Below are positions 1 through 64,000 of a stretch of 64,000 nucleotides of DNA, one piece after another. The stretch's first letter is position 1. The number at the start of each line of letters is the position of its first letter. The DNA is taken from NCBI GenBank assembly GCA_020073465.1, contig JAIQFC010000029.1, positions 1 through 64,000 on the forward strand, read 5' to 3'. Position numbers and translations under genes: made by a program. The notes below the pieces were generated by a model that worked only from the letters and a program-made list of their open reading frames with translations, had not been told where the DNA came from and searched no databases. This stretch comes from Terriglobia bacterium (GTDB lineage Bacteria; Acidobacteriota; Terriglobia; Terriglobales; Acidobacteriaceae).

Positions 1-302
1 ATATCATTCTTGAGCGGAGAAGCGGCATAGGACGTAGGGACTCCGCGCGTTACTTGGCCGTGTTCGGCTGGAAAAACATATTTCAAGCCATGCAGCAGAA
101 ATTCTTCGAGGGCTGCAAGATTGGGTTTATCTTGCATCTCTGCGCCGTGCAAGAGTCGGGCTCGGTACAGACGCTTGAGAGCAGCGTGGACCTCGGAGGG
201 GCTCAGCCCGAGATCCGCCGCGATGACAGACATTGGGGGGCGTTTGCGTTGGTAGCTGCAGAGTTTCAGAACCACCATGACGTCTTGGGGCTTTAAATGC
301 AT
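1..302 (-). CDS. Winged-helix/MarR-like regulator, partial (3' end off window)
   Basis: About 100 N-terminal residues are visible from an ATG at 302; the frame stays open to the left edge. Residues 1-60 read as a winged helix-turn-helix, with a helix carrying LGLSPSEVHAALKRL and a wing following. This fits a DNA-binding transcriptional regulator that recognises its operator through that helix. A second conserved-looking stretch (LHGLKYVFPAEHGQ, about 71-84) is not part of the HTH and suggests a family with its own C-terminal part. The rest of the gene and any partner lie outside the window, so the regulated target cannot be named. The HTH call is moderately sure; the family is not. Confidence 0.6.
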   Translation of the reverse strand, partial: MHLKPQDVMVVLKLCSYQRKRPPMSVIAADLGLSPSEVHAALKRLYRARLLHGAEMQDKPNLAALEEFLLHGLKYVFPAEHGQVTRGVPTSYAASPLKND

Positions 303-881
303 GGCTCTATTCTATATTCGCGATTCGCGAATAGCGAATGCAATTTGCAACACGTTGAGGATACAAGAGTTCCTCGGTGTTTCGTTGCGGCCGATCCGTC
401 GAGGACTATCATCTTGGGTGGCTTCTTACGCACAGATGTGCAGGATGTGTGCCTCGCCTGAAGCATGCCTTCGTAGAGCGCAGCCTGCCTTCTCAGATGC
501 ATTGAGATTTCGCAGGTGCCTGGTCCCTGCGGACGGATTTTACGAATCGTGTGGCCCTGCTGCTGTGATTTAGCCCAGCTCGTGCAATGCACGCACCAGC
601 CAGCAGATAGGTAATCGGGTCCAGGTGATCCGTCCCGACACAATGCTAATTACGCCACCGGTCTGCCATCAACGGGAATCGGTCAAGAACAAACGCGTCA
701 TAGTCTGGAAGGCACGTCCTACCCCCGTGAGTCCCCTTTGCACAGAGTCACTGGGCATGAGGGCAAACATCCCCGTCTTACACCAACGACCGTACATGGT
801 GCGGCGACCCGAGAAAGGGTCTCTATCAGGATGAAAAGACTCATCGAGCACATGATTGATTCAATCAACTACAAGCGAGCT
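303..881. other. Gene-poor gap holding one peptidase scrap
   Basis: Apart from the SRAP-like fragment listed separately, I see no open frame with recognisable protein character on either strand, no tRNA and no clear terminator. Base composition is more AT-rich near 300-360 than in the flanking genes. Confidence 0.4.
478..549 (+). pseudogene. Fragment of SOS response-associated peptidase (SRAP/YedK-like)
   Basis: A stretch translating as AFSDALRFRRCLVPADGFYE matches the highly conserved segment of SRAP (YedK/HMCES) proteins that precedes the DGFYEW motif. In that family the N-terminal Cys crosslinks to abasic sites in DNA. Here the frame stops soon after, the usual Trp after Glu is replaced, and neither the start of the protein with its catalytic Cys2 nor the later His-bearing part is visible nearby. 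The match rests on about 24 residues, so this is a remnant rather than a gene. Confidence 0.5.
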
Positions 882-1874
882 TCAGCCTTGAGCACGCCAA
901 ACGAAGGCAACTTCCTCTGGGATGGCGACAGAATCGTGATCGAGCCGATGAAGGCCGGCGGCGCGAAAGGCCTCCCGGGCCTGGTGGAATTCCCCGGCGG
1001 TAATACAGCGATTGATTTCGGGATACTGCTCCGCGGTGACATGGCCAGCGGGGTGGTATTGCGCCATCAAGTTGACGTAGGTTTCCGGGCTCAATTCGCG
1101 GGCAATCCACTGCATGATGTCTGCTGTTCCGGCTGCGCTGCCGGGCATCACCAGGTGCCGCAACAGAACGCCGCGCAAGGCGACCCCTTGTTCATCCGTC
1201 ACCAGCGGTCCAACCTGCCGATGCATCACACGAATCGCGCTGCGAGCGACTTCCGCGTAGTCCGGGGCTTTGGCATAGCGACGCGCCTTTTCTGGATCCC
1301 AAAACTTGAAATCAGGCATGTAGATATCCACTACGCGGTCCATGAGCGCGAGGGAGTCAAGCGAGTCGTATGCGCTCGTGTTGTAAACGAGAGGAAGACG
1401 CAGGCCGCCGTCCACCGCCAGCAACAGCGCTTCCAGAATCTGTGGAACGACGTGCTCCGGCGTGACGAGATTGATGTTGTGACAGCCCTGCGCCTGCAGA
1501 GCGAGCATCATTTCGGCCAGTTCTTCGGGTTTGACCGTCCTACCTTCACCCAGCCAACTGATTTCGTAGTTCTGGCAGAAGACGCACCGCAGGTTGCACC
1601 AGCTGAAAAAGATGGTGCCCGAACCACGCGTACCGCGGAGGCAGAGTTCCTCGCCGTGGTGCGCGAAAGAGCTGCTGACGAGGGCGTGGCGCCCGGTTCG
1701 GCACGTCTTGGTCTGGCCCTTAATGCGATTGACGTGGCAGTTGCGCGGGCAAAGAGTGCAGTCCGCTAGCTTTTCTAACCCGAGCTCTACGCGGCGCGAC
1801 AATTCGCCGGATTGCCACAGCTTGAGATAGGCGGGTTGGAACTCTGCTCGGTTCACGGCTCTGGGATCACTCAC
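882..1874 (-). CDS. PflX-type radical SAM protein
   Basis: A 330-residue radical SAM protein resembling PflX (COG1313), a homologue of pyruvate formate-lyase activating enzymes whose own substrate is unknown. The radical SAM cluster motif C-x3-C-x2-C is at about residues 93-100 (CNLRCVFC), preceded by GSGTIFFS, and an N-terminal Cys-rich stretch (CTLCPRNC, about 39-46) is typical of the PflX branch. The frame extends further upstream, but the preferred start is the GTG at 1874: it overlaps the stop of the small upstream membrane ORF in a GTGA junction, and homology begins just after it. The gene follows the receiver-domain gene at 2048-2467 in the same direction. The family call is firm; the reaction is not known. 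Confidence 0.85.
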   Translation of the reverse strand: MSDPRAVNRAEFQPAYLKLWQSGELSRRVELGLEKLADCTLCPRNCHVNRIKGQTKTCRTGRHALVSSSFAHHGEELCLRGTRGSGTIFFSWCNLRCVFCQNYEISWLGEGRTVKPEELAEMMLALQAQGCHNINLVTPEHVVPQILEALLLAVDGGLRLPLVYNTSAYDSLDSLALMDRVVDIYMPDFKFWDPEKARRYAKAPDYAEVARSAIRVMHRQVGPLVTDEQGVALRGVLLRHLVMPGSAAGTADIMQWIARELSPETYVNLMAQYHPAGHVTAEQYPEINRCITAGEFHQAREAFRAAGLHRLDHDSVAIPEEVAFVWRAQG

Positions 1875-1996
1875 GCCTGGCTTCCTGGTGCCGCGGGGAC
1901 CAGCGACCCGTAAGCCACTCGGACGAGCATCCATAGCAAGTAACCAAAGAACGCCATGACGAGAACCGCTACTCCCCACAGCCTGGGCGACGCCAC
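1871..1996 (-). CDS. Small single-pass membrane ORF upstream of pflX-like gene
   Basis: A 41-codon frame (GTG start at 1996; an internal ATG at 1957 would give 28 residues) encodes one strong hydrophobic segment (LWGVAVLVMAFFGYLLWMLV) followed by a short Pro/Ala tail. Its TGA overlaps the GTG start of the radical SAM gene by 4 bases, which suggests translational coupling. No well-spaced ribosome binding site precedes either start, so it may instead be a leader segment or chance. Function unknown. Confidence 0.35.
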   Translation of the reverse strand: MASPRLWGVAVLVMAFFGYLLWMLVRVAYGSLVPAAPGSQA

Positions 1997-2047
1997 CTCC
2001 CTGAGAGATCAAGGCTGACAGAAAGCCTGGGCGACGATACCCAGACT

Positions 2048-2467
2048 TCACGCAGCTGCTTCGAGTTCTGCTGCGCGCTGTGCTTGCCGTTTGTCTTCAG
2101 TTATGGCTTCGCCCGGCCATCTGAGCGAAACACATGTGGGAGGTTCAACGAAGAATGCAATTCGCTGTCCCGGTGCCGCATGCCTGAGCTGTTCACAGAA
2201 ATCGATCACTTCCCCAGGCAGTTGCGAGCGAACGTCCAGCAAGACCCAGTCGTAGGTGTTTGGTTGCCAAAGAGAACGACCATCGACAACTCTCTGGGCC
2301 ACGTCTACCTGAAGCCCATGGGCCCTCAATATACTTGCCCGCAGGCCTTGCCTGAATTCGGATCCGCCGATGAGAAGGACTTTCAGGGTCCAACGGAGTT
2401 CATGAGATCTTGCAGCAGCGCTCTTCACACCCAGCCTCTCCGGCGAGGATATTTTCTCTCCACACAT
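2048..2467 (-). CDS. Stand-alone receiver-domain protein
   Basis: 139 residues, starting at an ATG with GGAGG about 7 bases upstream. Residues 28-110 look like a CheY-type receiver: a beta strand LKVLLIGG, then YDWVLLDVR carrying the likely phosphoacceptor Asp, then a FFVEPP strand end. The acidic pair normally found after strand 1 is replaced by Gly-Gly, so magnesium binding and phosphorylation may be weakened. No output domain follows; the C-terminus is a short Ala/Glu/Arg-rich helix. It lies directly upstream of the small membrane ORF and the PflX-like gene and may be co-transcribed with them. No cognate kinase is adjacent. Confidence 0.65.
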   Translation of the reverse strand: MCGEKISSPERLGVKSAAARSHELRWTLKVLLIGGSEFRQGLRASILRAHGLQVDVAQRVVDGRSLWQPNTYDWVLLDVRSQLPGEVIDFCEQLRHAAPGQRIAFFVEPPTCVSLRWPGEAITEDKRQAQRAAELEAAA

Positions 2468-2993
2468 GCGGCACCCTCCGGACCGGGACGGTAGGACACT
2501 CTTCTCTACTTAAAGTCTACAACGTTGCGCGAGGGACTGGGATCTCCTCCAAACAGAGTAATGTTCCCAAGGAACTCCGCCATGTTAACAAGATCGTGCC
2601 ATGGAACAGCGAAGGGCAGTTCACAAGAAGACCCACGTTCGGTTAACTGGGGATTGCCTAGGCCTACGGCGGATGGCTCGGCTTGCGTGAGCGGTCGCCA
2701 ATACAACGTTTTCAATGGTCACCCGATCCTGATGTCAGACCCGTGATGCGCGTCACTGAAAATCTGCCGCCCCGGGCGTAAAAAGAACAATGACCGGATG
2801 TGTCAAGCCCCTGACCTTACCGGCAAAGGTAACCGCCAAGCCAGTGAGATTGAGAGGCAGGGTGCATCCGGTTTCTTTTTGAAGGCCCGTCCGCTCCTCG
2901 GCCCCGCACTGCCTGAGAGGCTACGCCATTGTCGCCTCTTGGGAAAAGTCTCCCGACTCCAGTTCTATGATCGCAACACCAAGGAGGTTCCCA
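2468..2993. other. Intergenic stretch without a supported gene
   Basis: About 525 bases between the divergent receiver gene and the GYD gene. A 69-codon minus-strand frame (2506-2715) exists but shows no recognisable domain and no good ribosome binding site. The region probably holds the two divergent promoters; no -35/-10 pair could be assigned with confidence. Confidence 0.4.
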
Positions 2994-3281
2994 ATGGCCA
3001 CCTACATCATTCTCAGTCGTTTCTCTCCGGAAGCTTTTGAGGACCCACGGGACTTCAAAGATCTCGCGGAGGAAGTCAGCACAAAGATCCGCAAACAGTG
3101 TCCGGGCGTGGTCTGGAAGAGCAGCTTTGCCACGCTGGGGCGTTTTGATGTTGTGGACGTCGTCGAAGCGGAAGATCCCAAGCAACTGGAGAAGGCAGCC
3201 ATGCTCATCCGTGCTTACGGGCATTCGACCACAGAGACGTTACTAGCCACTCCGTGGAAGGAGTTCCTGGCTACATTTTGA
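2994..3281 (+). CDS. GYD domain protein
   Basis: 95 residues, starting at the ATG at 2994 behind AAGGAGG. The first strand ATYIILSRFS and the later GRFDVVDVVEAED match the GYD family, small ferredoxin-like alpha/beta proteins found in many bacteria. Some GYD proteins are thought to bind small ligands or assemble into oligomers, but no reaction is established. Length is normal. The next gene begins 20 bases downstream in the same direction, so the two may be co-transcribed. Confidence 0.8.
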   Translation: MATYIILSRFSPEAFEDPRDFKDLAEEVSTKIRKQCPGVVWKSSFATLGRFDVVDVVEAEDPKQLEKAAMLIRAYGHSTTETLLATPWKEFLATF

Positions 3282-3301
3282 AGTCGCTTGGAGGGACGCA
3301 G

Positions 3302-3745
3302 ATGCCACGGGCTGTAGCAAGAAGGCTGGGGATCAGATTGTCCTCGCGGAAGGAAGCAGAACTGTTCAAGTGGTTTTTGGCCTGCCTGCTCTTTGGCAAG
3401 CCGATCCAGCAGGAGATTGCCGAACGCGCCTACACCCGACTAATGTCTGCAGGTCTGCGGAACCCAGATGCAGTGCTCCGCGCGGGGTGGGACGAACTGG
3501 TCCGACTGCTTGACGAAGCGCACTATGTGCGCTACGACTTTTCCAGTGCCACCAAGCTGCTGGAGGTGTGCCAGGAACTGAAGCAGCGCTACGGCAACAT
3601 GACGAAGCTGATCGCGCAGGCAAGGACTGCCTCGGACCTCTCCGCCCGGCTGCAGGAGTTCAAGCACATCGGTCCCGTCACCGCCCGTATCTTCACACGA
3701 GAGGTTGGGCCGATCTGGTATGGCTCCCGCAGGTCTTCGCCGTAG
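3302..3745 (+). pseudogene. HhH-type DNA repair/endonuclease III-like protein, 3'-truncated
   Basis: 147 residues from an ATG at 3302 with GGAGG upstream. The sequence is all-helical and carries a helix-hairpin-helix signature (FKHIGPVTARIF, about residues 121-132), as in HhH-GPD base-excision enzymes and related proteins annotated as endonuclease III-like. It ends abruptly about ten residues after the hairpin (REVGPIWYGSRRSSP), before the rest of the catalytic domain expected in that superfamily. The break coincides with the 3' end of a truncated DUF362 gene on the opposite strand, so a deletion has probably joined two gene bodies. A genuinely short family member cannot be excluded. Confidence 0.55.
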
Positions 3746-4022
3746 GGCCAATGTTCGGCTTCACCAACACGATGCCGACGCGGGAGACGAAGCGATGGAT
3801 GCCGCCCAGGTCTTCGATGGCAGTCCACGCCAGTTGTTCGGGATTATCTCCCTGGATGACCGCCATCTCGGGCAAAGTTGGATCAACCGCCACCGCGTGA
3901 CTGCGTTTCAAATTGATTGCCAGCTCTGGTTCGGGGCGCTGGCTGTGCTCGCTCAGCCAGAATCCGAGGCCTGTCATTCCGGCAGCGACTCCTCCCAGGC
4001 GAGCAGTTTGATTAACCTTCAC
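3693..4022 (-). pseudogene. DUF362 protein, 3'-truncated
   Basis: The N-terminal part of a DUF362 protein. A hydrophobic export-like segment is followed by MAVIQGDNPEQLAWTAIED, LGGIHRF and VGIVLVKPNIG, which are diagnostic of the family. After KPNIG the reading becomes low-complexity tail and stops, whereas intact members run for roughly 250 or more further residues. The gene meets the truncated HhH gene tail to tail near 3720-3750. It lies just upstream of, and divergent from, the spermidine-synthase-like gene, and a complete Tat-targeted DUF362 gene sits at 9276-10286, so this looks like a broken paralogue from the same locus. A GTG at 4022 is a plausible start, without a good ribosome binding site. 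Confidence 0.65.
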
Positions 4023-4121
4023 GGCGGTTGAGTATGATGCCCTCGGTCGACGGCACACTGCTTTCACGTCTTTGCTTTTGCACGACAACTGAATTCTAAT
4101 CTCGTCCTAGTGGCAGCACCA

Positions 4122-6464
4122 ATGCAGTCCGTCACTATGCCGTGTGCGAAACAATCGATGTCTGCCGTAAGGGCGGTTCTGACGCTGATAGGATTCAGTG
4201 CGGTCATCGGCCAGATCGTTCTCATGCGGGAGCTCATCGTCGTCTTCAACGGCAACGAGATTTCGCTGGGAATTATGTTAGCTACCTGGCTCTTCTGGAC
4301 CGCCGCCGGCAGCGGCCTGAGCAGCCGTTTTGCGCTGGGCGGAAACAACGCTCGCCGGGCGGTCGCCGCGCTCGATTGCCTGCTCGGCGTCAGCCTGCCG
4401 CCGACGATCTGGGCATTGCGCGCCTCCAGATCTTTTTTTCAGACAGTGCCGGGCGAGCTGGTGGGTCCGGCGCCGATGCTGTTTACGTCCCTGGCATGCC
4501 TGAGCCTGTTTTGCGTTGTCTCAGGGGCGCTCTTCGTGGTTGCGACCCGGATGTATGAACGGGAGTGCGCCGTTTCTGCTCGCGTCGCTACCAGCTCGGC
4601 CTACTTGTTGGAGGCTGCTGGTTCCGCCTTCGGAGGGATCCTTGCCAGCATTGTGTTGCTGCGCTTTCTTGGGTCCTTCCAGATCGCGACCATCGTCACC
4701 CTCCTAAACCTGTGTATGGCAGCAGTCTTGTTGTTCCAGGTGAGCCGCAAGCAACTTGGGGCCGTGACTGTGGCAGCAGCGCTTTTCGCGATCCTTCTCC
4801 TTGTCTATGTTGCACCGTCGTTGGACAGGTCCGCGCAAGCGCGCCTGTGGCGGGGATTCCGCCTGGTGGGATCGCGCGACTCGGTTTACGGCAACCTGGC
4901 GGTCATTGAAACCGGTAGTGCGGAAACCGGCAATATCCGCAGCATTTATGACAACGGCGTGATCCTTGCCAACGCGCCGGACGAGAACGCCGCCGAAGAG
5001 GCGGTACACTACGCGCTGCTGGAGCACCCGGCGCCGAGGCAGCTTTTGCTGATCGGCGGCGGCGTGAACGGCAGCATCGCCCAAGCGCTGAAGCATCCCA
5101 CAGTCGAGCGGATCGACTATGTTGAGCTGGATCCCGCGCTTATCGACATGGCGCGGCAGTTCTTCCCCGTGCAGTCTGTTCCTGTTGTCTCGGATCTTCG
5201 GGTGCACATTCACTACGCGGATGGCCGGTACTATCTCAAGACGGCTGGCGACACATTCGACGTGATCATTCTTAATGTACCCGACCCACAGACTGCGCAG
5301 TTGAACCGGTTCTATACGGCCGAGTTCTTTCGTTCCGCTCGTGATCACCTCGCGTCCGGTGGACTGCTCGCCTTGCAACTGCGCTCCTCGGAGGATTACA
5401 TCAGCCCCGACCTGGCGGAATTCCTACGCTGCATTCACCACACCCTGCGGACAGTCTTCCCTTACGTTGTCGCCGTCCCCGGCGAAACGATCCACCTCTT
5501 CGCTGCTACGCGACCCGATGTTCTGACGGATAGTCCCCAAACGCTAATTGCAAGATTGCAGGAGCGGAATCTGAAGACGCAGTATGTTCGCGAATACTTC
5601 ATCCCATTCCGCATGATGCCCGATCGCATGGAGCAGGTTCGCGAGCGACTGCAGCAGCTGACCTCGACGCCCGTCAATCGCGATTTCGAGCCGATCGCCT
5701 ATTACTTCGACGTTGTGCTATGGAGCACACAGTTCAAGTTGGGCTATTCGCGCTGGTTCCGGGCCGCCGCGCACATCGCTTTCAACGGTGTCATCGATGC
5801 GGTCCTGGTTGTCTTGCTGTTTGTGGCGGTTCTTCTGGCGTTTGTGCCCGCTCGCGAGAAACGTGCTCGTTGTGCTGCAGCGTGCTGCGTGGCTGCGACC
5901 GGATTCACCCTAATGACTCTGCAGATTCTCCTGTTGCTGGCATTCCAGTCCGTTTACGGTTACGTTTACCACCAGCTCGCGATCCTCGTCGCCATGTGCA
6001 TGGCAGGCATTGCCTTCGGAAGTTGGCTGGGCATCCGCCGCATTCGATCCAGCGACAGTCCACCCTACCCCACCATTGCAGCTACCCAGGTCCTGCTCGC
6101 CCTTTCTGGTCCCGCGCTGATATTTGCTGTTGGCCTGCTGTCGAGGATTTCTGGGGTGGCAACAACGTGGTTGGCGGCGCAGTTTGTCTTCCCTGCTTTG
6201 GCTGCTCTTTGCGGGATGCTAGGGGGCTATCAATTTCCTATTGCGACGGAGATCTATCTTCATGACAGCAGCGGTCGATCAAAGCTGGGTACACTCTATG
6301 CCATCGATCTGCTGGGCGGATGCGCGGGCGCGCTTTTGTTGAGCAGTTACCTCATCCCGGTGTTTGGTTTCTGGAAAACCGCGTGGCTCAGTGCGGCGGT
6401 AAACCTGGCGCCGGTTCTCCTGGCCGCGCGGGTAAGCCTTGTGGCAAAGATATCTCGGGCGTAA
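4122..6464 (+). CDS. Multi-pass membrane protein with spermidine-synthase-like domain
   Basis: About 780 residues: several N-terminal membrane segments (about 15-240), a Rossmann methyltransferase-like domain of the spermidine synthase family (about 255-480), then more membrane segments to the C-terminus. The domain shows LLLIGGGVNGSIAQALKH, VERIDYVELDP, YADGRYYL and DVIILNVPDP. In true aminopropyltransferases the first motif is GGGDGG and the last contains a catalytic Asp in DSSDP-like sequence; both acidic positions are changed here, so polyamine synthesis is doubtful. Membrane-fused spermidine synthase homologues of unknown function are common in environmental bacteria. The start is uncertain (GTG at 4110 or ATG at 4122). 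The 3' end overlaps the MEMO1-AMMECR1 gene by 77 bases, tail to tail. Confidence 0.8.
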   Translation: MQSVTMPCAKQSMSAVRAVLTLIGFSAVIGQIVLMRELIVVFNGNEISLGIMLATWLFWTAAGSGLSSRFALGGNNARRAVAALDCLLGVSLPPTIWALRASRSFFQTVPGELVGPAPMLFTSLACLSLFCVVSGALFVVATRMYERECAVSARVATSSAYLLEAAGSAFGGILASIVLLRFLGSFQIATIVTLLNLCMAAVLLFQVSRKQLGAVTVAAALFAILLLVYVAPSLDRSAQARLWRGFRLVGSRDSVYGNLAVIETGSAETGNIRSIYDNGVILANAPDENAAEEAVHYALLEHPAPRQLLLIGGGVNGSIAQALKHPTVERIDYVELDPALIDMARQFFPVQSVPVVSDLRVHIHYADGRYYLKTAGDTFDVIILNVPDPQTAQLNRFYTAEFFRSARDHLASGGLLALQLRSSEDYISPDLAEFLRCIHHTLRTVFPYVVAVPGETIHLFAATRPDVLTDSPQTLIARLQERNLKTQYVREYFIPFRMMPDRMEQVRERLQQLTSTPVNRDFEPIAYYFDVVLWSTQFKLGYSRWFRAAAHIAFNGVIDAVLVVLLFVAVLLAFVPAREKRARCAAACCVAATGFTLMTLQILLLLAFQSVYGYVYHQLAILVAMCMAGIAFGSWLGIRRIRSSDSPPYPTIAATQVLLALSGPALIFAVGLLSRISGVATTWLAAQFVFPALAALCGMLGGYQFPIATEIYLHDSSGRSKLGTLYAIDLLGGCAGALLLSSYLIPVFGFWKTAWLSAAVNLAPVLLAARVSLVAKISRA

Positions 6465-7980
6465 GCGCTTGCGGCCTGTTCTCGCCGAATACCAACGCTG
6501 TAAACATGAAGATGTCCGTGTTCTCATCCTTCCAGCAGCCGGAGCGCATTCCCCCCTTGGCACAGGTTTCTTCCAGGAACCTCTCTCGATCCCATCGTTC
6601 CTCCACTGGCACCTGCGGAAGCAAAAGGCCCTCGTAGGCGCCGTTCTTCATTAGCAAACCGTGCTGGCCAACCTTGATCTGTCGGATGTCCAGTACGCGC
6701 CGAAGGGATGACAACACGGAGATTTCATACTCGAGTTGCGGCAACTCTGAGGCTGATACCGGCTGGAATCGGGAATCGCGCAGGGCGGCCAGCGTGGCCG
6801 TGTCCCGCACGGTCATGTATAGAGGTTTAAGCCCAGAAGTATAGCCTACGCACCCCCGCAGTTCTCCCGATTTACGCAGGGTCACGAACGCACCGTGCTC
6901 CTGATTCAACGATTCGCTTGCGCTCGCGGTTGGTTCATACGCCTTTTTCTCCCGTACCGCGTACTCCACCGACTTGCGAGCCAGAGCGAGCATTTCGTTC
7001 TTCTCGTGGCCATTCAGTGAGAATTGCGGTTCCACTGCCTTTCCGCTTTGAGTTCTCAAAAAGACGTCCGCGCTGTATCCGACCACGCGCGAGTGATCAC
7101 CTGTGGTGTCTCCTGAATTGGCGTACTTGAGCACCACGGCTTGGTTCGCTCCCATGCGCTCGGCAGCAATCATTGCGGCTACAATGGGCGCGCCGCCACA
7201 AGCTTCCCAGATCCGTGCCTCGAAGTTCCGCGACATGCTGAAGTAGTCCCACGCCTGCAGTGCATTCAGCGTTTTGTGGTCGATCTTCACAGCTTCGTCG
7301 TAGGGGTGATAATGCGACAAATCGGAACTGGCCACTATCAGCGTATCGCTGCCCTGGATTAGCTTCGCCAGAGCCACACCCAGCGCCCGGCTACTTTCAT
7401 AGCTCTGGTCTCCCATGACGACAGGCACGAGTTCGAAATCACCCAGCACCCGCTGCAACCACGGCAACTGCACCTCGAGCGCATGCTCAGCGCCCTCCCG
7501 AGTGGGAGTATGCCCCCGGCTGGAGAATTTGATGGTTGGACTCATCTGCACGAGTTGCTTTGCAAACGCCTTGTCTACCGGGACTGTCCCCAGCGGCGTC
7601 GCATAAGCGTCGCCCTCATAGACGGAAGTGAAATCAAATGCCTCGTAGTGCGACGGTGCAATCACGACCACTCGCGAAAACTTGCGCCCTTTCAGCGCCG
7701 CGTAAGTGTGGGCGGCGACGGGGCCGGAGAACTGATAACCGGCGTGAGGTGCAACCACAGCGAGGATCGGGTCATTGATCGGCGGCGGAGACGCATGCGC
7801 CAACATGTCATCCATCATCGCCGAAAGTGTTTTTGGGTCGGCCGGATAGAAGCCTCCGGCGACAGCGGCTTGTCTCACGTTCTGCGGATCGGCAGCACGG
7901 ACGTGCGGCAGTGCCGCAATCGCCAAGATCGCGATGAGTAGAACCGCCAGCCAATATCTTTTGGAGCGCTTGATATTCAT
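6388..7980 (-). CDS. AmmeMemoRadiSam proteins B and A fused (MEMO1 + AMMECR1)
   Basis: 530 residues from the ATG at 7980, preceded by GAGGAGG. An N-terminal signal or anchor (about 8-29, ending HVRAA) is followed by a MEMO1 domain (about 34-310) with its conserved metal-ligand-type residues: His79 in PHAGY, His111 in PSHYE and Cys261 in EACGGAP. An AMMECR1 domain (about 325-500) carries LRGCVGY. In most genomes these are two genes, or a fusion without a signal. The predicted export matches the Tat signals on the next two genes of the operon. The last 25 or so residues are Pro-rich and read antisense to the neighbouring gene, so the natural end may have shifted. The biochemical role of the system is not established to my knowledge. 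Confidence 0.85.
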   Translation of the reverse strand: MNIKRSKRYWLAVLLIAILAIAALPHVRAADPQNVRQAAVAGGFYPADPKTLSAMMDDMLAHASPPPINDPILAVVAPHAGYQFSGPVAAHTYAALKGRKFSRVVVIAPSHYEAFDFTSVYEGDAYATPLGTVPVDKAFAKQLVQMSPTIKFSSRGHTPTREGAEHALEVQLPWLQRVLGDFELVPVVMGDQSYESSRALGVALAKLIQGSDTLIVASSDLSHYHPYDEAVKIDHKTLNALQAWDYFSMSRNFEARIWEACGGAPIVAAMIAAERMGANQAVVLKYANSGDTTGDHSRVVGYSADVFLRTQSGKAVEPQFSLNGHEKNEMLALARKSVEYAVREKKAYEPTASASESLNQEHGAFVTLRKSGELRGCVGYTSGLKPLYMTVRDTATLAALRDSRFQPVSASELPQLEYEISVLSSLRRVLDIRQIKVGQHGLLMKNGAYEGLLLPQVPVEERWDRERFLEETCAKGGMRSGCWKDENTDIFMFTALVFGENRPQALTPEISLPQGLPARPGEPAPGLPPH

Positions 7981-8003
7981 ATCCGAAACCTCCTCTCGCG
8001 CTC

Positions 8004-9251
8004 TCATGCGTGCCAGACACCAGGGACCGGCTCGTGGCAGAATGGGCAACTGCCCTTGCGGATTAGCATCCGACTCGCCGTGAACCCTACTCGTTCCACC
8101 AACATGCGGTGGCACTTCGGGCAGTAGGTATTTTGCGCAGGATGTCCCGGCACATTGCCGATGTATACGTAGTGCAAACCCTCGGCGTCGGCAATCGCCT
8201 TGGCACGCTCCAGAGTGGGCACCGGCGTTATGGGCAGGTTCTTCAACAGGTATTCCGGATGAAATTGCGTGAAATGTACAGGCACATCCACGCCCAGGTT
8301 GGTCTTGATCCAGCGCGCCAGGCCGCCGAATTCGGCATCACTGTCATTCAGCGTCGGCACCACGAGGTACACGATCTCGGTCCACTTATTCATCTTCCGC
8401 AATGTGACCAGCGCGTCCAACACCGGCTTCAACTCACCAACGACTACATCCTTATAGTAGGACTCCGTAAACGCTTTCAGATCGATCTTAACCGCGTCCA
8501 TCTTTCCGTACGCTGTCTTCAGCGCCTCATCTTGCATATAGCCATTCGACACGACCACGCTGTGGATGCCGGCTTCGTGCCCGGCATCGGCTGCATCCAT
8601 TAGGTACTCGCTGAAGACCACCGGCTCGCTGTAGGTGTAGGCAATGGTCGGACAGTCGTGCTGTCTGGCCAGCGCGGCAACCATTTTCGGGGGCGCGTAG
8701 TCGGCAGGAACCTGCTCCGGACGTGCCTGGGAGATGTCCCAGTTCTGGCAGAATTTGCAGTTGACATTACAGCCAGCCGTGGCTAACGAGAAAGCGAGCG
8801 TCCCCGGCAGGTAGTGGAACAGGGGCTTCTTCTCGATGGGATCAATGTGCGCAGCGCACACCCGCGAGTGGACCAGCGTGTAGTAGGTTCCCCCGCGATT
8901 CTCCCGCACGCCACAATAGCCGCGTTCCCGATCTCCCACCGTGCATTCGCGCGGACACAGCTTGCACTTGATCTTCTTATTTTGGAGTTTCTGGTAGAAC
9001 TTTGCTTCGACGGTGAATCGCGAATCATCCTGCTTCTGCGGACCAGCCCACGGGGGCATCGCGACGAGGGGTTGGGCAAATTCGCAGACGCCTAGAGCTG
9101 CTCCTGACGCCAGGGCGCACTTCAAGAACGAACGGCGATCGAGCGGGCACGTGAAGGAGCTTCGCTCACGGCGGACAGCAGGACTCTCGCTTTCACCTTT
9201 GCCGTCGGCCGGGACCTTCACGCCTTCTTGCGTATCGAGTTCGCGCGCCAT
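8004..9251 (-). CDS. amrS: AmmeMemoRadiSam system radical SAM enzyme with Tat-like signal
   Basis: 415 residues, starting at the ATG at 9251 with GAGGG upstream. The radical SAM motif CNVNCKFC is at about residue 160, followed by QNWDIS. An N-terminal CKLCPREC cluster (about residue 97) and a C-terminal zinc-ribbon-like pair of CxxC motifs (CPKC, CPFC) complete the usual AmrS layout. Near the N-terminus is DRRSFLKCALASGAALG, a twin-arginine-type signal behind a hydrophilic leader of about 38 residues. Export of a folded Fe-S radical SAM enzyme would be unusual, because these enzymes normally take electrons from cytoplasmic flavodoxin. The gene lies 23 bases upstream of the MEMO1-AMMECR1 fusion and 24 bases downstream of the DUF362 gene, which implies one operon. 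Confidence 0.87.
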   Translation of the reverse strand: MARELDTQEGVKVPADGKGESESPAVRRERSSFTCPLDRRSFLKCALASGAALGVCEFAQPLVAMPPWAGPQKQDDSRFTVEAKFYQKLQNKKIKCKLCPRECTVGDRERGYCGVRENRGGTYYTLVHSRVCAAHIDPIEKKPLFHYLPGTLAFSLATAGCNVNCKFCQNWDISQARPEQVPADYAPPKMVAALARQHDCPTIAYTYSEPVVFSEYLMDAADAGHEAGIHSVVVSNGYMQDEALKTAYGKMDAVKIDLKAFTESYYKDVVVGELKPVLDALVTLRKMNKWTEIVYLVVPTLNDSDAEFGGLARWIKTNLGVDVPVHFTQFHPEYLLKNLPITPVPTLERAKAIADAEGLHYVYIGNVPGHPAQNTYCPKCHRMLVERVGFTASRMLIRKGSCPFCHEPVPGVWHA

Positions 9252-9275
9252 GTTGAACCCTCAATCCCGCACCGC

Positions 9276-10286
9276 TTACACCTCGACAACCGCGATTCTC
9301 CTGGGATCATTGGTGCCCAGTCGATGCTGTGCATCGGCCGCGGTCGCAATGTACAGTGGTGCTCTGCCATCGCCTTCCAGCGTCTTCAATCCTTTCTCAG
9401 CTCGCTTGCGCTCGATGATTTGCCAGCCGGTGTAGTCGAGCGCGACGGGATCTTGCGAAACGATCAGGGCATTGTTCTTCCAACTGTATTCCGGCTTGTA
9501 TCCCGGTCCGCCTTCGTACGATGCCGTCGTCGCATCGCAGATGGTCAAGCGCATCCTTGTTCTGATTTCCGGCAGCATGTTCAAGTCTGCGATGTACGGA
9601 TTACAGCCGTTGGGGTGGTACTTGTTCGGGTTATGAATGACACCATACATATTTTTCAGGGCGATGGTTACGCCGGCGCCGTCATGGTCTTTCAGCACAG
9701 GCACATTGATCAGGGCGTTGCAGCGTTGCGTCAGAATCTTCGACAACCGGCTGCCAACACTGCCATGAGTGACCGGCTCTTGTTCGTAATCAAGTCGATC
9801 GGTGCCGAAGCATTGCACACGGTTTCCGCCCGTCGACACATGGAATCCAGCATGTTCCAGTTCGTCGCTGTCGCGGTCCCAGACCACGATATCGTTCGGC
9901 TTGATTCGGGCCTCCTGCAACCGCTCGCAAATCGCCTCGACAAGCTGCAGGTTGCTGGAGAGTCCACGGCCTCCGAGTGCGTTTACCTTCAGGCCCACAA
10001 CCTCGCCCGGACGGACCAGTTTCTTCCATGGCTCGATCGGATTGTCGCAGTTGAAGAGGGTTTGCATCGCACGATCCAGTAGGTTCAGGATCCGCTGGGA
10101 ATCCACCGTGGTTCCGGCGCCCCGCAGCATTGCGTCGCGCGCGGTCACAACCCTGGATTTCGCCAGCGCCGGTCCTTGTTCTGCTACTGCGAGCAGCTCC
10201 ATCCTGCCGCTTGCGCGCAGAACCGCAGCGCCCGTGAGACACCTCTTCAGAAAATCCCGCCGACTCGTGTCACCCCTTTGGCGCAT
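9276..10286 (-). CDS. DUF362 protein with Tat signal
   Basis: 336 residues from the ATG at 10286, with GGGGAG five bases upstream. A twin-arginine signal (SRRDFLKRCLTGAAVL, about residues 8-23) leads into a complete DUF362 domain: EVVGLKVNALGG, NDIVVWDRD, INVPVLKDHDGAGVTIALKN and DPVALDYTGW. DUF362 proteins are often fused to or encoded near Fe-S proteins, and no activity is assigned. Position in the operon, directly before the radical SAM gene, suggests they work together in the envelope. A truncated paralogue lies at 3693-4022. Confidence 0.85.
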   Translation of the reverse strand: MRQRGDTSRRDFLKRCLTGAAVLRASGRMELLAVAEQGPALAKSRVVTARDAMLRGAGTTVDSQRILNLLDRAMQTLFNCDNPIEPWKKLVRPGEVVGLKVNALGGRGLSSNLQLVEAICERLQEARIKPNDIVVWDRDSDELEHAGFHVSTGGNRVQCFGTDRLDYEQEPVTHGSVGSRLSKILTQRCNALINVPVLKDHDGAGVTIALKNMYGVIHNPNKYHPNGCNPYIADLNMLPEIRTRMRLTICDATTASYEGGPGYKPEYSWKNNALIVSQDPVALDYTGWQIIERKRAEKGLKTLEGDGRAPLYIATAADAQHRLGTNDPRRIAVVEV

Positions 10287-10391
10287 GGTCACTCCCCGTC
10301 AGAAACAGGCCTTGGGCTGACTGCCTCACGTTACGCTACTGCAATCCATGCGATTCTTCAGTGACGAGCAACACACACTCCGTGCTGCCGT

Positions 10392-10904
10392 TCATCTCGC
10401 GAGCCGCTGCTCGATGACCTGTCCGAGCTGCAAAAGTGCATGCTGCGTTCGCCCGGATTCTTGATAGGCCACGATTCGCACCAGATAGGATCCCTTGTGG
10501 AAAACTAGGCTCTGGCCGTGCAGGCGCGCACCGTCTCCCACTTGAACGAATTGCGCATCACCCGCCCGTTCCGACTCGAAAACATTCTTGGCTCCGTCTG
10601 CGCTTGCCATGGTGTAAATGTCCACGACCGCTTCAAACTTGTTCTCGAAGTTGTAGTCGGCAGTGGACACTCTCCGTACCCCCGCTTTCAAGTACCTCTC
10701 CGCTTCCCCGTCGATGTACTTCCATAGGTCAGCAGCTTCAAAGGTACGAGCATCGGAAGTCTTCATCCACCCTGCGACCTCGTCGGAGGCGGGGAATGCC
10801 GTGACCTTGGTCTGCGGTTCTCGATTGCAACCAGCATCTCCGAAGACTACTGTACAGAAGGCGATCAACAGCACGCCCCGGAACGCCGCGCCCGTCCTGG
10901 TCAC
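10392..10904 (-). CDS. DUF6599-type lipoprotein
   Basis: 170 residues if translation starts at the GTG at 10904, which has GGAGAG six bases upstream; a TTG 36 bases further out is less likely. The N-terminus is a lipoprotein-like signal ending in GDAGC, with Asp at -3 making the lipobox atypical. The mature part carries ADLWKYIDGEAERYLKAGV, the hallmark of DUF6599, a family I know mainly from Acidobacteria and related phyla. First gene of the minus-strand operon with DUF362, AmrS and the MEMO1-AMMECR1 fusion, 105 bases before the DUF362 start. Function unknown; likely anchored in a membrane facing the periplasm. Confidence 0.75.
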   Translation of the reverse strand: MTRTGAAFRGVLLIAFCTVVFGDAGCNREPQTKVTAFPASDEVAGWMKTSDARTFEAADLWKYIDGEAERYLKAGVRRVSTADYNFENKFEAVVDIYTMASADGAKNVFESERAGDAQFVQVGDGARLHGQSLVFHKGSYLVRIVAYQESGRTQHALLQLGQVIEQRLAR

Positions 10905-11887
10905 TTTGTGCTCTCCGTGCTCCGATTTGTTTGAACTCAATCTTCTGCCAAGCTGTCATCCCATTGCCGTGAGCCGGATCACGTGAGTCGGCCAACCGAA
11001 AGCCAACGATTTCTGCTGAAGGAATCCGGGGGTGGTTTTGAGTTGGTTCCGCAGACACCTATCCCGCATTGGTTCTTGTCAACCGGCGGATTTGACGGCG
11101 ATCACCGCGCCCTGGTGCGATGGGCAGGAGCCTCCGGACTCGCTCTCCAGATTATTGATGTAGTGAAACTGGCTTGAGAATGTGGATGGTGGCTGATGTC
11201 ATCGTGCTTGATGGGACGCCATTGATGACCACAAAACGCGATAGTTCTTTCGCCCCAGCGAGCAATGATCTGCTCGCCACGAGGGGGCGCCGATGGCCAC
11301 TTCCTATGTTCCGCAGCGTGCCAAGCTAGCGGACGACAAGAACATCCAAGGAACGTTCAACGCGCCCCTTACTGAACGGCAGAGGTGGGCTTAGTGTCCA
11401 TTTAGTGTCCGGTCTATGGGGGTCGAGCGAGACGCTATGGAATTGGCGAGACTATAGAGACACCGGCTATCCTATAGTCCTCATGGGACTTGCCGGTTAA
11501 CCCCATTGGAACAATGACTTGCGCAAAACTGCCGGGTAGAATTCGGCTTACAGGCCCGGCTGCCTAAATCTTTAATTAGCAATAACTTACAACACTGTTT
11601 TCCGCTTAGCGTCCTGTAAACGAAAAGAAATCTCGGTCCCGAGGACGATGCGTTCAATGCGGGCACCCACAACGAGCTGTTTCAAGTCTGCTACGCAAAT
11701 TTCGCACGGGTAAGCGACTCACAAGAAGCTCCTCTCTTCTACAACTCTCTGGCTGCTCTAAGGACTCGCGGCGCAGTGTCCAACTGCATATGCTAGCCGC
11801 TCTCGCGTGTTGAGGATGTGATTACAGCTACAGTTAGGACCGACCCCGCCCGCCGGAGTGGTTCAGGGGAAACCTAAACGGATCAGT
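10905..11887. other. Gene-free stretch with tandem 11-bp repeat
   Basis: Nearly 1 kb without a convincing gene on either strand. Short frames exist (10983-11177 plus, 11481-11672 minus) but show no domain and no good ribosome binding sites. At 11391-11410 the 9-mer TTAGTGTCC occurs twice with an 11-bp period. The stretch begins a region rich in broken genes. Confidence 0.5.
11391..11410 (+). repeat. 11-bp-period direct repeat TTAGTGTCC x2
   Basis: TTAGTGTCC at 11391-11399 and again at 11402-11410. A similar pair with the same 11-bp period, in opposite orientation, lies at 14514-14534. Such spaced repeats can be recombinase binding sites, but no integrase gene is present in the window. Confidence 0.45.
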
Positions 11888-12687
11888 CTATTCGTAGCAC
11901 AATGCTTCAATCGGATTTAGACGAGCGGCGCGAATCGCGGGCAGCATCCCGCTGACCAACGCAACTGCGCCAAGAATGAGGGTAGCAATCACTAGCGTTC
12001 CTGGATCAATCAGCAACCGGATATCGCCCGCTTCCGCGTGCTTAGCGATCGCGCTATATAACGTCAGCCTGCCGACGGCATGAGCAATGAGATATGCCAG
12101 CATTACCCCGAGCAGTCCCCCCATGAAACTTATCGTGAGCGCCTCGCTCAGAAATTGAAAGAACACGTCACTCTTTCGCGAACCCAGCGCTTTCTCCATG
12201 CCGATCTCGCGCGTCCGCTGCGTCACCGACACCAGCATGATGTTCATGACTCCGACTCCACCGATGCCCAGCGAAGCGTTCCGATGAACGTCAGTAAGAT
12301 CTTCAAGCCGAGAGTTATCACCTGGAATTGGTGCACCTGCTCCATCAGGCTAAAAACAAACAGCGCACGCCGGTCGGTCGCGTTGAACTTATGTTGTACC
12401 GCCATGACTGACCGGACGGCCCGTTCTAATCCTTGATAGTCGTTTACTTCGTAGTTGAACCAGATCGAGCCCAGGTAATGGGTGTCCGTGAGATCGCCCA
12501 TCGTAGCGAAGGGCACATAAACGATCCGGTTGATGTCGTTGTCACCCTCTTGCATCTTGGGAATCAAGACACCGACTACCTCAAAGCTCAGGCCGTTGAT
12601 ACGAATGCGTTCCCCCACTGCGTTACGTCCGGAGAAAAGGTTTTCTTTCGCCTCCGAGCCAAGAACTGCCACCCGCGCCCGCTGCAC
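11888..12687 (-). pseudogene. MacB/FtsX-type ABC transporter permease, truncated and frameshifted
   Basis: Two frames together give the C-terminal half of a MacB-family permease. The upstream part has RVAVLGSEAKENLF and a MacB-like periplasmic segment; the downstream part has MNIMLVSVTQRTREIGMEKALG, three membrane segments and PAIRAARLNPIEAL. A one- or two-base shift near 12272 breaks the conserved FIGTL/LGIGGVGVMN junction. The N-terminal membrane segment and the first part of the periplasmic domain are missing, and unrelated coding sequence abuts at about 12690. MacB-type transporters export antibiotics, peptides or lipoproteins, but this copy cannot work. Confidence 0.85.
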
Positions 12688-12696
12688 TTGGTCCTA

Positions 12697-12880
12697 GGGG
12701 CACGGGAAAATCCACGTCAGACTTGACAGTCAGAGTCTTAGAGTCCGACGAGAGCTGCCATCGTTCTTTAGTGTGGATTCGCGCGGGCAGACCGTTTGGC
12801 TGCGGTCTGGCGGCGACCACAGATTCCAACACGAGATACTGACCATGCCACCATAAAGCCAACGCACGCAACACACGCAA
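12697..12880 (-). pseudogene. Fragment of a secreted lipocalin-like/hypothetical protein
   Basis: A segment reading ARIHTKERWQLSSDSKTLTV followed by SDVDFP resembles the C-terminal strands of small secreted proteins common in Acidobacteria, in which a W-x-L-S-x-D-x-K-T-L-T motif recurs. It is joined directly to the MacB remnant at about 12690, and the upstream part is spread over other frames. Assignment is by motif resemblance only. Confidence 0.4.
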
Positions 12881-13183
12881 AAAGCTTGGAGACTTGCATT
12901 GTCATCGGCTTCCCCGGTCAATTCGGCCAAATTGATAGCTAACGCACTATACGAGCACAACTAACATCCAAAAGGGCGCAGTAGTTTGGTTCGAACACTA
13001 ACTTGGCGTTTGCGATAGCTGCAGGAGAAAGGGTTAGGTATTCAAAAGAGAAGCGATAATGAGAGGGGCAGCCTCGGAAACAAATGTAGCGAGGTTGCCA
13101 GCCCTTCACTGCAAGCTATTTTGACCTCTACATGCTTACGTTCTCTTCAGGTTCATAGGCTCGGTCTCTCCGTGCGCTCGGGG

Positions 13184-14353
13184 CTATTTCCCAGCGTTCT
13201 GAGCAGCGGATCCACTTCCTTCGCATTCACTGGTAGCGGCAAGGTCGCACCAAATCATTGCGGCTCCTCCGATTTCTCCGGAAGTGAGTTGCACTTTGTG
13301 GCCACGATGTTCCAACTCCTTTAAAGTTTCTTCAGGAACATCACGATTTACTTGCAGGCTGCCCAATTTCGGACCCTCCGGACCAAACGAGCTGATATGG
13401 TGCGCTGTTGCAAATCGAGGAGTCGACACAGCCGTGGCTGAGTGCATGCCAAATTCTATGTGATCGAGGATGAGCTGTAGGCCAGCTTGATCCTGCAGAT
13501 CCCCTCCCGCAACGCTGATGGCAACTACCGGCTTCCCCGATTTCAGCACCAGGGCTGGACTCAAGGTAATTCGTGGCCGCTTGCCAGGGGCAATACAATT
13601 GGGGTGTCCAGGCCAAGTATTGAGACTGATCAATCGGCTGCCATGAATGATGCCTGTATTCCCCGCTGGACCGGCCGTGCTGCCCAATCCGCTGGGCGTA
13701 GCGGCCACCATATTTCCCCAGCGGTCCACCACGGTAAGCGTAGTGGTTCCGCCTTGGGTTGGGAAAGATCGCATTCCTTTCTTGACCGATTTCATTTGAT
13801 AGGGATCGCCGGGACGAAGTTCGAGGGAAGCTTTATGCGGATCAATCAGTGGCCGCCGGATTTTCGCGTACGCCTCAGAAAGCAGCTCTTTCATCGGTAC
13901 TTCCACAAATCGCGGATCGGCATAGTACTCATCTCGATCCGCCATGGCCAGCTTTATAACTTCGGTAACGGTGTGGATGTAGTCCGCCGAGAGCAGTCCC
14001 ATTTTCTTGAGGTCAAATCCTTCCAGCAAGCGGAGCCCTTCCAACAAGAAAGGGCCCTGTGTCCAGGGGCCGCACTTCAATACTTGATATCCTCGGTAAT
14101 CCAGGAAAACTGGGCCGTTCAATCTGGAGTTTGCGGCTGGTGATGAAGATTCGTTGCCCCATGCTTCCGGCCATCGCGCTGCCCCCGTCAACGTGAATAG
14201 AGCCGTAATGCTGCGGCCAGCCAGGCGAGTAGCGCTGACGGCCCTTTCAGAACATTTAGTGCCTTCCAAAACTTGAAAGGCCGCCGAACCCTCTAGGGAT
14301 GGGGTTTTGCTTTTAATTCCCGACTGACTGTCGGTCCGTCTACAGGCATCCAT
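13184..14353 (-). pseudogene. Gamma-glutamyltransferase, N-terminally truncated
   Basis: 389 codons, against about 550-600 in full-length enzymes. From residue 75 on it follows the family closely: CGPWTQGPFLLE, GGTTTLTVVDRWGNMVAATPSG with the Thr that would become the new N-terminus of the small subunit and act as nucleophile, GNTGIIHGSRL, PGKRPRITLSPALV and GGDLQDQAGLQ. The first 70 residues look scrambled, and most of the large subunit and a signal peptide are absent. Active enzymes self-cleave and transfer gamma-glutamyl groups in the periplasm. This copy lacks most of the glutamyl-binding large subunit and sits among other broken genes, so it is probably inactive. Confidence 0.75.
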
Positions 14354-14513
14354 TTCCAGGTTATAGGGCGCAGGTTGTGTGTCCGCAGTGGGCCAGATCC
14401 GTTTTGAGGACTCTGGTAGTCAGCAAAGGTCTGTTACGTAGCGAACTCGGATGAGCTAACTCGAATCTCATCGTGCGTGACATGGGAGAAGCTCGTCCTT
14501 CCCGGCATCCCTG

Positions 14514-14534
14514 CTGTATCTAAACTGTATCTAA
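14514..14534 (-). repeat. 11-bp-period direct repeat TTAGATACAG x2
   Basis: On the minus strand TTAGATACAG occurs twice with an 11-bp period (plus strand CTGTATCTAA at 14514-14523 and 14525-14534). It matches the layout of the TTAGTGTCC pair at 11391-11410 in reversed orientation. Confidence 0.45.
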
Positions 14535-14649
14535 TCAGCCCAGATTTGACCTAATCTAACCCCACCCGAGCAAGAGCCTTGCCAAAACGCAAGAGAAGGG
14601 AGCTGCAGAATTTATTGGACTTATCCACAGGCCCCCTAAGTGCCACCCC

Positions 14650-14691
14650 GAATTTTGAGTCCGCTGCGTCTGCCAGTTCCGCCATCCCGGC
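14650..14691 (-). pseudogene. tRNA-Leu (CAA) fragment, 5' half only
   Basis: Reading the minus strand from 14691, the sequence begins GCCGGGATGGCGG, forms a D-arm (GCG...CGC around AACTGGCAGA) and an anticodon arm with loop CTCAAAA, as in bacterial tRNA-Leu with anticodon CAA. The anticodon stem's 3' strand is already imperfect (TTCGG, where TCCGC would pair fully), and no variable arm, T-arm or matching acceptor 3' strand follows. It is therefore a truncated gene, probably cut by recombination, and is not expected to be functional. Confidence 0.65.
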
Positions 14692-14871
14692 TTGGAAACA
14701 TCTTACCGTAGGGGAGGCGGTTGAATCTAATTCGACCGCTGATATCGGCCTCGACCAATCCAATTGAGGGCCGGCCTTAGCAGGGAAATCGGGCGCTGCA
14801 ACGCCCGAGGCACGAGGGGCAATCCGAACGGTCGGCATTCACGTACTACGGGTGTGTCCTTAACGCCTGCC

Positions 14872-15648
14872 ATGACCGATAACGCCCAGTCCTCGCTTAA
14901 CTTCGATATAGATACGTACATCCGCAATTCCAGGAAGGCTGACATCAGTGACCTCGATCTTTCGTATGCGGCGCGGTACCCCGTCACGGACGAGGAAATC
15001 CGAGCGCTGACTTGCATGTGCGACATCGAGTCGCACACCATCGTTTATTTGCGCGCAATCCTGAACACATGCGCGATCGAAGACGCTCAGACCACCAGCT
15101 TTCTCAGTTGCTGGGCGTACGAGGAGTTCTTCCACGGGCACACGCTGCGCCAGTTTCTCGACGCGGTGGGTGCTCCGGTTTCTTCCACACGCATGCGGGA
15201 GGTGCAGCAGGCCAGTTCGTTCAGCGAGTGGCTTAAGGAGATGGGATCGTCGATTGTATGCCGCCTCTCGCGGCATTTTCACGGGCCTTATCTGACCTAC
15301 GGAGCGATCTCCGAACTCTCGACGCTGGAAGGCTACGGAGTGCTGGCGCGGCGGACCAGAACCCCATCCTGGCGGAGATCGTGCGACGCCTGGCGAAAGA
15401 CGAGCGGCGCCATTTTTCGTTCTACTACAGCAAGGCGCAGCTGGAGTTGAGGTCGCGTAACGCGCAACGGCTCACCAACTTCGTGATCCGCCACTTCTGG
15501 CTGCCCGTCGGCGGCGGCGTGAAGCCGGGATAGCGAGGTCAGATGGGTTCTCTCTTTTATCCTGGGAGATCCGCAGGGCGCAGAGATTGCGCGCCGCATC
15601 GACGCAACCATCGCCAAGCTACCAGGAATTGCTGGTTTGACCGCCTGA
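14872..15648 (+). pseudogene. Acyl-ACP desaturase/ferritin-like di-iron protein, two frameshifts
   Basis: Three successive frames join into one protein of about 255 residues. Candidate di-iron ligands are present in ferritin-fold order: CDIESH, YEEFFHGH, LSTLEGYG and KDERRHFSFYY. The DExRH form of the last motif resembles acyl-ACP desaturases (ADExRH). The frame shifts near 15345 (between GYGVLAR and DQNPILAEIV) and again near 15528 (between GGGVKP and the last segment, which ends RIDATIAKLPGIAGLTA). Either the gene has decayed or the assembly has two indels here; broken neighbours favour decay. Intact homologues would use oxygen to desaturate or hydroxylate an acyl chain. The start ATG at 14872 has no clear ribosome binding site. 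Confidence 0.6.
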
Positions 15649-15786
15649 CCCGCAGCCGGGAAGAAGCTCTAGAGCGTCTTGGAAACACCATGGGTAACAA
15701 CGAAATCCGGGGCAATGCGTATGCCAGTTCCACGCTGGCTGAGAACGAGATCTAGAAACGGAAGTTAATTTGGGAAGGTCTAATAG

Positions 15787-15993
15787 GGTCAGCCCGCCCC
15801 GGCGCCGATTCCGGCAGCCTTCGGTTGGGCAGCGCCCTCGATTGCTACTCCCATCGGCAAGCTGATGGTCTCCACTACACGGAGATCGTCGTTGGTAAAC
15901 GCGCTATGGGGATCGAATCCGCTCTGGGGCAGCAACGCAACCTGGGGATCCAATGCGTTGTGGGGAAGTAGCGCCGTGGGGGGAGAGAAATAA
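15787..15993 (+). pseudogene. C-terminal tail of an S8 (subtilisin-like) peptidase
   Basis: An open frame of 68 codons ends with repeated units NALWGS, NPLWGS, NATWGS, NALWGS, then SSAVGGEK. Trp-Gly-Ser/Asn repeats of this kind form the C-terminal tail of many secreted S8 peptidases in Acidobacteria. No catalytic Asp, His or Ser region precedes it: an in-frame stop lies immediately upstream at 15784. It is the surviving end of a deleted gene. Confidence 0.5.
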
Positions 15994-16050
15994 GGTCTCC
16001 GCGCAGATTAGCCCGAGGGCCGCGGTATGCCGTCGCGCCCCTTCTTCTTG

Positions 16051-17886
16051 CTAGAAAGCGCTTCCTCCGCCGCCGCCGAAACCGCCGCCGGAAAACCCGC
16101 CACCTCCACCAAATCCTCCACCACCGCCCCAGCCGGAGCCGGTCGAGCTTGCCCGCGGGGCCGAGACAAAGACCTGATGCATGTCGGTGGCCATGCTATG
16201 CATGGAACTCGAGAAGAAGATCGGATTAAAGCCCATGCCCGGCACATATCCGCCAGGCGCTACATACCAGCTGGGGGGGGCCTTGATGATGCCGGCAAAG
16301 GCTTGCGCCCAGTGATGCTCTACTCCCAGCGCCATTGCATAAGGGAGAAATTTCTCGAACGTACTAGGTGGCATCACCTTGAGGCGCTCTGCATCCACGC
16401 GGTTCATGAATTCCTGGAAACCGAGTACCGCAAGGTGCGTGCGAGCGCCCTTGAGGGTCTTGGCTGTCATGACGCGAGCAAACAGCCACCAGATCCCCGC
16501 AGAAATCAGAACGCAGACGACGAGCAGAGGGATGGAATTGAGAAAGTTCGCCCATCCCATGTACTGAAAAATCGCGAAAGGAATGAGAATCACGCCTGCA
16601 GCCACCAGGCTGAATGCATTGGCCGACTCGGGATCGAGCATGTAGACGCCCTTGCGCTTCAGCGCCGACATAATGTCTTCGCGAATCACCGGAACAGCGG
16701 TATAAAAGCGGTTCTTCAGGCTGGAGAGCCGGGTTGCTGTGCCACCAGCGAAGATGTTTTCAAGCATCACGCGCTCGTGCGGGACGAGGTCGGCGCCCCA
16801 CTGCTCTCGCGGTTTGAGCAGATGAAAAACGTAGTCCCGGTGCGTGAAGACGAGACCCTTTTCCGCAACTTCCTCGATCTTGATGTATCCGCGAACGGCC
16901 AGGTCCACGATTGTCGAGGTAATGTCGCGGGGATGGATGCTGTCATCCATCAGCGTGCCTGCTTCGGCCGGAGAGATGCCCGGCGGAGGCTCGTACATCG
17001 GGGCGACCGACATACCAGCATCCGGATCGCGGCCCTTGTAATACCACAAAGTGAACATCACCGCCAGCGTCACGAGCGGGAAAAAGACCACGGGATTGCC
17101 ACCCAGAAACCAAAGCAGCCTGGTCAGAGCGCTGGGCTCGCTGAGAATTCCCTTGGGAATGTAGACGTCGATTGTCATCCCACCGCGCATGGGCAGAGGG
17201 TTATTGGTCTCGAACTGCGCATCTGATCCGTTGACCGCAGCGGTGGCGTCGTGTTGAGTCGAGCCGTACACCCCGGTGAAGGCCTGCGCCCGCAATGAGC
17301 CCGATGCCGAGGCCGGCAAGTGCACGGTCGCGGTGACATGATCGATGGGCACCGGCCAGTCGTTGCCCGTGACATTCCAGTAGAACTCGTCGTAGTCATG
17401 GAAAAATCCCGCGCCGTTGCCGACGCGATACGCGATCTCCACCGTGCGCGTCGTATCCACGGCATCCGGGATGTAGATCTTCAGGTCGCGAAAACCGCCG
17501 GAGGCCGACGATTCATACTTGAGGTTGCCTCCGCTGCCATCGGTGATGCTGGTAACGGCGAGAAACAGTTCGTAATTCGTCCCATTCGGGCCGGGATGCT
17601 CGATGGGGATCGTACGATGAATACCGTGCCACTCGCCGACAAAGACCAGCGTGATGCGCTCGTTGACCAGGGCGCTGCCATCCTTTTCGACAGTTATGGT
17701 GTCCTGAAAATCAGCGATACGCCAGGACTTGGCAGCTAGAGGAGGGGCGAATGCAACGACCGCGGCGAGGGCCAACAACAATTTGCCGCCCACGTCGTAG
17801 AGACGTAGCTTGCTACGTCTCTTCATGCGCGGACCAAGAGACGTTGCCAGCAACGTCTCTACGGGAGATTTCGCCTTAGAGAGCAT
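16051..17886 (-). CDS. DUF2207 membrane protein
   Basis: Up to 611 residues. A signal segment (LLLALAAVVAFAPPLAA) is followed by the DUF2207 extracytoplasmic domain (WRIADFQDTITVEKDGSA, GIHRTIPIEH, YDEFYWNVTGNDWPVPI), a membrane segment near residue 270, a cytoplasmic region, two further membrane segments near 450-490, and a Gly-rich tail of GGGG/FGGG units ending SAF. DUF2207 genes often sit beside LemA, as here with a 3-base gap, and are thought to act in the envelope; no activity is known. The ATG at 17886 could be coupled to the LemA stop; an ATG at 17826 is possible. Two palindromic repeats lie inside codons 8-30, so the N-terminus was reshaped by repeat insertion. Confidence 0.85.
   Translation of the reverse strand: MLSKAKSPVETLLATSLGPRMKRRSKLRLYDVGGKLLLALAAVVAFAPPLAAKSWRIADFQDTITVEKDGSALVNERITLVFVGEWHGIHRTIPIEHPGPNGTNYELFLAVTSITDGSGGNLKYESSASGGFRDLKIYIPDAVDTTRTVEIAYRVGNGAGFFHDYDEFYWNVTGNDWPVPIDHVTATVHLPASASGSLRAQAFTGVYGSTQHDATAAVNGSDAQFETNNPLPMRGGMTIDVYIPKGILSEPSALTRLLWFLGGNPVVFFPLVTLAVMFTLWYYKGRDPDAGMSVAPMYEPPPGISPAEAGTLMDDSIHPRDITSTIVDLAVRGYIKIEEVAEKGLVFTHRDYVFHLLKPREQWGADLVPHERVMLENIFAGGTATRLSSLKNRFYTAVPVIREDIMSALKRKGVYMLDPESANAFSLVAAGVILIPFAIFQYMGWANFLNSIPLLVVCVLISAGIWWLFARVMTAKTLKGARTHLAVLGFQEFMNRVDAERLKVMPPSTFEKFLPYAMALGVEHHWAQAFAGIIKAPPSWYVAPGGYVPGMGFNPIFFSSSMHSMATDMHQVFVSAPRASSTGSGWGGGGGFGGGGGFSGGGFGGGGGSAF
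17797..17862. repeat. Pair of GAGACGT(A/T)GC palindromes
   Basis: GAGACGTAGC-TT-GCTACGTCTC at 17800-17821 and GAGACGTTGC-CA-GCAACGTCTC at about 17838-17859, each with short flanks. A third copy of the first form lies at 36871-36893. They resemble REP-type elements and fall within the 5' end of the DUF2207 gene. Confidence 0.7.
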
Positions 17887-17889
17887 GGA

Positions 17890-18438
17890 TCAGAACTTCA
17901 CTTGGACTGGTTCGCGGTCGGCTTCGGCCGTCTCAAAGAACTGGCGTTGAACAAAGCCGAACATTCCAGCAAGGATGTTCGTGGGGAACGACTGAATTTT
18001 CGTGTTCAGATCGCGCACTACAGCGTTGTAGTAGCGCCGCGAATTCTGGATCGAATCTTCAGTCTGGCTCAGCGACCCCTGCAGCTGGGTAAATTCCTCC
18101 GACGCCTTGAGTTCAGGATAGTTCTCGGCCACGGCAAACAGGCTCTTCAAGGCGCCGGTAAGCTGATTCTCGGCGACGGCTTTATCTCCGGGCGTTGTCG
18201 CCTGCATCGCCTGCGAGCGGAACTTGGCGATGTTCTCAAACGTCCCCTTTTCATGTGCGGCATAGCCTTTGACCGTCTCGACGAGGTTGGGGATCAAATC
18301 GTGCCGGCGTTTGAGCTGTACATCTATGTCGGACCACGCGGAATCGCAGCGCACGCGCAACTGCACCAGCGCGTTGTACATGCCGATGAGCACGACCGCG
18401 ATTACGACCAGAATTACCAGAAAGATGATGCCGCTCAT
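17890..18438 (-). CDS. lemA: LemA family protein
   Basis: 182 residues, typical of the family. An N-terminal membrane helix (IIFLVILVVIAVVLIGMYN) precedes the LemA helical domain with LRVRCDSAWSDIDVQLKRR, HDLIPNLVETVKGYA and YNAVVRDLNTKIQSFPTN. LemA proteins are membrane-anchored helical bundles exposed outside the cytoplasm, with no firm function. The DUF2207 gene follows immediately, so the two are one transcription unit. Confidence 0.93.
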   Translation of the reverse strand: MSGIIFLVILVVIAVVLIGMYNALVQLRVRCDSAWSDIDVQLKRRHDLIPNLVETVKGYAAHEKGTFENIAKFRSQAMQATTPGDKAVAENQLTGALKSLFAVAENYPELKASEEFTQLQGSLSQTEDSIQNSRRYYNAVVRDLNTKIQSFPTNILAGMFGFVQRQFFETAEADREPVQVKF

Positions 18439-18588
18439 GAGCGTCTCCTATGGTGTCTGGAAATCAATGGGACGGTAGCACAGCAAGGGCGTGGGTGCAA
18501 ACATCCGGCATCCTCGGACTTTTGCATTCTGCAATAGAAGCTTTACAGGGCAGTGAGGTCTGGGAACCGGAAACTGAGAACTGCTCTC

Positions 18589-19578
18589 CTAGCGCTGCGG
18601 CGCAAAGTATCCCTTGCGGGCGCGAACTTGCAGGTCCTTTTTCAGGGCGGAGATCTCGATGGAGCGATAGCGGCCGTCGGCGTCGAAGTCGGCAGGCTTG
18701 TACGAGACCACGTACTGACTGCGCAATTCGTCTTCGATGGCGACGAAGGAGTGGGTGATGTCTTTCATCTTAAAGGGGAAGAAGGCGCGCCCGCCGGTGG
18801 CTTCGGCGATCTGCTCTAAGACTTTATCGCCGCGCATGACCAGGCCACTATCATCGGTGGAGATCGCGTAGACGATGACTTCGGCACGCTGCGCCATCTC
18901 TATGGCTTGCGCCCGTGAGAATTCGCTCTGGTTGTCCTCGCCATCGCTCACGATTACGATCGCTTTGCGGATTGGATGGTCGGGACGATCCTTCAGGAAC
19001 TTGTCCTTGCAGGTGCGATAGATAGCGTCGTAGAGGGCGGTACCACCACTGTCCTGCAGCTTGTGCACGGCCGTGGAGAGTAACTGAACGTTGTCGGTGA
19101 AATCCTGCGCCAGCTGGCTGTGGGTGTTGAAGCCTACGACGAAAGCCTTGTCGAAGCGCGCCCGGATGGTTTTTTGCAGAAAACTTGTCGCGGCATTCTG
19201 CTCAAACTCGAAACGGCTGTTCACCGAGCCGCTGACGTCGATCAACAGTCCAAGCTCAAGAGGCAGGTCCACTTCCCGCCGGAAATTCATGATCGCGCTG
19301 GGCGGCTTGTGGTCGTCCAGAATGGTGAAGTCGTTCTGATTCAGGTCGCGGACGAACTTGCCATGCTTGTCGGTAGCGATAAAAAGGACGTTGACCTCAT
19401 CCACACGCTTGTGGATGGTAATGATCGCGCCCTGCGGATCGTCAGAGCTTGTATCGGTGTAGGAAACGGCGCTGGGTGCGCCTGCGACATAAGAAGACTG
19501 GGCCGGCAACTGGGCGGCTAGAGCCCCGATTGCCACAGCAAATGCGACACACCGACAGAGGAGCTTCGTGTACTTCAT
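18589..19578 (-). CDS. Secreted VWFA-related domain protein
   Basis: 329 residues from the ATG at 19578; a TTG ten codons upstream is possible but less likely. A signal peptide ends near ALAAQLPAQS. The von Willebrand A domain (about 100-290) carries a MIDAS motif DVSGS, then SGGTALYDAI and VIVSDGEDN. The preceding strand-rich part (EVNVLFIATDKHGKFVRDL, FTILDD) matches the N-terminal region of the VWFA-related proteins expanded in Acidobacteria. Likely a metal-dependent adhesion or interaction protein in the envelope. It lies 150 bases upstream of lemA on the same strand. Confidence 0.88.
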   Translation of the reverse strand: MKYTKLLCRCVAFAVAIGALAAQLPAQSSYVAGAPSAVSYTDTSSDDPQGAIITIHKRVDEVNVLFIATDKHGKFVRDLNQNDFTILDDHKPPSAIMNFRREVDLPLELGLLIDVSGSVNSRFEFEQNAATSFLQKTIRARFDKAFVVGFNTHSQLAQDFTDNVQLLSTAVHKLQDSGGTALYDAIYRTCKDKFLKDRPDHPIRKAIVIVSDGEDNQSEFSRAQAIEMAQRAEVIVYAISTDDSGLVMRGDKVLEQIAEATGGRAFFPFKMKDITHSFVAIEDELRSQYVVSYKPADFDADGRYRSIEISALKKDLQVRARKGYFAPQR

Positions 19579-19608
19579 GCCCGGTAAATCCAATTTTTTC
19601 ACTCTCAA

Positions 19609-19914
19609 ACACGGCTAGACGGCACTTTCAACTAATTAGATGCACGCCAGATGCCGAAAACCCAGCCGTTCGGAGCAGCTTGTATCTCATTGACTCTAGG
19701 AGCCGGCTCGCCGGGTGCCAAGTTACAAAAGGAGCACACATTTGGTCATGACCGAAGAACATCCGAAGATTCTGCCACTTACCAGCGCTTTGCGGCTTCA
19801 CACTTTTCTGGAGATGCCCCAGAGGCCCCTCCGATTGGATTCCCAAGTGCTCTCAGGGTTTAAGATGTTGTGCGAGGATGTGTTGAGTTTTCTGCAAGCA
19901 GTCTGGAGGACTCC
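19609..19914. other. Divergent intergenic region
   Basis: Separates the minus-strand VWA gene from the plus-strand SYLF gene, so both promoters should lie here. I could not assign -35/-10 boxes with confidence. A possible small ORF at its right end is listed separately. Confidence 0.35.
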
Positions 19915-19918
19915 ATGA
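19748..19918 (+). CDS. Possible small upstream ORF coupled to SYLF gene
   Basis: A 56-codon frame beginning MTEEHPKILPL, with AAAAGGAG about 12 bases before its ATG, ends in a TGA that overlaps the SYLF start codon (ATGA). The layout suits translational coupling, but the product has no recognisable domain and the frame may be chance. Confidence 0.25.
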   Translation: MTEEHPKILPLTSALRLHTFLEMPQRPLRLDSQVLSGFKMLCEDVLSFLQAVWRTP

Positions 19919-20628
19919 GAAGAATCACGGCATGTTTGCTGGCGGCACTGTTGCTGGCGGCCCCGGCCCTTGCTGCCAAGGACGAGAAAGAAGAAGAGCG
20001 AGTCAAAGACGCGGGAGATGTGCTGAAAGAGGTTCTGAACATTCCCGACGACATTCCCCAGGATCTGCTCGATAAGGCCGAGTGCCTGATCATTCTTCCT
20101 TCGGTAAAGAAGGGAGCATTTGGCATCGGCGGAAGCTACGGCCGCGGAGTCATGATCTGCCGCGGCGGCGAACATTACACCGGCAAGTGGGGGGCCCCGG
20201 CGCTGTACGCACTGGAAGGCATCAGCATCGGCTTCCAGCTGGGGGGTCAAGCCACCGATTTCGTGCTGCTGGTGATGAATCCCAAGGGCGCCAAGTCGCT
20301 GCTCTCGAGCAAAGTCAAGCTGGGCGCGGACGCCTCCGCGGCTGCCGGGCCCAAAGGGCGGACGGCCGAGGGCGCAACCGACGTGGTGATGAACGCGGAA
20401 ATTCTTTCCTACTCCCGCAACAAGGGATTATTTGCCGGAGTCTCGCTGGAAGGCTCGACGCTGCGTTCCGACGGCAGCGCCAACGAAAAGCTCTACGGCA
20501 AAGAAGTGAGCGCCAAGGACATCATCCGCGGAGGGAAGGTCGGGATTCCGGCCTGTGCGCACGAGTTGGTTTCGCTGCTCGATTCCAAGTCGCCGACCAA
20601 CAAGTCCGAGCCCAAGTCGCTGAAATAG
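19915..20628 (+). CDS. Secreted SYLF-domain lipid-binding protein
   Basis: 237 residues from the ATG at 19915, preceded by GGAGG. A signal peptide (ACLLAALLLAAPALA) is followed by a SYLF/YSC84-like domain: IPQDLLDKAECLIILPSV, AFGIGGSYGRGVMICR, GATDVVMNAEILSYSRNKGLFAG and a C-terminal YGKEVSAKDI. SYLF domains bind phosphoinositides in eukaryotes; the bacterial ligands are unclear. Length and layout are normal. The tag gene starts 18 bases downstream on the same strand. Confidence 0.88.
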   Translation: MRRITACLLAALLLAAPALAAKDEKEEERVKDAGDVLKEVLNIPDDIPQDLLDKAECLIILPSVKKGAFGIGGSYGRGVMICRGGEHYTGKWGAPALYALEGISIGFQLGGQATDFVLLVMNPKGAKSLLSSKVKLGADASAAAGPKGRTAEGATDVVMNAEILSYSRNKGLFAGVSLEGSTLRSDGSANEKLYGKEVSAKDIIRGGKVGIPACAHELVSLLDSKSPTNKSEPKSLK

Positions 20629-20646
20629 ACCGCGGATTTCAAGACC

Positions 20647-21219
20647 ATGCCCAAGATCCGCTGTGGCTGGGCGGGCAGCGAGCTCGCCATTCACTACCAC
20701 GACGAAGAATGGGGCGTCCCGGTGCACAACGACCGAACGCTCTTCGAGTTTCTGATCCTGGAAGGAGCCCAGGCGGGACTGAGCTGGAACACGATTCTCA
20801 ACAAGCGCGCAAACTACCGCGCCGCCTTTGACGGATTCGATCCTCATGTCGTTGCCGGTTACGACCGGAAGAAGGTTCAGCAGCTGTTGCGGAACGAGGG
20901 GATCGTACGCAATCGCTTGAAGATTGCTTCCGCTATCGAGAACGCAAAGCTGTTCCTTTGTGTGCAGCACGAGTTTGGGAGCGTCGACCGTTATCTCTGG
21001 CAATTCGTGGACGGAAGGCCGAGGGTGAACTCCTGGAAGAACCTCGGCCAAGTGCCGGCACGCACGGCAGAATCCGACGCCATGAGTAAGGATCTCAAGC
21101 GTCGCGGCTTCAACTTCGTGGGCTCAACGATCTGCTACGCGTTTATGCAAGCCGTGGGCATGGTGAACGATCACATCGTTTCCTGTTTTCGGTATCGTGC
21201 CCTTGCCGGAAAGAAATAG
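20647..21219 (+). CDS. tag: DNA-3-methyladenine glycosylase I
   Basis: 190 residues, full length. Removes 3-methyladenine from DNA to begin base excision repair. Visible family features: CGW near the N-terminus and YHDEEWGVPVHNDRTLFEFL, in which Cys and His provide zinc ligands together with a C-terminal DHIVSCFRY, then EGAQAGLSWNTILNKR and FVGSTICYAFMQAVGMVNDH. Probably co-transcribed with the SYLF gene 18 bases upstream; it converges on the histidine kinase gene. Confidence 0.95.
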   Translation: MPKIRCGWAGSELAIHYHDEEWGVPVHNDRTLFEFLILEGAQAGLSWNTILNKRANYRAAFDGFDPHVVAGYDRKKVQQLLRNEGIVRNRLKIASAIENAKLFLCVQHEFGSVDRYLWQFVDGRPRVNSWKNLGQVPARTAESDAMSKDLKRRGFNFVGSTICYAFMQAVGMVNDHIVSCFRYRALAGKK

Positions 21220-21228
21220 GCGGACGCT

Positions 21229-22647
21229 TCAAGCGAGCAGAGGTTTTTGTACCGGAGCGGGCGCGAGGGGCAGCTCCACGCGAAATGTGCTTCCTTTGCC
21301 CGGCTCGCTGTTGACCTCGATCCCTCCGTGATGCTGCTGCACGATCCATTGGGCGATCGATAAACCGAGTCCGGCTCCACCCATTTCGCGGCTGCGCGCT
21401 TTGTCGACGCGATAGAAACGTTCGAAGACTCTGCTCTGTTCTTCGGCTGGGATCCCGATTCCCGTATCCTCGACGGCGATGACCGCCTTATCGCCTTTCT
21501 GTGCGAGGGACAGCTTCACCGTACCCGGCGATGGGGTGTACTTGAAAGCGTTGTCCAGGATGATATTCACCACCCGTCGCAGAGCCGCTTCGTCGCCCAG
21601 GACGAAAGAATCGGCGCCCCCCAGGCTCGCGCTGAACTGCAAATTGCGAATGGTAGCTACCCGACGCCAACTGTCCACCATCCCACATAAGGTCGCGTGC
21701 AGGTTCACGGGATGCAGATGCAGCATTTCTCGTCCAGAATCGGCGCGGGCCAGAGCCAGAAGTTCTTCGATCAAAGAAGTCGCTCTTTCCGCCTCGAACA
21801 GGATATGGCGCAACGACTCCTGGTATTCGGCTTCTTCCCGGGGCCGCCGCAGCGCCAGCTCGGCCTCAGTCCTTACTAGAGAAATCGGAGTCCTAAGTTC
21901 ATGGGAGGCATCGGCGGTGAACTGCGTGATTCGCAGGAATGCGCTTTCGATGCGGTCCAGCATTTCGTTCAGGGTATCTGACAAGCGCTGCAGCTCGTCT
22001 CCGGTCTCCAAGCTCTTGAGCCTGCTGTTGAGGTTCGTTCCACTAATCGCGCGCGCGGTCTGCACAATCGAGTCGACGGGAGAAAGCGCTCTTCGGCTCA
22101 GCCAGTATCCGCCAGCCGCGGCGACCAGAAAGAGCAGAGGGGCGAACATCAGCAAATAGCGGCGGACTGCTGCCAGTGTTTCCAAAGCGTCGTCACTCGG
22201 CACTCCCGTTTGCACCGTCAGAGTCAGGCCGTTCGCTTGCGATTTGTGAGTCACAAACCGGAAAGGCCTCCCATCGAGCTTGCGATCTTCAAAGGAAGTA
22301 TCGCGGACGGCAGCCGGATCCACCGGAGGCAGCGGGTGCTGCTGCAGAAAAGCAGAGCGGTAAATCCAGACTCCGTTACCCGCATACACCTGCAGATAAT
22401 CGCCGGAGTGTTCCAGCACGTACGTCTGCTGGACTTCTTCCTGCAGTTTGGCAACGGAAACGTCTTTGCGTTGTGCCTGCAGAAATTTTTCCAGATCGTC
22501 GACTTGTCCTTCGAGGTCATCTTCCACCAAGTCGTACACATGATTCCGCAGCACGAACCACATGCCCGCGCCAAAGACCAGCTGGGCCAGGGCGAAGATA
22601 GCCAGATACCACAGCGTCAACCGCAGGCCGATGGAAAGCTTCCTCAT
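21229..22647 (-). CDS. OmpR-partner sensor histidine kinase
   Basis: 472 residues. Two membrane segments (about 7-30 and 170-190) enclose a periplasmic sensor region; a HAMP domain follows (about 190-245), then HisKA with the phosphorylated His in DASHELRTPISLVR, and an HATPase domain with DNAFKYTP (N box), DTGIGIP and GGAGLGLSIA (G boxes). The start codon overlaps the stop of the response regulator by 4 bases (ATGA), so the two are translationally coupled. The signal sensed is unknown; nothing nearby resembles a metal or antibiotic efflux target. Confidence 0.93.
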   Translation of the reverse strand: MRKLSIGLRLTLWYLAIFALAQLVFGAGMWFVLRNHVYDLVEDDLEGQVDDLEKFLQAQRKDVSVAKLQEEVQQTYVLEHSGDYLQVYAGNGVWIYRSAFLQQHPLPPVDPAAVRDTSFEDRKLDGRPFRFVTHKSQANGLTLTVQTGVPSDDALETLAAVRRYLLMFAPLLFLVAAAGGYWLSRRALSPVDSIVQTARAISGTNLNSRLKSLETGDELQRLSDTLNEMLDRIESAFLRITQFTADASHELRTPISLVRTEAELALRRPREEAEYQESLRHILFEAERATSLIEELLALARADSGREMLHLHPVNLHATLCGMVDSWRRVATIRNLQFSASLGGADSFVLGDEAALRRVVNIILDNAFKYTPSPGTVKLSLAQKGDKAVIAVEDTGIGIPAEEQSRVFERFYRVDKARSREMGGAGLGLSIAQWIVQQHHGGIEVNSEPGKGSTFRVELPLAPAPVQKPLLA

Positions 22648-23324
22648 GTCTGCCTATCCGGACGAATCATGTAACCCACTCCTCGCACCGTCTGAATGAG
22701 CTTTACCCGGCCCGGAGAGTCGATTTTGTTGCGCAGCAGGTGCATGAATGCATCCAGCGTGTTCTCTTCGATCTCACGGTCAAAGCCCCAAACCGCCTCG
22801 ATCAGTGCCCGGCGCGAGACGACCTTGCCCGCGCGATACATGAGCCGCTCCAGCAAGTTGTACTCGGTGCGGGTTAGAGAAATGCGAGTGTCCCCGCGGG
22901 TAACCTCCCGGCTGGCGGGATCGAGGGCAAGATCAGCCACCTTCAATTTCGTCTCGTCCGCTGCCAGCGCCCGCCGCTTGACGGCCCGCAAGCGGGCCAG
23001 AAGCTCGTCAAAGGAAAACGGCTTGGTCATGTAGTCGTCCGCGCCCAGGTCAAGTCCGCGGACGACGTCGGGCACGGCGTCCTTTGCGGTCAGCATCAGA
23101 ACCGGAGTCCGGTTCTTCTCTGCGCGCAACCGCTTCGCCATTTCATACCCGCTCATCTTCGGCATCATCACATCCAGAATGATGACGTCGAATTCGTAAG
23201 CCTTCGCCATATCCAACCCTTCGACGCCGTCGAAGGCGCAGACCGCATAGTGACCTTCCTCGGTCAGCCCCTTGCGCAGCAGGTCGGCCATGCGAGCTTC
23301 GTCCTCTACAATCAGCAGCTTCAT
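22644..23324 (-). CDS. OmpR/PhoB-family response regulator
   Basis: 226 residues. Receiver with phosphoacceptor Asp in DVIILDVMMPKMSGYEMA, conserved Thr in VLMLTAKD and Lys in DYMTKPFSFDELLARL; a C-terminal winged helix (about 130-222) shows SLTRTEYNLLERLMYRAG and the recognition-helix region NTLDAFMHLLRNKID. Forms a two-component pair with the overlapping downstream kinase and is the first gene of the pair. Confidence 0.95.
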   Translation of the reverse strand: MKLLIVEDEARMADLLRKGLTEEGHYAVCAFDGVEGLDMAKAYEFDVIILDVMMPKMSGYEMAKRLRAEKNRTPVLMLTAKDAVPDVVRGLDLGADDYMTKPFSFDELLARLRAVKRRALAADETKLKVADLALDPASREVTRGDTRISLTRTEYNLLERLMYRAGKVVSRRALIEAVWGFDREIEENTLDAFMHLLRNKIDSPGRVKLIQTVRGVGYMIRPDRQT

Positions 23325-23459
23325 GGCAAAGGTTGTTCTGGTTGTCTCCGGAAGTTGTATCCCAGCCTAAAACCGAAGTCTAAAGCGAAAAGGGCGCGCC
23401 CACGCAGGATAAATGGAAGGACTCAGAAAAAATTTCTGGGGCAGGATTCAGATTGCCTT

Positions 23460-23521
23460 CAGGTTCCCCAGGTAGGAGGAACGATTCGGTGCGATGTCGC
23501 ATCCCACCCCCGGGGAACCTG
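23460..23521. repeat. 10-bp perfect inverted repeat, long loop
   Basis: CAGGTTCCCC at 23460-23469 and GGGGAACCTG at 23512-23521 with 42 bases between. It lies just past the stop of the minus-strand beta-propeller gene and upstream of the response regulator gene. There is no run of T after it, so it is a poor intrinsic terminator; it could be an operator or a hairpin. Confidence 0.4.
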
Positions 23522-23541
23522 ATTGCTGCGCCACCAGACTC

Positions 23542-25092
23542 TCAGCGTCCGAGGGCGAAGAGCACCGCGTCATTGATGGCGTAGGCAGTCCCGTCCGTGC
23601 CGATCACCGTGGGGGTATAGGCCTCTCCAATGCCGCTGCTTAGCGTGATGATCTGCGAAAAGGTGTTGGTGGTCAGGTCCCAACGGTAGAGTTTGCCATC
23701 TTCACTGTTGACGAGAACGGACTCCCTGACCGGGTCGACCGCGGCCGTATTGATGCACCATTCGCGGACTGCGCCAGGGAAATTCGGGAAGTTGGGATCG
23801 GGAGTCACGCCCTTGATGGTCAGAACTTCGTTCATGACCGTGGTGGCCGGGAAGATCGGGTCGGGTTCCGTGGCATTGGGGTCAAGGATCGCGACTTTGT
23901 TCACGCCATCGCCGGAACCGATACCGGCGTAGTTGTTGTATTTGGTCATCAGCAGGTATTTCGACGTTCCGTGGTAGGAAGGCACCAGGGATGCGTTCAC
24001 AATGGACGGAGTGTCGTCCCAGCCGAAGCTGCCGGGAACCTTTTCGATGCCAAGGTTCCTGCTGAAATGCAGCAGCCATCCCCGGTCATTGTGTAACGGA
24101 AACGGATTTTCGAGGACTCCGAAGTAGACATCGCCGTCGGGGCCAACCGTGGGCGAGGCACTGCTTTCGTCCGGGATGGTGGCGTCGAAACCGGAGGACG
24201 GGTCTTTGAGCCGAACCGCTTTGATGGTCTGCAGGGTCTGGCTGTTCAAGGCGAGCAGGTATCCGAAGCCAAAGTCGAAGCTGTTCACGCCGACGTACAC
24301 AGTCTTTTCGTCATGGGACAGAGCCGGCGCACAGCTCATATCGACCTTCGTGATCTGGGGGTCCCCCGCCACCGTGGGGGCTGCCACAAACGACCCCTGC
24401 CCGGTGGCGGAAATTCTGGCCAGGCCGCTCTGCAGGCCAATGGGTGTGGGGCCCAAGACCACAAATCCGAAGTAGAGGTTGCCCACCGAATCGGCGGTGA
24501 TGGGAGTATTTACCTGAACATTGGCCTTGTAGAGCTGGGGGTTGGAATTGAAATTCCCGGCTCCGTAGAACACCAGGCGCCCTGTCTTGCCGGTAGCCTG
24601 ATCGGGATTGTCGCGCACCAGCACGGTCCCCCCGGCACCTGGCATGTACAGCTTATTATTGGCAAGAACGGGGCTGAAGCTGGGCAGGAAAGACGCGGCA
24701 GGGGCCTGGTAGTCCGTTGCCATTCGCCAAAGGAGGGCCCCAGTCGCCTGGTTGTGCGCTTCGATCCGGAAGCTGTTGCCGCGGGTCTTGACGGGAACGA
24801 TGACGGTGCCTGCGGGCGTGACCAGCGGCGAGCCGTAATGAATGAAGATCTCTCCCGTGGGAGGCTGGAGGTCGACGGGCGTTTGCCAATGAATCGTCGC
24901 CAGCGGTTGAGAGGCAACGGAGGACACGCTGGTGTGCTGCGCATCGCGGGCGTGACCGGGCCAGCCTTTTTGAGCCGGCGGCGTAACGCTCGATTCCTGC
25001 GCTGACCCCAGCGAAAGCGCGAGCGCGAACAGCGCGAGGGCCGAGAAGGCGGCGACAATTCGAAGCCGGGTTGAGCGTGCGGCGTGCTGCAT
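23542..25092 (-). CDS. Secreted PQQ-like beta-propeller protein
   Basis: 516 residues from the ATG at 25092, which has GGAGG upstream; 20 further codons upstream are open but lack a signal. The signal peptide IVAAFSALALFALALSLGSA is followed by repeated blades in the style of PQQ/WD-like propellers: ALLWRMATDY, LYMPGAGGTVLVRD, NLYFGFVVLGP, KTVYVGVNSF, DVYFGVLENP and GKLYRWDL. No catalytic motif or heme site was seen. Probably an extracytoplasmic binding protein. No operon partner. Confidence 0.7.
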   Translation of the reverse strand: MQHAARSTRLRIVAAFSALALFALALSLGSAQESSVTPPAQKGWPGHARDAQHTSVSSVASQPLATIHWQTPVDLQPPTGEIFIHYGSPLVTPAGTVIVPVKTRGNSFRIEAHNQATGALLWRMATDYQAPAASFLPSFSPVLANNKLYMPGAGGTVLVRDNPDQATGKTGRLVFYGAGNFNSNPQLYKANVQVNTPITADSVGNLYFGFVVLGPTPIGLQSGLARISATGQGSFVAAPTVAGDPQITKVDMSCAPALSHDEKTVYVGVNSFDFGFGYLLALNSQTLQTIKAVRLKDPSSGFDATIPDESSASPTVGPDGDVYFGVLENPFPLHNDRGWLLHFSRNLGIEKVPGSFGWDDTPSIVNASLVPSYHGTSKYLLMTKYNNYAGIGSGDGVNKVAILDPNATEPDPIFPATTVMNEVLTIKGVTPDPNFPNFPGAVREWCINTAAVDPVRESVLVNSEDGKLYRWDLTTNTFSQIITLSSGIGEAYTPTVIGTDGTAYAINDAVLFALGR

Positions 25093-25445
25093 GAATCCTC
25101 CATCCAACCGGGGAAGTGGCAGTCTGGCGCCGTTTGCGCAATGCTGGGGCAAACAAGGAGCAGAACTTGAGATGCATGGTAGTGGAAAGCCTTTCGTGCG
25201 CTGTCAACGGCAAGTAAAACTTTCGCCGCAACAAGCAAGACAGGTCGAAACATGGGAGGGCAGGGCGGAGGGGGGAACCAAGTTCCTACCGTTAACTAAC
25301 GGGTTATCAGGCTTTTATACGGGTTGCATCCGTGATATAACCGCCGGGAGCAGAAAAGCGGGCATCGGCCCGCCCGGAGCTTGTTTTGACGGCATTGGCC
25401 TCAACGGCAGACAAACAGAGACCAGGCCCCGATAGAGGAGGAACT
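25093..25445. other. Divergent intergenic region
   Basis: About 350 bases between the minus-strand propeller gene and the plus-strand PilZ gene. A small hairpin CCGTTAACTAACGG lies near 25290. Promoters for both directions are expected here but could not be assigned. Confidence 0.35.
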
Positions 25446-25769
25446 GTGTCCGAAGAAGCGCGGACCGGAAAAAGGTTTCCCCTGCATTTGCCGATCAAGA
25501 TACACCAGGCAGAAGTGGGCGGAGAAGCCAAGGGAGTCACAGGAGATCTGAGCGCGGCCGGAGTGTACATCCGCGCGGATGCCTCGCTGGACGTTGGCTC
25601 GCCCGTGGAATTTGAAATCACGCTGCCGCCGGATGTGACGGGCGGCACCGAGAACGTGAAGATCCAGTGCAAGGGACGCGTGGTCCGCACGGATGAATCC
25701 GGCAAAGGCGATGAAGGCCGCGGAGTGGCGTGCGTGATCGACTCATACGAGTTCATCAGGAACTCCTAA
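25446..25769 (+). CDS. PilZ-domain protein
   Basis: 107 residues if started at the GTG at 25446, which has GAGGAGGAAC immediately upstream. Shows the PilZ fold pattern TGKRFPLHLPIKI (the usual RxxxR c-di-GMP switch is only partly kept), GVTGDLSAAGVYIRAD (the D/NxSxxG motif) and a closing strand GVACVIDSYEF. PilZ proteins bind cyclic di-GMP and change their interactions. With one arginine of the switch weak, ligand binding is uncertain. The NarL-like regulator gene follows 34 bases downstream, which suggests an operon. Confidence 0.8.
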   Translation: MSEEARTGKRFPLHLPIKIHQAEVGGEAKGVTGDLSAAGVYIRADASLDVGSPVEFEITLPPDVTGGTENVKIQCKGRVVRTDESGKGDEGRGVACVIDSYEFIRNS

Positions 25770-25803
25770 CCTTTTGCAGCGACTTTTGGGGAGCGTTGAA
25801 AAC

Positions 25804-26478
25804 ATGCTCAAACTGATTCTGGCCGACAACCAGGCGATCTTCCGGGCGGGCATCGCCAAAGTGCTCGCCGTAGAAGATGAGATGCGCATCGTGGCTCAGG
25901 CGCAGACGCCCGAACAGATGTTCATGGCCCTGGACAAATTCCGCGCCGCGGTCTTGATTGTGGCAGCGGGATTTCACAATGACTTTGCCGGCATCGTGCA
26001 GGCGGCAAACCGCGCCAAGACCCGCGTGGTCGTTTTGGCGGACACGGGCGAGAGCGCGCAGCGGCACATGTCGAATGGCGCGCACGGGGTCGTCTACCGT
26101 AACGTGACCAGCGCCGCGTTGGTCGACTGTGTCCGCAAGGTGGCGCGTAACGAGACCTGGGTGCAGGATGTCGCCGTGCCCAGCGAGCTCACCGAGAACG
26201 ATATGGTCGGATTGCGCGTCCGCGACCGGCTGACGGCGAAAGAGCTGCGCATCGTGGCGCTCATCGTGCAAGGCTACAAGAACAAGGAAATTGCCTCACA
26301 GCTCGGCACCACCGAGCAGGTGATCAAGAACTACCTGCGCAACGTGTACGACAAGATCGGCGTTTCGGACCGGCTGGAACTGGCGCTGTTCACCATCCAT
26401 CACCGGATCCTGAATGAAGCCGCCGCGGCAACTGCGGCAGGGACCGTGCCACAACCGCCGGCAGGAGTCACGCCGTAG
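25804..26478 (+). CDS. NarL/LuxR-type regulator with degenerate receiver
   Basis: 224 residues from the ATG at 25804; a TTG ten codons earlier is possible. The receiver-like domain (1-118) keeps the fold, but the acidic pair is reduced to ADN, the phosphoacceptor Asp position reads VLIVAAG, the switch Thr/Ser position is VVLAD, and the Lys position is Arg (VVYRN). It cannot be phosphorylated in the usual way. The output is a clear LuxR HTH (about 145-205): LTAKELRIVALIVQGYKNKEIASQL, then VIKNYLRNVYDKIGVSDR. Co-directional with the PilZ gene and followed by a strong terminator. Control may instead come from a ligand or partner protein. Confidence 0.85.
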   Translation: MLKLILADNQAIFRAGIAKVLAVEDEMRIVAQAQTPEQMFMALDKFRAAVLIVAAGFHNDFAGIVQAANRAKTRVVVLADTGESAQRHMSNGAHGVVYRNVTSAALVDCVRKVARNETWVQDVAVPSELTENDMVGLRVRDRLTAKELRIVALIVQGYKNKEIASQLGTTEQVIKNYLRNVYDKIGVSDRLELALFTIHHRILNEAAAATAAGTVPQPPAGVTP

Positions 26479-26503
26479 GCGTTCCGTTCGTTTACCAAAA
26501 GAA

Positions 26504-26535
26504 AAAGGCCGCCTGCAAGGGCGGCCTTTGTTCTG
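26504..26535. terminator. Intrinsic terminator, bidirectional
   Basis: Perfect stem AAAGGCCGCC (26504-26513) / GGCGGCCTTT (26520-26529) with a short loop, T-rich on the plus side and A-rich before it. It ends the NarL-like gene at 26478 and also serves the converging M28 peptidase gene. Confidence 0.9.
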
Positions 26536-26563
26536 CCTTCGTTCTTTTGGTCCAGAGTCACGT

Positions 26564-28282
26564 TTAGTCCCCGGCACTGGCCGAACCCGCATGGCGTGGA
26601 CCGAACTTTGTGCCGAAGAAATCTTCCTTATTCCAGGCGGGAACCTCGTCATGCTGGGCCACTTCATATCCAATCAGGAGATTTAAGGCCGATCCTTTAG
26701 CCGCCGACTCGAAATCGATCGGCTGGTCGATGTTGTCGAGAGGCGTGTGATATCGGGTGACCAGCCATTTTTTGATCACATCGAAGCCGTTGGTTTTGGG
26801 GTCGGTCGCCTTTATTCCGTCCTGAATGTCGACCGCGGGCACACCCTGCAGCACGAAGGAGTACTGGTCGCTGCGAATGAAGCTTACCTCCTCCGGCATG
26901 GGATCTGGACTCAGCTCGTATCCCATCCGACGGGCAGCCGATGTGACTTCGTTGCCCAGCGTGGAGTGCTCCGCGCCCAGTGCGACCACGTCCTTCATGG
27001 AAAAGAAACAGCCAGGAGCGCCATCAATGTTGATGTTGGCCACGATCGACTTGAGAGAGACCGTGGGAAAGTGAGCAAAATAGTCAGAACCCAGCAGGCC
27101 CATCTCCTCCCCGGTCACGAAAACAAACAGCACGGACCGGCGAGGGGCCCGCGGCAAACTGGCATAGGCGCGGGCAATTTCCAGCAGCGTCGCGGTGCCG
27201 GATGCATTGTCGAGGGCGCCATGGCAGACGTTGTCCCCTTCCACGGCCGGACAGGTTCCGAGATGATCGACGTGTGCGGTATAGACCACGTACTGGTCGC
27301 GAAGGGCCGGGTCGGAGCCCTTCAGTTCGGCGATGATGTTGGGACTCTGCAACACGGTCTGCGTGCTCACAGTGTGGATGTGCGCACTGACCGGCATGGA
27401 GAACGATTGGGGCTGGCTCGCGCGCGCGGAGGAAAAAGCCTGTTCCAGCGTTCGGGGCGCTCCGGCAAAAAGAGCCTCCGCACCCTGCTGGCTCAGTAGA
27501 GCGCTGCCTCGCAGTTCCGGGAAGAAATCGTGGGGAGTTCCATTCTTGTCCAGCCAGTGCATTTCCCCCACCTGGATCTGGGGGACAAGCCACTCCCAGG
27601 GATACCGCTTCACGTCCTCGGGCAGCATGATGGACAGGACGCCCACGGCGCCGTGTGCAACTGCATTTCTGGCCTTCACGATGCCATCCGAATAGTAGGC
27701 ACGCTCGGTGGAAGGAAAGCGCGAGGGAGCGCCATAGATGGTGGCGATGAGTTTCCCGCGCACATCGACACCCGCGTAGTCGTCATAGTTCTGATCCGGC
27801 GCCGTAACGCCGAAGCCCACGAATACGATGGGAGCGTTGACGTCACTCTCAGCGCTGACGGGCTCCTTGGCCGGGAGGTTTCCGGAACTGGCAAACCACG
27901 CGTCGAGGACGTAGTCCCTGGCGTCCACCAGCTTTCGCTCCTTGCCGCCCGCCGACAGGACAACCGAACTCGTGGAAGCTGCGACGACCGCCTTTTGCAG
28001 TGGAACGGGCTGGAACCACGCGCCTTTCAGGCCGGGCTGAAGACCCATGCCCTCGAGTTGGGTGGCCACGTAACGGGCAGCGACATCGTAACCGGGCGTG
28101 CCGGGAGCGCGTCCCTGCAGCAGGCTGTCGGACAGGAACCGGATATGGGCGCGAATCTGTTCCGGACGGATGGTCTTCATGGCCTTCTCAACCGCGGCGA
28201 GATCCTGTGGGCTCAGTTGCTGTGCGAACAGTGTGGTTGAGAAACAGATCAGGCAGACAACTGCACCGAGGCGAAGCATCAT
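26564..28282 (-). CDS. Secreted M28-family zinc peptidase with PA domain
   Basis: 572 residues from tandem ATGs at 28282/28279, behind GGAGAG. Signal peptide LGAVVCLICFSTTLFAQQ. A protease-associated insert (about 130-260: APIVFVGFGVTAP, DYAGVDVRGKLIA, HGAVGVL) splits the catalytic domain. Di-zinc site residues are visible in HVDHLG, GALDNASGTA and VTGEEMGLLGSDY (catalytic Glu-Glu), with a further ligand in NINIDGAP and a late HTPLDN. These are aminopeptidases acting outside the cytoplasm on peptides. Normal length; monocistronic by context. Confidence 0.9.
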   Translation of the reverse strand: MMLRLGAVVCLICFSTTLFAQQLSPQDLAAVEKAMKTIRPEQIRAHIRFLSDSLLQGRAPGTPGYDVAARYVATQLEGMGLQPGLKGAWFQPVPLQKAVVAASTSSVVLSAGGKERKLVDARDYVLDAWFASSGNLPAKEPVSAESDVNAPIVFVGFGVTAPDQNYDDYAGVDVRGKLIATIYGAPSRFPSTERAYYSDGIVKARNAVAHGAVGVLSIMLPEDVKRYPWEWLVPQIQVGEMHWLDKNGTPHDFFPELRGSALLSQQGAEALFAGAPRTLEQAFSSARASQPQSFSMPVSAHIHTVSTQTVLQSPNIIAELKGSDPALRDQYVVYTAHVDHLGTCPAVEGDNVCHGALDNASGTATLLEIARAYASLPRAPRRSVLFVFVTGEEMGLLGSDYFAHFPTVSLKSIVANINIDGAPGCFFSMKDVVALGAEHSTLGNEVTSAARRMGYELSPDPMPEEVSFIRSDQYSFVLQGVPAVDIQDGIKATDPKTNGFDVIKKWLVTRYHTPLDNIDQPIDFESAAKGSALNLLIGYEVAQHDEVPAWNKEDFFGTKFGPRHAGSASAGD

Positions 28283-28448
28283 CGCAATGGCTCTCCAGTC
28301 TGAATTGGAATCACGTTCAACGACGATCGCGGTACTCAGATGCAGGTGAATCCTATTGTAGGGTAGACGAATCACGAACGGTTTCGTTTAGAACGAAACT
28401 GCTTGCCTTCCTGGCGCACCAGCCGTGCCTGCAGAAGTGGCGTTAACT

Positions 28449-30044
28449 TCAGCTGATCTTCTCTCCGACCGCCTTCGCCTGGGTGAACAGGTACAGATAG
28501 TCGGGACCGCCGGACTTCGAATCCGTGCCTGACATGTTGAAGCCGCCGAAGGGATGCGCTCCCACCATGGCCCCGGTGCACTTGCGGTTGATGTACAGGT
28601 TGCCAACGTGGAACTCGCGGATGGCGCGCTCGATCTTGTCGTGCGATTTCGTGTAGACGGCGCCGGTGAGCCCGAACTCAGTGTCGTTGGCGATTTCGAG
28701 GGCGTGGTCGAAACCTCGAGCTTTGATCACGGCCAGCACCGGACCGAAAATTTCTTCCTGCTCGAGCTTTGACTTCGGGGGAATATCGGCGATCACCGTG
28801 GGCTTTATGAAGTAGCCTTCTCCGGCCTCGGTGGCGCGTTCCCCGCCCGTGATGAGGCGTCCGTCTTTCTTGCCCTGCTCAATGTAAGCGAGAATCGTCT
28901 TCATCGATCCTTCATTGATGACGGCGCCCATGTTGCTGTTTTCGGCGGGGTCGCCAACGGTAATCTGCTCGACGCGAGCTTTCAGTTGCTCCAGGAACTT
29001 GTCGTAAACGCGCTCGTCTACGATGACACGGGAGCACGCTGAGCACTTCTGGCCCTGGAAGCCGAATGCGGCCTGCGCCGTGCCTTCCACGGCGGCGTCA
29101 ATATCGCCGTCCGCATCGACGATCATTGCATCCTTGCCGCCCATTTCGAGAATCGTGCGCTTGATCCAGAGCTGGCCAGGAGCCTGGGTTGCGGCAACCT
29201 GGTTGATGTGAAGTCCCACCTCGCGGGAGCCTGTGAACGCGATGTAACGCGTCTTGGGATGAGCAACAACGGCATCTCCGAAGCTTGCACCGGCGCCGGG
29301 ACAGAAGTTGACAACACCCTCCGGCAACCCGACCTCTTCCAGCAGTTCGATGAACTTCGCGGCGATGGTCGGCGAATCGCTCGATGGCTTGAGAATCACG
29401 GTGTTGCCGCTGACAATCGAGGCCAGCGTCATGCCGGCCATGATGGCGCAGGGAAAATTCCACGGCGGAATCACGGCGCCCACACCCAGCGGGATGTACA
29501 TCAGAGAGTCGCGCTCGCCGGGCATTTGCACCGGAGTTTCCACCTTGGCGAAGCGCAGCGCCTCCCGGGCATAGAACTCGCAGAAGTCGATGGTCTCGGA
29601 GATATCGGCGTCAGCCTCGGCCCAGTTCTTGCTGACTTCGAAAACCAGCCAAGCCATGTATTCCATCTTGCGCTGGCGCAACAGGTCGCCGGCGCGGAAC
29701 AGCAGGCTGGCGCGTTCTTCGACCGAGGTGCGACTCCAGGAGGCGAAGGCTGCCAACGCGGCCTGCATCGCAGGCTTGACATGCTCTTTGTTGGCTTTTT
29801 GATGGAGGCCAACAATCTCCGAAGGCCGCGCTGGATTCAGCGACTTGATTTTGTCCGTGGTCTTCACCCGCTTGCCGCCGATGATCAGGTCATACTCGCG
29901 GCCCAGCTGGCTGCGAACTTTTGTGAGCGCAGCGCGCATCTTGCGGGCATTCTCTTCCTTGCGGAAATCGAAGAACGGTTCGTTTACAAACGGGCCCTGA
30001 TGGAGGGCTGTGCGCGGTCGGACGGGGGCTTCGACAGTCGCCAT
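28449..30044 (-). CDS. pruA: L-glutamate gamma-semialdehyde (P5C) dehydrogenase
   Basis: 531 residues from the ATG at 30044, with GAGGTG upstream. NAD-dependent oxidation of 1-pyrroline-5-carboxylate/glutamate semialdehyde to glutamate, the second step of proline and arginine catabolism. Shows PWNFPCAIMAGM, GNTVILKPSSDSP, the nucleotide-site FTGSREVG, the catalytic Glu in LEMGGKDAMIV and the catalytic Cys in GQKCSACSR, and a C-terminal GGFNMSGTDSKSGG. The long N-terminal part (NEPFFDF) is typical of the RocA/PruA group rather than general aldehyde dehydrogenases. No proline dehydrogenase gene is adjacent. Confidence 0.93.
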   Translation of the reverse strand: MATVEAPVRPRTALHQGPFVNEPFFDFRKEENARKMRAALTKVRSQLGREYDLIIGGKRVKTTDKIKSLNPARPSEIVGLHQKANKEHVKPAMQAALAAFASWSRTSVEERASLLFRAGDLLRQRKMEYMAWLVFEVSKNWAEADADISETIDFCEFYAREALRFAKVETPVQMPGERDSLMYIPLGVGAVIPPWNFPCAIMAGMTLASIVSGNTVILKPSSDSPTIAAKFIELLEEVGLPEGVVNFCPGAGASFGDAVVAHPKTRYIAFTGSREVGLHINQVAATQAPGQLWIKRTILEMGGKDAMIVDADGDIDAAVEGTAQAAFGFQGQKCSACSRVIVDERVYDKFLEQLKARVEQITVGDPAENSNMGAVINEGSMKTILAYIEQGKKDGRLITGGERATEAGEGYFIKPTVIADIPPKSKLEQEEIFGPVLAVIKARGFDHALEIANDTEFGLTGAVYTKSHDKIERAIREFHVGNLYINRKCTGAMVGAHPFGGFNMSGTDSKSGGPDYLYLFTQAKAVGEKIS

Positions 30045-30120
30045 GAATTGCACCTCGGAAGGAGTTTCTGGTCCGGGATCGGACGAGCTTGTTCTAAGAA
30101 TGACGCTTTATTGTAGCACC

Positions 30121-30205
30121 GGGGGACAGCTAACCCGCCGCCTCGCTGCGCTCGGCGGGACAGCCGAAAGCCTGCCCTGAGCGAAGTCGAAGGGCGGCTG
30201 TCCCT
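30121..30205. repeat. Imperfect inverted repeat element
   Basis: GGGACAGC near 30123 and GCTGTCCC near 30197 bracket further inverted segments (CCCGCCGCCTCGCTGCGCTCGGCGGG). It lies between pruA and the next minus-strand gene and resembles repeat modules scattered in intergenic DNA of related genomes. Confidence 0.5.
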
Positions 30206-30231
30206 ACGCGAGCATTGGCTGACACACACTC

Positions 30232-30639
30232 TTAGCGCCAGTCGTCGCGATCATGCCCTCGGTAGTGGTCGTCGCGATCGCGATCGCGGCGGTAGCCGTA
30301 GGCCGAATAACCTTCACGGTAGCCGTTGACGTATCCGTCGCGATAGGCCTTCTTGTAGTGGCCACGCGAGCCCATCCAATGTTCATAGCCGCCGTCGCCG
30401 TCATCCCATAGCTGGCTTTTGAAGTTGTAGCGGTAACCTTGCATGCGGTCGTAGCGTCCGCGTTGCACGCCGTCCTGATATCCGTTGCGGTATCCGTGCT
30501 CGCGGGCCTCGTCGTGGTGATCGTAGTAGTCATCGCCGTCATGTGCCCAAGCCAGGCTGCCGAGTGCCAGCGACACCACCGCCGCCAGCGCCGCCAATCG
30601 CACACCTCGCAACATCCTCATCCGCATCCTCCGCAACAT
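30232..30639 (-). CDS. Small secreted Tyr/Asp/Gly-rich protein
   Basis: 135 residues from the ATG at 30639, behind GAGGTG. A signal peptide (RLAALAAVVSLALGSLAWA) is followed by about 100 residues dense in Tyr, Asp, Arg, Gly and His. Repeated GYxxGY/DGY units occur (HGYRNGYQDGVQRGRYD, YRDGYVNGYREGYSAYGY) and the tail is DRDRDDHYRGHDRDD. Short secreted proteins with YxxGYxxG repeats recur in Acidobacteria; they may bind metal or surfaces. No enzyme motif. The ORF is well formed and has a good ribosome binding site. Confidence 0.65.
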   Translation of the reverse strand: MLRRMRMRMLRGVRLAALAAVVSLALGSLAWAHDGDDYYDHHDEAREHGYRNGYQDGVQRGRYDRMQGYRYNFKSQLWDDGDGGYEHWMGSRGHYKKAYRDGYVNGYREGYSAYGYRRDRDRDDHYRGHDRDDWR

Positions 30640-30977
30640 AGTCACCTCCGCGACGAAGCCAGGTAAGCTTCGATTCTGACATTTGGGATGCGGGGTTTCC
30701 CTGCTGCGATGCCCGCTCGTGAGGTACGGGAATCTCGCAGGCGCCACCAGTCTTGCTGATGCGGATCGAGACGCGCAACTTTCTTTTCGATCTTGTGTTT
30801 ACGCAGCGCTCAAAGCAGGGTGGTGGTGTTGAGTAAATTCTGAAACCACCATGGACACGAAGTCTCACGAAGGATGCACTCCGCTTGTGCGGGATCAAAG
30901 TCCGGTTCGCGGTTCACTGGGCGCGGTGTTAGACTCGAACGTTTTCATGGCGATCGCGCAGGCGAGAGGTGGAGGAT
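30640..30977. other. Divergent promoter region
   Basis: About 340 bases between the minus-strand secreted-protein gene and the plus-strand dehydrogenase gene. No further gene or repeat is seen; promoters are expected. Confidence 0.35.
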
Positions 30978-31826
30978 ATGGAGATCAAGCGCGTAGGAGT
31001 TGTGGGCGCGGGTACGATGGGCAATGGCATCGCGCATGTGTTTGCCCGCTGCGGTTATTCGGTGGTTCTGTGCGATGTAGGGCAGCGTTTTCTCGACCGT
31101 GCGCTCGAAACCATTACGAAGAATCTTGACCGCGAGATCGTGAAGAACAAGATCACGCCGGACGACAAGGCGTCGACGTTAAAGCGGATCGAAGCCGTGG
31201 TGGACCGCCCAAAGCTGGCGGATTGCGACTTCGTCATTGAAGCAGCCACGGAGAAGTTCGAGACTAAGACTGAAATCTTTCGCGACCTGGAGCGGCTGAC
31301 TCGACCCGAAATTATTCTCGCATCGAACACCTCTTCCATCTCGATCACCAGGCTGGCCGCGCAGACGAAGAGGCCGGACAAAGTGATTGGGATGCACTTC
31401 TTCAATCCGGTGCCGGTGATGAAACTGGTGGAGGTGATCCGCGGCCTGGCCACTTCGCAGGAAACCTTCGCGACAGTACGCGACCTGGCAGTGCAGCTGG
31501 AAAAGACCCCTGTCGAGGTGAACGACGCGCCGGGCTTCGTTTCCAACCGCGTGCTCATGCCGCTGCTCAATGAGGCCATGTACACGGTGATGGAAGGTGT
31601 CGCGACAGCCGAGGCCGTCGATGAAGTCTTCAAGCTGGGCATGGCGCATCCCATGGGGCCGCTGACGCTGGCGGACTTCATCGGGCTCGACGTTTGCCTC
31701 GATATCATGCGCGTGCTCCACGATGGGTTGGGCGATCCCAAATACCGGCCGTGCCCGCTGCTGATCAAGATGGTCGACGCGGGATGGCTGGGGAGAAAGA
31801 GCGGGAGAGGGTTCTACAAGTATTGA
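30978..31826 (+). CDS. hbd: 3-hydroxybutyryl-CoA (3-hydroxyacyl-CoA) dehydrogenase
   Basis: 282 residues, the usual length of the stand-alone enzyme. NAD(P)-dependent interconversion of 3-hydroxyacyl-CoA and 3-oxoacyl-CoA in fatty acid or butyrate metabolism. Rossmann motif [16 protein letters not shown] at the N-terminus, the catalytic His-containing segment [36 protein letters not shown], and the closing [12 protein letters not shown] and [11 protein letters not shown]. The ATG at 30978 sits only 2 bases after GGTGGAGG; a GTG nine bases upstream is an alternative start. Confidence 0.93.
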
Positions 31827-31828
31827 GA

Positions 31829-31881
31829 ATTGTTGATTGTTGATTGCTGATTGTTGATTGCTGATTTTCGATTGGCGATTG
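31829..31881 (+). repeat. Heptamer tandem array (TTGATTG type)
   Basis: Seven-base units TTGATTG, TTGATTG, CTGATTG, TTGATTG, CTGATTT, TCGATTG, GCGATTG directly after the hbd stop codon. Only the direct arm is seen at this locus. Confidence 0.85.
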
Positions 31882-31897
31882 AAAACGCGCAGCCGAA

Positions 31898-32278
31898 ATG
31901 ACAAGCCCGGGAACCACGTGTCCAGCCTCGAAACCAGCAACCAGAAGCGACTGGCCGTTCTACTTACTGGCGGCGGTGTCAGGCATCGCTACGGGATGGG
32001 CGGATGTCGCCATCAACGACCTGCTGTTCACCGCGCTGTTGGTAGTGGCGTCGTGCATGTTGCTGGGGCTGCTGCGTCCGCGCTGGCCGTGGCGGTGGGT
32101 GGTCGCGGTGGGAGCCTTCATCCCGCTGACCGAACTTGCCGCCTATCTGATCAGCACGGTGAAGCCTACTCGCGCCCAGATTTATGGATCGTTTCTGGCA
32201 TCTCTGCCGGGTGTTGCAGGGGCTTACGGCGGCTCGTTCATGCACAGGGTGGTGCAGAATCTGCGGCAGGGAAAGTAA
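31898..32278 (+). CDS. Small membrane protein, function unknown
   Basis: 126 residues with a Thr/Pro-rich start and three or four hydrophobic segments (FYLLAAVSGIATGWADVAI, LLFTALLVVASCMLLGLL, WVVAVGAFIPLTELAAYLI, GSFLASLPGVAGAYGGSF). No family was recognised and no strong ribosome binding site precedes the ATG, but the hydrophobic pattern and length support a real gene. It lies between hbd and the MBL hydrolase on the same strand, flanked by heptamer arrays. Confidence 0.55.
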   Translation: MTSPGTTCPASKPATRSDWPFYLLAAVSGIATGWADVAINDLLFTALLVVASCMLLGLLRPRWPWRWVVAVGAFIPLTELAAYLISTVKPTRAQIYGSFLASLPGVAGAYGGSFMHRVVQNLRQGK

Positions 32279-32295
32279 CAGCCGAGGCTGGTGTC

Positions 32296-32381
32296 GGGTC
32301 TTAGGTCTTAGGTCTTGGCCCTCGCATCCTACCTGGCACCCGGGCCTAAGCCCGAAGACCAAACACCTAAGACCTGAGATC
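32296..32381. repeat. Heptamer array with inverted arm (GGTCTTA type)
   Basis: Direct arm GGTCTTA/GGTCTTA/GGTCTTG at about 32296-32320; inverted arm GGCCTAA/GCCCGAA/GACCAAA/CACCTAA/GACCTGA at about 32342-32381. Together they could fold into a long imperfect hairpin between the membrane-protein gene and the MBL gene. Confidence 0.85.
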
Positions 32382-32477
32382 TGCTTTCGACCACTTTCCC
32401 GATCGATCCTCCCCAAAGGTATCGGCTAACCAAAAAGTTACTCCCGATTCCACAGGTCACACGCGTATGCTGCGATC

Positions 32478-33281
32478 ATGGGCGTGAGTGTGTCTACGCT
32501 GGCCAGCGGCAGCCGGGGGAATTGCGCCATGGTGGCCACGGCGCGCACCAGGATTCTGGTCGATGCCGGAATCTCCTGCCGCGAGACCTTCAAGCGCATG
32601 AAAGCGCTGGGAGAAGATCCGCATTCGCTGTCCGCGATTCTGATCACGCACGAGCATTCCGACCACGTTTACGGGCTGGCAACGCTGGCGAAGAAGCTCC
32701 GCATCCCAATCTTCATGACGGGAGCGACGCACCAGGCCTGGGCGCGCGCGATGAAGGACGAAAACGGCGAACAGCCGCAGCTCGAGAAGCTGGAGAAATT
32801 CGAATCGGGCCACAGCTTTCAAGTCGGCGACATCGCGGTGAAACCATTCACCATTCCCCACGACGCAGCCGATCCGGTCGGATTCACCTTTCGCGCGGAT
32901 GGAATCAAGGTGGGCGTTGCCACCGATCTCGGCTATTTGCCGGTCAGCGTCCGCGATCACCTGCGCGGCTGCGATGTGCTGGTGATGGAGTCGAATCACG
33001 ACCTGGAAATGCTGCGCGGCGGGCCGTATCCGTGGTCCGTGAAACAGCGGGTAATGAGCCGGGTGGGGCACCTCTCGAACGACGCTCTCGCAGATTTCTT
33101 TGCTAACGACTATGATAATAGCGCAGCGTTTGTGGTGCTGGCGCATCTCTCTGAGCAGAACAATCACCCGGAGATAGCCCGGAGAGAGGCAGAAAAGGCG
33201 CTCGCGAGCCGTGGCGGACTGTTCCACAACCGTGTGCTGCTGGCGGCTCAGTCTGAAGCGTTAGAGCCGATCCGGCTATAG
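32478..33281 (+). CDS. MBL-fold metallo-hydrolase (YycJ/WalJ-like)
   Basis: 267 residues. Metallo-beta-lactamase fold with THEHSDHVYGL (di-metal His/Asp motif), IPHDAADPVGF, GVATDLGYL and ESNHDLEMLR, and a late HLSNDALADF/LAHLSEQNN. The N-terminal SVSTLASGSRGNC and the ESNHD motif are characteristic of the YycJ/WalJ group, proposed exonuclease-like hydrolases acting on DNA in the cytoplasm. Full length. The next small membrane gene follows 34 bases downstream. Confidence 0.88.
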   Translation: MGVSVSTLASGSRGNCAMVATARTRILVDAGISCRETFKRMKALGEDPHSLSAILITHEHSDHVYGLATLAKKLRIPIFMTGATHQAWARAMKDENGEQPQLEKLEKFESGHSFQVGDIAVKPFTIPHDAADPVGFTFRADGIKVGVATDLGYLPVSVRDHLRGCDVLVMESNHDLEMLRGGPYPWSVKQRVMSRVGHLSNDALADFFANDYDNSAAFVVLAHLSEQNNHPEIARREAEKALASRGGLFHNRVLLAAQSEALEPIRL

Positions 33282-33315
33282 CGGGAGTTCCGAACTGAGT
33301 GGCCGCAGTTTACCC

Positions 33316-33759
33316 ATGAGTCAGCAGTGTGTTGATCCCATCGTAGGCAAGATTCTGGCGGGCTGGCGGTACGACATTTCCGGCCTGGCGCCGGAGATGC
33401 GCGGCGACTACGAGAGCCACTTCGCCTCCTGCGAACACTGCCGCAGCCGGCAGCGAATCCACCGCATGATCGATGTGGGACTGATTGCCCTGGCATCGGT
33501 TTCCGCGGGAGTCTTTCTGCTGGCCTTTGGCGTCATCCGCCACTTTGGCCCGCGCCATGCCTTCTGGCTCGAAATTGCTGCGCTCGCGGGTTTTGCCTTG
33601 TCGGCGTTGATCTGGCTGGGAGTGGCGGTGGCCACTCCGGCTCCGGTCACCGTGCTGGACGCGGCCAAAGAGGGCGCGCGGCGCGTGCATGACCGCCTGC
33701 CCGAGGAAATCCGTCAGCGCTTGCCGGAAGAAATTCGCATCAAGCTTACGGGGACATAG
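33316..33759 (+). CDS. Small membrane protein with zinc-finger-like N-terminus
   Basis: 147 residues. An N-terminal motif HFASCEHC (about 35-42) resembles the HxxxCxxC zinc finger of anti-sigma-type proteins. Two hydrophobic helices follow (GLIALASVSAGVFLLAFGVI and WLEIAALAGFALSALIWLGVAV), then an amphipathic C-terminal tail (RRVHDRLPEEIRQRLPEEIR). No sigma factor gene is adjacent. Function unknown; 34 bases downstream of the MBL gene and possibly co-transcribed. Confidence 0.6.
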   Translation: MSQQCVDPIVGKILAGWRYDISGLAPEMRGDYESHFASCEHCRSRQRIHRMIDVGLIALASVSAGVFLLAFGVIRHFGPRHAFWLEIAALAGFALSALIWLGVAVATPAPVTVLDAAKEGARRVHDRLPEEIRQRLPEEIRIKLTGT

Positions 33760-33967
33760 CCGTGACACAGTTGGGCGCAGACGTAAGTTTCCATTCGAAG
33801 CCGACCCGGCGGGAAGTGGTCTCGTAACAGATCCTTTGTGCGGATGCGTCCGGAGCTGGACCAGCATAACCATGCCCCGTAGGCGCGTAATGCGGAGATA
33901 TTGCCTAGACCGATTCCATACAAAAAAGTGGTGACCAGCGCCTGCCTGTGCGCGAGAATGTTATGTT

Positions 33968-34396
33968 ATGCGCCCGGTAATCAGGATGCTGAGGCTGACG
34001 CAACTGGTCATGCTGACCAGCATCATCGTCTACGCGGTGGTAGGGGAGGTTGCCGGCTCCCATCCAAAAGCTGTTGACCCGACTTTGACTTACGCTTTCA
34101 CGACCCTTGCGGTGGCGTTTGTGGGTGTGATCTTCGTGGTGCGGCGTACGCTGGTTCTGCGTTCCGCGGAAGGCCTGGCGGGTAATCCCGACAACACGCT
34201 GACTCTGAATCACTGGAAGACCGGCTACCTCGCAACCTACACACTGTGCGAGGCGCTCGCGCTACTCGGTCTGGTCTTGCGGTTTTTTGGCTACAACCTG
34301 CAACAAAGCCTTCCCTACTATGCCGGCGGGTTTGTGCTGCTGTTCTTCTTCGGACCGAAAACGCCTGTCCGCGGCCCTGCCAACGCTAGTACTTGA
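33968..34396 (+). CDS. Membrane protein, function unknown
   Basis: 142 residues with four probable membrane segments ([68 protein letters not shown]) separated by short loops. No family was recognised. The last 11 bases overlap the 3' end of msrA on the other strand. Confidence 0.6.
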
Positions 34397-34862
34397 CGTG
34401 GCAGGTGGCCAGGCCGCGTTTTTCCAGATACTGCTGGTGGTAGTCCTCCGCCGGATAAAACGTGATGGCCGGAACGATCTGCGTTGCAATCGGCTTCGAG
34501 TAGCGGTGCGTCTTTTCCAACGACTCCTTGGAAGCTTTTGCCACAGACTCCTGCTCCGGCGAATGGAAAAAGATGGCGGAGCGATACTGGGAGCCCCAGT
34601 CCGGGCCCTGGCGGTTGAGCTGGGTCGGATCGTGGTTCTCCCAGAAGACCTTCAGCAGGTCTTCGTAGCGAACCTTGGCGGGATCGAATTCGACCTCAAC
34701 CGCCTCGGCGTGACCGGTACCGTCGGTGCAGACCTCTTTGTAGGTTGGATTGTCGGTGTGGCCGCCGGTGTAGCCGACCCGGGTGGAGAGAACGCCCGGA
34801 ATCTGGCGGAAGGTCGCTTCGACTCCCCAAAAACATCCTGCTGCAAACGTGGCTTTCGCCAT
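34386..34862 (-). CDS. msrA: Peptide methionine (S)-S-oxide reductase
   Basis: 158 residues, a short but complete MsrA. Reduces methionine-S-sulfoxide in proteins and free methionine. The catalytic Cys lies in [51 protein letters not shown] is the conserved core (seen as continuous sequence in the translation); resolving Cys near the C-terminus (TCHVKY). No MsrB gene is adjacent. Confidence 0.95.
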
Positions 34863-35026
34863 TGCTGAGACGCTCCTGTCCTGGCACTGCTCTGTGCTCC
34901 GATATTAGATGATGAATCGCGCAGAAAGTCACGCCTCTTCCGCCACGGGTGTCGAACCTGGCGATTGACGCTCCGCCGGAATTCAGGTTAGAGTCCGAGG
35001 AGCGTTCGTCGCGCGTGAGAGGCTCC

Positions 35027-36349
35027 GTGGTTTCCCGTACCAGCCACCTCAGGACTGTGCAGAAGTTTGCGCTCTTCATGCTCTCGGTCTTGTTTTCGAA
35101 TTTGGCCGCCTCCCAGGCGGCGCAGCAGACGTCCGGATTCGCTCCCCAAAGACGTGTCGGGTACACCACCGGCGACCAGTGGGAGCCCGCCATGGCGGCT
35201 GACGGGCACGGGCACCTCTACATCCTCTACCCGCAGTATGGGCCGGTCCCGGATTGTCCCAGTTGTAAGGCGCCCAGCGTCGCGTTGCTGGTGAGCAATG
35301 ACAACGGAGTGTCGTGGCAGCCATCGCGACCTCTGGTTCCCTTTCCGACCGGGCAGTTTGATCCGCAGATTGTGGTCGATCCGCAGGACCGGCAGACGGT
35401 CTACGCCTCCTGGCTGCAGAACAACAAGCGCGACATCATCGTCGCCCGCTCATTGGATTTTGGACGTACCTGGTCCTTGTCGGTGGCCGATCATGCCGAG
35501 GCTGACGGAGACAAGCCAGTCCTCGCCGTGCACGGGCCTGATGTTTACGTTGGCTTCAACCACGAGGAAAAGTTTTTTGTGGCGGCCTCGCACGACGCCG
35601 GACAGACCTTCAGCCGGGTGAATGTGAATCCAGTGGCAGGGCCGGGATGGTCGTTGGCCGGCGGCGCTGCGGTGGATGCGGCGGGCAGCGTCTACTTTGG
35701 CTGGACGGCCTACGCGCGGCACGAGATGCCTACGCGTCCAGTCAGCGTCTACGTGAGCCGCTCGACGGATGGCGGACGGACCTGGGCCACGATCCTGCTC
35801 GACGTCTCGAGCGCATCGCCGGATTGCGATGCGCTCGGTTGCGAAACGGGGTTCCTGGGCGCACAGGTTGCGTTGGCCTCTGATGCCGCAGGCACGGTTT
35901 ATGCACTGTGGAATGCTGGTGTGGTGAACGGCGGTCCAGAACGCATCTACTTTTCGTCTTCGACAACGGGCGGCGCCAGCTGGTCGTCCCGCGCCGATGT
36001 TTCCACCGCCCGGCAGGGTGTGGAAAGCTGTTTTCCTGCGATTACGGCGGGCACGCCCGGAGACGTTCGCATCGCCTGGATGGATACTCGGGCGATGGAC
36101 GCCCACAACCACCCGCTGTGGAACACCTACTACCGCAGTTCGACCAACGGTGGCGCCACTTGGTCCGCAGTAACTAGGCTTTCGGGGCCGACACGCTTTT
36201 ACGACTACGTTTTGCCGGCGGGATTCCGGTTCCCATTCGGCGACTACTTCTCCATTGCCATCGACAGCGACGGTGCGACTCACGCGGTCTGGGGGGAAGG
36301 ACGAAACTACAAGGCTCCCGGCTCAATCTGGTACACTCACGGCCGTTGA
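35027..36349 (+). CDS. Secreted BNR/sialidase-like propeller protein
   Basis: About 440 residues from a GTG at 35027 with GAGAGG four bases upstream; a GTG at 35015 and open frame back to 34949 are alternatives. Signal peptide around FALFMLSVLFSNLAASQA. Several Asp-box (SxDxGxTW) motifs mark a sialidase-type propeller: SNDNGVSWQPS, SLDFGRTWSLS, SHDAGQTFS, STDGGRTWAT and STNGGATWSAV. True sialidases also need an arginine triad, which I cannot confirm here, so this may be a non-catalytic propeller. Secreted; no operon partner. Confidence 0.8.
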   Translation: MVSRTSHLRTVQKFALFMLSVLFSNLAASQAAQQTSGFAPQRRVGYTTGDQWEPAMAADGHGHLYILYPQYGPVPDCPSCKAPSVALLVSNDNGVSWQPSRPLVPFPTGQFDPQIVVDPQDRQTVYASWLQNNKRDIIVARSLDFGRTWSLSVADHAEADGDKPVLAVHGPDVYVGFNHEEKFFVAASHDAGQTFSRVNVNPVAGPGWSLAGGAAVDAAGSVYFGWTAYARHEMPTRPVSVYVSRSTDGGRTWATILLDVSSASPDCDALGCETGFLGAQVALASDAAGTVYALWNAGVVNGGPERIYFSSSTTGGASWSSRADVSTARQGVESCFPAITAGTPGDVRIAWMDTRAMDAHNHPLWNTYYRSSTNGGATWSAVTRLSGPTRFYDYVLPAGFRFPFGDYFSIAIDSDGATHAVWGEGRNYKAPGSIWYTHGR

Positions 36350-36350
36350 G

Positions 36351-36426
36351 ACAGTGGCCAGTGATCAGTGATCAGTGGCCAGTCATACCGCGGCGCTTTC
36401 ACGGGCCACTCACCACTGTTCACTAG
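36351..36426. repeat. Heptamer array with inverted arm (CAGTGAT type)
   Basis: Direct arm CAGTGGC/CAGTGAT/CAGTGAT/CAGTGGC/CAGTCAT at about 36351-36386; inverted arm GGCCACT/CACCACT/GTTCACT at about 36403-36426, between the sialidase-like gene and the DUF1761 gene. Confidence 0.85.
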
Positions 36427-36444
36427 TTCTGACGGAGGATTTCC

Positions 36445-36870
36445 ATGCACATCATGGGAGTGAATCTGTGGGCAGTGCTGGTGGCCGCTGTGGCTACCAT
36501 GGTGCTCGGCTTCTTGTGGTACTCGCCGGTGTTGTTTGCCAATCCCTGGATGAAGCTGATGGGCTATGACCCGAATGACAAGGCCAAGCTCGCAGAGATG
36601 CGGAAGAGCGCCGGGCCATCGTATGGTCTGTCGTTCGTGGCAAGCATCCTCGCAGCGGCGGTGCTGGGGAAAATCATCGCGATCGCATCGGTGCATTCCG
36701 TTTTGTACGGGATGAAGTTCGGGTTTGGCGTCTGGCTGGGTTTCGTGACTACGGTGCAGTTGACGAATTCACTATTCAGCCGGCAGCCGTCGAAGCTCTA
36801 TGCGATCAACACCGGATATCAGCTGGTGTGTTATCTGGCGATGGGAGCGATCATGGGCGCGTGGCGGTGA
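36445..36870 (+). CDS. DUF1761 membrane protein
   Basis: 141 residues from the ATG at 36445, behind GGAGG. Four hydrophobic segments; the first (VNLWAVLVAAVATMVLGFLWYSPVLF) with PWMKLMG, and the middle FVTTVQLTNSLF segment, match DUF1761. Integral membrane protein of unknown function. Confidence 0.8.
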   Translation: MHIMGVNLWAVLVAAVATMVLGFLWYSPVLFANPWMKLMGYDPNDKAKLAEMRKSAGPSYGLSFVASILAAAVLGKIIAIASVHSVLYGMKFGFGVWLGFVTTVQLTNSLFSRQPSKLYAINTGYQLVCYLAMGAIMGAWR

Positions 36871-36893
36871 GGCGTAGCAAGCTACGTCTCTAC
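36871..36893. repeat. Palindromic element CGTAGC-AA-GCTACG
   Basis: Same palindrome with GTCTCTAC flank as the copy at 17800-17821, here in the 30-base gap between the DUF1761 and pyrD stop codons, where it may act as a weak bidirectional terminator. Confidence 0.65.
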
Positions 36894-36900
36894 CATGGGT

Positions 36901-37848
36901 TCATTCCAGCTGGAGGCCGCCCGTCAGGTCGGCCAGGCGTGCGATGTCGTGCTCCACGCACCACTCCTGCAATTCATCGACAATCTTCTCGGTGGCGCAG
37001 GGATCGAAATAGCTGGCAGTGCCGATCTGCACGGCGGTTGCACCTGCCAACATAAACTCCACAACGTCCTCGGCGGTTGAGATTCCGCCCATGCCGATGA
37101 CCGGAATCTTCACCGCGTGGGCGGCGTCGTAGACCATGCGCAGCGCAATCGGTTTGATGGCAGGGCCGGAGAGTCCAGCGGTGACGTTGGCGATGCGCGG
37201 CTTGCGGGTTTCCGGGTCGATGGCCATGGCGACGAACGTGTTGACCAGCGAGACGGCGTCGGCGCCGGACTCTTGTGCCACGTACGCCATTTGCGCAATG
37301 CTGGTCACATTGGGCGAAAGCTTCACGATCAAGGGCCGCTGCGCCACACGCTTGGCGGTGGTTACCACCTCGTCGAGCGAGCGTGGGTCACTGCCGAACT
37401 GCAGCCCACCCTGCGAGGTGTTCGGGCACGAGACATTCAACTCGTAGGCGGCAATTCCCTCCCCGTCATTGAGAATCTCGATGGTTCGTTCGTAATCCTC
37501 GCGTGTGTAGCCGAAAACATTGGCGAACACCACGACATTCTTCATCTCTCGCAGATGCGGAAGCTTTTCTCCCAGAAACGCCTGCGCCCCGATGTTTTGC
37601 AGGCCGATGGCGTTGAGCATCCCTGCCGCCGTCTCCCATAAACGCGGCGGAGGATTGCCGATCATCGGCTCCTTCGAGAGCCCCTTCACGACGAACCCGC
37701 CAAGCTTGGCGAGGTGGACAACGTCTTCGAACTCGACGCCGTAGCCGAAGGTTCCGCTGGCCGCGATGATGGGATTCTTGAGCGAAATGCCAGCGAAGCT
37801 GACACTCATGTCGGGAGCCGAGTGGCTGGAGCTTCCGGAAGCTGTCAT
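36901..37848 (-). CDS. pyrD: Dihydroorotate dehydrogenase, class IB type
   Basis: 315 residues from the ATG at 37848, with GGAGG upstream; the frame is open much further but only as antisense of the phosphatase gene. Oxidises dihydroorotate to orotate in pyrimidine synthesis, using FMN. Features: NPIIAASGTFGYGVEF, GLSKEPMIGNPPPR, NVSCPNTSQGG with the class 1 active-site Cys, NTFVAMAIDPETRKP and IPVIGMGGISTAEDVVEFMLAGA. Class IB enzymes use a PyrK electron-transfer subunit, which is not adjacent. The start overlaps the stop of the upstream phosphatase gene by 4 bases (ATGA), so translation is coupled. Confidence 0.93.
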   Translation of the reverse strand: MTASGSSSHSAPDMSVSFAGISLKNPIIAASGTFGYGVEFEDVVHLAKLGGFVVKGLSKEPMIGNPPPRLWETAAGMLNAIGLQNIGAQAFLGEKLPHLREMKNVVVFANVFGYTREDYERTIEILNDGEGIAAYELNVSCPNTSQGGLQFGSDPRSLDEVVTTAKRVAQRPLIVKLSPNVTSIAQMAYVAQESGADAVSLVNTFVAMAIDPETRKPRIANVTAGLSGPAIKPIALRMVYDAAHAVKIPVIGMGGISTAEDVVEFMLAGATAVQIGTASYFDPCATEKIVDELQEWCVEHDIARLADLTGGLQLE

Positions 37849-39494
37849 GGCTTGCCTCCTCCCGAACGATCCTCGGCGCGATGTGGAGGAGCCAGCGCTT
37901 CCGTCAGCACGCGTCCCACAGAGTGTGTGGGCGCATTGATGCCGAGCAAGGATGCAAGAGTTGATGCAAGATCGACGGGTTCGGAATGCGTGCGATAAGT
38001 TCCCGCCTGAAACGGCAATCCGTAGAACGCCAGCGGCACGTGCGTGTCGTAACTGTACGGCGAAGCATGGTCCGTGCCTTTGGCGGGTCCCACGGTGTAG
38101 GGTTCGGGAACTCCCAGCACAAACCAACTGCCTTCGGGAGAGTAGCTGTTCAGGTACTTGAGCCCAAGGGTTGTGTCGGGAACTTCGCCCAAGGCAAGCT
38201 GCGACTTGGTGTAGAAATCCCGAAGGCCGGCCTGCTTCAAGGCTTCGCCTGCCGCCGCCTCCGCGTCATGTTCCCTCACGTGCACGGCGGTAAAGGCATC
38301 CTGGTCAAGCCAGGCCAGCGGGTAGTCAAGCTTCACGTAGGCGGCCGGATGCCCCGGCGAAAATTTCGCTGTCAGCGCGGCGTTGATTTGCGCTTCGACT
38401 TTGCCGGCATCCACGTTCGCGGCCGGGATGTGCAGCTTCTTCGCTGCATCCGGCAGCGCTGAGACTCCGTGGTCGGCCGAGAGCGCGATCCAGACATTCG
38501 CCAGCCCGATCTGATGGCCAAGGAAGTTGAAGAAATCGGCCAGTTCGCGGTCGAGCGCGAGAGCCATGGCCTGCATCTCCGACGAGTCCGGGCCAACTTC
38601 GTGGCCGAGGATGTCGTTCGGCGAAAGGCTGACGGACAGCAAGTCCGTCGCCGGTCCCAGGCCGACGTTCTCGTACACCACCAGCTCCTTGGCGAACTCA
38701 AGTTCGTATTCGTTGCCGAAAGGCGTCGAGCCGACCACTTCGTAAAAACCAGCATCGGAGCCGTCTTTCCCTTTGCGATGGGCGGTCGAGCGCAGGACGT
38801 TGCCCTGCGCGTCCCGCCAGTCGCGATCCCAGTACTTCGCGGCACGCTCGCCCGCGTTGAAATCCTGCGCCCACTTTGGCAGGTCGCTGCGGTAGTAGGT
38901 GGACGTGACCCATGCGCCGGTCTTTGCATCGATCCAATAGGCTCCGTTGCCCGCGAAGCCGGCGGGCAGGACAGCGGCGCGATCTTTCAACGAGACTCCA
39001 AACACGCGTGATTTCCCGCCCGTTGCCAGCTTGAGTTCGTCGCCCAAGGTGTCTGCCAGAAGATTGTGTGGGGAGGCCCCAGCTTTGCTTCCCGGCACGC
39101 CGACGATTTTGGTGTTGTCATCTTCGACCGAGGTCACCATGCGCCTTTTCTGTGGATCCCACCATTCGTTGTCGGCGATGCCGTGACCGTTGCTGTAGGC
39201 GCCGGTGAACAGCGTGGAGTGTCCCGGAGCAGTGCGTGTATTGGCGTAGTTGTAGTTGCAGTCCGGGAAATAGGCGCCGTGGTCGAGGAAGAGGCGGAAC
39301 CCACCCTCGCCGAGCTGGTCGCGGTAACGTTCGAGGTAGTCGCCGCGAAACTGGTCGATGACGATGACCACGACCAGCTTGGGGTGACCGTTGTAGGCTG
39401 ACGCGGCGGCGGCGGGCAGGCCGGCAACGGCGGCCGCAAGGCATGCCAGCGCCACGAAAAGCTTCCGAACGATAGACCTGGGGGAAGATCGCAT
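37845..39494 (-). CDS. PafA-type alkaline phosphatase
   Basis: 549 residues. Signal peptide (LFVALACLAAAVAGLPAAAASA), then an alkaline-phosphatase superfamily domain. VVIVIDQFRGDYLERY holds a metal-binding Asp; NYANTRTAPGHSTLFTG holds the Thr nucleophile used by PafA-like and related phosphodiesterases; SADHGVSALPDAAKK, with its DH metal ligands, is further on. Acts outside the cytoplasm to release phosphate from monoesters. Its overlap with pyrD is unexpected functionally. PafA-type enzymes are calcium-independent and well known in Bacteroidota; this is a close architectural match. Confidence 0.88.
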   Translation of the reverse strand: MRSSPRSIVRKLFVALACLAAAVAGLPAAAASAYNGHPKLVVVIVIDQFRGDYLERYRDQLGEGGFRLFLDHGAYFPDCNYNYANTRTAPGHSTLFTGAYSNGHGIADNEWWDPQKRRMVTSVEDDNTKIVGVPGSKAGASPHNLLADTLGDELKLATGGKSRVFGVSLKDRAAVLPAGFAGNGAYWIDAKTGAWVTSTYYRSDLPKWAQDFNAGERAAKYWDRDWRDAQGNVLRSTAHRKGKDGSDAGFYEVVGSTPFGNEYELEFAKELVVYENVGLGPATDLLSVSLSPNDILGHEVGPDSSEMQAMALALDRELADFFNFLGHQIGLANVWIALSADHGVSALPDAAKKLHIPAANVDAGKVEAQINAALTAKFSPGHPAAYVKLDYPLAWLDQDAFTAVHVREHDAEAAAGEALKQAGLRDFYTKSQLALGEVPDTTLGLKYLNSYSPEGSWFVLGVPEPYTVGPAKGTDHASPYSYDTHVPLAFYGLPFQAGTYRTHSEPVDLASTLASLLGINAPTHSVGRVLTEALAPPHRAEDRSGGGKP

Positions 39495-39908
39495 CGCGAA
39501 GGTAGTTTACACAGGCGAGCGGAATACGCCAAAGGGGGTTGCTTTGCTCGTCTGTGCGGGCCTGTAGACACCAGCCGTGATTGTCATCCTGAGGAGAGGA
39601 GCGGGTGCTTCGCGGAGCGAACAACCCACGGAGTCGAAGGATCCCTTACCTGCTTGCGCCAGGATGAACCTTGAAAGGAGTTCTCACACTCTTGTCGAGT
39701 GCGTGGGGAGAACTCCATGGGACGCTGGTGCTGGAATTAAGAGATATGGGATCCTTCGACTGCGCGAGATGGTTCGCTTCGCTCACCATCTCACTCCGCT
39801 CAGGATGACAGATGGACAAAGGTCAGTCAGTATATTCAGACTGCGGCACAGTTCCTGCAGGTGCGGCGTGCATTCTCCCGCTTGTTTCCGATACAGTATT
39901 AAGTTCCC
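39495..39908. other. Divergent intergenic region with repeat element
   Basis: Between the phosphatase and serS starts. Mostly occupied by the TGTCATCCTGAG element at 39582-39810; the serS promoter should lie in the remaining 100 bases but was not assigned. Confidence 0.45.
39582..39810. repeat. TGTCATCCTGAG-bounded inverted repeat element
   Basis: TGTCATCCTGAG at 39582-39593 and its complement CTCAGGATGACA at 39799-39810 bound a 229-base element that also contains GAAGGATCCCTTACC and a matching GGGATCCTTCGACTG, and GGAGTTCTCACACT with a GGGAGAACTCC partner. Related single-arm copies lie at 56727-56833 and 62961-63064. It carries no protein frame. Confidence 0.8.
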
Positions 39909-41201
39909 ATGCTTGATCTGAATTTCGTCCGTGACAACCTATCTTTGGTGGAGGAGAAGCTGCGCCAGCGCGGCATGGAGCCGGCTGCGGTGCTCAAGGA
40001 TTTTCGGGAGGTCGACACGCAGCGCCGCCAGGCTATCACCGAGGCTGAGAACTCCAAAGCCCGGCGAAACAAGGCGTCGGAAGACATCGCTAAGCTGAAG
40101 AAAACAGGACAGGATGCCAGCGCCGCCATGGCCGAAACTAAGGAACTGCGCGAGCAGATCCAGACGCTCGAAAAGACTGCGAGCGACCTGGATACCCGGC
40201 TGCGCGAGATTCTCGCCGGGATTCCTAACCTCCCGCACGCGAGTGTTCCGGTCGGCCACAGCGCGGACGAGAATGTCGAAGTCCGCCGTTGGGGGAAACC
40301 TCCGCAGTTCGATTTCACTCCCAAGCCGCATTGGGAACTGGGCGAGCAGCTGGGAGTGCTCGATCTGGAGCGTGCCGTCAAGCTGACCGGGGCTCGCTTC
40401 GCCGTCTACTGGGACCTCGGCGCGAAGCTCGAGCGAGCGTTGATGAACTTCATGCTCGATCTGCACACCCGGGAGCACGGATACACGGAAGTTCTCCCAC
40501 CCTATTTGGTGAATTCCGATTCCATGTACGGCACGGGCCAACTTCCCAAGTTCGCGGCGGATTCTTTTCGCGTGCCCCATGGAGAGAAGGATCTCTGGCT
40601 GATTCCCACGGCGGAGGTTCCGGTAACGAATCTGTACCGCGACGAGATTCTGGATTCCGCACGGCTGCCGATCTCGCTAACGGCCTATACGCCTTGCTTC
40701 CGGAGCGAAGCGGGCTCGTATGGGAAAGACGTTCGCGGCATCATTCGCCAGCATCAGTTTCAAAAAGTTGAGCTGGTAAAATTCTCGCGGCCGGAGAGCT
40801 CCTACAACGAGCACGAAAAACTGACGCACGATGCCGAGGAAGTTCTGCAGAAGCTTGGCCTGCACTATCGCGTGGTGACGCTATGCACCGGTGACATGGG
40901 CGCCGCTTCCGCCAAGACCTACGACATTGAGGTTTGGCTGCCGGGGCAGCAGTTGTTTCGCGAGATTTCTTCCTGCTCGAATTTCGAGTCGTACCAGGCG
41001 CGCCGGGCCAACATCCGCTACAAGCCTGAGGGAAAGAACAAGACGGAGTTCGTGCATACCCTGAATGGCAGCGGCTTGGCGGTGGGCAGGACGTGGGTGG
41101 CAATTGTCGAGAATTATCAGCAGGCCGATGGGAGCGTGGTGATTCCTGAGGCGCTGCGCCCCTATATTGGAGCGGAGCGCATCACGAAAAGAAGCTTTTA
41201 G
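39909..41201 (+). CDS. serS: Seryl-tRNA synthetase
   Basis: 430 residues, full length. Charges tRNA-Ser in the cytoplasm. An N-terminal coiled-coil arm (about 30-110; long runs of Glu/Lys/Arg, [18 protein letters not shown]) reads the tRNA's long variable arm. The class II core shows motif 2 ([30 protein letters not shown]) and motif 3 ([18 protein letters not shown]), with TAEVPVTNL for the serine pocket. The stop codon is immediately followed by a heptamer array. Confidence 0.97.
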
Positions 41202-41285
41202 CTCTTGGCCATTGGCTCTTAGCTCTTGCGCCTAAGAGAAATGCGACGTTAAGGGCCAAGAGCTAAGGGCCAAGAGCCAAAAGCT
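41200..41285. repeat. Heptamer array with inverted arm (GGCTCTT type)
   Basis: Direct arm AGCTCTT/GGCCATT/GGCTCTT/AGCTCTT at about 41200-41232, overlapping the serS stop; inverted arm GGGCCAA/GAGCTAA/GGGCCAA/GAGCCAA at about 41251-41285. Confidence 0.88.
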
Positions 41286-41372
41286 TCTTTCCATTGCCAA
41301 GAACAGCAGCGGTCACTAGACTTGCAGAGAGCAGAACTCACGACTACCGCGCCGAGCACGCCTTCCCTCCCG

Positions 41373-41747
41373 ATGAACGCCCTTTGGCGAACAATTCGCG
41401 GATACATCCTCTGGCAGTACGAGCGTGGCACCTTGCACTATGACATCATGGTCACGCTGATCCTGATCTTCATCATCTTCTCGCCGTACTGGATCAACTT
41501 CAACGACAAACCCACAGCGCGCATTCCGCATCCCACAGATGTAGTGGTCACACGCGGTACGGAAGGGCACCTGCTCTACCAGATTGCGGGCAGTGCCGTT
41601 TCGCCGGGTGACGATCGCTCAGTGCGCGAGCAATTGCTGCGCATCATTGAGCCGATCTCCGGCGAGGTATCGATCGTGAACTACGAAGCGCTCACGGATG
41701 GTCGCGGGCAGGTGCAGACTTACAAGGTTGTGGTGAAGCGGGAGTAA
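41373..41747 (+). CDS. Single-pass membrane protein, function unknown
   Basis: 124 residues from the ATG at 41373. A basic, aromatic N-terminus (MNALWRTIRGYILWQYERG) precedes one membrane helix (IMVTLILIFIIFSPYWINF), then a soluble domain of about 85 residues with short strands (DVVVTRGTEGHLLYQI, VSIVNYEALTDGRGQVQTYKVVV). The LolA-like gene lies 53 bases downstream, which may mean a shared role in the envelope. No family name known to me. Confidence 0.6.
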   Translation: MNALWRTIRGYILWQYERGTLHYDIMVTLILIFIIFSPYWINFNDKPTARIPHPTDVVVTRGTEGHLLYQIAGSAVSPGDDRSVREQLLRIIEPISGEVSIVNYEALTDGRGQVQTYKVVVKRE

Positions 41748-41800
41748 CCAATCAGCGCCTTCGTCTGATGACGCAATCGAAAGGCCCTTGAAAGTTCTCG

Positions 41801-42508
41801 ATGAATCTCTTCCGCCGAGTTCTACCAGTCACGATCGTTGCGGCCGTCGTGTGCGGCACAGCCGTGTCTCAAGCCCCGTCCAACCCCAGCGGTCTGGAAC
41901 CCGTGCTCAAAAAGATGGACGCGGCCGCTGCAACTTTCCGCACTACGCAGGCGGACTTCGAGTGGGATCGGTACGAAAAAGTCATCGACGAAATCGATGA
42001 CATTCAATCCGGCACGGTTTACTACCGGCGGGTCGGCAAAGAGGTTGAGATGAAGGCCGACATTAAGAAGCCGGAAGCAAAGCACGTTCTGTTCAGCAAC
42101 GGCAAGATCCAGGTCTACCAGCCCAAACCCGACCAGGTCACCACCTACGGCGCCGACAAGAATCGTGCGGACATTGAAACTTATCTAGTCCTGGGTTTTG
42201 GAGGCAGCGGGCAAGACCTGATGAAAGCGTTCGACGTGAGCTATCAGGGCGCGGAGACTATCAACAGTGTCGCCACCGCCAAGCTGCAACTGATTCCGAA
42301 GTCGCAAAGTGTCAGGAATAACATTGCCAGGATCTTGCTCTGGATCGATCTGGACCGTGGCATCTCCCTGCAACAGCAGCTCTTTGAGCCGCAAGGCGAC
42401 TACCGCCTGGCGAAGTACTCCAACATCCGGGTAAATGAAAAGATTAACAGCGACGTTTTCCAGCTGAAGACCACCGGCAAGACGCAGTTTATTTCACCCA
42501 AGGGTTAA
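41801..42508 (+). CDS. LolA-like outer-membrane lipoprotein carrier
   Basis: 235 residues with a signal peptide (VLPVTIVAAVVCGTAVSQA). The body matches LolA-like proteins: LKKMDAAAATFRTTQADFEWD, GTVYYRRVGKEVEMKADIKKP, KHVLFSNGKIQVYQPKPDQVTTY and a late LLWIDLDRGISLQQQLFEPQGDYR. LolA ferries lipoproteins across the periplasm to the outer membrane, consistent with a diderm organism. The hydrophobic pocket cannot be judged from sequence. Probably co-transcribed with the membrane gene before it. Confidence 0.85.
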   Translation: MNLFRRVLPVTIVAAVVCGTAVSQAPSNPSGLEPVLKKMDAAAATFRTTQADFEWDRYEKVIDEIDDIQSGTVYYRRVGKEVEMKADIKKPEAKHVLFSNGKIQVYQPKPDQVTTYGADKNRADIETYLVLGFGGSGQDLMKAFDVSYQGAETINSVATAKLQLIPKSQSVRNNIARILLWIDLDRGISLQQQLFEPQGDYRLAKYSNIRVNEKINSDVFQLKTTGKTQFISPKG

Positions 42509-42593
42509 GCTGTTGATTCTAAAAGACAAGATTGTGTGCTGAAATTTGCAGTTCGGGCGCTATACTGGCCCAACGTTGTTTTGGGTTTCCTTC

Positions 42594-42809
42594 ATGGCTA
42601 AGGTTTTTACGATTCCACTCCCTCCCAAGTTGGGAAACAAGCGCCGAGAACGTACTTCAGACCCGCGATATGTGGATGGCCAGCGTCTGCTGGTAGAAGC
42701 GATGAAGTACCTGGCGCAATCCGATCCCGTGATCAACCGTCCTGCCATCGAGTGGCTCTCGGAGCACGTGCGCACGCGGTTCCGAATGAGCGATTCGCCG
42801 CTGGCGTAG
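42594..42809 (+). CDS. Small hypothetical protein
   Basis: 71 residues from the ATG at 42594, beginning MAKVFTIPLPPKLGNKRRER and ending SDSPLA. It is basic, with two probable helices (RLLVEAMKYLAQ and AIEWLSEHVRTRF) and no recognised family. The ribosome binding site is weak, but codon pattern and a clean end before the terminator favour a real gene. Confidence 0.45.
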   Translation: MAKVFTIPLPPKLGNKRRERTSDPRYVDGQRLLVEAMKYLAQSDPVINRPAIEWLSEHVRTRFRMSDSPLA

Positions 42810-42852
42810 GAATCCCATCGGCAGGAATCTCTGCCAGCCTCTCCACATTACA

Positions 42853-42884
42853 CAAAAGAAAAAAGGGGCGGAGTTTCCGCCCCC
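42853..42884 (-). terminator. Intrinsic terminator of first TonB receptor gene
   Basis: Perfect stem GGGGCGGA (42865-42872) / TCCGCCCC (42876-42883) with a 3-base loop; on the minus strand it is followed by a T-rich run. It lies 20 bases past the receptor stop codon. Confidence 0.9.
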
Positions 42885-42904
42885 AAGAATCAGTATCGCT
42901 TCCG

Positions 42905-45900
42905 CTAGAACTCGTAACGCAGAGCGAACTGCATCACACGCGGGCTGGTGAGCAAGCCCGAATACTTGCCGAAAGCTAGACCCTGGTCCAAGCCGTTTGT
43001 GATAGAGGCAACATCGAACCGGGTCAGGTTCGGGACATTGAATACCTCCCAGCGGAACTTCAGGAGGTGCGAATCAGCGTAAGGCATCTTCCAACTCTTG
43101 CTCAGCCCTAGGTCGAGCGTCGCAAAGCCGTCGCCTCGAACCTGATTGCGGCTTCCGCTTTCGCCTGGGAAATCGTGCCGGAAAGGACCGAGGCCCATTC
43201 CATTGGGCAGCTCCGGCAGGGCCGTTGGGAACAGACTCACGAAGGCTCCGTTACCTCCAGACGCGGCAACCTTGGTGGTCTTCGCATGTACCGGACCAAT
43301 CGTGGTTGCATTGCCCGGCAACTGCCAGTCCGTGGGCCAGGTAGCTCCGTTGCTGATATTCACCGGAAATCCGCTGGTCCAGCGTGCCAACCCGGAGAGC
43401 TGCCAGCCTCCGATGACGGCATCAAGGCCGCCACCCACATTGTGAGCCAATGCTTTACCTTTGCCGAACGGCAACTCGACAACCCAGTTGGCATTCACCT
43501 GGTGGGTAGTATCGAAATCGGAAGTGCCACGCAGCTGGTTGGGTTCCCAGGTGTTGACAATGCCCCCGACCCCTGTCGACAAGCCGCCGTTCGGAGTCAC
43601 GCGGATGGCATCGGAGGTGAGGTCAATCGATTTCGAGTAAGCATAGTTGAAATCGAACTGCACGCCGTGCGACATGGCCCGGCGCAACGTGACCTGCAGG
43701 GCGTTGTAGTTGGCGTTGCCAATCGAGCGCCAGGCAAACAACGAGTGGAATTGGCTGTTGAAGAATGAGTTGGGCCCGAGCACTGAGGTGTAGTAGTTGC
43801 CCGACTGCCCCAGAATTCCCGGATTGCCGCTGAAGTCGGAACCCCAGTAGTCCAGGTTGGCCAGGGGTGTGGTCTCATCACCGAAGCCGTTCATCGGTCC
43901 GCCACCGCAGCCGAAGAGGTCATACATGGCTTGCACAGGATCCTGCGTGAAGCCTCCGCTGCAAGCCAGCGAGTATGCATCGCCAGGCGCCAACGGCTGA
44001 ATCATGTTTTGCCAGTAGGCTGCCGTCGGTCCCACCACGCTCGCGTTGATCGCTGACGTTGGAGTGCCCGCAGCACCCAGTTGCGACATGCGGTTCGCGG
44101 CTGACATGTAGTTGACATGCGACACCGGGTCCACGATATCCAGGGGCATGGCAATATCCTCCTGCGACAGGAGCCGGCGCGAGAGGTGTCCGACGTAGGA
44201 GACCTCGAGCGTGGTGTTGCGTGCCAACTGGCGGCCCACGGTGAGATCCAGGGCGTACGAATAGGGTGTCTTTATTTTGTCATCCAAACCCCAGTAAATC
44301 GCCAAGCCCGTGCCTCCCGGGGGCATGACAAAGGGGAATCCTCCCGTGGGCTGGGGCGGGAATATGTCGGGGCCCGTGCCCACACCGCCGGGTCCCGATT
44401 CGTTGTGCGGGATATCGGTCAAGCTGGTGAGGCGGGGCGAATTCGCTGCGGTCGGAATCGTTGAGTTGGACAGGCCCGTCGAAAGGCCAAACGCGCCATA
44501 CCGATCGAAACTGCTCAACAGTCCAGCGCCAATCCGGTCGTACACAATGCCAGCCCCACCGCGGATCACGGTTTTGTCTCCCTCACCCACCAGTCGCTTC
44601 AGCCAACTGGCGGCGGGCCGTGGAGAATACGCAAAGGACACACGCGGAGCGAAGTTGTGATAGTCCCAGTTGTAGTATCCCGGCTTCCCGTTGGCTGCGC
44701 CCGCCAGACCGAACTCGACTAACGGATCCGCTTCAGCGCCAATGCCATTCCGCATGTTGACCTGGCGCTGCTTGAACCAGTCGCCCATGCTGATGGTCGG
44801 CGCCACCTGGGTTCCATTGGTCTCCCAGGGCGGAGAAAGCAAGGAATACCGCAATCCGTAGTTGAGGGTCAGGTTCGGCTTGGCACGCCAGGAATCCTGG
44901 AAGTAGAACTCGTACTCGTCGGCCGCATACCGCCGCTTCAGGGGAGCTCCGAGTGGGATCGCTGCACCGGTCTTGTCAAAGTTGTAGGTCGCGTCCAGTT
45001 CACTGACCATTCCCATCATCGCGATGAGGGGATAGTTATAGTTCAGGTTGAAATCCGTATTGACCGCCGGGAATCCCGCGTTTCCCGCGTCCAGCGGACT
45101 GCTGGTGTTGGCAATGCCCGCCGTGTTCAGCCCTGAAGAATTGGTGACGCCGCGGGGAAATGAATTCAGGAAGCTCGTCCGCGGATTGCGGATGAAGCGC
45201 ACATTCGCGCCGAACTGCAAGGTATGAGTCCCCTTGGTCCACGAGATGTCGTCCACGAAGTTATTGACTGGAGTTACGAACGAGCGGCTGTAGACGAATG
45301 CCAGCGTGGAATTGTTGGCCAGGCTGTTGTCATTGAATCCACGAAACTGGATGGTTGCGGTGTTGGTGTTCCCCGGATTGCCAAAGCTCTGGCGCGTAAA
45401 GCCCCAACGGAAGTTGTTGATGAGCGTGGGCCGCAGTATCGCCGTGTACCCGGCGGTGAATCCGCTGCTGTTGTCGGTGAGACTCTGTATTGGTCCGGTT
45501 CCCGGCAGGTAGGGCACGTCGGATTTCACCTCGTTCCGCAGTGCTCCACGCCAGAACAGCGAGTGACTCCCGCTGTTGGTGATCTTGTAATCGAGTCGCG
45601 CAATATACCAATTCTTGTTGGTTGGTACAGGTCCGCGGAAACGATAGCCGACGAAATTGAATCCGTCGCCCTGCGAGTTGTCGTTCGCGTGTGGAGAGCT
45701 GTTAAAGAAATTCATAACCACGGGATTGTTCCCAATGCCCAGGGGATCCATCTGAGCGATCTGTGTAGGCGACAGAGCGTTGTAGCCAACAGGTAGGGGC
45801 GTCGGGTCGCCTGGAATTGTGCCTCCGGGGCACTGGCTCTCATCCGCACAGTGATAGGTAAGAAAACCCGCGCGCAAAGCATCGCTCGGAACAATGCGCA

Positions 45901-46876
45901 CTACGCTGTTTTCCTCCCGCTGGCGCGCCCCTTCATAGTTCGCGAAGAAATAGAGGCGGTTTCTCAAGAGCGGTCCGCCCGCCGAAGCCCCAAAAATATT
46001 GCGGATGAGTTTTGGCGGTACGTTGGCGCTACCGCTCTGGACTTCCGCCAGCTTCACGAAATAGTCATTGGCGCTGGTATAAGTGTTGCGCAGGTACTCA
46101 TACAGGGAGCCATGGAAGTTATTGGTTCCGCTCTTAGTGACGAGCGAGACCTGTGCACCGGAGGAACGGCCGGCGTCGGCGCCATAGTTCGTCGTGGTAA
46201 CGCGAAATTCCTGTACCGAGTCCAAAGTGACTGGCAAGACAGACGTGAACGCGTAGCCGTTCACTTGGTCGTTTACGTCCACACCGTCGAGCGTGATGTT
46301 GCTCTGGTCGCTCCGGGCCCCATTCACCGCACCGCTCCGTGTGTCCGCATTCTGATTCACATCCGGACGGTTTCCTGTGTACGCTACACCAGCCTGCAGG
46401 CTCAACAGGTCGGGCACGTTCCGTCCTTCCAGAGGGAGCGACTTCACTTGAATTTCATTGAAGGCATTGCCCAGTGAGGCGTCGGTCGAGTTGATGACCG
46501 CGCCCTCCGCCGTAACCTCCACCAATTCCGTGGCTGCTCCCACCGCCAGTTTCACATTTACGGTTGCCGGAGTGTCCACCAGAAGCTGAATCGCTTTCTG
46601 CTGATACTTGCTGAAGCCCGCCATTTCGACAACAAGGTTGTAGGTCCCCGGCTGAAGTTGCAGGAACTCGTAGCTGCCGGTGTCCCCGCTCATAGTGGTC
46701 CGCGCGAAACCGCGGTCAGCACTGGCTAGAGTGACCTTCGCCTGGGACACAGCGGCGCCGCTTGCGTCGGTAACCGTTCCGCGGACTGAGGTTGAGCCCG
46801 TCTGGGCCAATAGCAGATTGCTAAGTGCAAGAGAGACTCCCACTACGAGTGTAACTACGCGTAAGGGACGACGCAT
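42905..46876 (-). CDS. Oar-like TonB-dependent receptor 1
   Basis: 1323 residues from the ATG at 46876, behind AAGGAG. Signal peptide (VVTLVVGVSLALSNLLLAQ), a carboxypeptidase-regulatory-like domain (about 25-110: VRGTVTDASGAAVSQAKVTL, GSYEFLQLQPGTYNLVVEM), a plug region with DGVDVNDQVNGYAF, RVTTTNYGADAGRSSGAQV and SGTNNFHGSLYEYLRN, and a long barrel ending in Phe (QFALRYEF), as outer-membrane barrels do. These receptors take up large substrates or anchor surface proteins, powered by TonB. Length is typical of the expanded Acidobacteria Oar group. No TonB box could be assigned. A tandem paralogue lies upstream. It has a conserved leader and a hairpin next to the ribosome binding site. Confidence 0.93.
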   Translation of the reverse strand: MRRPLRVVTLVVGVSLALSNLLLAQTGSTSVRGTVTDASGAAVSQAKVTLASADRGFARTTMSGDTGSYEFLQLQPGTYNLVVEMAGFSKYQQKAIQLLVDTPATVNVKLAVGAATELVEVTAEGAVINSTDASLGNAFNEIQVKSLPLEGRNVPDLLSLQAGVAYTGNRPDVNQNADTRSGAVNGARSDQSNITLDGVDVNDQVNGYAFTSVLPVTLDSVQEFRVTTTNYGADAGRSSGAQVSLVTKSGTNNFHGSLYEYLRNTYTSANDYFVKLAEVQSGSANVPPKLIRNIFGASAGGPLLRNRLYFFANYEGARQREENSVVRIVPSDALRAGFLTYHCADESQCPGGTIPGDPTPLPVGYNALSPTQIAQMDPLGIGNNPVVMNFFNSSPHANDNSQGDGFNFVGYRFRGPVPTNKNWYIARLDYKITNSGSHSLFWRGALRNEVKSDVPYLPGTGPIQSLTDNSSGFTAGYTAILRPTLINNFRWGFTRQSFGNPGNTNTATIQFRGFNDNSLANNSTLAFVYSRSFVTPVNNFVDDISWTKGTHTLQFGANVRFIRNPRTSFLNSFPRGVTNSSGLNTAGIANTSSPLDAGNAGFPAVNTDFNLNYNYPLIAMMGMVSELDATYNFDKTGAAIPLGAPLKRRYAADEYEFYFQDSWRAKPNLTLNYGLRYSLLSPPWETNGTQVAPTISMGDWFKQRQVNMRNGIGAEADPLVEFGLAGAANGKPGYYNWDYHNFAPRVSFAYSPRPAASWLKRLVGEGDKTVIRGGAGIVYDRIGAGLLSSFDRYGAFGLSTGLSNSTIPTAANSPRLTSLTDIPHNESGPGGVGTGPDIFPPQPTGGFPFVMPPGGTGLAIYWGLDDKIKTPYSYALDLTVGRQLARNTTLEVSYVGHLSRRLLSQEDIAMPLDIVDPVSHVNYMSAANRMSQLGAAGTPTSAINASVVGPTAAYWQNMIQPLAPGDAYSLACSGGFTQDPVQAMYDLFGCGGGPMNGFGDETTPLANLDYWGSDFSGNPGILGQSGNYYTSVLGPNSFFNSQFHSLFAWRSIGNANYNALQVTLRRAMSHGVQFDFNYAYSKSIDLTSDAIRVTPNGGLSTGVGGIVNTWEPNQLRGTSDFDTTHQVNANWVVELPFGKGKALAHNVGGGLDAVIGGWQLSGLARWTSGFPVNISNGATWPTDWQLPGNATTIGPVHAKTTKVAASGGNGAFVSLFPTALPELPNGMGLGPFRHDFPGESGSRNQVRGDGFATLDLGLSKSWKMPYADSHLLKFRWEVFNVPNLTRFDVASITNGLDQGLAFGKYSGLLTSPRVMQFALRYEF

Positions 46877-46891
46877 CAGAAAGCTCCTTGA

Positions 46892-46917
46892 CCCACATAG
46901 ACGAGACACTATGTGGG
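46892..46917 (-). promoter_or_regulatory. Hairpin immediately upstream of receptor 1 ribosome binding site
   Basis: Perfect 9-bp stem CCCACATAG (46892-46900) / CTATGTGGG (46909-46917) with an 8-base loop, ending 5 bases before AAGGAG on the minus strand. It could modulate translation start or protect the mRNA end. No T run, so not a terminator. Confidence 0.6.
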
Positions 46918-46940
46918 CATAACATTTGAGATTTTGTTCA

Positions 46941-47030
46941 CCCAGGCTCTGGAATCGGCGGAGATCCCCGACGCCCTGATAGGGCATGATTCTGCAACTG
47001 CGAGGCCACGATGCTCAGGCCGATTTTTCA
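46941..47030 (-). promoter_or_regulatory. Conserved leader of TonB receptor 1
   Basis: Aligns with the region at 51488-51580 upstream of receptor 2. Shared blocks in minus-strand order: GAGCATCGTGGCC, CAGTTGCAGAAT, a small hairpin GCCC-TATCA-GGGC, GGGGATCTC and CCTGGGT. The reading differs between the two, so it is not conserved as coding sequence. Probably a transcribed 5' leader or a regulatory DNA block; no -35/-10 could be fixed. Confidence 0.6.
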
Positions 47031-47381
47031 GTGCGTTGCATTTTCACGAATTGCGAAATATGGCTTTCCACATACAAGGAGTCATAACCCGAGCCTGAAG
47101 TTTCCTGACAACACACAATAACAATAAATGTCCAACAGGTTGAATAACACTCCGACGGCAGCAGGAACCCTCGGGTCTCGGCGTTTTCCGCGGGGCGCTT
47201 CGCGAGAGGAGCGCTTGTGCACGAATCGAGCGGGGCGACGGTGGGCCCACGAATGGGCCGTATAGCTGAGAGTGATTGCTTGGTCCGTTCTCAATGAGGA
47301 GTGCGAAGCTTCCTTGCTCGAATCGAAGTCGAGGGGTCGCGCCAAAGACGGCTGCCCCGCTCGGATGCGCAATAGAAAAGA

Positions 47382-47412
47382 AAAGGGGCGGGAGAACCCG
47401 CCCCTTTCACAA
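47382..47412 (-). terminator. Intrinsic terminator of second TonB receptor gene
   Basis: Perfect 11-bp stem AAAGGGGCGGG (47382-47392) / CCCGCCCCTTT (47397-47407) with a 4-base loop. On the minus strand it is followed by TTTCTTTTC. It lies just past the receptor 2 stop codon. Confidence 0.92.
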
Positions 47413-47433
47413 GAACAACGCGTGCGGAAATGC

Positions 47434-50400
47434 CTAGAACGAGTACCGCATCCCCACCTGCATCACGCGTTCATGGCCTTGAATCTGGATGAAGTTCGAC
47501 CAGTTCGTCGGAGCAGTCGCGGCCCGAAGCCCTGGATCGCGACCGACACCGAAGCCGGTGCGGCTGCCGTCGATACCGCCAAAATGCTGCGTGTTGGTCA
47601 CGTTGAATACGTCCCAACGAAGCTGCAGTTGGTGGTTCTCGCTGTACGGCATTTTCCACGACTTGCCCAGGCCGAGATCGACATCGACATATCCGGGCAT
47701 CCGGAAAAAGTTTCGTGGACCGGTTTCCCCAGGATACGCGTTGCGGAAGTTGTCGTAGATCTGGTTCACGTCGCAGCTACCAAAGAGCTTCGGCGTTCCG
47801 TTGGACGGCTTGTTCGGACAAGTGTGGACCGGATTGACTGGCGTCACATTGGCTTGGACGTTCCAGTTCGTCGCCCAGCGAGCGTTGTCGTAAGGCGCAG
47901 GTTGTACCGGCAGGCCCGTGTTCCAACGGAAGATGCCAGAGAGTTGCCATCCTCCAATGATCGCGTCCAGCGCCTTGCCGGAAGTGCTCATGAACGTCTT
48001 GCCTTTGCCGAACGGTAGTCCCCACACTACGTCGGCATTGATGTTGTGCCGGACGTCGAAGTCGGAATTGGAGTAGCTGTCGTGCTGGCGGATGGGGTTG
48101 ATTATGAACGAGCCGTTGGAGACGTTATTGCCGAAGCCCCCTTCCGACTGTAAGCCGGAGGCGTCGTCGAGCGAGTGCGCCCAGGTGTAGTTGAAGTCGA
48201 AGGTCAGGCTGCTGAGACGCTGCCGGTACGAGAGCGCGAGGGCGTGATAGTTGGAATTGCCAATCGTGTCCCACGAGGCCAGGGCGCCGTATTGCCACTG
48301 CATGAAGAGTGTCGGCGCCCCAACGGAGGCCAGTACTTGATCGACCAAGGCTTGCGTATCCGTCCAGTCGTTGCCCGAGAAGAAATCGTTCCCCGGATCG
48401 GTTGCCGACATGTTGTTTCTGCTGTTCATCGCGTAAAACGCTTGTGTGTTAGACCAGTTTGGATCCCATTGCACGCCATCGGAAAATGGCGCTCCAAATG
48501 CGTCATTGAAGATCGTAGCCAGGCCCGCCGGCATAAGATTTTCAAAGAACGGGATGGGTTGGATGTTGTTGACGTCTACCGCCTGTTGCCGTTGCTTTTC
48601 CAGCATGGTCCCTGCGGTGTACCAATCCATTCCGCTCTGCGGATCTTTGATGTTGTTGAAGGCCACCACATCGCGATGCGCCAGCAGGCTGCGGCCCATG
48701 CGGCCGATGTAGGAAGCGGAGAAGACGGCTCCTTTGGGCAACTGGCGTTCGAAGGTGAAATTCCAGACATATTCAGTGGGAGCGTGCAGGTTCGAATCCA
48801 CAGAAGACTCAATGCGCTCGCCTTGGTCCATTGGCTGCGCTACCGGGAATTTCAGGCCGGCGGTAGGTACCAGTGAAGGATCCACCAGCCCGCGAATGTC
48901 CTGGTTGAAGCCGGTAAACAGTGGCGCCTGCTCGGCCAACGGAGCTCTGATGTCGTAGGTATTTGCGGGAGTGGTGAAATTCGAGGTGAAGCCCAGAGTG
49001 TTGTTGAGATCCCAATCCACCGCGAGCGCCTGTCCGTAGTAGTCGTTGGTGAGAGCGAAGCCGCCACGGAAAACAGACTTGCCGCCGCGACCCAGCAGGC
49101 GTCCGAAGAAACCGTCTCCCCCGTCCGGGGACCAGGCAACTGCAATGCGCGGCTGGAAGTTGTTCTTGTCCCAGTTGTACATCGGAGGGCCACCGTTCGC
49201 CGGACCAGACTTGTTGATGCAGATCGGATCGTTGAAGTTGATCCCCTGAGCAGCCCCAGCCAGGCGCTGGTTGAAATACGAGCCCAGGGATGACGTCGTG
49301 CAAGTCCCACTGCTCTGCAAGATTCCCGGCTGCACTTCGAACCCTTGCTTCTCATACACTGGACGTTCCAAGCTGTAGCGGAGACCCAGCGTGAGGGTCA
49401 AGTTGGGTTTGACCTTCCAGGTATCCTGCACGTAAGTATCGTAAGCCTGGGTTGCAAAATCCCTGCTCGACGGCAAGCCCGCCGCCAGTAAGGAGCCGTC
49501 CTTCCCGAAGGTGAAGTCCGCGGTGAATTCCGACAACCGGCCGATGGCAGCAGTAGTGGCGTTCTGCACTTCCGCAGCCGAGACGTCAGTCATGGGGGTA
49601 TCCGTCCGGGTACAGGTTCCCGCCCCTAGGTTGCAGCCCACCAGATTGTTGGCGTCGAGATAATTCTGGAAGTCGGTCGATTGAAATTCACCGCCTCCCT
49701 GGAAGAAAGAGGGATTGGTTGTCCCGAAGTCAAATGCGTTCGCAAAACTAGCGCGACTGTTACTAATCATTCGGAGGTTGGCGCCAAACTGGACATTGTG
49801 ATTCCCGTGGATCCAAGAAACGTCATCGGTGATGTTGTGGACCGGCGTAACCCGCGTCAACGTGTGCTGTTCGCCATTGGGTTGGAATACGAAGCGGAAG
49901 GCAAGGTCATTGCCATTGCTGTCACCCCCGTCGGAAAAAGCCTGCCGAGTGTAGCCGTAGCGGAAGCTGTTGACCCAGTTGTTCCCGATGGTCCAGGTAT
50001 GACCGGCAGCCGCGCCCCAGGGATGGCTCCACACCAAAGGTGGAGTGGAGTCCGGCAGCCAGCTTGGAAGCGTCTGGTGGTCGTAGATGACATTCGCACG
50101 CAGGAAGGCAGTCTGGTGACTGGTCAAGTTGAAATCCAGCTTGGCGACGTGCGAGTTCAGCTTCACCGGCGTGGGAGAATTAAAGCGGAATCCACCCGTG
50201 TTCAATTGGTCGCCCTGCGAGGTATCGTTCGCCTTGTACTTGGATTCCGCCTGAGCGAAAACAGCCAAGGCAGCCGGATTGATACCGGCATTGGGATATA
50301 CGGCCTGGAGTTGGGCCAAGTCGAGCGAGCCGATCTGCCCGTCGCCGTAAGCGTAATGAACCGTTCCATCGCCGAGAGTCAGAGGGTCATTGGGATCGGG

Positions 50401-51432
50401 GGAGCGGTCCAGAGGCACGACCGTTGTCACCGGCCTGGCAGTGGCATCGCGGCGTCCTTCGTAGCTGTAGAAGAAGAACACCCTATCCTTCCAAACCGGT
50501 CCACCCAACGCTCCGCCAAATGTGTTCCGGACCAGGGCGGTGCGGGGAACCGGCGCCCAGTTGCCATTGGCGTCGGTGGCGTGGTTGTTGAACCAATCGT
50601 TGGCCTCGAACAATGTGCCGCGATAGAAGTCGAATGCGGCCCCATGCCAGCTATTGGTGCCAGCCTTGGTGACCAGATTGACCTGCGAGCCCGAGGAGCG
50701 CCCCTGGTTTGCGTTTCCGTTCGCGGTCGTGACACGAAATTCCTCGATCGCTTCCGCGTTAAGACGGAGAACCGGACCATTTGTGATGTTGCCAGCGTCG
50801 TTGTCCAGGGCACCGAGTTGCAGGGAATTGCTGGCCCGGGGTATCTCAGCGTTGCCGGTTTGCGCGTTGTTGATGTCCACTCCGTCCAGGGTGACGTTGG
50901 ACTGGTCGGCGCGCGCTCCCGTGACGTAACCTTCGCGGGTGGACCCGGGTTGCAGGCTGAGCAGGTCCACCAGGTTGCGAGATTCCAGAGGGAGCTGCGT
51001 GATCTGAATCGATTCGAAGTTGTTACCGAGCGTGGCATCCTGGGTATTGATGATGGCTTCCTGTGCCGACGCCTGCACTTCAACCACTTCCGTGGAGGCT
51101 CCAACCTCCAACTGCACGTTGCTCTCAGTCTGCTTGCCGATCAATGCTTTCACGTTGCCGACGATCTTCTTACGAAAACCCTTGGCCTCAACTTCCAGCC
51201 GGTAGTCGGCTGGCGTAATCAGGTCGAACACAAAGATACCGGCATCGGTGGTTTTCGTGGTGCGCACCGCATTGGTCGCCGTGTTCGTGAGCGTTACCGC
51301 CGCGCCCGCCACAACCCGGCCCTGCTGGTCGCTGACGGTCCCCCGGACCGTCGACGTTCCAGTCTGACTCCACATCGGTGCAAGCAATCCTCCAACACTG
51401 ATCAGCAAAACCACGACTCGAACAAGACGCAT
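47434..51432 (-). CDS. Oar-like TonB-dependent receptor 2
   Basis: 1332 residues, starting at the ATG at 51432 behind GAGGGAG. Same architecture as receptor 1: signal peptide (VVVLLISVGGLLAPMWSQ), regulatory-like domain (VRGTVSDQQGRVVAGAAVTL, ADYRLEVEAKGFRKK), plug (DGVDINNAQTGNAEI, RVTTANGNANQGRSSGSQV, GTNSWHGAAFDFYRG) and barrel ending QVGMRYSF. Sequence identity to receptor 1 is clear in the plug and C-terminal parts, so the two arose by duplication. It has its own terminator and the shared leader, so the two are separate transcripts under a common type of control. Confidence 0.93.
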   Translation of the reverse strand: MRLVRVVVLLISVGGLLAPMWSQTGTSTVRGTVSDQQGRVVAGAAVTLTNTATNAVRTTKTTDAGIFVFDLITPADYRLEVEAKGFRKKIVGNVKALIGKQTESNVQLEVGASTEVVEVQASAQEAIINTQDATLGNNFESIQITQLPLESRNLVDLLSLQPGSTREGYVTGARADQSNVTLDGVDINNAQTGNAEIPRASNSLQLGALDNDAGNITNGPVLRLNAEAIEEFRVTTANGNANQGRSSGSQVNLVTKAGTNSWHGAAFDFYRGTLFEANDWFNNHATDANGNWAPVPRTALVRNTFGGALGGPVWKDRVFFFYSYEGRRDATARPVTTVVPLDRSPDPNDPLTLGDGTVHYAYGDGQIGSLDLAQLQAVYPNAGINPAALAVFAQAESKYKANDTSQGDQLNTGGFRFNSPTPVKLNSHVAKLDFNLTSHQTAFLRANVIYDHQTLPSWLPDSTPPLVWSHPWGAAAGHTWTIGNNWVNSFRYGYTRQAFSDGGDSNGNDLAFRFVFQPNGEQHTLTRVTPVHNITDDVSWIHGNHNVQFGANLRMISNSRASFANAFDFGTTNPSFFQGGGEFQSTDFQNYLDANNLVGCNLGAGTCTRTDTPMTDVSAAEVQNATTAAIGRLSEFTADFTFGKDGSLLAAGLPSSRDFATQAYDTYVQDTWKVKPNLTLTLGLRYSLERPVYEKQGFEVQPGILQSSGTCTTSSLGSYFNQRLAGAAQGINFNDPICINKSGPANGGPPMYNWDKNNFQPRIAVAWSPDGGDGFFGRLLGRGGKSVFRGGFALTNDYYGQALAVDWDLNNTLGFTSNFTTPANTYDIRAPLAEQAPLFTGFNQDIRGLVDPSLVPTAGLKFPVAQPMDQGERIESSVDSNLHAPTEYVWNFTFERQLPKGAVFSASYIGRMGRSLLAHRDVVAFNNIKDPQSGMDWYTAGTMLEKQRQQAVDVNNIQPIPFFENLMPAGLATIFNDAFGAPFSDGVQWDPNWSNTQAFYAMNSRNNMSATDPGNDFFSGNDWTDTQALVDQVLASVGAPTLFMQWQYGALASWDTIGNSNYHALALSYRQRLSSLTFDFNYTWAHSLDDASGLQSEGGFGNNVSNGSFIINPIRQHDSYSNSDFDVRHNINADVVWGLPFGKGKTFMSTSGKALDAIIGGWQLSGIFRWNTGLPVQPAPYDNARWATNWNVQANVTPVNPVHTCPNKPSNGTPKLFGSCDVNQIYDNFRNAYPGETGPRNFFRMPGYVDVDLGLGKSWKMPYSENHQLQLRWDVFNVTNTQHFGGIDGSRTGFGVGRDPGLRAATAPTNWSNFIQIQGHERVMQVGMRYSF

Positions 51433-51443
51433 GGCAGCTCCCT

Positions 51444-51460
51444 CGTACGGTATGCGTACG
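51444..51460 (-). promoter_or_regulatory. Short hairpin upstream of receptor 2 ribosome binding site
   Basis: CGTACG (51444-51449) and CGTACG (51455-51460) around five bases form a 6-bp stem just before GAGGGAGC on the minus strand, parallel in position to the hairpin of receptor 1 although different in sequence. Confidence 0.45.
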
Positions 51461-51487
51461 TTAGTTAATTTTTGAACTCGTGATCAA

Positions 51488-51580
51488 CCCAGGTTCGGAG
51501 ACTAACGAGTGAGACCCCCTGGGGCCCTGATGGGGCGCTATTGTGCAACTGTTGGGCTACGATGTTCAAGTCCTATTTTC
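51488..51580 (-). promoter_or_regulatory. Conserved leader of TonB receptor 2
   Basis: Counterpart of 46941-47030. Blocks in minus-strand order: GAACATCGTAGCC, CAGTTGCACAAT, hairpin GCCC-CATCA-GGGC, GGGGTCTC and CCTGGGT. It ends about 55 bases before the start codon. Confidence 0.6.
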
Positions 51581-51638
51581 TTTTCAAGCTATTGCCGCCA
51601 TGATAGGGGAGACAGATGTAGCTTGACATAACGCTATT

Positions 51639-53072
51639 TCACAACCTGAAATCACTGTTCAGGCGGTTCTTGTGAAACAGCGCGGAACCCAGCAGAATCG
51701 CGATGGGATAGCATTCCAGCGTGTAACGCGGTTCAGGGTTCTCCAGCGTCCCCAGGAATGCAGACCGCAGCAATAGAAACAAAATGAATAGCCCGACGCC
51801 AAGAATCGAGCGTGCCCGCACCACACCAGCGGACGCGATCCCGACATACAGCAGGTTGACCAGGCCGAACACGAGGCTGACGGCGAGCCAGCGGCCGTCG
51901 TCGTTGAACTCCCACCAGCGCGGATCGGAGGGCAGCAACTCAGTGCGAGGGCGCAGCCACATGTCGGCAATGCGCAACACCGGGAGCCAAACGTAGTACC
52001 GAACCGGCGCGGCGTGGATGCGGGTGGCGGCGAGGGCGGCGAATCGTGCATCAAGTTCCGGAGTGATTTCGTCCTCCTGGTTGTAGTCTGCGAAGAGTTC
52101 TGCAGTCTCTTCGCGCTGTTGCGCGGAATCGAAGGCACGGGTGGGTAATCGCGTGGCGTCCAGCGCTGATCCGGGCACCGGCCAATAGATCTCCTGGACG
52201 GATGTATAGTCGGCGATCCAAGTCTTGACCCAGCGGTTGAAGCCTCTCATCACCAGTTCGTCCGAATCGTTGGCATAGCGGGGAGCCAGTGGCTCAAAGC
52301 GGTGCAGTGTGTGCAGATTGCGCAGAGTCCAGGGCACCAGTGGCGCGAAAGCCCCGACCGCAAGAAGCAACCCCGCCGTGATGAGGCGCGCTTGTGAGAG
52401 ACCATGGTGCGTTCCTGTTCTCTGGGGACCCAGGGCGCGGAGAAGCAGGAGCAGCAAGTATCCGCCGATGGCCGCGAGCAAGATCCCACCATCCGGCCGC
52501 AGCAGGATGGCTGCTCCGGTCGCCAGGCCGCTGCCAAACCAGGGGAGCGTGCCGAACTGCTCTCTTCCGGGAGCGGCCGCTTCCTCACCAACCCCCAGTC
52601 CCTGCAAGGCCAGGTCGAGAGCCAACGCAGTAAAGAAGATCTCCAGCGTCTCGGTGAGGGCCGCGGCCGCATAGTTTGCGAGAAACGGACAGAGTGCCGC
52701 GAGAAGGAAAGCTGCCTTCGCCGCACGATCGGAGAACAAGCGGCGCGCCAGATCGGCCACTACAAAGCACGTCCCCAGGTCAAACAGCACCTGGACCAGC
52801 AGCACGGCGCGAAAGTTGTCGCTGCCGAAAACAGCGAAGATCGCCGCCAGGAACGCAGGGTACCCCGGCAGCCGGGAAAGGGTCGGAACAACCTGGCCTG
52901 AGTCGGTGATGCCGTAAATCCCGAAATGAAACCAGTTCTCCGCGATGTTGGCATAGAGGCGCGAATCATCCACCACGCCCGGAAAGCGCAGAACGAAGAA
53001 CAGGCGCAGCCCCAGAGCGGCGAGGCCCGCAACAAGAAAGAAGAGCGCACTCCTTCGCACCAGTCCGAGCAC
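51639..53072 (-). CDS. GT39/ArnT-like membrane glycosyltransferase
   Basis: 477 residues with roughly ten membrane segments. An N-terminal first loop carries VVDDSRLYANIAENWF, matching the catalytic Asp-containing loop of PMT/ArnT-type (GT-C fold) transferases, followed by LPGYPAFLAAIF, a family hallmark. Such enzymes move sugars from polyprenyl carriers to lipids or proteins on the outer face of the inner membrane. It is divergent from the GH18-deacetylase-GT2 gene, and both may serve surface polysaccharide. Confidence 0.82.
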   Translation of the reverse strand: MLGLVRRSALFFLVAGLAALGLRLFFVLRFPGVVDDSRLYANIAENWFHFGIYGITDSGQVVPTLSRLPGYPAFLAAIFAVFGSDNFRAVLLVQVLFDLGTCFVVADLARRLFSDRAAKAAFLLAALCPFLANYAAAALTETLEIFFTALALDLALQGLGVGEEAAAPGREQFGTLPWFGSGLATGAAILLRPDGGILLAAIGGYLLLLLLRALGPQRTGTHHGLSQARLITAGLLLAVGAFAPLVPWTLRNLHTLHRFEPLAPRYANDSDELVMRGFNRWVKTWIADYTSVQEIYWPVPGSALDATRLPTRAFDSAQQREETAELFADYNQEDEITPELDARFAALAATRIHAAPVRYYVWLPVLRIADMWLRPRTELLPSDPRWWEFNDDGRWLAVSLVFGLVNLLYVGIASAGVVRARSILGVGLFILFLLLRSAFLGTLENPEPRYTLECYPIAILLGSALFHKNRLNSDFRL

Positions 53073-53205
53073 GCAGCGAATATAGCGCGTTTACCGCTAT
53101 CCCGAGGCCAGGAAAGTGCATCTTACGACTTAGAGCGGCCACTTACCCTGTCCTGCTGGAATTGACCGTGTGCCGCGCCCGGCATACGATAAAGTTTCGT
53201 TCTCC

Positions 53206-56200
53206 ATGGCACAACCTGTCTTTTATGATCCAAGACGCGCCCGCTGGAAGCGCCTGCGGCGGATGTTCGATGTTTTGGCCGTATCTCTCTCCCTGTTGAT
53301 CGTCTTCTTTGTTTATACCGCGCTCCGCGATGAACCCCTGCCAGAGCAGCTGTTTTCCCCGCAGAAGCGGACTTTCAAGCCGGTAAAAGAGACCGAAAAA
53401 GAGAAAGCCCGGGATCGCCAGAAGAAACAGGCCAGCCGCCGCCGCAGGTCGAAGCTCGCGCCCTCCCAAGTTACGCTGAACCAGCAAGAAGGCATTCGCG
53501 CCGCCTTCTACGTTCCCTGGGACGCGGCTAGTTTCTCGTCTCTGCGCGATTTTGCCCATCAGATCGATCTCTTGTATCCCGACTGGCTGCATGTGCTCAC
53601 GGCTGACGGGCACCTGCAGGCCGTCGACGACCAGACCAACAAGTTCTTCGATGTGGTGCAGGGCAACACGGTCCGTTCTGTCGATGACCGTGTCATGCCG
53701 TTTCTGAATGCGGAAGACACCAGCATGGAAGTCTTCCCCATGGTCAACAACTTCAATGGCAGCGACTGGGTCACGGGCATCACCGGTTTCTTGAATGATC
53801 TCGAAGCGCGGGCCCTGTTTCGCCAGCAAGTCTCAGCCTTTCTATCCTCCGGCCGGTATCACGGGCTGATGGTCGATTTCGAGGCCTTCCCCGAGAGCGG
53901 GCAGCACGGCTACGTTGCCTTGCTCCAGGAACTGTCCTCTGATCTGCATGGCCGGGGTATGAAGCTCTACGTCGCCGTGCCGCCGCACAATCAGGACTTC
54001 GACTACCCCGCTGTCGCCGCAGCCTCGGACGGAGTCGTGCTCATGAACTACGACGAGCATTACCCGGGCGGGACTCCGGGACCCGTGGCCTCTCAGGACT
54101 GGTTTGCGGAGAACCTGAACTTTGCTAAGAAAGTTATTCCGCAGGAAAAGATCATCTGCGCTATCGCGAACTACGGCTACGACTGGGTACTCAAACCCAA
54201 GAAGGGGAAGTTGCCGAAGGATGCGAAAGACAGTTCGGTTAGCGTGCAGGAGGCGTGGCTGGAGGCGCGCGACTCGGACGAAGACATCACCTTTGATGAT
54301 GATGCCTTGAACCCGCACTTCAGCTATCTCGACGAGCGCAGCCTGCGCCACGACGTCTGGTTCCTCGATGGGGTAACGGCACTGAATCATATGCGCGTCG
54401 CCCAGGCCGCAGGCATCAGGACATTTGCGTTGTGGCGACTCGGGGGCGAAGACCGCACCCTTTGGAGGGTATGGGACCTCCCCGGAGACCCGGGCGCCTC
54501 CGACAAGCTTCGCGACGCTCCTCCCGGGCAGGATGTCGATATGGAAGGTCAGGGTGAGATTCTGCGCATCGAAGATCGCCCTTCCCATGGCACGCGCGAT
54601 CTGACGATCGACCCGAACACGAATCTGATTACTGACGAAGTTTTCCAGTCGCTGCCAGAACCGTACCGCCTCGGCCGCTATGGCTACAGTCCCAATCAGG
54701 TGGCACTCACCTTTGATGACGGCCCCGATCCCGAGTGGACGCCGAAGATTCTCGATGTGCTGAAGCGTGAGCACGCGCCGGCCACGTTCTTCATCATCGG
54801 GATTCAGGCCGACAAGTTCGCGGGCATCGCGCAACGTATTTACGACGAAGGCCACGAGGTCGGCAACCATACTTTTACCCATCCGGATATCAGCAACGTT
54901 TCATCCGCCTACATGAAGTTCGAACTGAACCTGACGGAGCGGCTGTTTGCCAGCCGTCTGGGGATTCGCACCGTTCTTTTCCGCCCGCCCTACTCGATTG
55001 ACGAGGAGCCAGACACCGCCGATCAGGTACGCCCGCTCGAGTTCACGCAGGACATGGGCTACACGACGGTGGGTGACAAACTCGATCCGGGCGACTGGCG
55101 CGTCGATCCCCGTCGCACTGCCGGGCAGATTGCCGCAGATGTGCTGAACCATCTCCCTCCCTGTTCCTTCGGTGATATTCACTGCGGGAACATCATCCTG
55201 CTGCACGATGGTGGCGGGAATCGCGCCGAGACGGTGCGCGCCTTGCCCATGATCATCGAGGGCGTGCGCGCTCGGGGGCTGTCCATCGTTCCTGTCTACC
55301 AGTTGCTGGGCAAGACCAAGGCGGATGTCATGCCTCCACTGCCGGCCAACGAACGATGGGCCGCGCGCCTGAACTGGATTAGCTTCTGGCTGTTCGACGC
55401 CAGCAGCAAAACCATAGTCTGGATCTTTTTCCTCGGCGACCTGCTGATGACCGGGCGTTTGCTGTTCATTGGCGCGGCGGCCGTGTATGACCGCCTGCAC
55501 GAAAAGATTTTCGGCAAGCCGGCTGAAGTCGCATCGTATCGACCCAGAGTCGCTGTACTGATTCCCGCCTATAACGAGGAGAAAGTCATCGAGCGCACGG
55601 TGCAGGCTGCGCTCAACTCCAACTATCCAAACCTGCGCGTGATCGTGATTGACGACGGGTCCAAGGACCGAACGCTCGAAGTCGCGCGTAATGCGTTCGC
55701 CGCGGAGGAGGCCGAGGGCAAGGTACTCATCCTGACCAAGCCCAACTCCGGCAAGGCTGACGCGCTTAACTACGGCATCGAGCACATCGGGGATGCGGAA
55801 ATCTTCGTGGGCATCGATGCCGATACCGTGATCGCTCCCGACGCGATCTCGCGCCTGGTGCCGCACTTTATCCGTCCCAAGGTTGGCGCAATTGCGGGCA
55901 ACGCGAAAGTCGGGAATCGCGTGAACCTGTGGACACGCTGGCAGGCCCTGGAATACATCACCAGCCAGAACTTTGAGCGCCGCGCTTTGGATACGCTGGG
56001 CGCAGTCAGCGTGGTGCCGGGAGCGATCGGCGCGTGGCGCGTTTCTGCGGTGCGCGAGGCCGGCGGATACCACACCGACACCGTCGCCGAGGATGCGGAC
56101 CTGACCATGGCGCTGCTGCGCCTGGGCTATCGGGTCGAGTATGAAGACATGGCGCTGGCTTATACCGAGGCTCCGACTAACGCAAACGACCTGATGCGCC

Positions 56201-56709
56201 AGCGTTTCCGCTGGTCGTTCGGGATTCTGCAGGCCGTCTATAAGCACCGCGGGGTGTTTGCGCGCAAGGGGGCGCTCGGCTTCGTTGCGCTGCCGAACAT
56301 CGTCATCTTCCAGATTCTGCTGCCGCTGGTGTCGCCGCTGATCGACATCATGTTTGCTGTCGGTTCGATCTGGTACTTCCTCCAGAAATACTTCCATCCC
56401 TACTCGACCGATCCGGCGAGCTTTCACAAGCTGGTAGCTTTTTTCTTCGCCTTCCTGGTCATTGATTTCCTGGCATCCTCGATTGCGTTTGCCCTCGAAC
56501 GCCGCCGTGCCGACGACAAAGAAGACGTCTGGCTGCTCAGCCAGGTCTGGCTGCAGCGTTTCGCCTACCGCCAGTTGTTTTCAATTGTTCTATTCAAGAC
56601 GTTCAAGCGCGCCCTGGAAGGCCGCAAGTTCGCCTGGGACAAACTGGAGCGCACGGCGGCGGTGAAGTATGTACCCGCAGAGAGTCGGGATCACGTTAAC
56701 GTGCCATAG
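53206..56709 (+). CDS. GH18 + polysaccharide deacetylase + GT2 fusion protein
   Basis: 1167 residues from the ATG at 53206. One membrane helix (about 20-40), a Lys/Arg/Glu linker, a GH18-like domain (about 96-430; catalytic-type motif YHGLMVDFEAFP near 222), a NodB deacetylase domain (about 495-690; TFDDGPDPEWTPK near 500 and HTFTHPD near 553), a membrane pair (about 727-760), then a GT2 domain (about 781-1010; PAYNEE, DDGS, DAD, ED and QRFRW), and C-terminal membrane helices. In PNAG systems hydrolase-deacetylase (PgaB) and synthase (PgaC) are separate proteins; here one polypeptide could make, deacetylate and trim a beta-linked amino-sugar polymer across the inner membrane. The polymer is inferred. 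Confidence 0.88.
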   Translation: MAQPVFYDPRRARWKRLRRMFDVLAVSLSLLIVFFVYTALRDEPLPEQLFSPQKRTFKPVKETEKEKARDRQKKQASRRRRSKLAPSQVTLNQQEGIRAAFYVPWDAASFSSLRDFAHQIDLLYPDWLHVLTADGHLQAVDDQTNKFFDVVQGNTVRSVDDRVMPFLNAEDTSMEVFPMVNNFNGSDWVTGITGFLNDLEARALFRQQVSAFLSSGRYHGLMVDFEAFPESGQHGYVALLQELSSDLHGRGMKLYVAVPPHNQDFDYPAVAAASDGVVLMNYDEHYPGGTPGPVASQDWFAENLNFAKKVIPQEKIICAIANYGYDWVLKPKKGKLPKDAKDSSVSVQEAWLEARDSDEDITFDDDALNPHFSYLDERSLRHDVWFLDGVTALNHMRVAQAAGIRTFALWRLGGEDRTLWRVWDLPGDPGASDKLRDAPPGQDVDMEGQGEILRIEDRPSHGTRDLTIDPNTNLITDEVFQSLPEPYRLGRYGYSPNQVALTFDDGPDPEWTPKILDVLKREHAPATFFIIGIQADKFAGIAQRIYDEGHEVGNHTFTHPDISNVSSAYMKFELNLTERLFASRLGIRTVLFRPPYSIDEEPDTADQVRPLEFTQDMGYTTVGDKLDPGDWRVDPRRTAGQIAADVLNHLPPCSFGDIHCGNIILLHDGGGNRAETVRALPMIIEGVRARGLSIVPVYQLLGKTKADVMPPLPANERWAARLNWISFWLFDASSKTIVWIFFLGDLLMTGRLLFIGAAAVYDRLHEKIFGKPAEVASYRPRVAVLIPAYNEEKVIERTVQAALNSNYPNLRVIVIDDGSKDRTLEVARNAFAAEEAEGKVLILTKPNSGKADALNYGIEHIGDAEIFVGIDADTVIAPDAISRLVPHFIRPKVGAIAGNAKVGNRVNLWTRWQALEYITSQNFERRALDTLGAVSVVPGAIGAWRVSAVREAGGYHTDTVAEDADLTMALLRLGYRVEYEDMALAYTEAPTNANDLMRQRFRWSFGILQAVYKHRGVFARKGALGFVALPNIVIFQILLPLVSPLIDIMFAVGSIWYFLQKYFHPYSTDPASFHKLVAFFFAFLVIDFLASSIAFALERRRADDKEDVWLLSQVWLQRFAYRQLFSIVLFKTFKRALEGRKFAWDKLERTAAVKYVPAESRDHVNVP

Positions 56710-56726
56710 ATGCCCTGGTATCGGCC

Positions 56727-56833
56727 TGTCATCCTGAGCGGAGTATTTGCTTTCGCGAAGCGAGAGCAAATACGCAGTCGAACGACCCCTTGCCTCTTGG
56801 CGTGACTACAGCCACCAACAGGAGTTCTCGCCC
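56727..56833 (+). repeat. TGTCATCCTGAG element, single copy
   Basis: Begins TGTCATCCTGAGCGG, contains an internal hairpin (GTATTTGCTTTCGCG / CGAGAGCAAATAC), then ACCCCTTGCCTCTTGGCG and GGAGTTCTCGCC. It matches the order of blocks in the copies at 39582 and 62961. Confidence 0.7.
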
Positions 56834-56842
56834 CAACTCCTT

Positions 56843-57997
56843 CTACCGGAACAGCAGCCCGGCGAACTCCGCCAGATTCCGACGCCAAACCATCCACGTA
56901 TGCTGCCCCGGCGTTTCGATGTCGGTATGCTGGATGCCTTTGCTCTTCAACCATTCCCGGAGGTTGCGGTTCAGCGTGATCAGATGGTCTTCGGTCCCGC
57001 ACGCAATCCACAGCAGCCGAATCTGCTGGTTCGCCTTCACATCAAGCGCCGGAAAGTCCGTCTGGAAGTCTTCCGGAATCCCGCCGGAACTGAACGCGCC
57101 GATCCAGGCAAACTTGTCGAGATTGTTCAATCCTGCCAAAAGCGATTCCGACCCGCCCATCGAAAGGCCCGTAATCGCCCGTGCATTCCGGTCTTTTGTG
57201 ATCCGGTACTCGCTCTCCGCCCGCGGCATCACCTCGGTCAGCAGCGCTTGCCGGAACTTCTCGAAGTTCTGGGCTCTGACATCGTTGTGGCTCCACGCCC
57301 CCCATCCCAGCCGCGGGAACTCCATAGTGCCGTAGCCCAGCGGCATCACTACTATCATCGGCTTGGCTTTGCCCTGCGCGATCAGATTGTCGAGAATCAT
57401 GTTCGCGTGCCCGACAGCCGTCCATCCGCTGGCGTCGTCACTGAAGCCGTGCAGGAGGTAGAGCACGGGATAGGTCTTCTTTCTTGCTGCCGGATCGTAG
57501 CCCGCCGGAGTGTACACATAGTAGTCGCGGTCATCGCCCGCGACCGCTGACCTGTAGAAATGATGATGAATCTCACCATGGGGCACATCATTCACTTCCC
57601 ATGGCAACGAAGACGGCCCTGGTATGTGAACAAAATTCCCCGGAGAGATCAGATTCGGCACCAGTCCGTGGTTCGAAGGATCGAGCGAGTGCACGCCGTC
57701 GGCGATGAACGAGTACCCATAGTAATCCGGATCGAGGGGCGCTGTCGTGACGCTCCACAGGCCTTGCTCGTCCTTCTGCATGGCCACAGGTTCCGTACCC
57801 TCGCGGGCAAGCTTCACGTCTACCGCATTCGGCGCGCGGAAGCGGAACGTCACGCTGCTGTCCGAGTGCACCTCAGGCGAGACCAACGGAGCTGGGGGTT
57901 GCGAAGGCTGAGATTGAGCAGGTTTAGCAGCTTGCGCCGCCGCCAGAACAGGCAGGAATAAGAACCAGGAACAAGCCAGACCGGACTTCAAGTTCAT
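56843..57997 (-). CDS. Secreted CE1-type esterase with N-terminal E-set domain
   Basis: 384 residues from the ATG at 57997, with GGAGG upstream. Signal peptide (ACSWFLFLPVLAAAQA), an immunoglobulin-like E-set domain (about 40-120: VTFRFRAPNAVDVKLA), then an alpha/beta hydrolase of the feruloyl/enterochelin esterase type: YPVLYLLHGFSDDASGW, nucleophile Ser in ITGLSMGGSESLL, acid near WIACGTEDHL and His in GQHTWMVWRRNL. Typical substrates are acylated plant polysaccharides or siderophores; the substrate here is unknown. It converges on the fusion gene, with a repeat element between. Confidence 0.88.
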   Translation of the reverse strand: MNLKSGLACSWFLFLPVLAAAQAAKPAQSQPSQPPAPLVSPEVHSDSSVTFRFRAPNAVDVKLAREGTEPVAMQKDEQGLWSVTTAPLDPDYYGYSFIADGVHSLDPSNHGLVPNLISPGNFVHIPGPSSLPWEVNDVPHGEIHHHFYRSAVAGDDRDYYVYTPAGYDPAARKKTYPVLYLLHGFSDDASGWTAVGHANMILDNLIAQGKAKPMIVVMPLGYGTMEFPRLGWGAWSHNDVRAQNFEKFRQALLTEVMPRAESEYRITKDRNARAITGLSMGGSESLLAGLNNLDKFAWIGAFSSGGIPEDFQTDFPALDVKANQQIRLLWIACGTEDHLITLNRNLREWLKSKGIQHTDIETPGQHTWMVWRRNLAEFAGLLFR

Positions 57998-58099
57998 TGC
58001 CGAGTCCTCCCAATGGGATTGGATTCCCATTGTAAGGGCTCGGGGGCCACAATTAGCGGCCAAGGTTGGTCCCGCGAAGCTGGAATTCAGAGTGGGAGA

Positions 58100-58507
58100 C
58101 TACTGATTCTTCTGTGCGACATCCAGCCGCGCCTCGGCACGGTGCAGCGCATTCAGAGCACGCTCGACGTCCACGTTCGTATCGCCGCTGGACAACCGCT
58201 GCTCGGCGCGAACTTTAGCTTTGCGCGCGCGCTCGACATCAATCTCGTAGGGACGCTCCGCCGTCTCGGCCAGTATCGTCACTTTATCCGGCAGCACTTC
58301 CGCAAATCCCCACGCCACGGCGAGCCGTTGCTCGGTCGTATTCTCGCGATAGGTGATCTCCCCGACCGCCAGTTCCGTGATGAGCGGAGCGTGGCCGGGC
58401 AGGACGCCCAGATACCCGTTCCTGCCGGGAATCTGAACCTCCTCCACCGGAACATTCACGACTTTCTTTTCCGGCGTAACGATCTCGAGTTGGAACGTGT
58501 CTGCCAT
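58100..58507 (-). CDS. atpC: ATP synthase epsilon subunit
   Basis: 135 residues. N-terminal beta barrel with LEIVTPEKKVVNVPVEEVQIPG and GYLGVLPGHAPLITEL, then a helical hairpin (VDVERARKAKVRAEQRL) ending in LDVAQKNQ. Part of the F1 central stalk; it can inhibit ATP hydrolysis. Last gene of the operon, separated from atpD by a heptamer array. Confidence 0.95.
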   Translation of the reverse strand: MADTFQLEIVTPEKKVVNVPVEEVQIPGRNGYLGVLPGHAPLITELAVGEITYRENTTEQRLAVAWGFAEVLPDKVTILAETAERPYEIDVERARKAKVRAEQRLSSGDTNVDVERALNALHRAEARLDVAQKNQ

Positions 58508-58514
58508 AAATGAG

Positions 58515-58595
58515 CTTTCGGCTATCGGGCTTCAGGCTTCGGCAAAGCTACGTGTCGCACGGTCTTGCGAGGCCCGAAAGCCGGAGCCCGAAGGC
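58515..58595. repeat. Heptamer array with inverted arm (GGGCTTC type), atpD-atpC gap
   Basis: Direct arm TCGGCTA/TCGGGCT/TCAGGCT/TCGGCAA at about 58515-58542; inverted arm GCCCGAA/AGCCGGA/GCCCGAA at about 58570-58595. Fills the gap between atpD and atpC. Confidence 0.85.
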
Positions 58596-58600
58596 CGTCG

Positions 58601-60049
<1,449 letters not shown>

Positions 60050-60200
60050 TCAGCTCTTGGCTGTTGGCTCTTGGCTCTTAGCCTAATCTCATCAACATCA
60101 CAACAACAGAAGCTCACATACTTGACCAAACCAAATTTCTGGCACTGCAGCTGACAATTCTCAGAAAAAGCTAAGAGCTAAAAGCCAATAGCTTATAGCC
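60050..60200. repeat. Heptamer array with inverted arm (GGCTCTT type), atpG-atpD gap
   Basis: Direct arm AGCTCTT/GGCTGTT/GGCTCTT/GGCTCTT at about 60050-60083; inverted arm AGCTAAG/AGCTAAA/AGCCAAT/AGCTTAT at about 60169-60200. It spans the whole gap. Confidence 0.87.
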
Positions 60201-60205
60201 TCTCG

Positions 60206-61288
<1,083 letters not shown>

Positions 61289-61294
61289 TGAAAC

Positions 61295-61376
61295 CAGTTC
61301 TCAGTTGTCAGTTGTCAGTTCTCGGTTCTCAGTTAAAACCCTCCAGCCCAACCTCTCAACTGAGAACTGAGAACTT
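61295..61376. repeat. Heptamer array with inverted arm (AGTTCTC type), atpA-atpG gap
   Basis: Direct arm AGTTCTC/AGTTGTC/AGTTGTC/AGTTCTC/GGTTCTC at about 61295-61334; inverted arm AACTGAG/AACTGAG/AACT at about 61356-61376, ending at the atpA stop codon. Confidence 0.88.
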
Positions 61377-62909
<1,533 letters not shown>

Positions 62910-62913
62910 AAAA

Positions 62914-63114
62914 TCAGCTCTTAGCCTTTAGCTCTTAGCTACATCCACTCTTTAGCAGCCTGTCATCCTGAGCAAGCATTGAGCGTCACCAAGTGACGGC
63001 CAATGCGCATCGAAGGATCCCTTACACCTTGGCATTACCGGCGGCCCCGAAAGGAGTTCCTGCCATGCTCCAGCTCCGACCGCGCCTCAAGCTAAGAGCC
63101 AAAGGCTAGGAGCT
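62914..63114. repeat. Heptamer arms enclosing a TGTCATCCTGAG element, atpH-atpA gap
   Basis: Direct arm AGCTCTT/AGCCTTT/AGCTCTT at about 62914-62941; inverted arm AGCTAAG/AGCCAAA/GGCTAGG/AGCTC at about 63089-63114, which includes the atpH stop codon. A TGTCATCCTGAG element lies between the arms, as if inserted in the loop. Confidence 0.85.
62961..63064 (+). repeat. TGTCATCCTGAG element inside heptamer loop
   Basis: TGTCATCCTGAGCAAGCATTG, an internal hairpin (CGTCACCAAGTGACG), GAAGGATCCCTTACACC, and GAAAGGAGTTCC near the end, matching the block order of the copies at 39582 and 56727. Confidence 0.75.
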
Positions 63115-63642
63115 CATCGCTTCCTTAATCTTCCGCAACTGCCCTAACACCGATCCGTCGTAAATCGTGCTGCCTACGCGGACGACCGCGCCGCCCAGAA
63201 GGGACGCGTCCTGTCCGTAGCGCGCCCGGACTTTCTTTCCAGTCAGTTTCGCGACCTGGGCCTCCAGAGCCCGCTTCTCCGCATCGCCCAATTCGCGGGC
63301 GCTAGTCACCTGCGCATCGGCGAATCCCAGACGTGCGTCGAGTTCTTTCTCCAACTGCTCAACGATCCGAGGCAGAAACTGCACCCGGCGGTGATCGATC
63401 AGCACTGCAACCAGGTTCCTGACCTGCTTCGAGAACCCATCGCGCTTTGCGATTACGTCGAGAATGCCTCTCTTCTGCTCCGCAGGGACGGCGGGATTCT
63501 CCCACACGCGCCGCAGTTCGGTGCTTTCCGACAGCAATTTTGCGAGCATGCGCAAGTCTGCGATGGCGCGATCCGCGTCGAGCTTCGACTGGAGAACGAC
63601 ATCGGCAAAGGCCCGGGCGTAGCTGCTGGCAACGGAAGCCAT
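63106..63642 (-). CDS. atpH: ATP synthase delta subunit
   Basis: 178 residues. Six-helix N-terminal domain starting VASSYARAFADVVLQ, then ELRRVWENPAVPAEQKRGILDVIAKR, RNLVAVLIDHRRVQFLPRIVEQLEKELD, and the C-terminal LGDAEKRALEAQVAKLTGKKV and VRVGSTIYDGSVLGQL. Links F1 to the b stalk. The stop codon lies in the inverted heptamer arm; atpF ends 3 bases upstream of the start. Confidence 0.96.
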   Translation of the reverse strand: MASVASSYARAFADVVLQSKLDADRAIADLRMLAKLLSESTELRRVWENPAVPAEQKRGILDVIAKRDGFSKQVRNLVAVLIDHRRVQFLPRIVEQLEKELDARLGFADAQVTSARELGDAEKRALEAQVAKLTGKKVRARYGQDASLLGGAVVRVGSTIYDGSVLGQLRKIKEAMSS

Positions 63643-63645
63643 CTC

Positions 63646-64000
63646 TTAGTGCCGGTCCTTTCCCGCACCCGCTTCCGGACCGCCGGGAGCTGTGCCCAGC
63701 TGGCCGGAAAAATTCCGTACAATCGCCTGATCGGTGGCGGCATCCACGTGAATCTGCTTCTGCGCCAGGCCCACTGCCAGATCTGCCGCATACGAAGTCA
63801 GGTCGCGGCGGGCTGACTTTATGGCCGCAGCAATCTCCTGCTCCGCCGACTGGACAATTTTCCGCGCATCTTCCTCGGCAGCCGCCTGAATACGAGCCTC
63901 CTCTGCCGCCGCTTCCTTCTCCGCTGCATCGCGCATCATGCCAATCTCGACGTCCAGCTTCATCAGGCGCGTTTCAATCTCAGCCAGCCACCGGCGCGCC
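63646..64000 (-). CDS. atpF: ATP synthase b subunit, partial (5' end off window)
   Basis: About 118 C-terminal residues are visible; the frame stays open to the right edge. The sequence is one long charged helix (EAAAEEARIQAAAEEDARKI, VQSAEQEIAAAIKSARRDL) ending LAQKQIHVDAATDQAIVRNF and a short Gly/Pro tail, as in the peripheral-stalk b subunit. The membrane anchor and any a and c subunit genes lie outside the window. The order b-delta-alpha-gamma-beta-epsilon matches a standard atp operon. Confidence 0.88.
   Translation of the reverse strand, partial: ARRWLAEIETRLMKLDVEIGMMRDAAEKEAAAEEARIQAAAEEDARKIVQSAEQEIAAAIKSARRDLTSYAADLAVGLAQKQIHVDAATDQAIVRNFSGQLGTAPGGPEAGAGKDRH

Follow-up and report, generated by a model that had tools for sequence, protein, structure and literature searches.

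The AmmeMemoRadiSam set encoded in the window, the 64,000-nucleotide stretch of an Acidobacteriota genome analysed here, probably sits outside the cytoplasm. This placement is based on export signals, a membrane partner and neighbouring genes for electron carriers, and is well supported by prediction. Four genes form the set on the minus strand (6388-10940), with gaps of 99, 24 and 23 bases between DUF6599 and DUF362a, DUF362a and AmrS, and AmrS and the MEMO-AMMECR1 fusion, respectively. They lie where the initial annotation had placed them, and every family scored above its Pfam or NCBIfam cut-off. The start of DUF6599 is TTG at 10940 or GTG at 10904, the latter being the earlier choice. The gene set proposed earlier is incomplete: it missed a 14-TM gene, what remains of a further DUF362 gene (DUF362b) and a second locus in the same genome. 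Of the partners found, the 14-TM protein with its spermidine-synthase-like domain is the most constant. The 14-TM gene is convergent with MEMO-AMMECR1 and divergent from the DUF362b remnant. The features are as follows.

3693..4088, minus strand: DUF362b, truncated second DUF362 gene, 5' remnant (HMM from related loci, 90.5 bits)
4110..6464, plus strand: 14-TM protein, spermidine-synthase-like domain predicted to be extracytoplasmic (Pfam Spermine_synth 93.2 bits; MFS_SpdSyn NF037959 61.1, cut-off 40)
6388..7980, minus strand: MEMO-AMMECR1, one fused protein with an N-terminal Sec-type signal (TIGR04336 274.9 bits, cut-off 26; TIGR04335 174.4 bits, cut-off 99; Pfam Memo 216.8 and AMMECR1 175.9 bits, both above cut-off)
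8004..9251, minus strand: AmrS, radical SAM protein with a twin-arginine signal and all 11 conserved cysteines (TIGR04337 384.5 bits, cut-off 220; Pfam Radical_SAM 61.1 bits, above cut-off)
9276..10292, minus strand: DUF362a, twin-arginine signal, LarA-like fold, no Fe-S motif (Pfam DUF362 76.9 bits, above cut-off)
10392..10940, minus strand: DUF6599, lipoprotein-like, lipobox-like DAGC (Pfam DUF6599 79.3 bits, above cut-off)

All four proteins of the set carry export-type starts, as had been claimed. AmrS has DRRSFLK followed by a hydrophobic stretch and DUF362a has SRRDFLK; read off the sequence, the N-terminal signal of MEMO-AMMECR1 is of the Sec type and ends in VRA-A, and the DAGC of DUF6599 stands behind a hydrophobic stretch. 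The Arg-Arg pair was invariant in 12 of 12 aligned AmrS proteins and RR and F were invariant in 13 of 13 aligned DUF362a proteins, the window included in both. Pfam TAT_signal gave 21.2 bits on the window AmrS, just below its cut-off of 22.7, and at E 0.1 it matched only two of the 12 aligned AmrS, window included, which counts against an envelope-facing set. A rule-based classifier, in its second version, called Tat in the window and in 23/23 fetched window-type AmrS loci and no signal in any of the 17 loci fetched from the remaining two groups of AmrS. The initial annotation had held that the idea of an exported system fails if homologues of AmrS are without the twin-arginine segment. This check did not refute the idea: the segment is retained in all 23 fetched loci of the window's AmrS group. 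A chance origin of the twin arginine was rejected, given the invariance of RR in both AmrS and DUF362a and the count of 23/23 versus 0/17 loci. A TatC gene is present in the genome, and export of AmrS by Tat is a prediction. Across the class loci, MEMO-AMMECR1 begins with a Sec-type signal in 21 of 22 cases and a Tat-like one in 1 of 22.

The catalytic-type residues are also intact. H79, H111, C261 and the R375-G376-C377-x-G379 segment (R375, G376, C377, G379) were invariant in 53 MEMO-AMMECR1 fusions. In 81 AmrS rows (80 named loci, some of them signal-less, and the window), the CxxxCxxC cysteines C161, C165 and C168 were invariant; cysteines 96, 99, 103, 113, 161, 165, 168, 377 and 380 were found in 100% of rows, and 402 and 405 in 99%. 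The only solved AmrS relatives found by sequence were of the pyruvate formate-lyase activating enzyme type (3c8f, E 1.2e-4, residues 154-317; 8fo0, E 7.3e-4), to which AmrS adds four N-terminal and four C-terminal conserved cysteines and the export signal. Compared with known AmmeMemoRadiSam (TIGR04335, TIGR04336, TIGR04337), the window has all three families above cut-off with motifs intact, and differs in the export-type starts on all four proteins, the fusion of MEMO with AMMECR1, and the linked 14-TM SpdS-like protein, DUF362 and DUF6599.

The genome also encodes signal-less AmrS and MEMO paralogues, and we investigated how the signal is distributed over an AmrS tree built without the N-terminus, with 24 of 40 class loci used. 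A 75-row group (SH-aLRT 94) contained all 73 of the 73 export-labelled rows and two others, L149 and L150, called signal-less. Six loci were left out by hand, L082 and L098 as the same records as L048 and L044, and L079, L084, L123 and L134 with the start missing or unclear; L100, L111 and L133 were labelled exported by eye. Thus export-signalled AmrS forms nearly one clade, which spans many phyla and includes the window AmrS. The 17 fetched signal-less AmrS, one of them from the window's own genome, sit on other branches, and 17/17 of these class loci had neither a MEMO-AMMECR1 nor a 14-TM gene within the fetched stretch. Sets of this kind recur in many phyla as a lineage apart from signal-less AmrS.

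The link between signal and 14-TM partner was then counted in the 80 named loci. A first signal rule, which tolerated no charged residue in the hydrophobic stretch and overlooked Tat signals plain to the eye, labelled 53/80 loci export-like, and the 14-TM gene was present in 30/53 of these versus 9/27 of the rest (p = 0.06). By the second rule 57/80 were export-like, with the gene in 35/57 versus 4/23 (p 4e-4); the four exceptions were L079 and L123, cut by contig ends, L133 with a KR signal, and L134, which was unclear. An independent-pairs test on the tree had no power, with 0-1 usable pairs on supported branches. Because the signal and the partner trace back mostly to a single origin, the association does not represent many independent events. 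Within the window's class the 14-TM gene was found in 19/23 loci, and a close copy in every one of 13 genomes tested out of the 24 known to hold window-type AmrS, versus 0/25 chosen genomes that lack this AmrS. The two genes also vary together inside genera g1 and g2.

The spermidine-synthase-like domain of the 14-TM protein (residues 250-540, approximately) follows seven helices and has a second membrane block behind it in the AF2 model (pLDDT 92.0). The soluble part matched SpeE structures (Foldseek E 4e-13 to 1uir). Lysine and arginine in the loops were counted at 18.0 per 99.7 residues inside versus 1.7 per 36.7 outside, and the positive-inside direction was the same in 56/56 14-TM sequences. 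The domain is thus predicted to lie outside. This topology bears on another explanation, that the N-terminal segments of the set are anchors and the catalytic domains cytoplasmic, so that the AmmeMemoRadiSam system would be an ordinary one with an inner-membrane tether. The Tat-like and Sec-like starts are predictions, with TAT_signal below its cut-off, as that explanation would allow. However, a positive start with one hydrophobic helix normally sends the downstream part outside, the SpdS-like domain stands after seven helices with a strong positive-inside bias, and the linked redox partners are of the periplasm-facing kind. We therefore regard simple anchoring as very unlikely.

The identity of the 14-TM protein as a spermidine synthase was rejected: domain and fold are present, but two key acids are replaced. 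The Asp of the DxxDP segment, which we take to be catalytic in spermidine synthase, is Asn389 here and was Asp in 10/56 sequences. The acid of GxG(D/E)G is Val319, with D/E in just 2/56 sequences and a gap in three; section 9 of PMC10349129 gives this acid as binding decarboxylated SAM. A methyltransferase-type or SAM-handling partner appears more likely than a spermidine synthase. In certain distant members the SpdS-like motif has decayed, so this domain need not bind SAM everywhere.

The architecture resembles that of the fungal N-terminal histidine methyltransferase NHMT, which PMC10349129 describes as an ER protein of the 7TM type whose SpdS-like methyltransferase domain acts on secreted proteins. 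In both proteins a soluble SpdS-like domain comes after seven TM helices, and in both the GxG(D/E)G acid is replaced, by Ile in NHMT (PMC10349129) and by Val319 here. NHMT works in the secretory pathway, and the 14-TM domain is likewise predicted to be exocytoplasmic from the model and the charge bias. They differ in the second membrane block after the domain in the window protein, and the likeness described here is one of architecture. PMC10349129 reports the NHMT 7TM sequence from filamentous fungi only, bar one unclassified fungus.

The initial annotation suggested that DUF362 perhaps handles electrons. No ferredoxin-type CxxCxxC was found in DUF362a, none of the columns invariant across 13 sequences is a cysteine, and the two near-invariant cysteines, C191 and C252, are far apart; CxxCxxCxxxC was absent from every frame of the window. 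The DUF362a model (pLDDT 72.5, several stretches <50) matched LarA-type structures (Foldseek E 9.9e-4), and in a structure search the nine best rows had Z 11.3-13.3 and rmsd 3.6-4.2 over 196-209 residues, the next row having Z 5.2. Eight of the nine are named lactate/malate racemase or LarA-like, and 4nar has no functional name. The model thus indicates the fold of the N-terminal and middle parts of LarA, with identity of 10-15% over the aligned part and with a Tat-type signal added. An invariant pair, H203/K213, in the 13 aligned sequences presumably has counterparts in LarA, and LarC is present in the window's genome. LarA (PMC11770544) and DUF362 share Pfam clan CL0471, and some DUF362 proteins bear nested Fe-S motifs (PMC7955657). 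DUF362a as an Fe-S electron carrier was rejected given the missing motif and the LarA fold. The electron role proposed for DUF362 is weakened because DUF362a is LarA-like and lacks an Fe-S motif, yet DUF362a is found alongside a NapHG-like gene, and the latter is the better electron-carrier candidate. The other part of that earlier reading, an outward-facing set, is supported by the further predictions.

The NapHG-like gene lies at the second locus, on contig C54 of the same genome, with an adjoining paralogue of DUF6599 and an intact DUF362b (G000:C54; L156 10419-11489), which also bears a twin-arginine segment. The window remnant of DUF362b covers only model positions 26-115 of 339 and alone gave no Pfam match. 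The C54 gene matched NapH in its first part (86.2 bits) and NapG in its second (98.3 bits), well short of the curated cut-offs of 234 (NF007013) and 269 (NF007012), with an internal RRKVLTG segment between the two. It is a relative, not an equivalog, and differs from NapGH quinol dehydrogenase in being a single fused protein beside DUF6599 and DUF362b. Among 250 genomes, counted by hand after a partial AmrS match in G241 was dropped, 23 had a NapH-NapG-like gene >200 bits, 24 had window-type AmrS, and 19 had both (Fisher 2e-20, kinship not corrected for). The gene adjoins the AmrS set in several loci.

These counts also bear on the explanation that the locus joins two systems independent of each other, one of AmrS, MEMO-AMMECR1 and the 14-TM protein, the other an unrelated periplasmic redox module of DUF6599, DUF362 and NapHG that merely shares the operon here. 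The redox module occurs without window-type AmrS in G206, G103 and G209 (a fourth genome, G188, has fragments only) and the NapHG-like gene is missing from 5/24 genomes with window-type AmrS, both of which also count against the envelope-facing set. DUF362 is missing from six of 23 window-type loci (G047, G078, G147, G017, G025 and G008), where the AmrS module stands without it, and DUF6599 from most of the 23. Against this separation stand the NapHG gene in 19/24 genomes with window-type AmrS, and DUF362a as the gene immediately preceding AmrS in the window, in 16/23 class loci and in several phyla. Two separate systems seem to us a somewhat unlikely account.

In some Omnitrophota loci a DsbD-like channel is found in place of the NapHG-like partner. 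A DsbD_2 gene was near AmrS in 8/63 export-type named loci (57 from the second rule plus L079, L100, L111, L123, L133 and L134 added by hand) versus 0/34 signal-less loci, a comparison made without the window group's own class loci. Clusters exclusive to export-type loci in this wider set (at least 5 loci) were DsbD_2 (8) and two Omnitrophota clusters (5 each) resembling RsmE and MtaB genes. The frame clusters listed for window-type loci were AmrS, MEMO-AMMECR1, DUF362, SpdS-like, overlapping frames and one unrelated three-locus cluster. Other linked genes were rejected as core parts, among the clusters listed.

We favour, at somewhat better than even, an envelope-facing AmmeMemoRadiSam machine that would act on a periplasmic or membrane substrate. 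Sec-type MEMO-AMMECR1 starts, the 14-TM topology, the NapH-NapG-like conduit and the DsbD_2 neighbour lend it further support. AmrS would fold, Fe-S cluster included, inside the cytoplasm, then leave by Tat and stay held to the inner membrane on its outer side. MEMO-AMMECR1 probably crosses unfolded by Sec and would therefore meet folded AmrS outside only. Electrons might exit through the NapH-NapG-like fusion, or in other phyla through the DsbD-like channel. AmrS would then cleave SAM outside, and the radical together with MEMO-AMMECR1 would modify the substrate; a membrane lipid, quinone or lipoprotein is our guess. The 14-TM protein may work like NHMT as the methyltransferase-type or SAM-handling partner, and DUF362a/b and DUF6599 may be accessory. 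We know of no periplasmic SAM pool or SAM importer, and quinol potentials of NapGH-type systems would be high for a radical SAM cluster; both count against an envelope-facing machine.

It is also conceivable, if unlikely, that AmrS acts before export. It would use SAM while still cytoplasmic, with itself, DUF362 or a different folded Tat partner as target, and would leave the cell interior spent or as a metal/Fe-S protein with a non-radical job outside. SAM is cytoplasmic, Tat exports folded proteins loaded with cofactor, and DUF362a and DUF362b bear twin-arginine segments too and could therefore partner AmrS inside the cell. However, MEMO-AMMECR1 is of the Sec type in nearly all class loci, AmrS itself has a Sec-like or TM start in 16/80 named loci, and the SpdS-like domain is also predicted to be outside.

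Radical SAM enzymes are generally regarded as cytoplasmic, since SAM and strong reductants occur in that compartment; a site outside it is unexpected for SAM-dependent chemistry. Literature searches gave no description of an exported AmmeMemoRadiSam set and nothing on point for exported radical SAM enzymes, among the matches listed; PMC10924467, in the portion concerned, deals with other proteins. A search on DUF6599 gave no match. Among the matches listed, papers that mention AmmeMemoRadiSam name it once apiece.

Export signals across phyla, kept cysteines and a constant membrane partner point to SAM chemistry outside the cytoplasm or to a second role for the enzyme. With rather less than even confidence, we propose a radical SAM lineage that performs radical chemistry outside in many phyla, with electrons supplied by the NapH-NapG-like or DsbD-like route and SAM reaching the outer side, perhaps by way of the 14-TM protein, whose SpdS-like domain there is of a SAM-binding type. 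If true, this would in effect be an extracytoplasmic SAM economy. The exported clade defines a minimal trio of AmrS, MEMO-AMMECR1 and the 14-TM SpdS-like protein, plus candidate redox partners. To our knowledge MEMO and AMMECR1 have no agreed reaction, and their human homologues are linked to disease; the exported clade offers a handle on both.

The five genes considered here, and a remnant beside them, lie in the window as follows.

10940 or 10904 to 10392, − strand: DUF6599 gene, first in transcription order
10292-9276, − strand: DUF362a, the DUF362 gene upstream of AmrS, second in transcription order
9251-8004, − strand: AmrS, radical SAM enzyme, third in transcription order
7980-6388, − strand: MEMO-AMMECR1 fusion, fourth in transcription order
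4110-6464, + strand: 14-TM gene, 784 residues, its Spermine_synth domain (93.2 bits) flanked by two membrane-helix blocks
3693-4088, − strand: broken remnant of DUF362b, a second DUF362 type, divergent from the 14-TM gene

Family matches of the four − strand genes were clear, and their intergenic gaps were 99, 24, and 23 bases. The initial annotation, which read them as an envelope-directed operon, had their coordinates and the residues it named right; the 14-TM gene, tail to tail with MEMO-AMMECR1 with a 77-base overlap, was absent from it. A second radical SAM gene outside the set (882-2051, − strand) matched Radical_SAM at 46.0 bits, with weak NrdG2 and AmrS matches.

AmrS scores in 250 genomes of the class fell mainly into three groups among the matches listed: about 430-490 (with a pair at 625-631), 333-392, and at most 307 bits. 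The window's AmrS belongs to the middle group, found in 24 genomes after a fragment in G241 was dropped. We compared the other 23 middle-group loci with 13 upper-group and four lower-group loci. By rule (a second version, the first being too strict), a twin-arginine signal was called in all 23 and in the window's AmrS, and any signal in 0 of 17 from the other groups. Thus, among the three groups, predicted AmrS signals are kept in the window's group alone. In an alignment of 12 AmrS, R39, R40, and F42 were invariant, with widely varying preceding length; the Pfam TAT_signal model is weak on AmrS, matching two of the 12 and leaving the window's below the cut-off. Several relatives carry LAAC or LAGC within the hydrophobic stretch, which by eye looks Tat-lipoprotein-like. 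RR and F were kept in 13 of 13 aligned DUF362a, and a Sec-type start was called by rule for MEMO-AMMECR1 in 21 of 22 loci.

Across 81 AmrS rows, some of them signal-less, nine cysteines were 100% conserved and two 99%, the radical SAM three among them; the same 11 were invariant in separate alignments of 12 exported and 16 signal-less AmrS. H79, H111, C261, and R375-G-C377-x-G379 were invariant in 53 MEMO-AMMECR1 fusions. Conservation of catalytic residues thus gave no sign of a dead exported AmrS. Another AmrS lies elsewhere in the window's genome (5.9 Mb, 99.99% complete), on contig C45; it is one of the lower-group loci and begins MEVAVATLRT, without any signal. A second MEMO, on C66, lacks AMMECR1, and its probable start carries no signal. 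DUF362b is intact on C54 beside a NapH-NapG-like gene. The AmrS set seems to be split or duplicated in this genome.

Of the 23 middle-group loci scanned by HMM, 22 contained MEMO-AMMECR1, 19 the 14-TM gene, and 17 DUF362. Gene order varied, being convergent or MEMO > 14-TM > AmrS on one strand (L054-L056), so the set has no single fixed layout. Of the four loci that lack the 14-TM gene, three end at a contig break (L035, L037, L040), and the genome of the fourth, G010, has it on another contig. In 38 chosen genomes, a close 14-TM match (>300 bits) occurred in 13/13 with window-type (middle-group) AmrS versus 0/25 without; one genome without, G064, had a partial match of 74.6 bits. Within genus g1 the two genes occur together in one genome and are both missing from two; within g2 they occur together in two and are both missing from three.

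Named genomes were also searched by profile, and the best 80 of at least 590 candidate loci were evaluated. By the same rule, 57 of these 80 had an export-type start (41 Tat, 16 Sec/TM). Within the stretch examined, many stretches ending at contig breaks, the 14-TM gene was found in 35 and a MEMO-AMMECR1 match in 30 of the 57, and in four and six, respectively, of the 23 for which no such start was called. The closest of these best 80 was Candidatus Sulfotelmatobacter (L075; 88% over AmrS); they also included Latescibacterota, Zixiibacteriota, Aminicenantes, KSB1, WOR-3, Poribacteria, Calditrichaeota, Omnitrophota, Elusimicrobia, Chloroflexi, Bacteroidales, and Deltaproteobacteria. In a tree of 99 AmrS cores (N-termini excluded, quick search, midpoint root), 73 of 73 export-labelled rows fell within one 75-row group (SH-aLRT 94), the other two rows being L149 and L150, and the label needed three changes versus about 23 in shuffles. 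Predicted export therefore looks like a single ancient event, and the linkage counts cannot be taken as independent. An AmrS with a TRKEF start in one bin putatively assigned to Woesearchaeota (L147) was placed inside the export group.

The predicted 14-TM model (pLDDT 92.0) has seven helices, a soluble domain matching SpeE structures (E 4e-13), and then six helices. The last (728-783) could, by its length, cross the membrane twice and was counted as two, hence the name; we split it at P750/G753, and in the model the side of the soluble domain is independent of this split. Loops, excluding the N-terminal one and the soluble domain itself, carried 18.0 K/R per 99.7 residues inside versus 1.7 per 36.7 outside. 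The bias had the same direction in 56/56 sequences, and the predicted topology would place the soluble domain outside. The acid position of GxG(D/E)G is Val319 in the window's protein and D/E in only 2/56. The segment that in spermidine synthase holds the catalytic Asp reads NVPDP. In PMC10349129, an ER-resident fungal seven-TM protein annotated as a spermidine synthase methylates secreted enzymes, may be limited by SAM supply in the ER and, like the 14-TM protein, is without the GxG(D/E)G acid. The two are a working parallel, with no kinship implied.

The predicted DUF362a model (pLDDT 72.5, poor at 205-239) was nearest to lactate/malate racemases, with Z of 11.3-13.3 in nine rows, then 5.2. 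This racemase-like model is in line with the common Pfam clan given for both families in PMC11770544. The genome's LarC (nickel-pincer cofactor maturation; G000:C2:25184-25675) is of interest because DUF362 has the LarA fold. No Fe-S motif was found in the 13 aligned DUF362a; DUF362 proteins with nested 4Fe-4S motifs occur near exported AmrS in WOR-3 and Elusimicrobia (assigned by Pfam in L107 and L111, and by similarity and motif in L112).

NapH-NapG-like and DsbD-type proteins belong to kinds known to move reducing equivalents through the membrane. In several loci, a membrane protein that combines a NapH-like and a NapG-like part lies near DUF6599 and DUF362, and on C54 it forms a row with another DUF6599 and the intact DUF362b. 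By hand count, 23 of 250 genomes have it above 200 bits and 24 have window-type AmrS; 19 have both. It is not bound to AmrS, since G206, G103, and G209 have it without window-type AmrS. In L161, L162, L163, L166, and L167, NapHG-like, DUF6599, DUF362a-like, and DUF362b genes form their own row, and the genomes of L161-L163 are without window-type AmrS. Such a row may be an independent redox module of the periplasm. A DsbD_2 protein lay near AmrS in 8/63 export-type named loci (L104, L113, L115, L120, L143, L144, L146, L153; seven named Omnitrophota, six matches checked by Pfam) versus 0/34 signal-less loci. Candidate genes of what we presume to be RsmE and MtaB type were seen near exported AmrS in L104, L113, L114, L115, and L144.

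Taken together, the set is an AmmeMemoRadiSam system in a new variant form, very probably located outside the cytoplasm. SAM-dependent catalysis there is an evenly balanced prospect, and supply of SAM by the 14-TM protein in particular is rather unlikely. The system would be categorically novel only if SAM chemistry does take place outside the cytoplasm.
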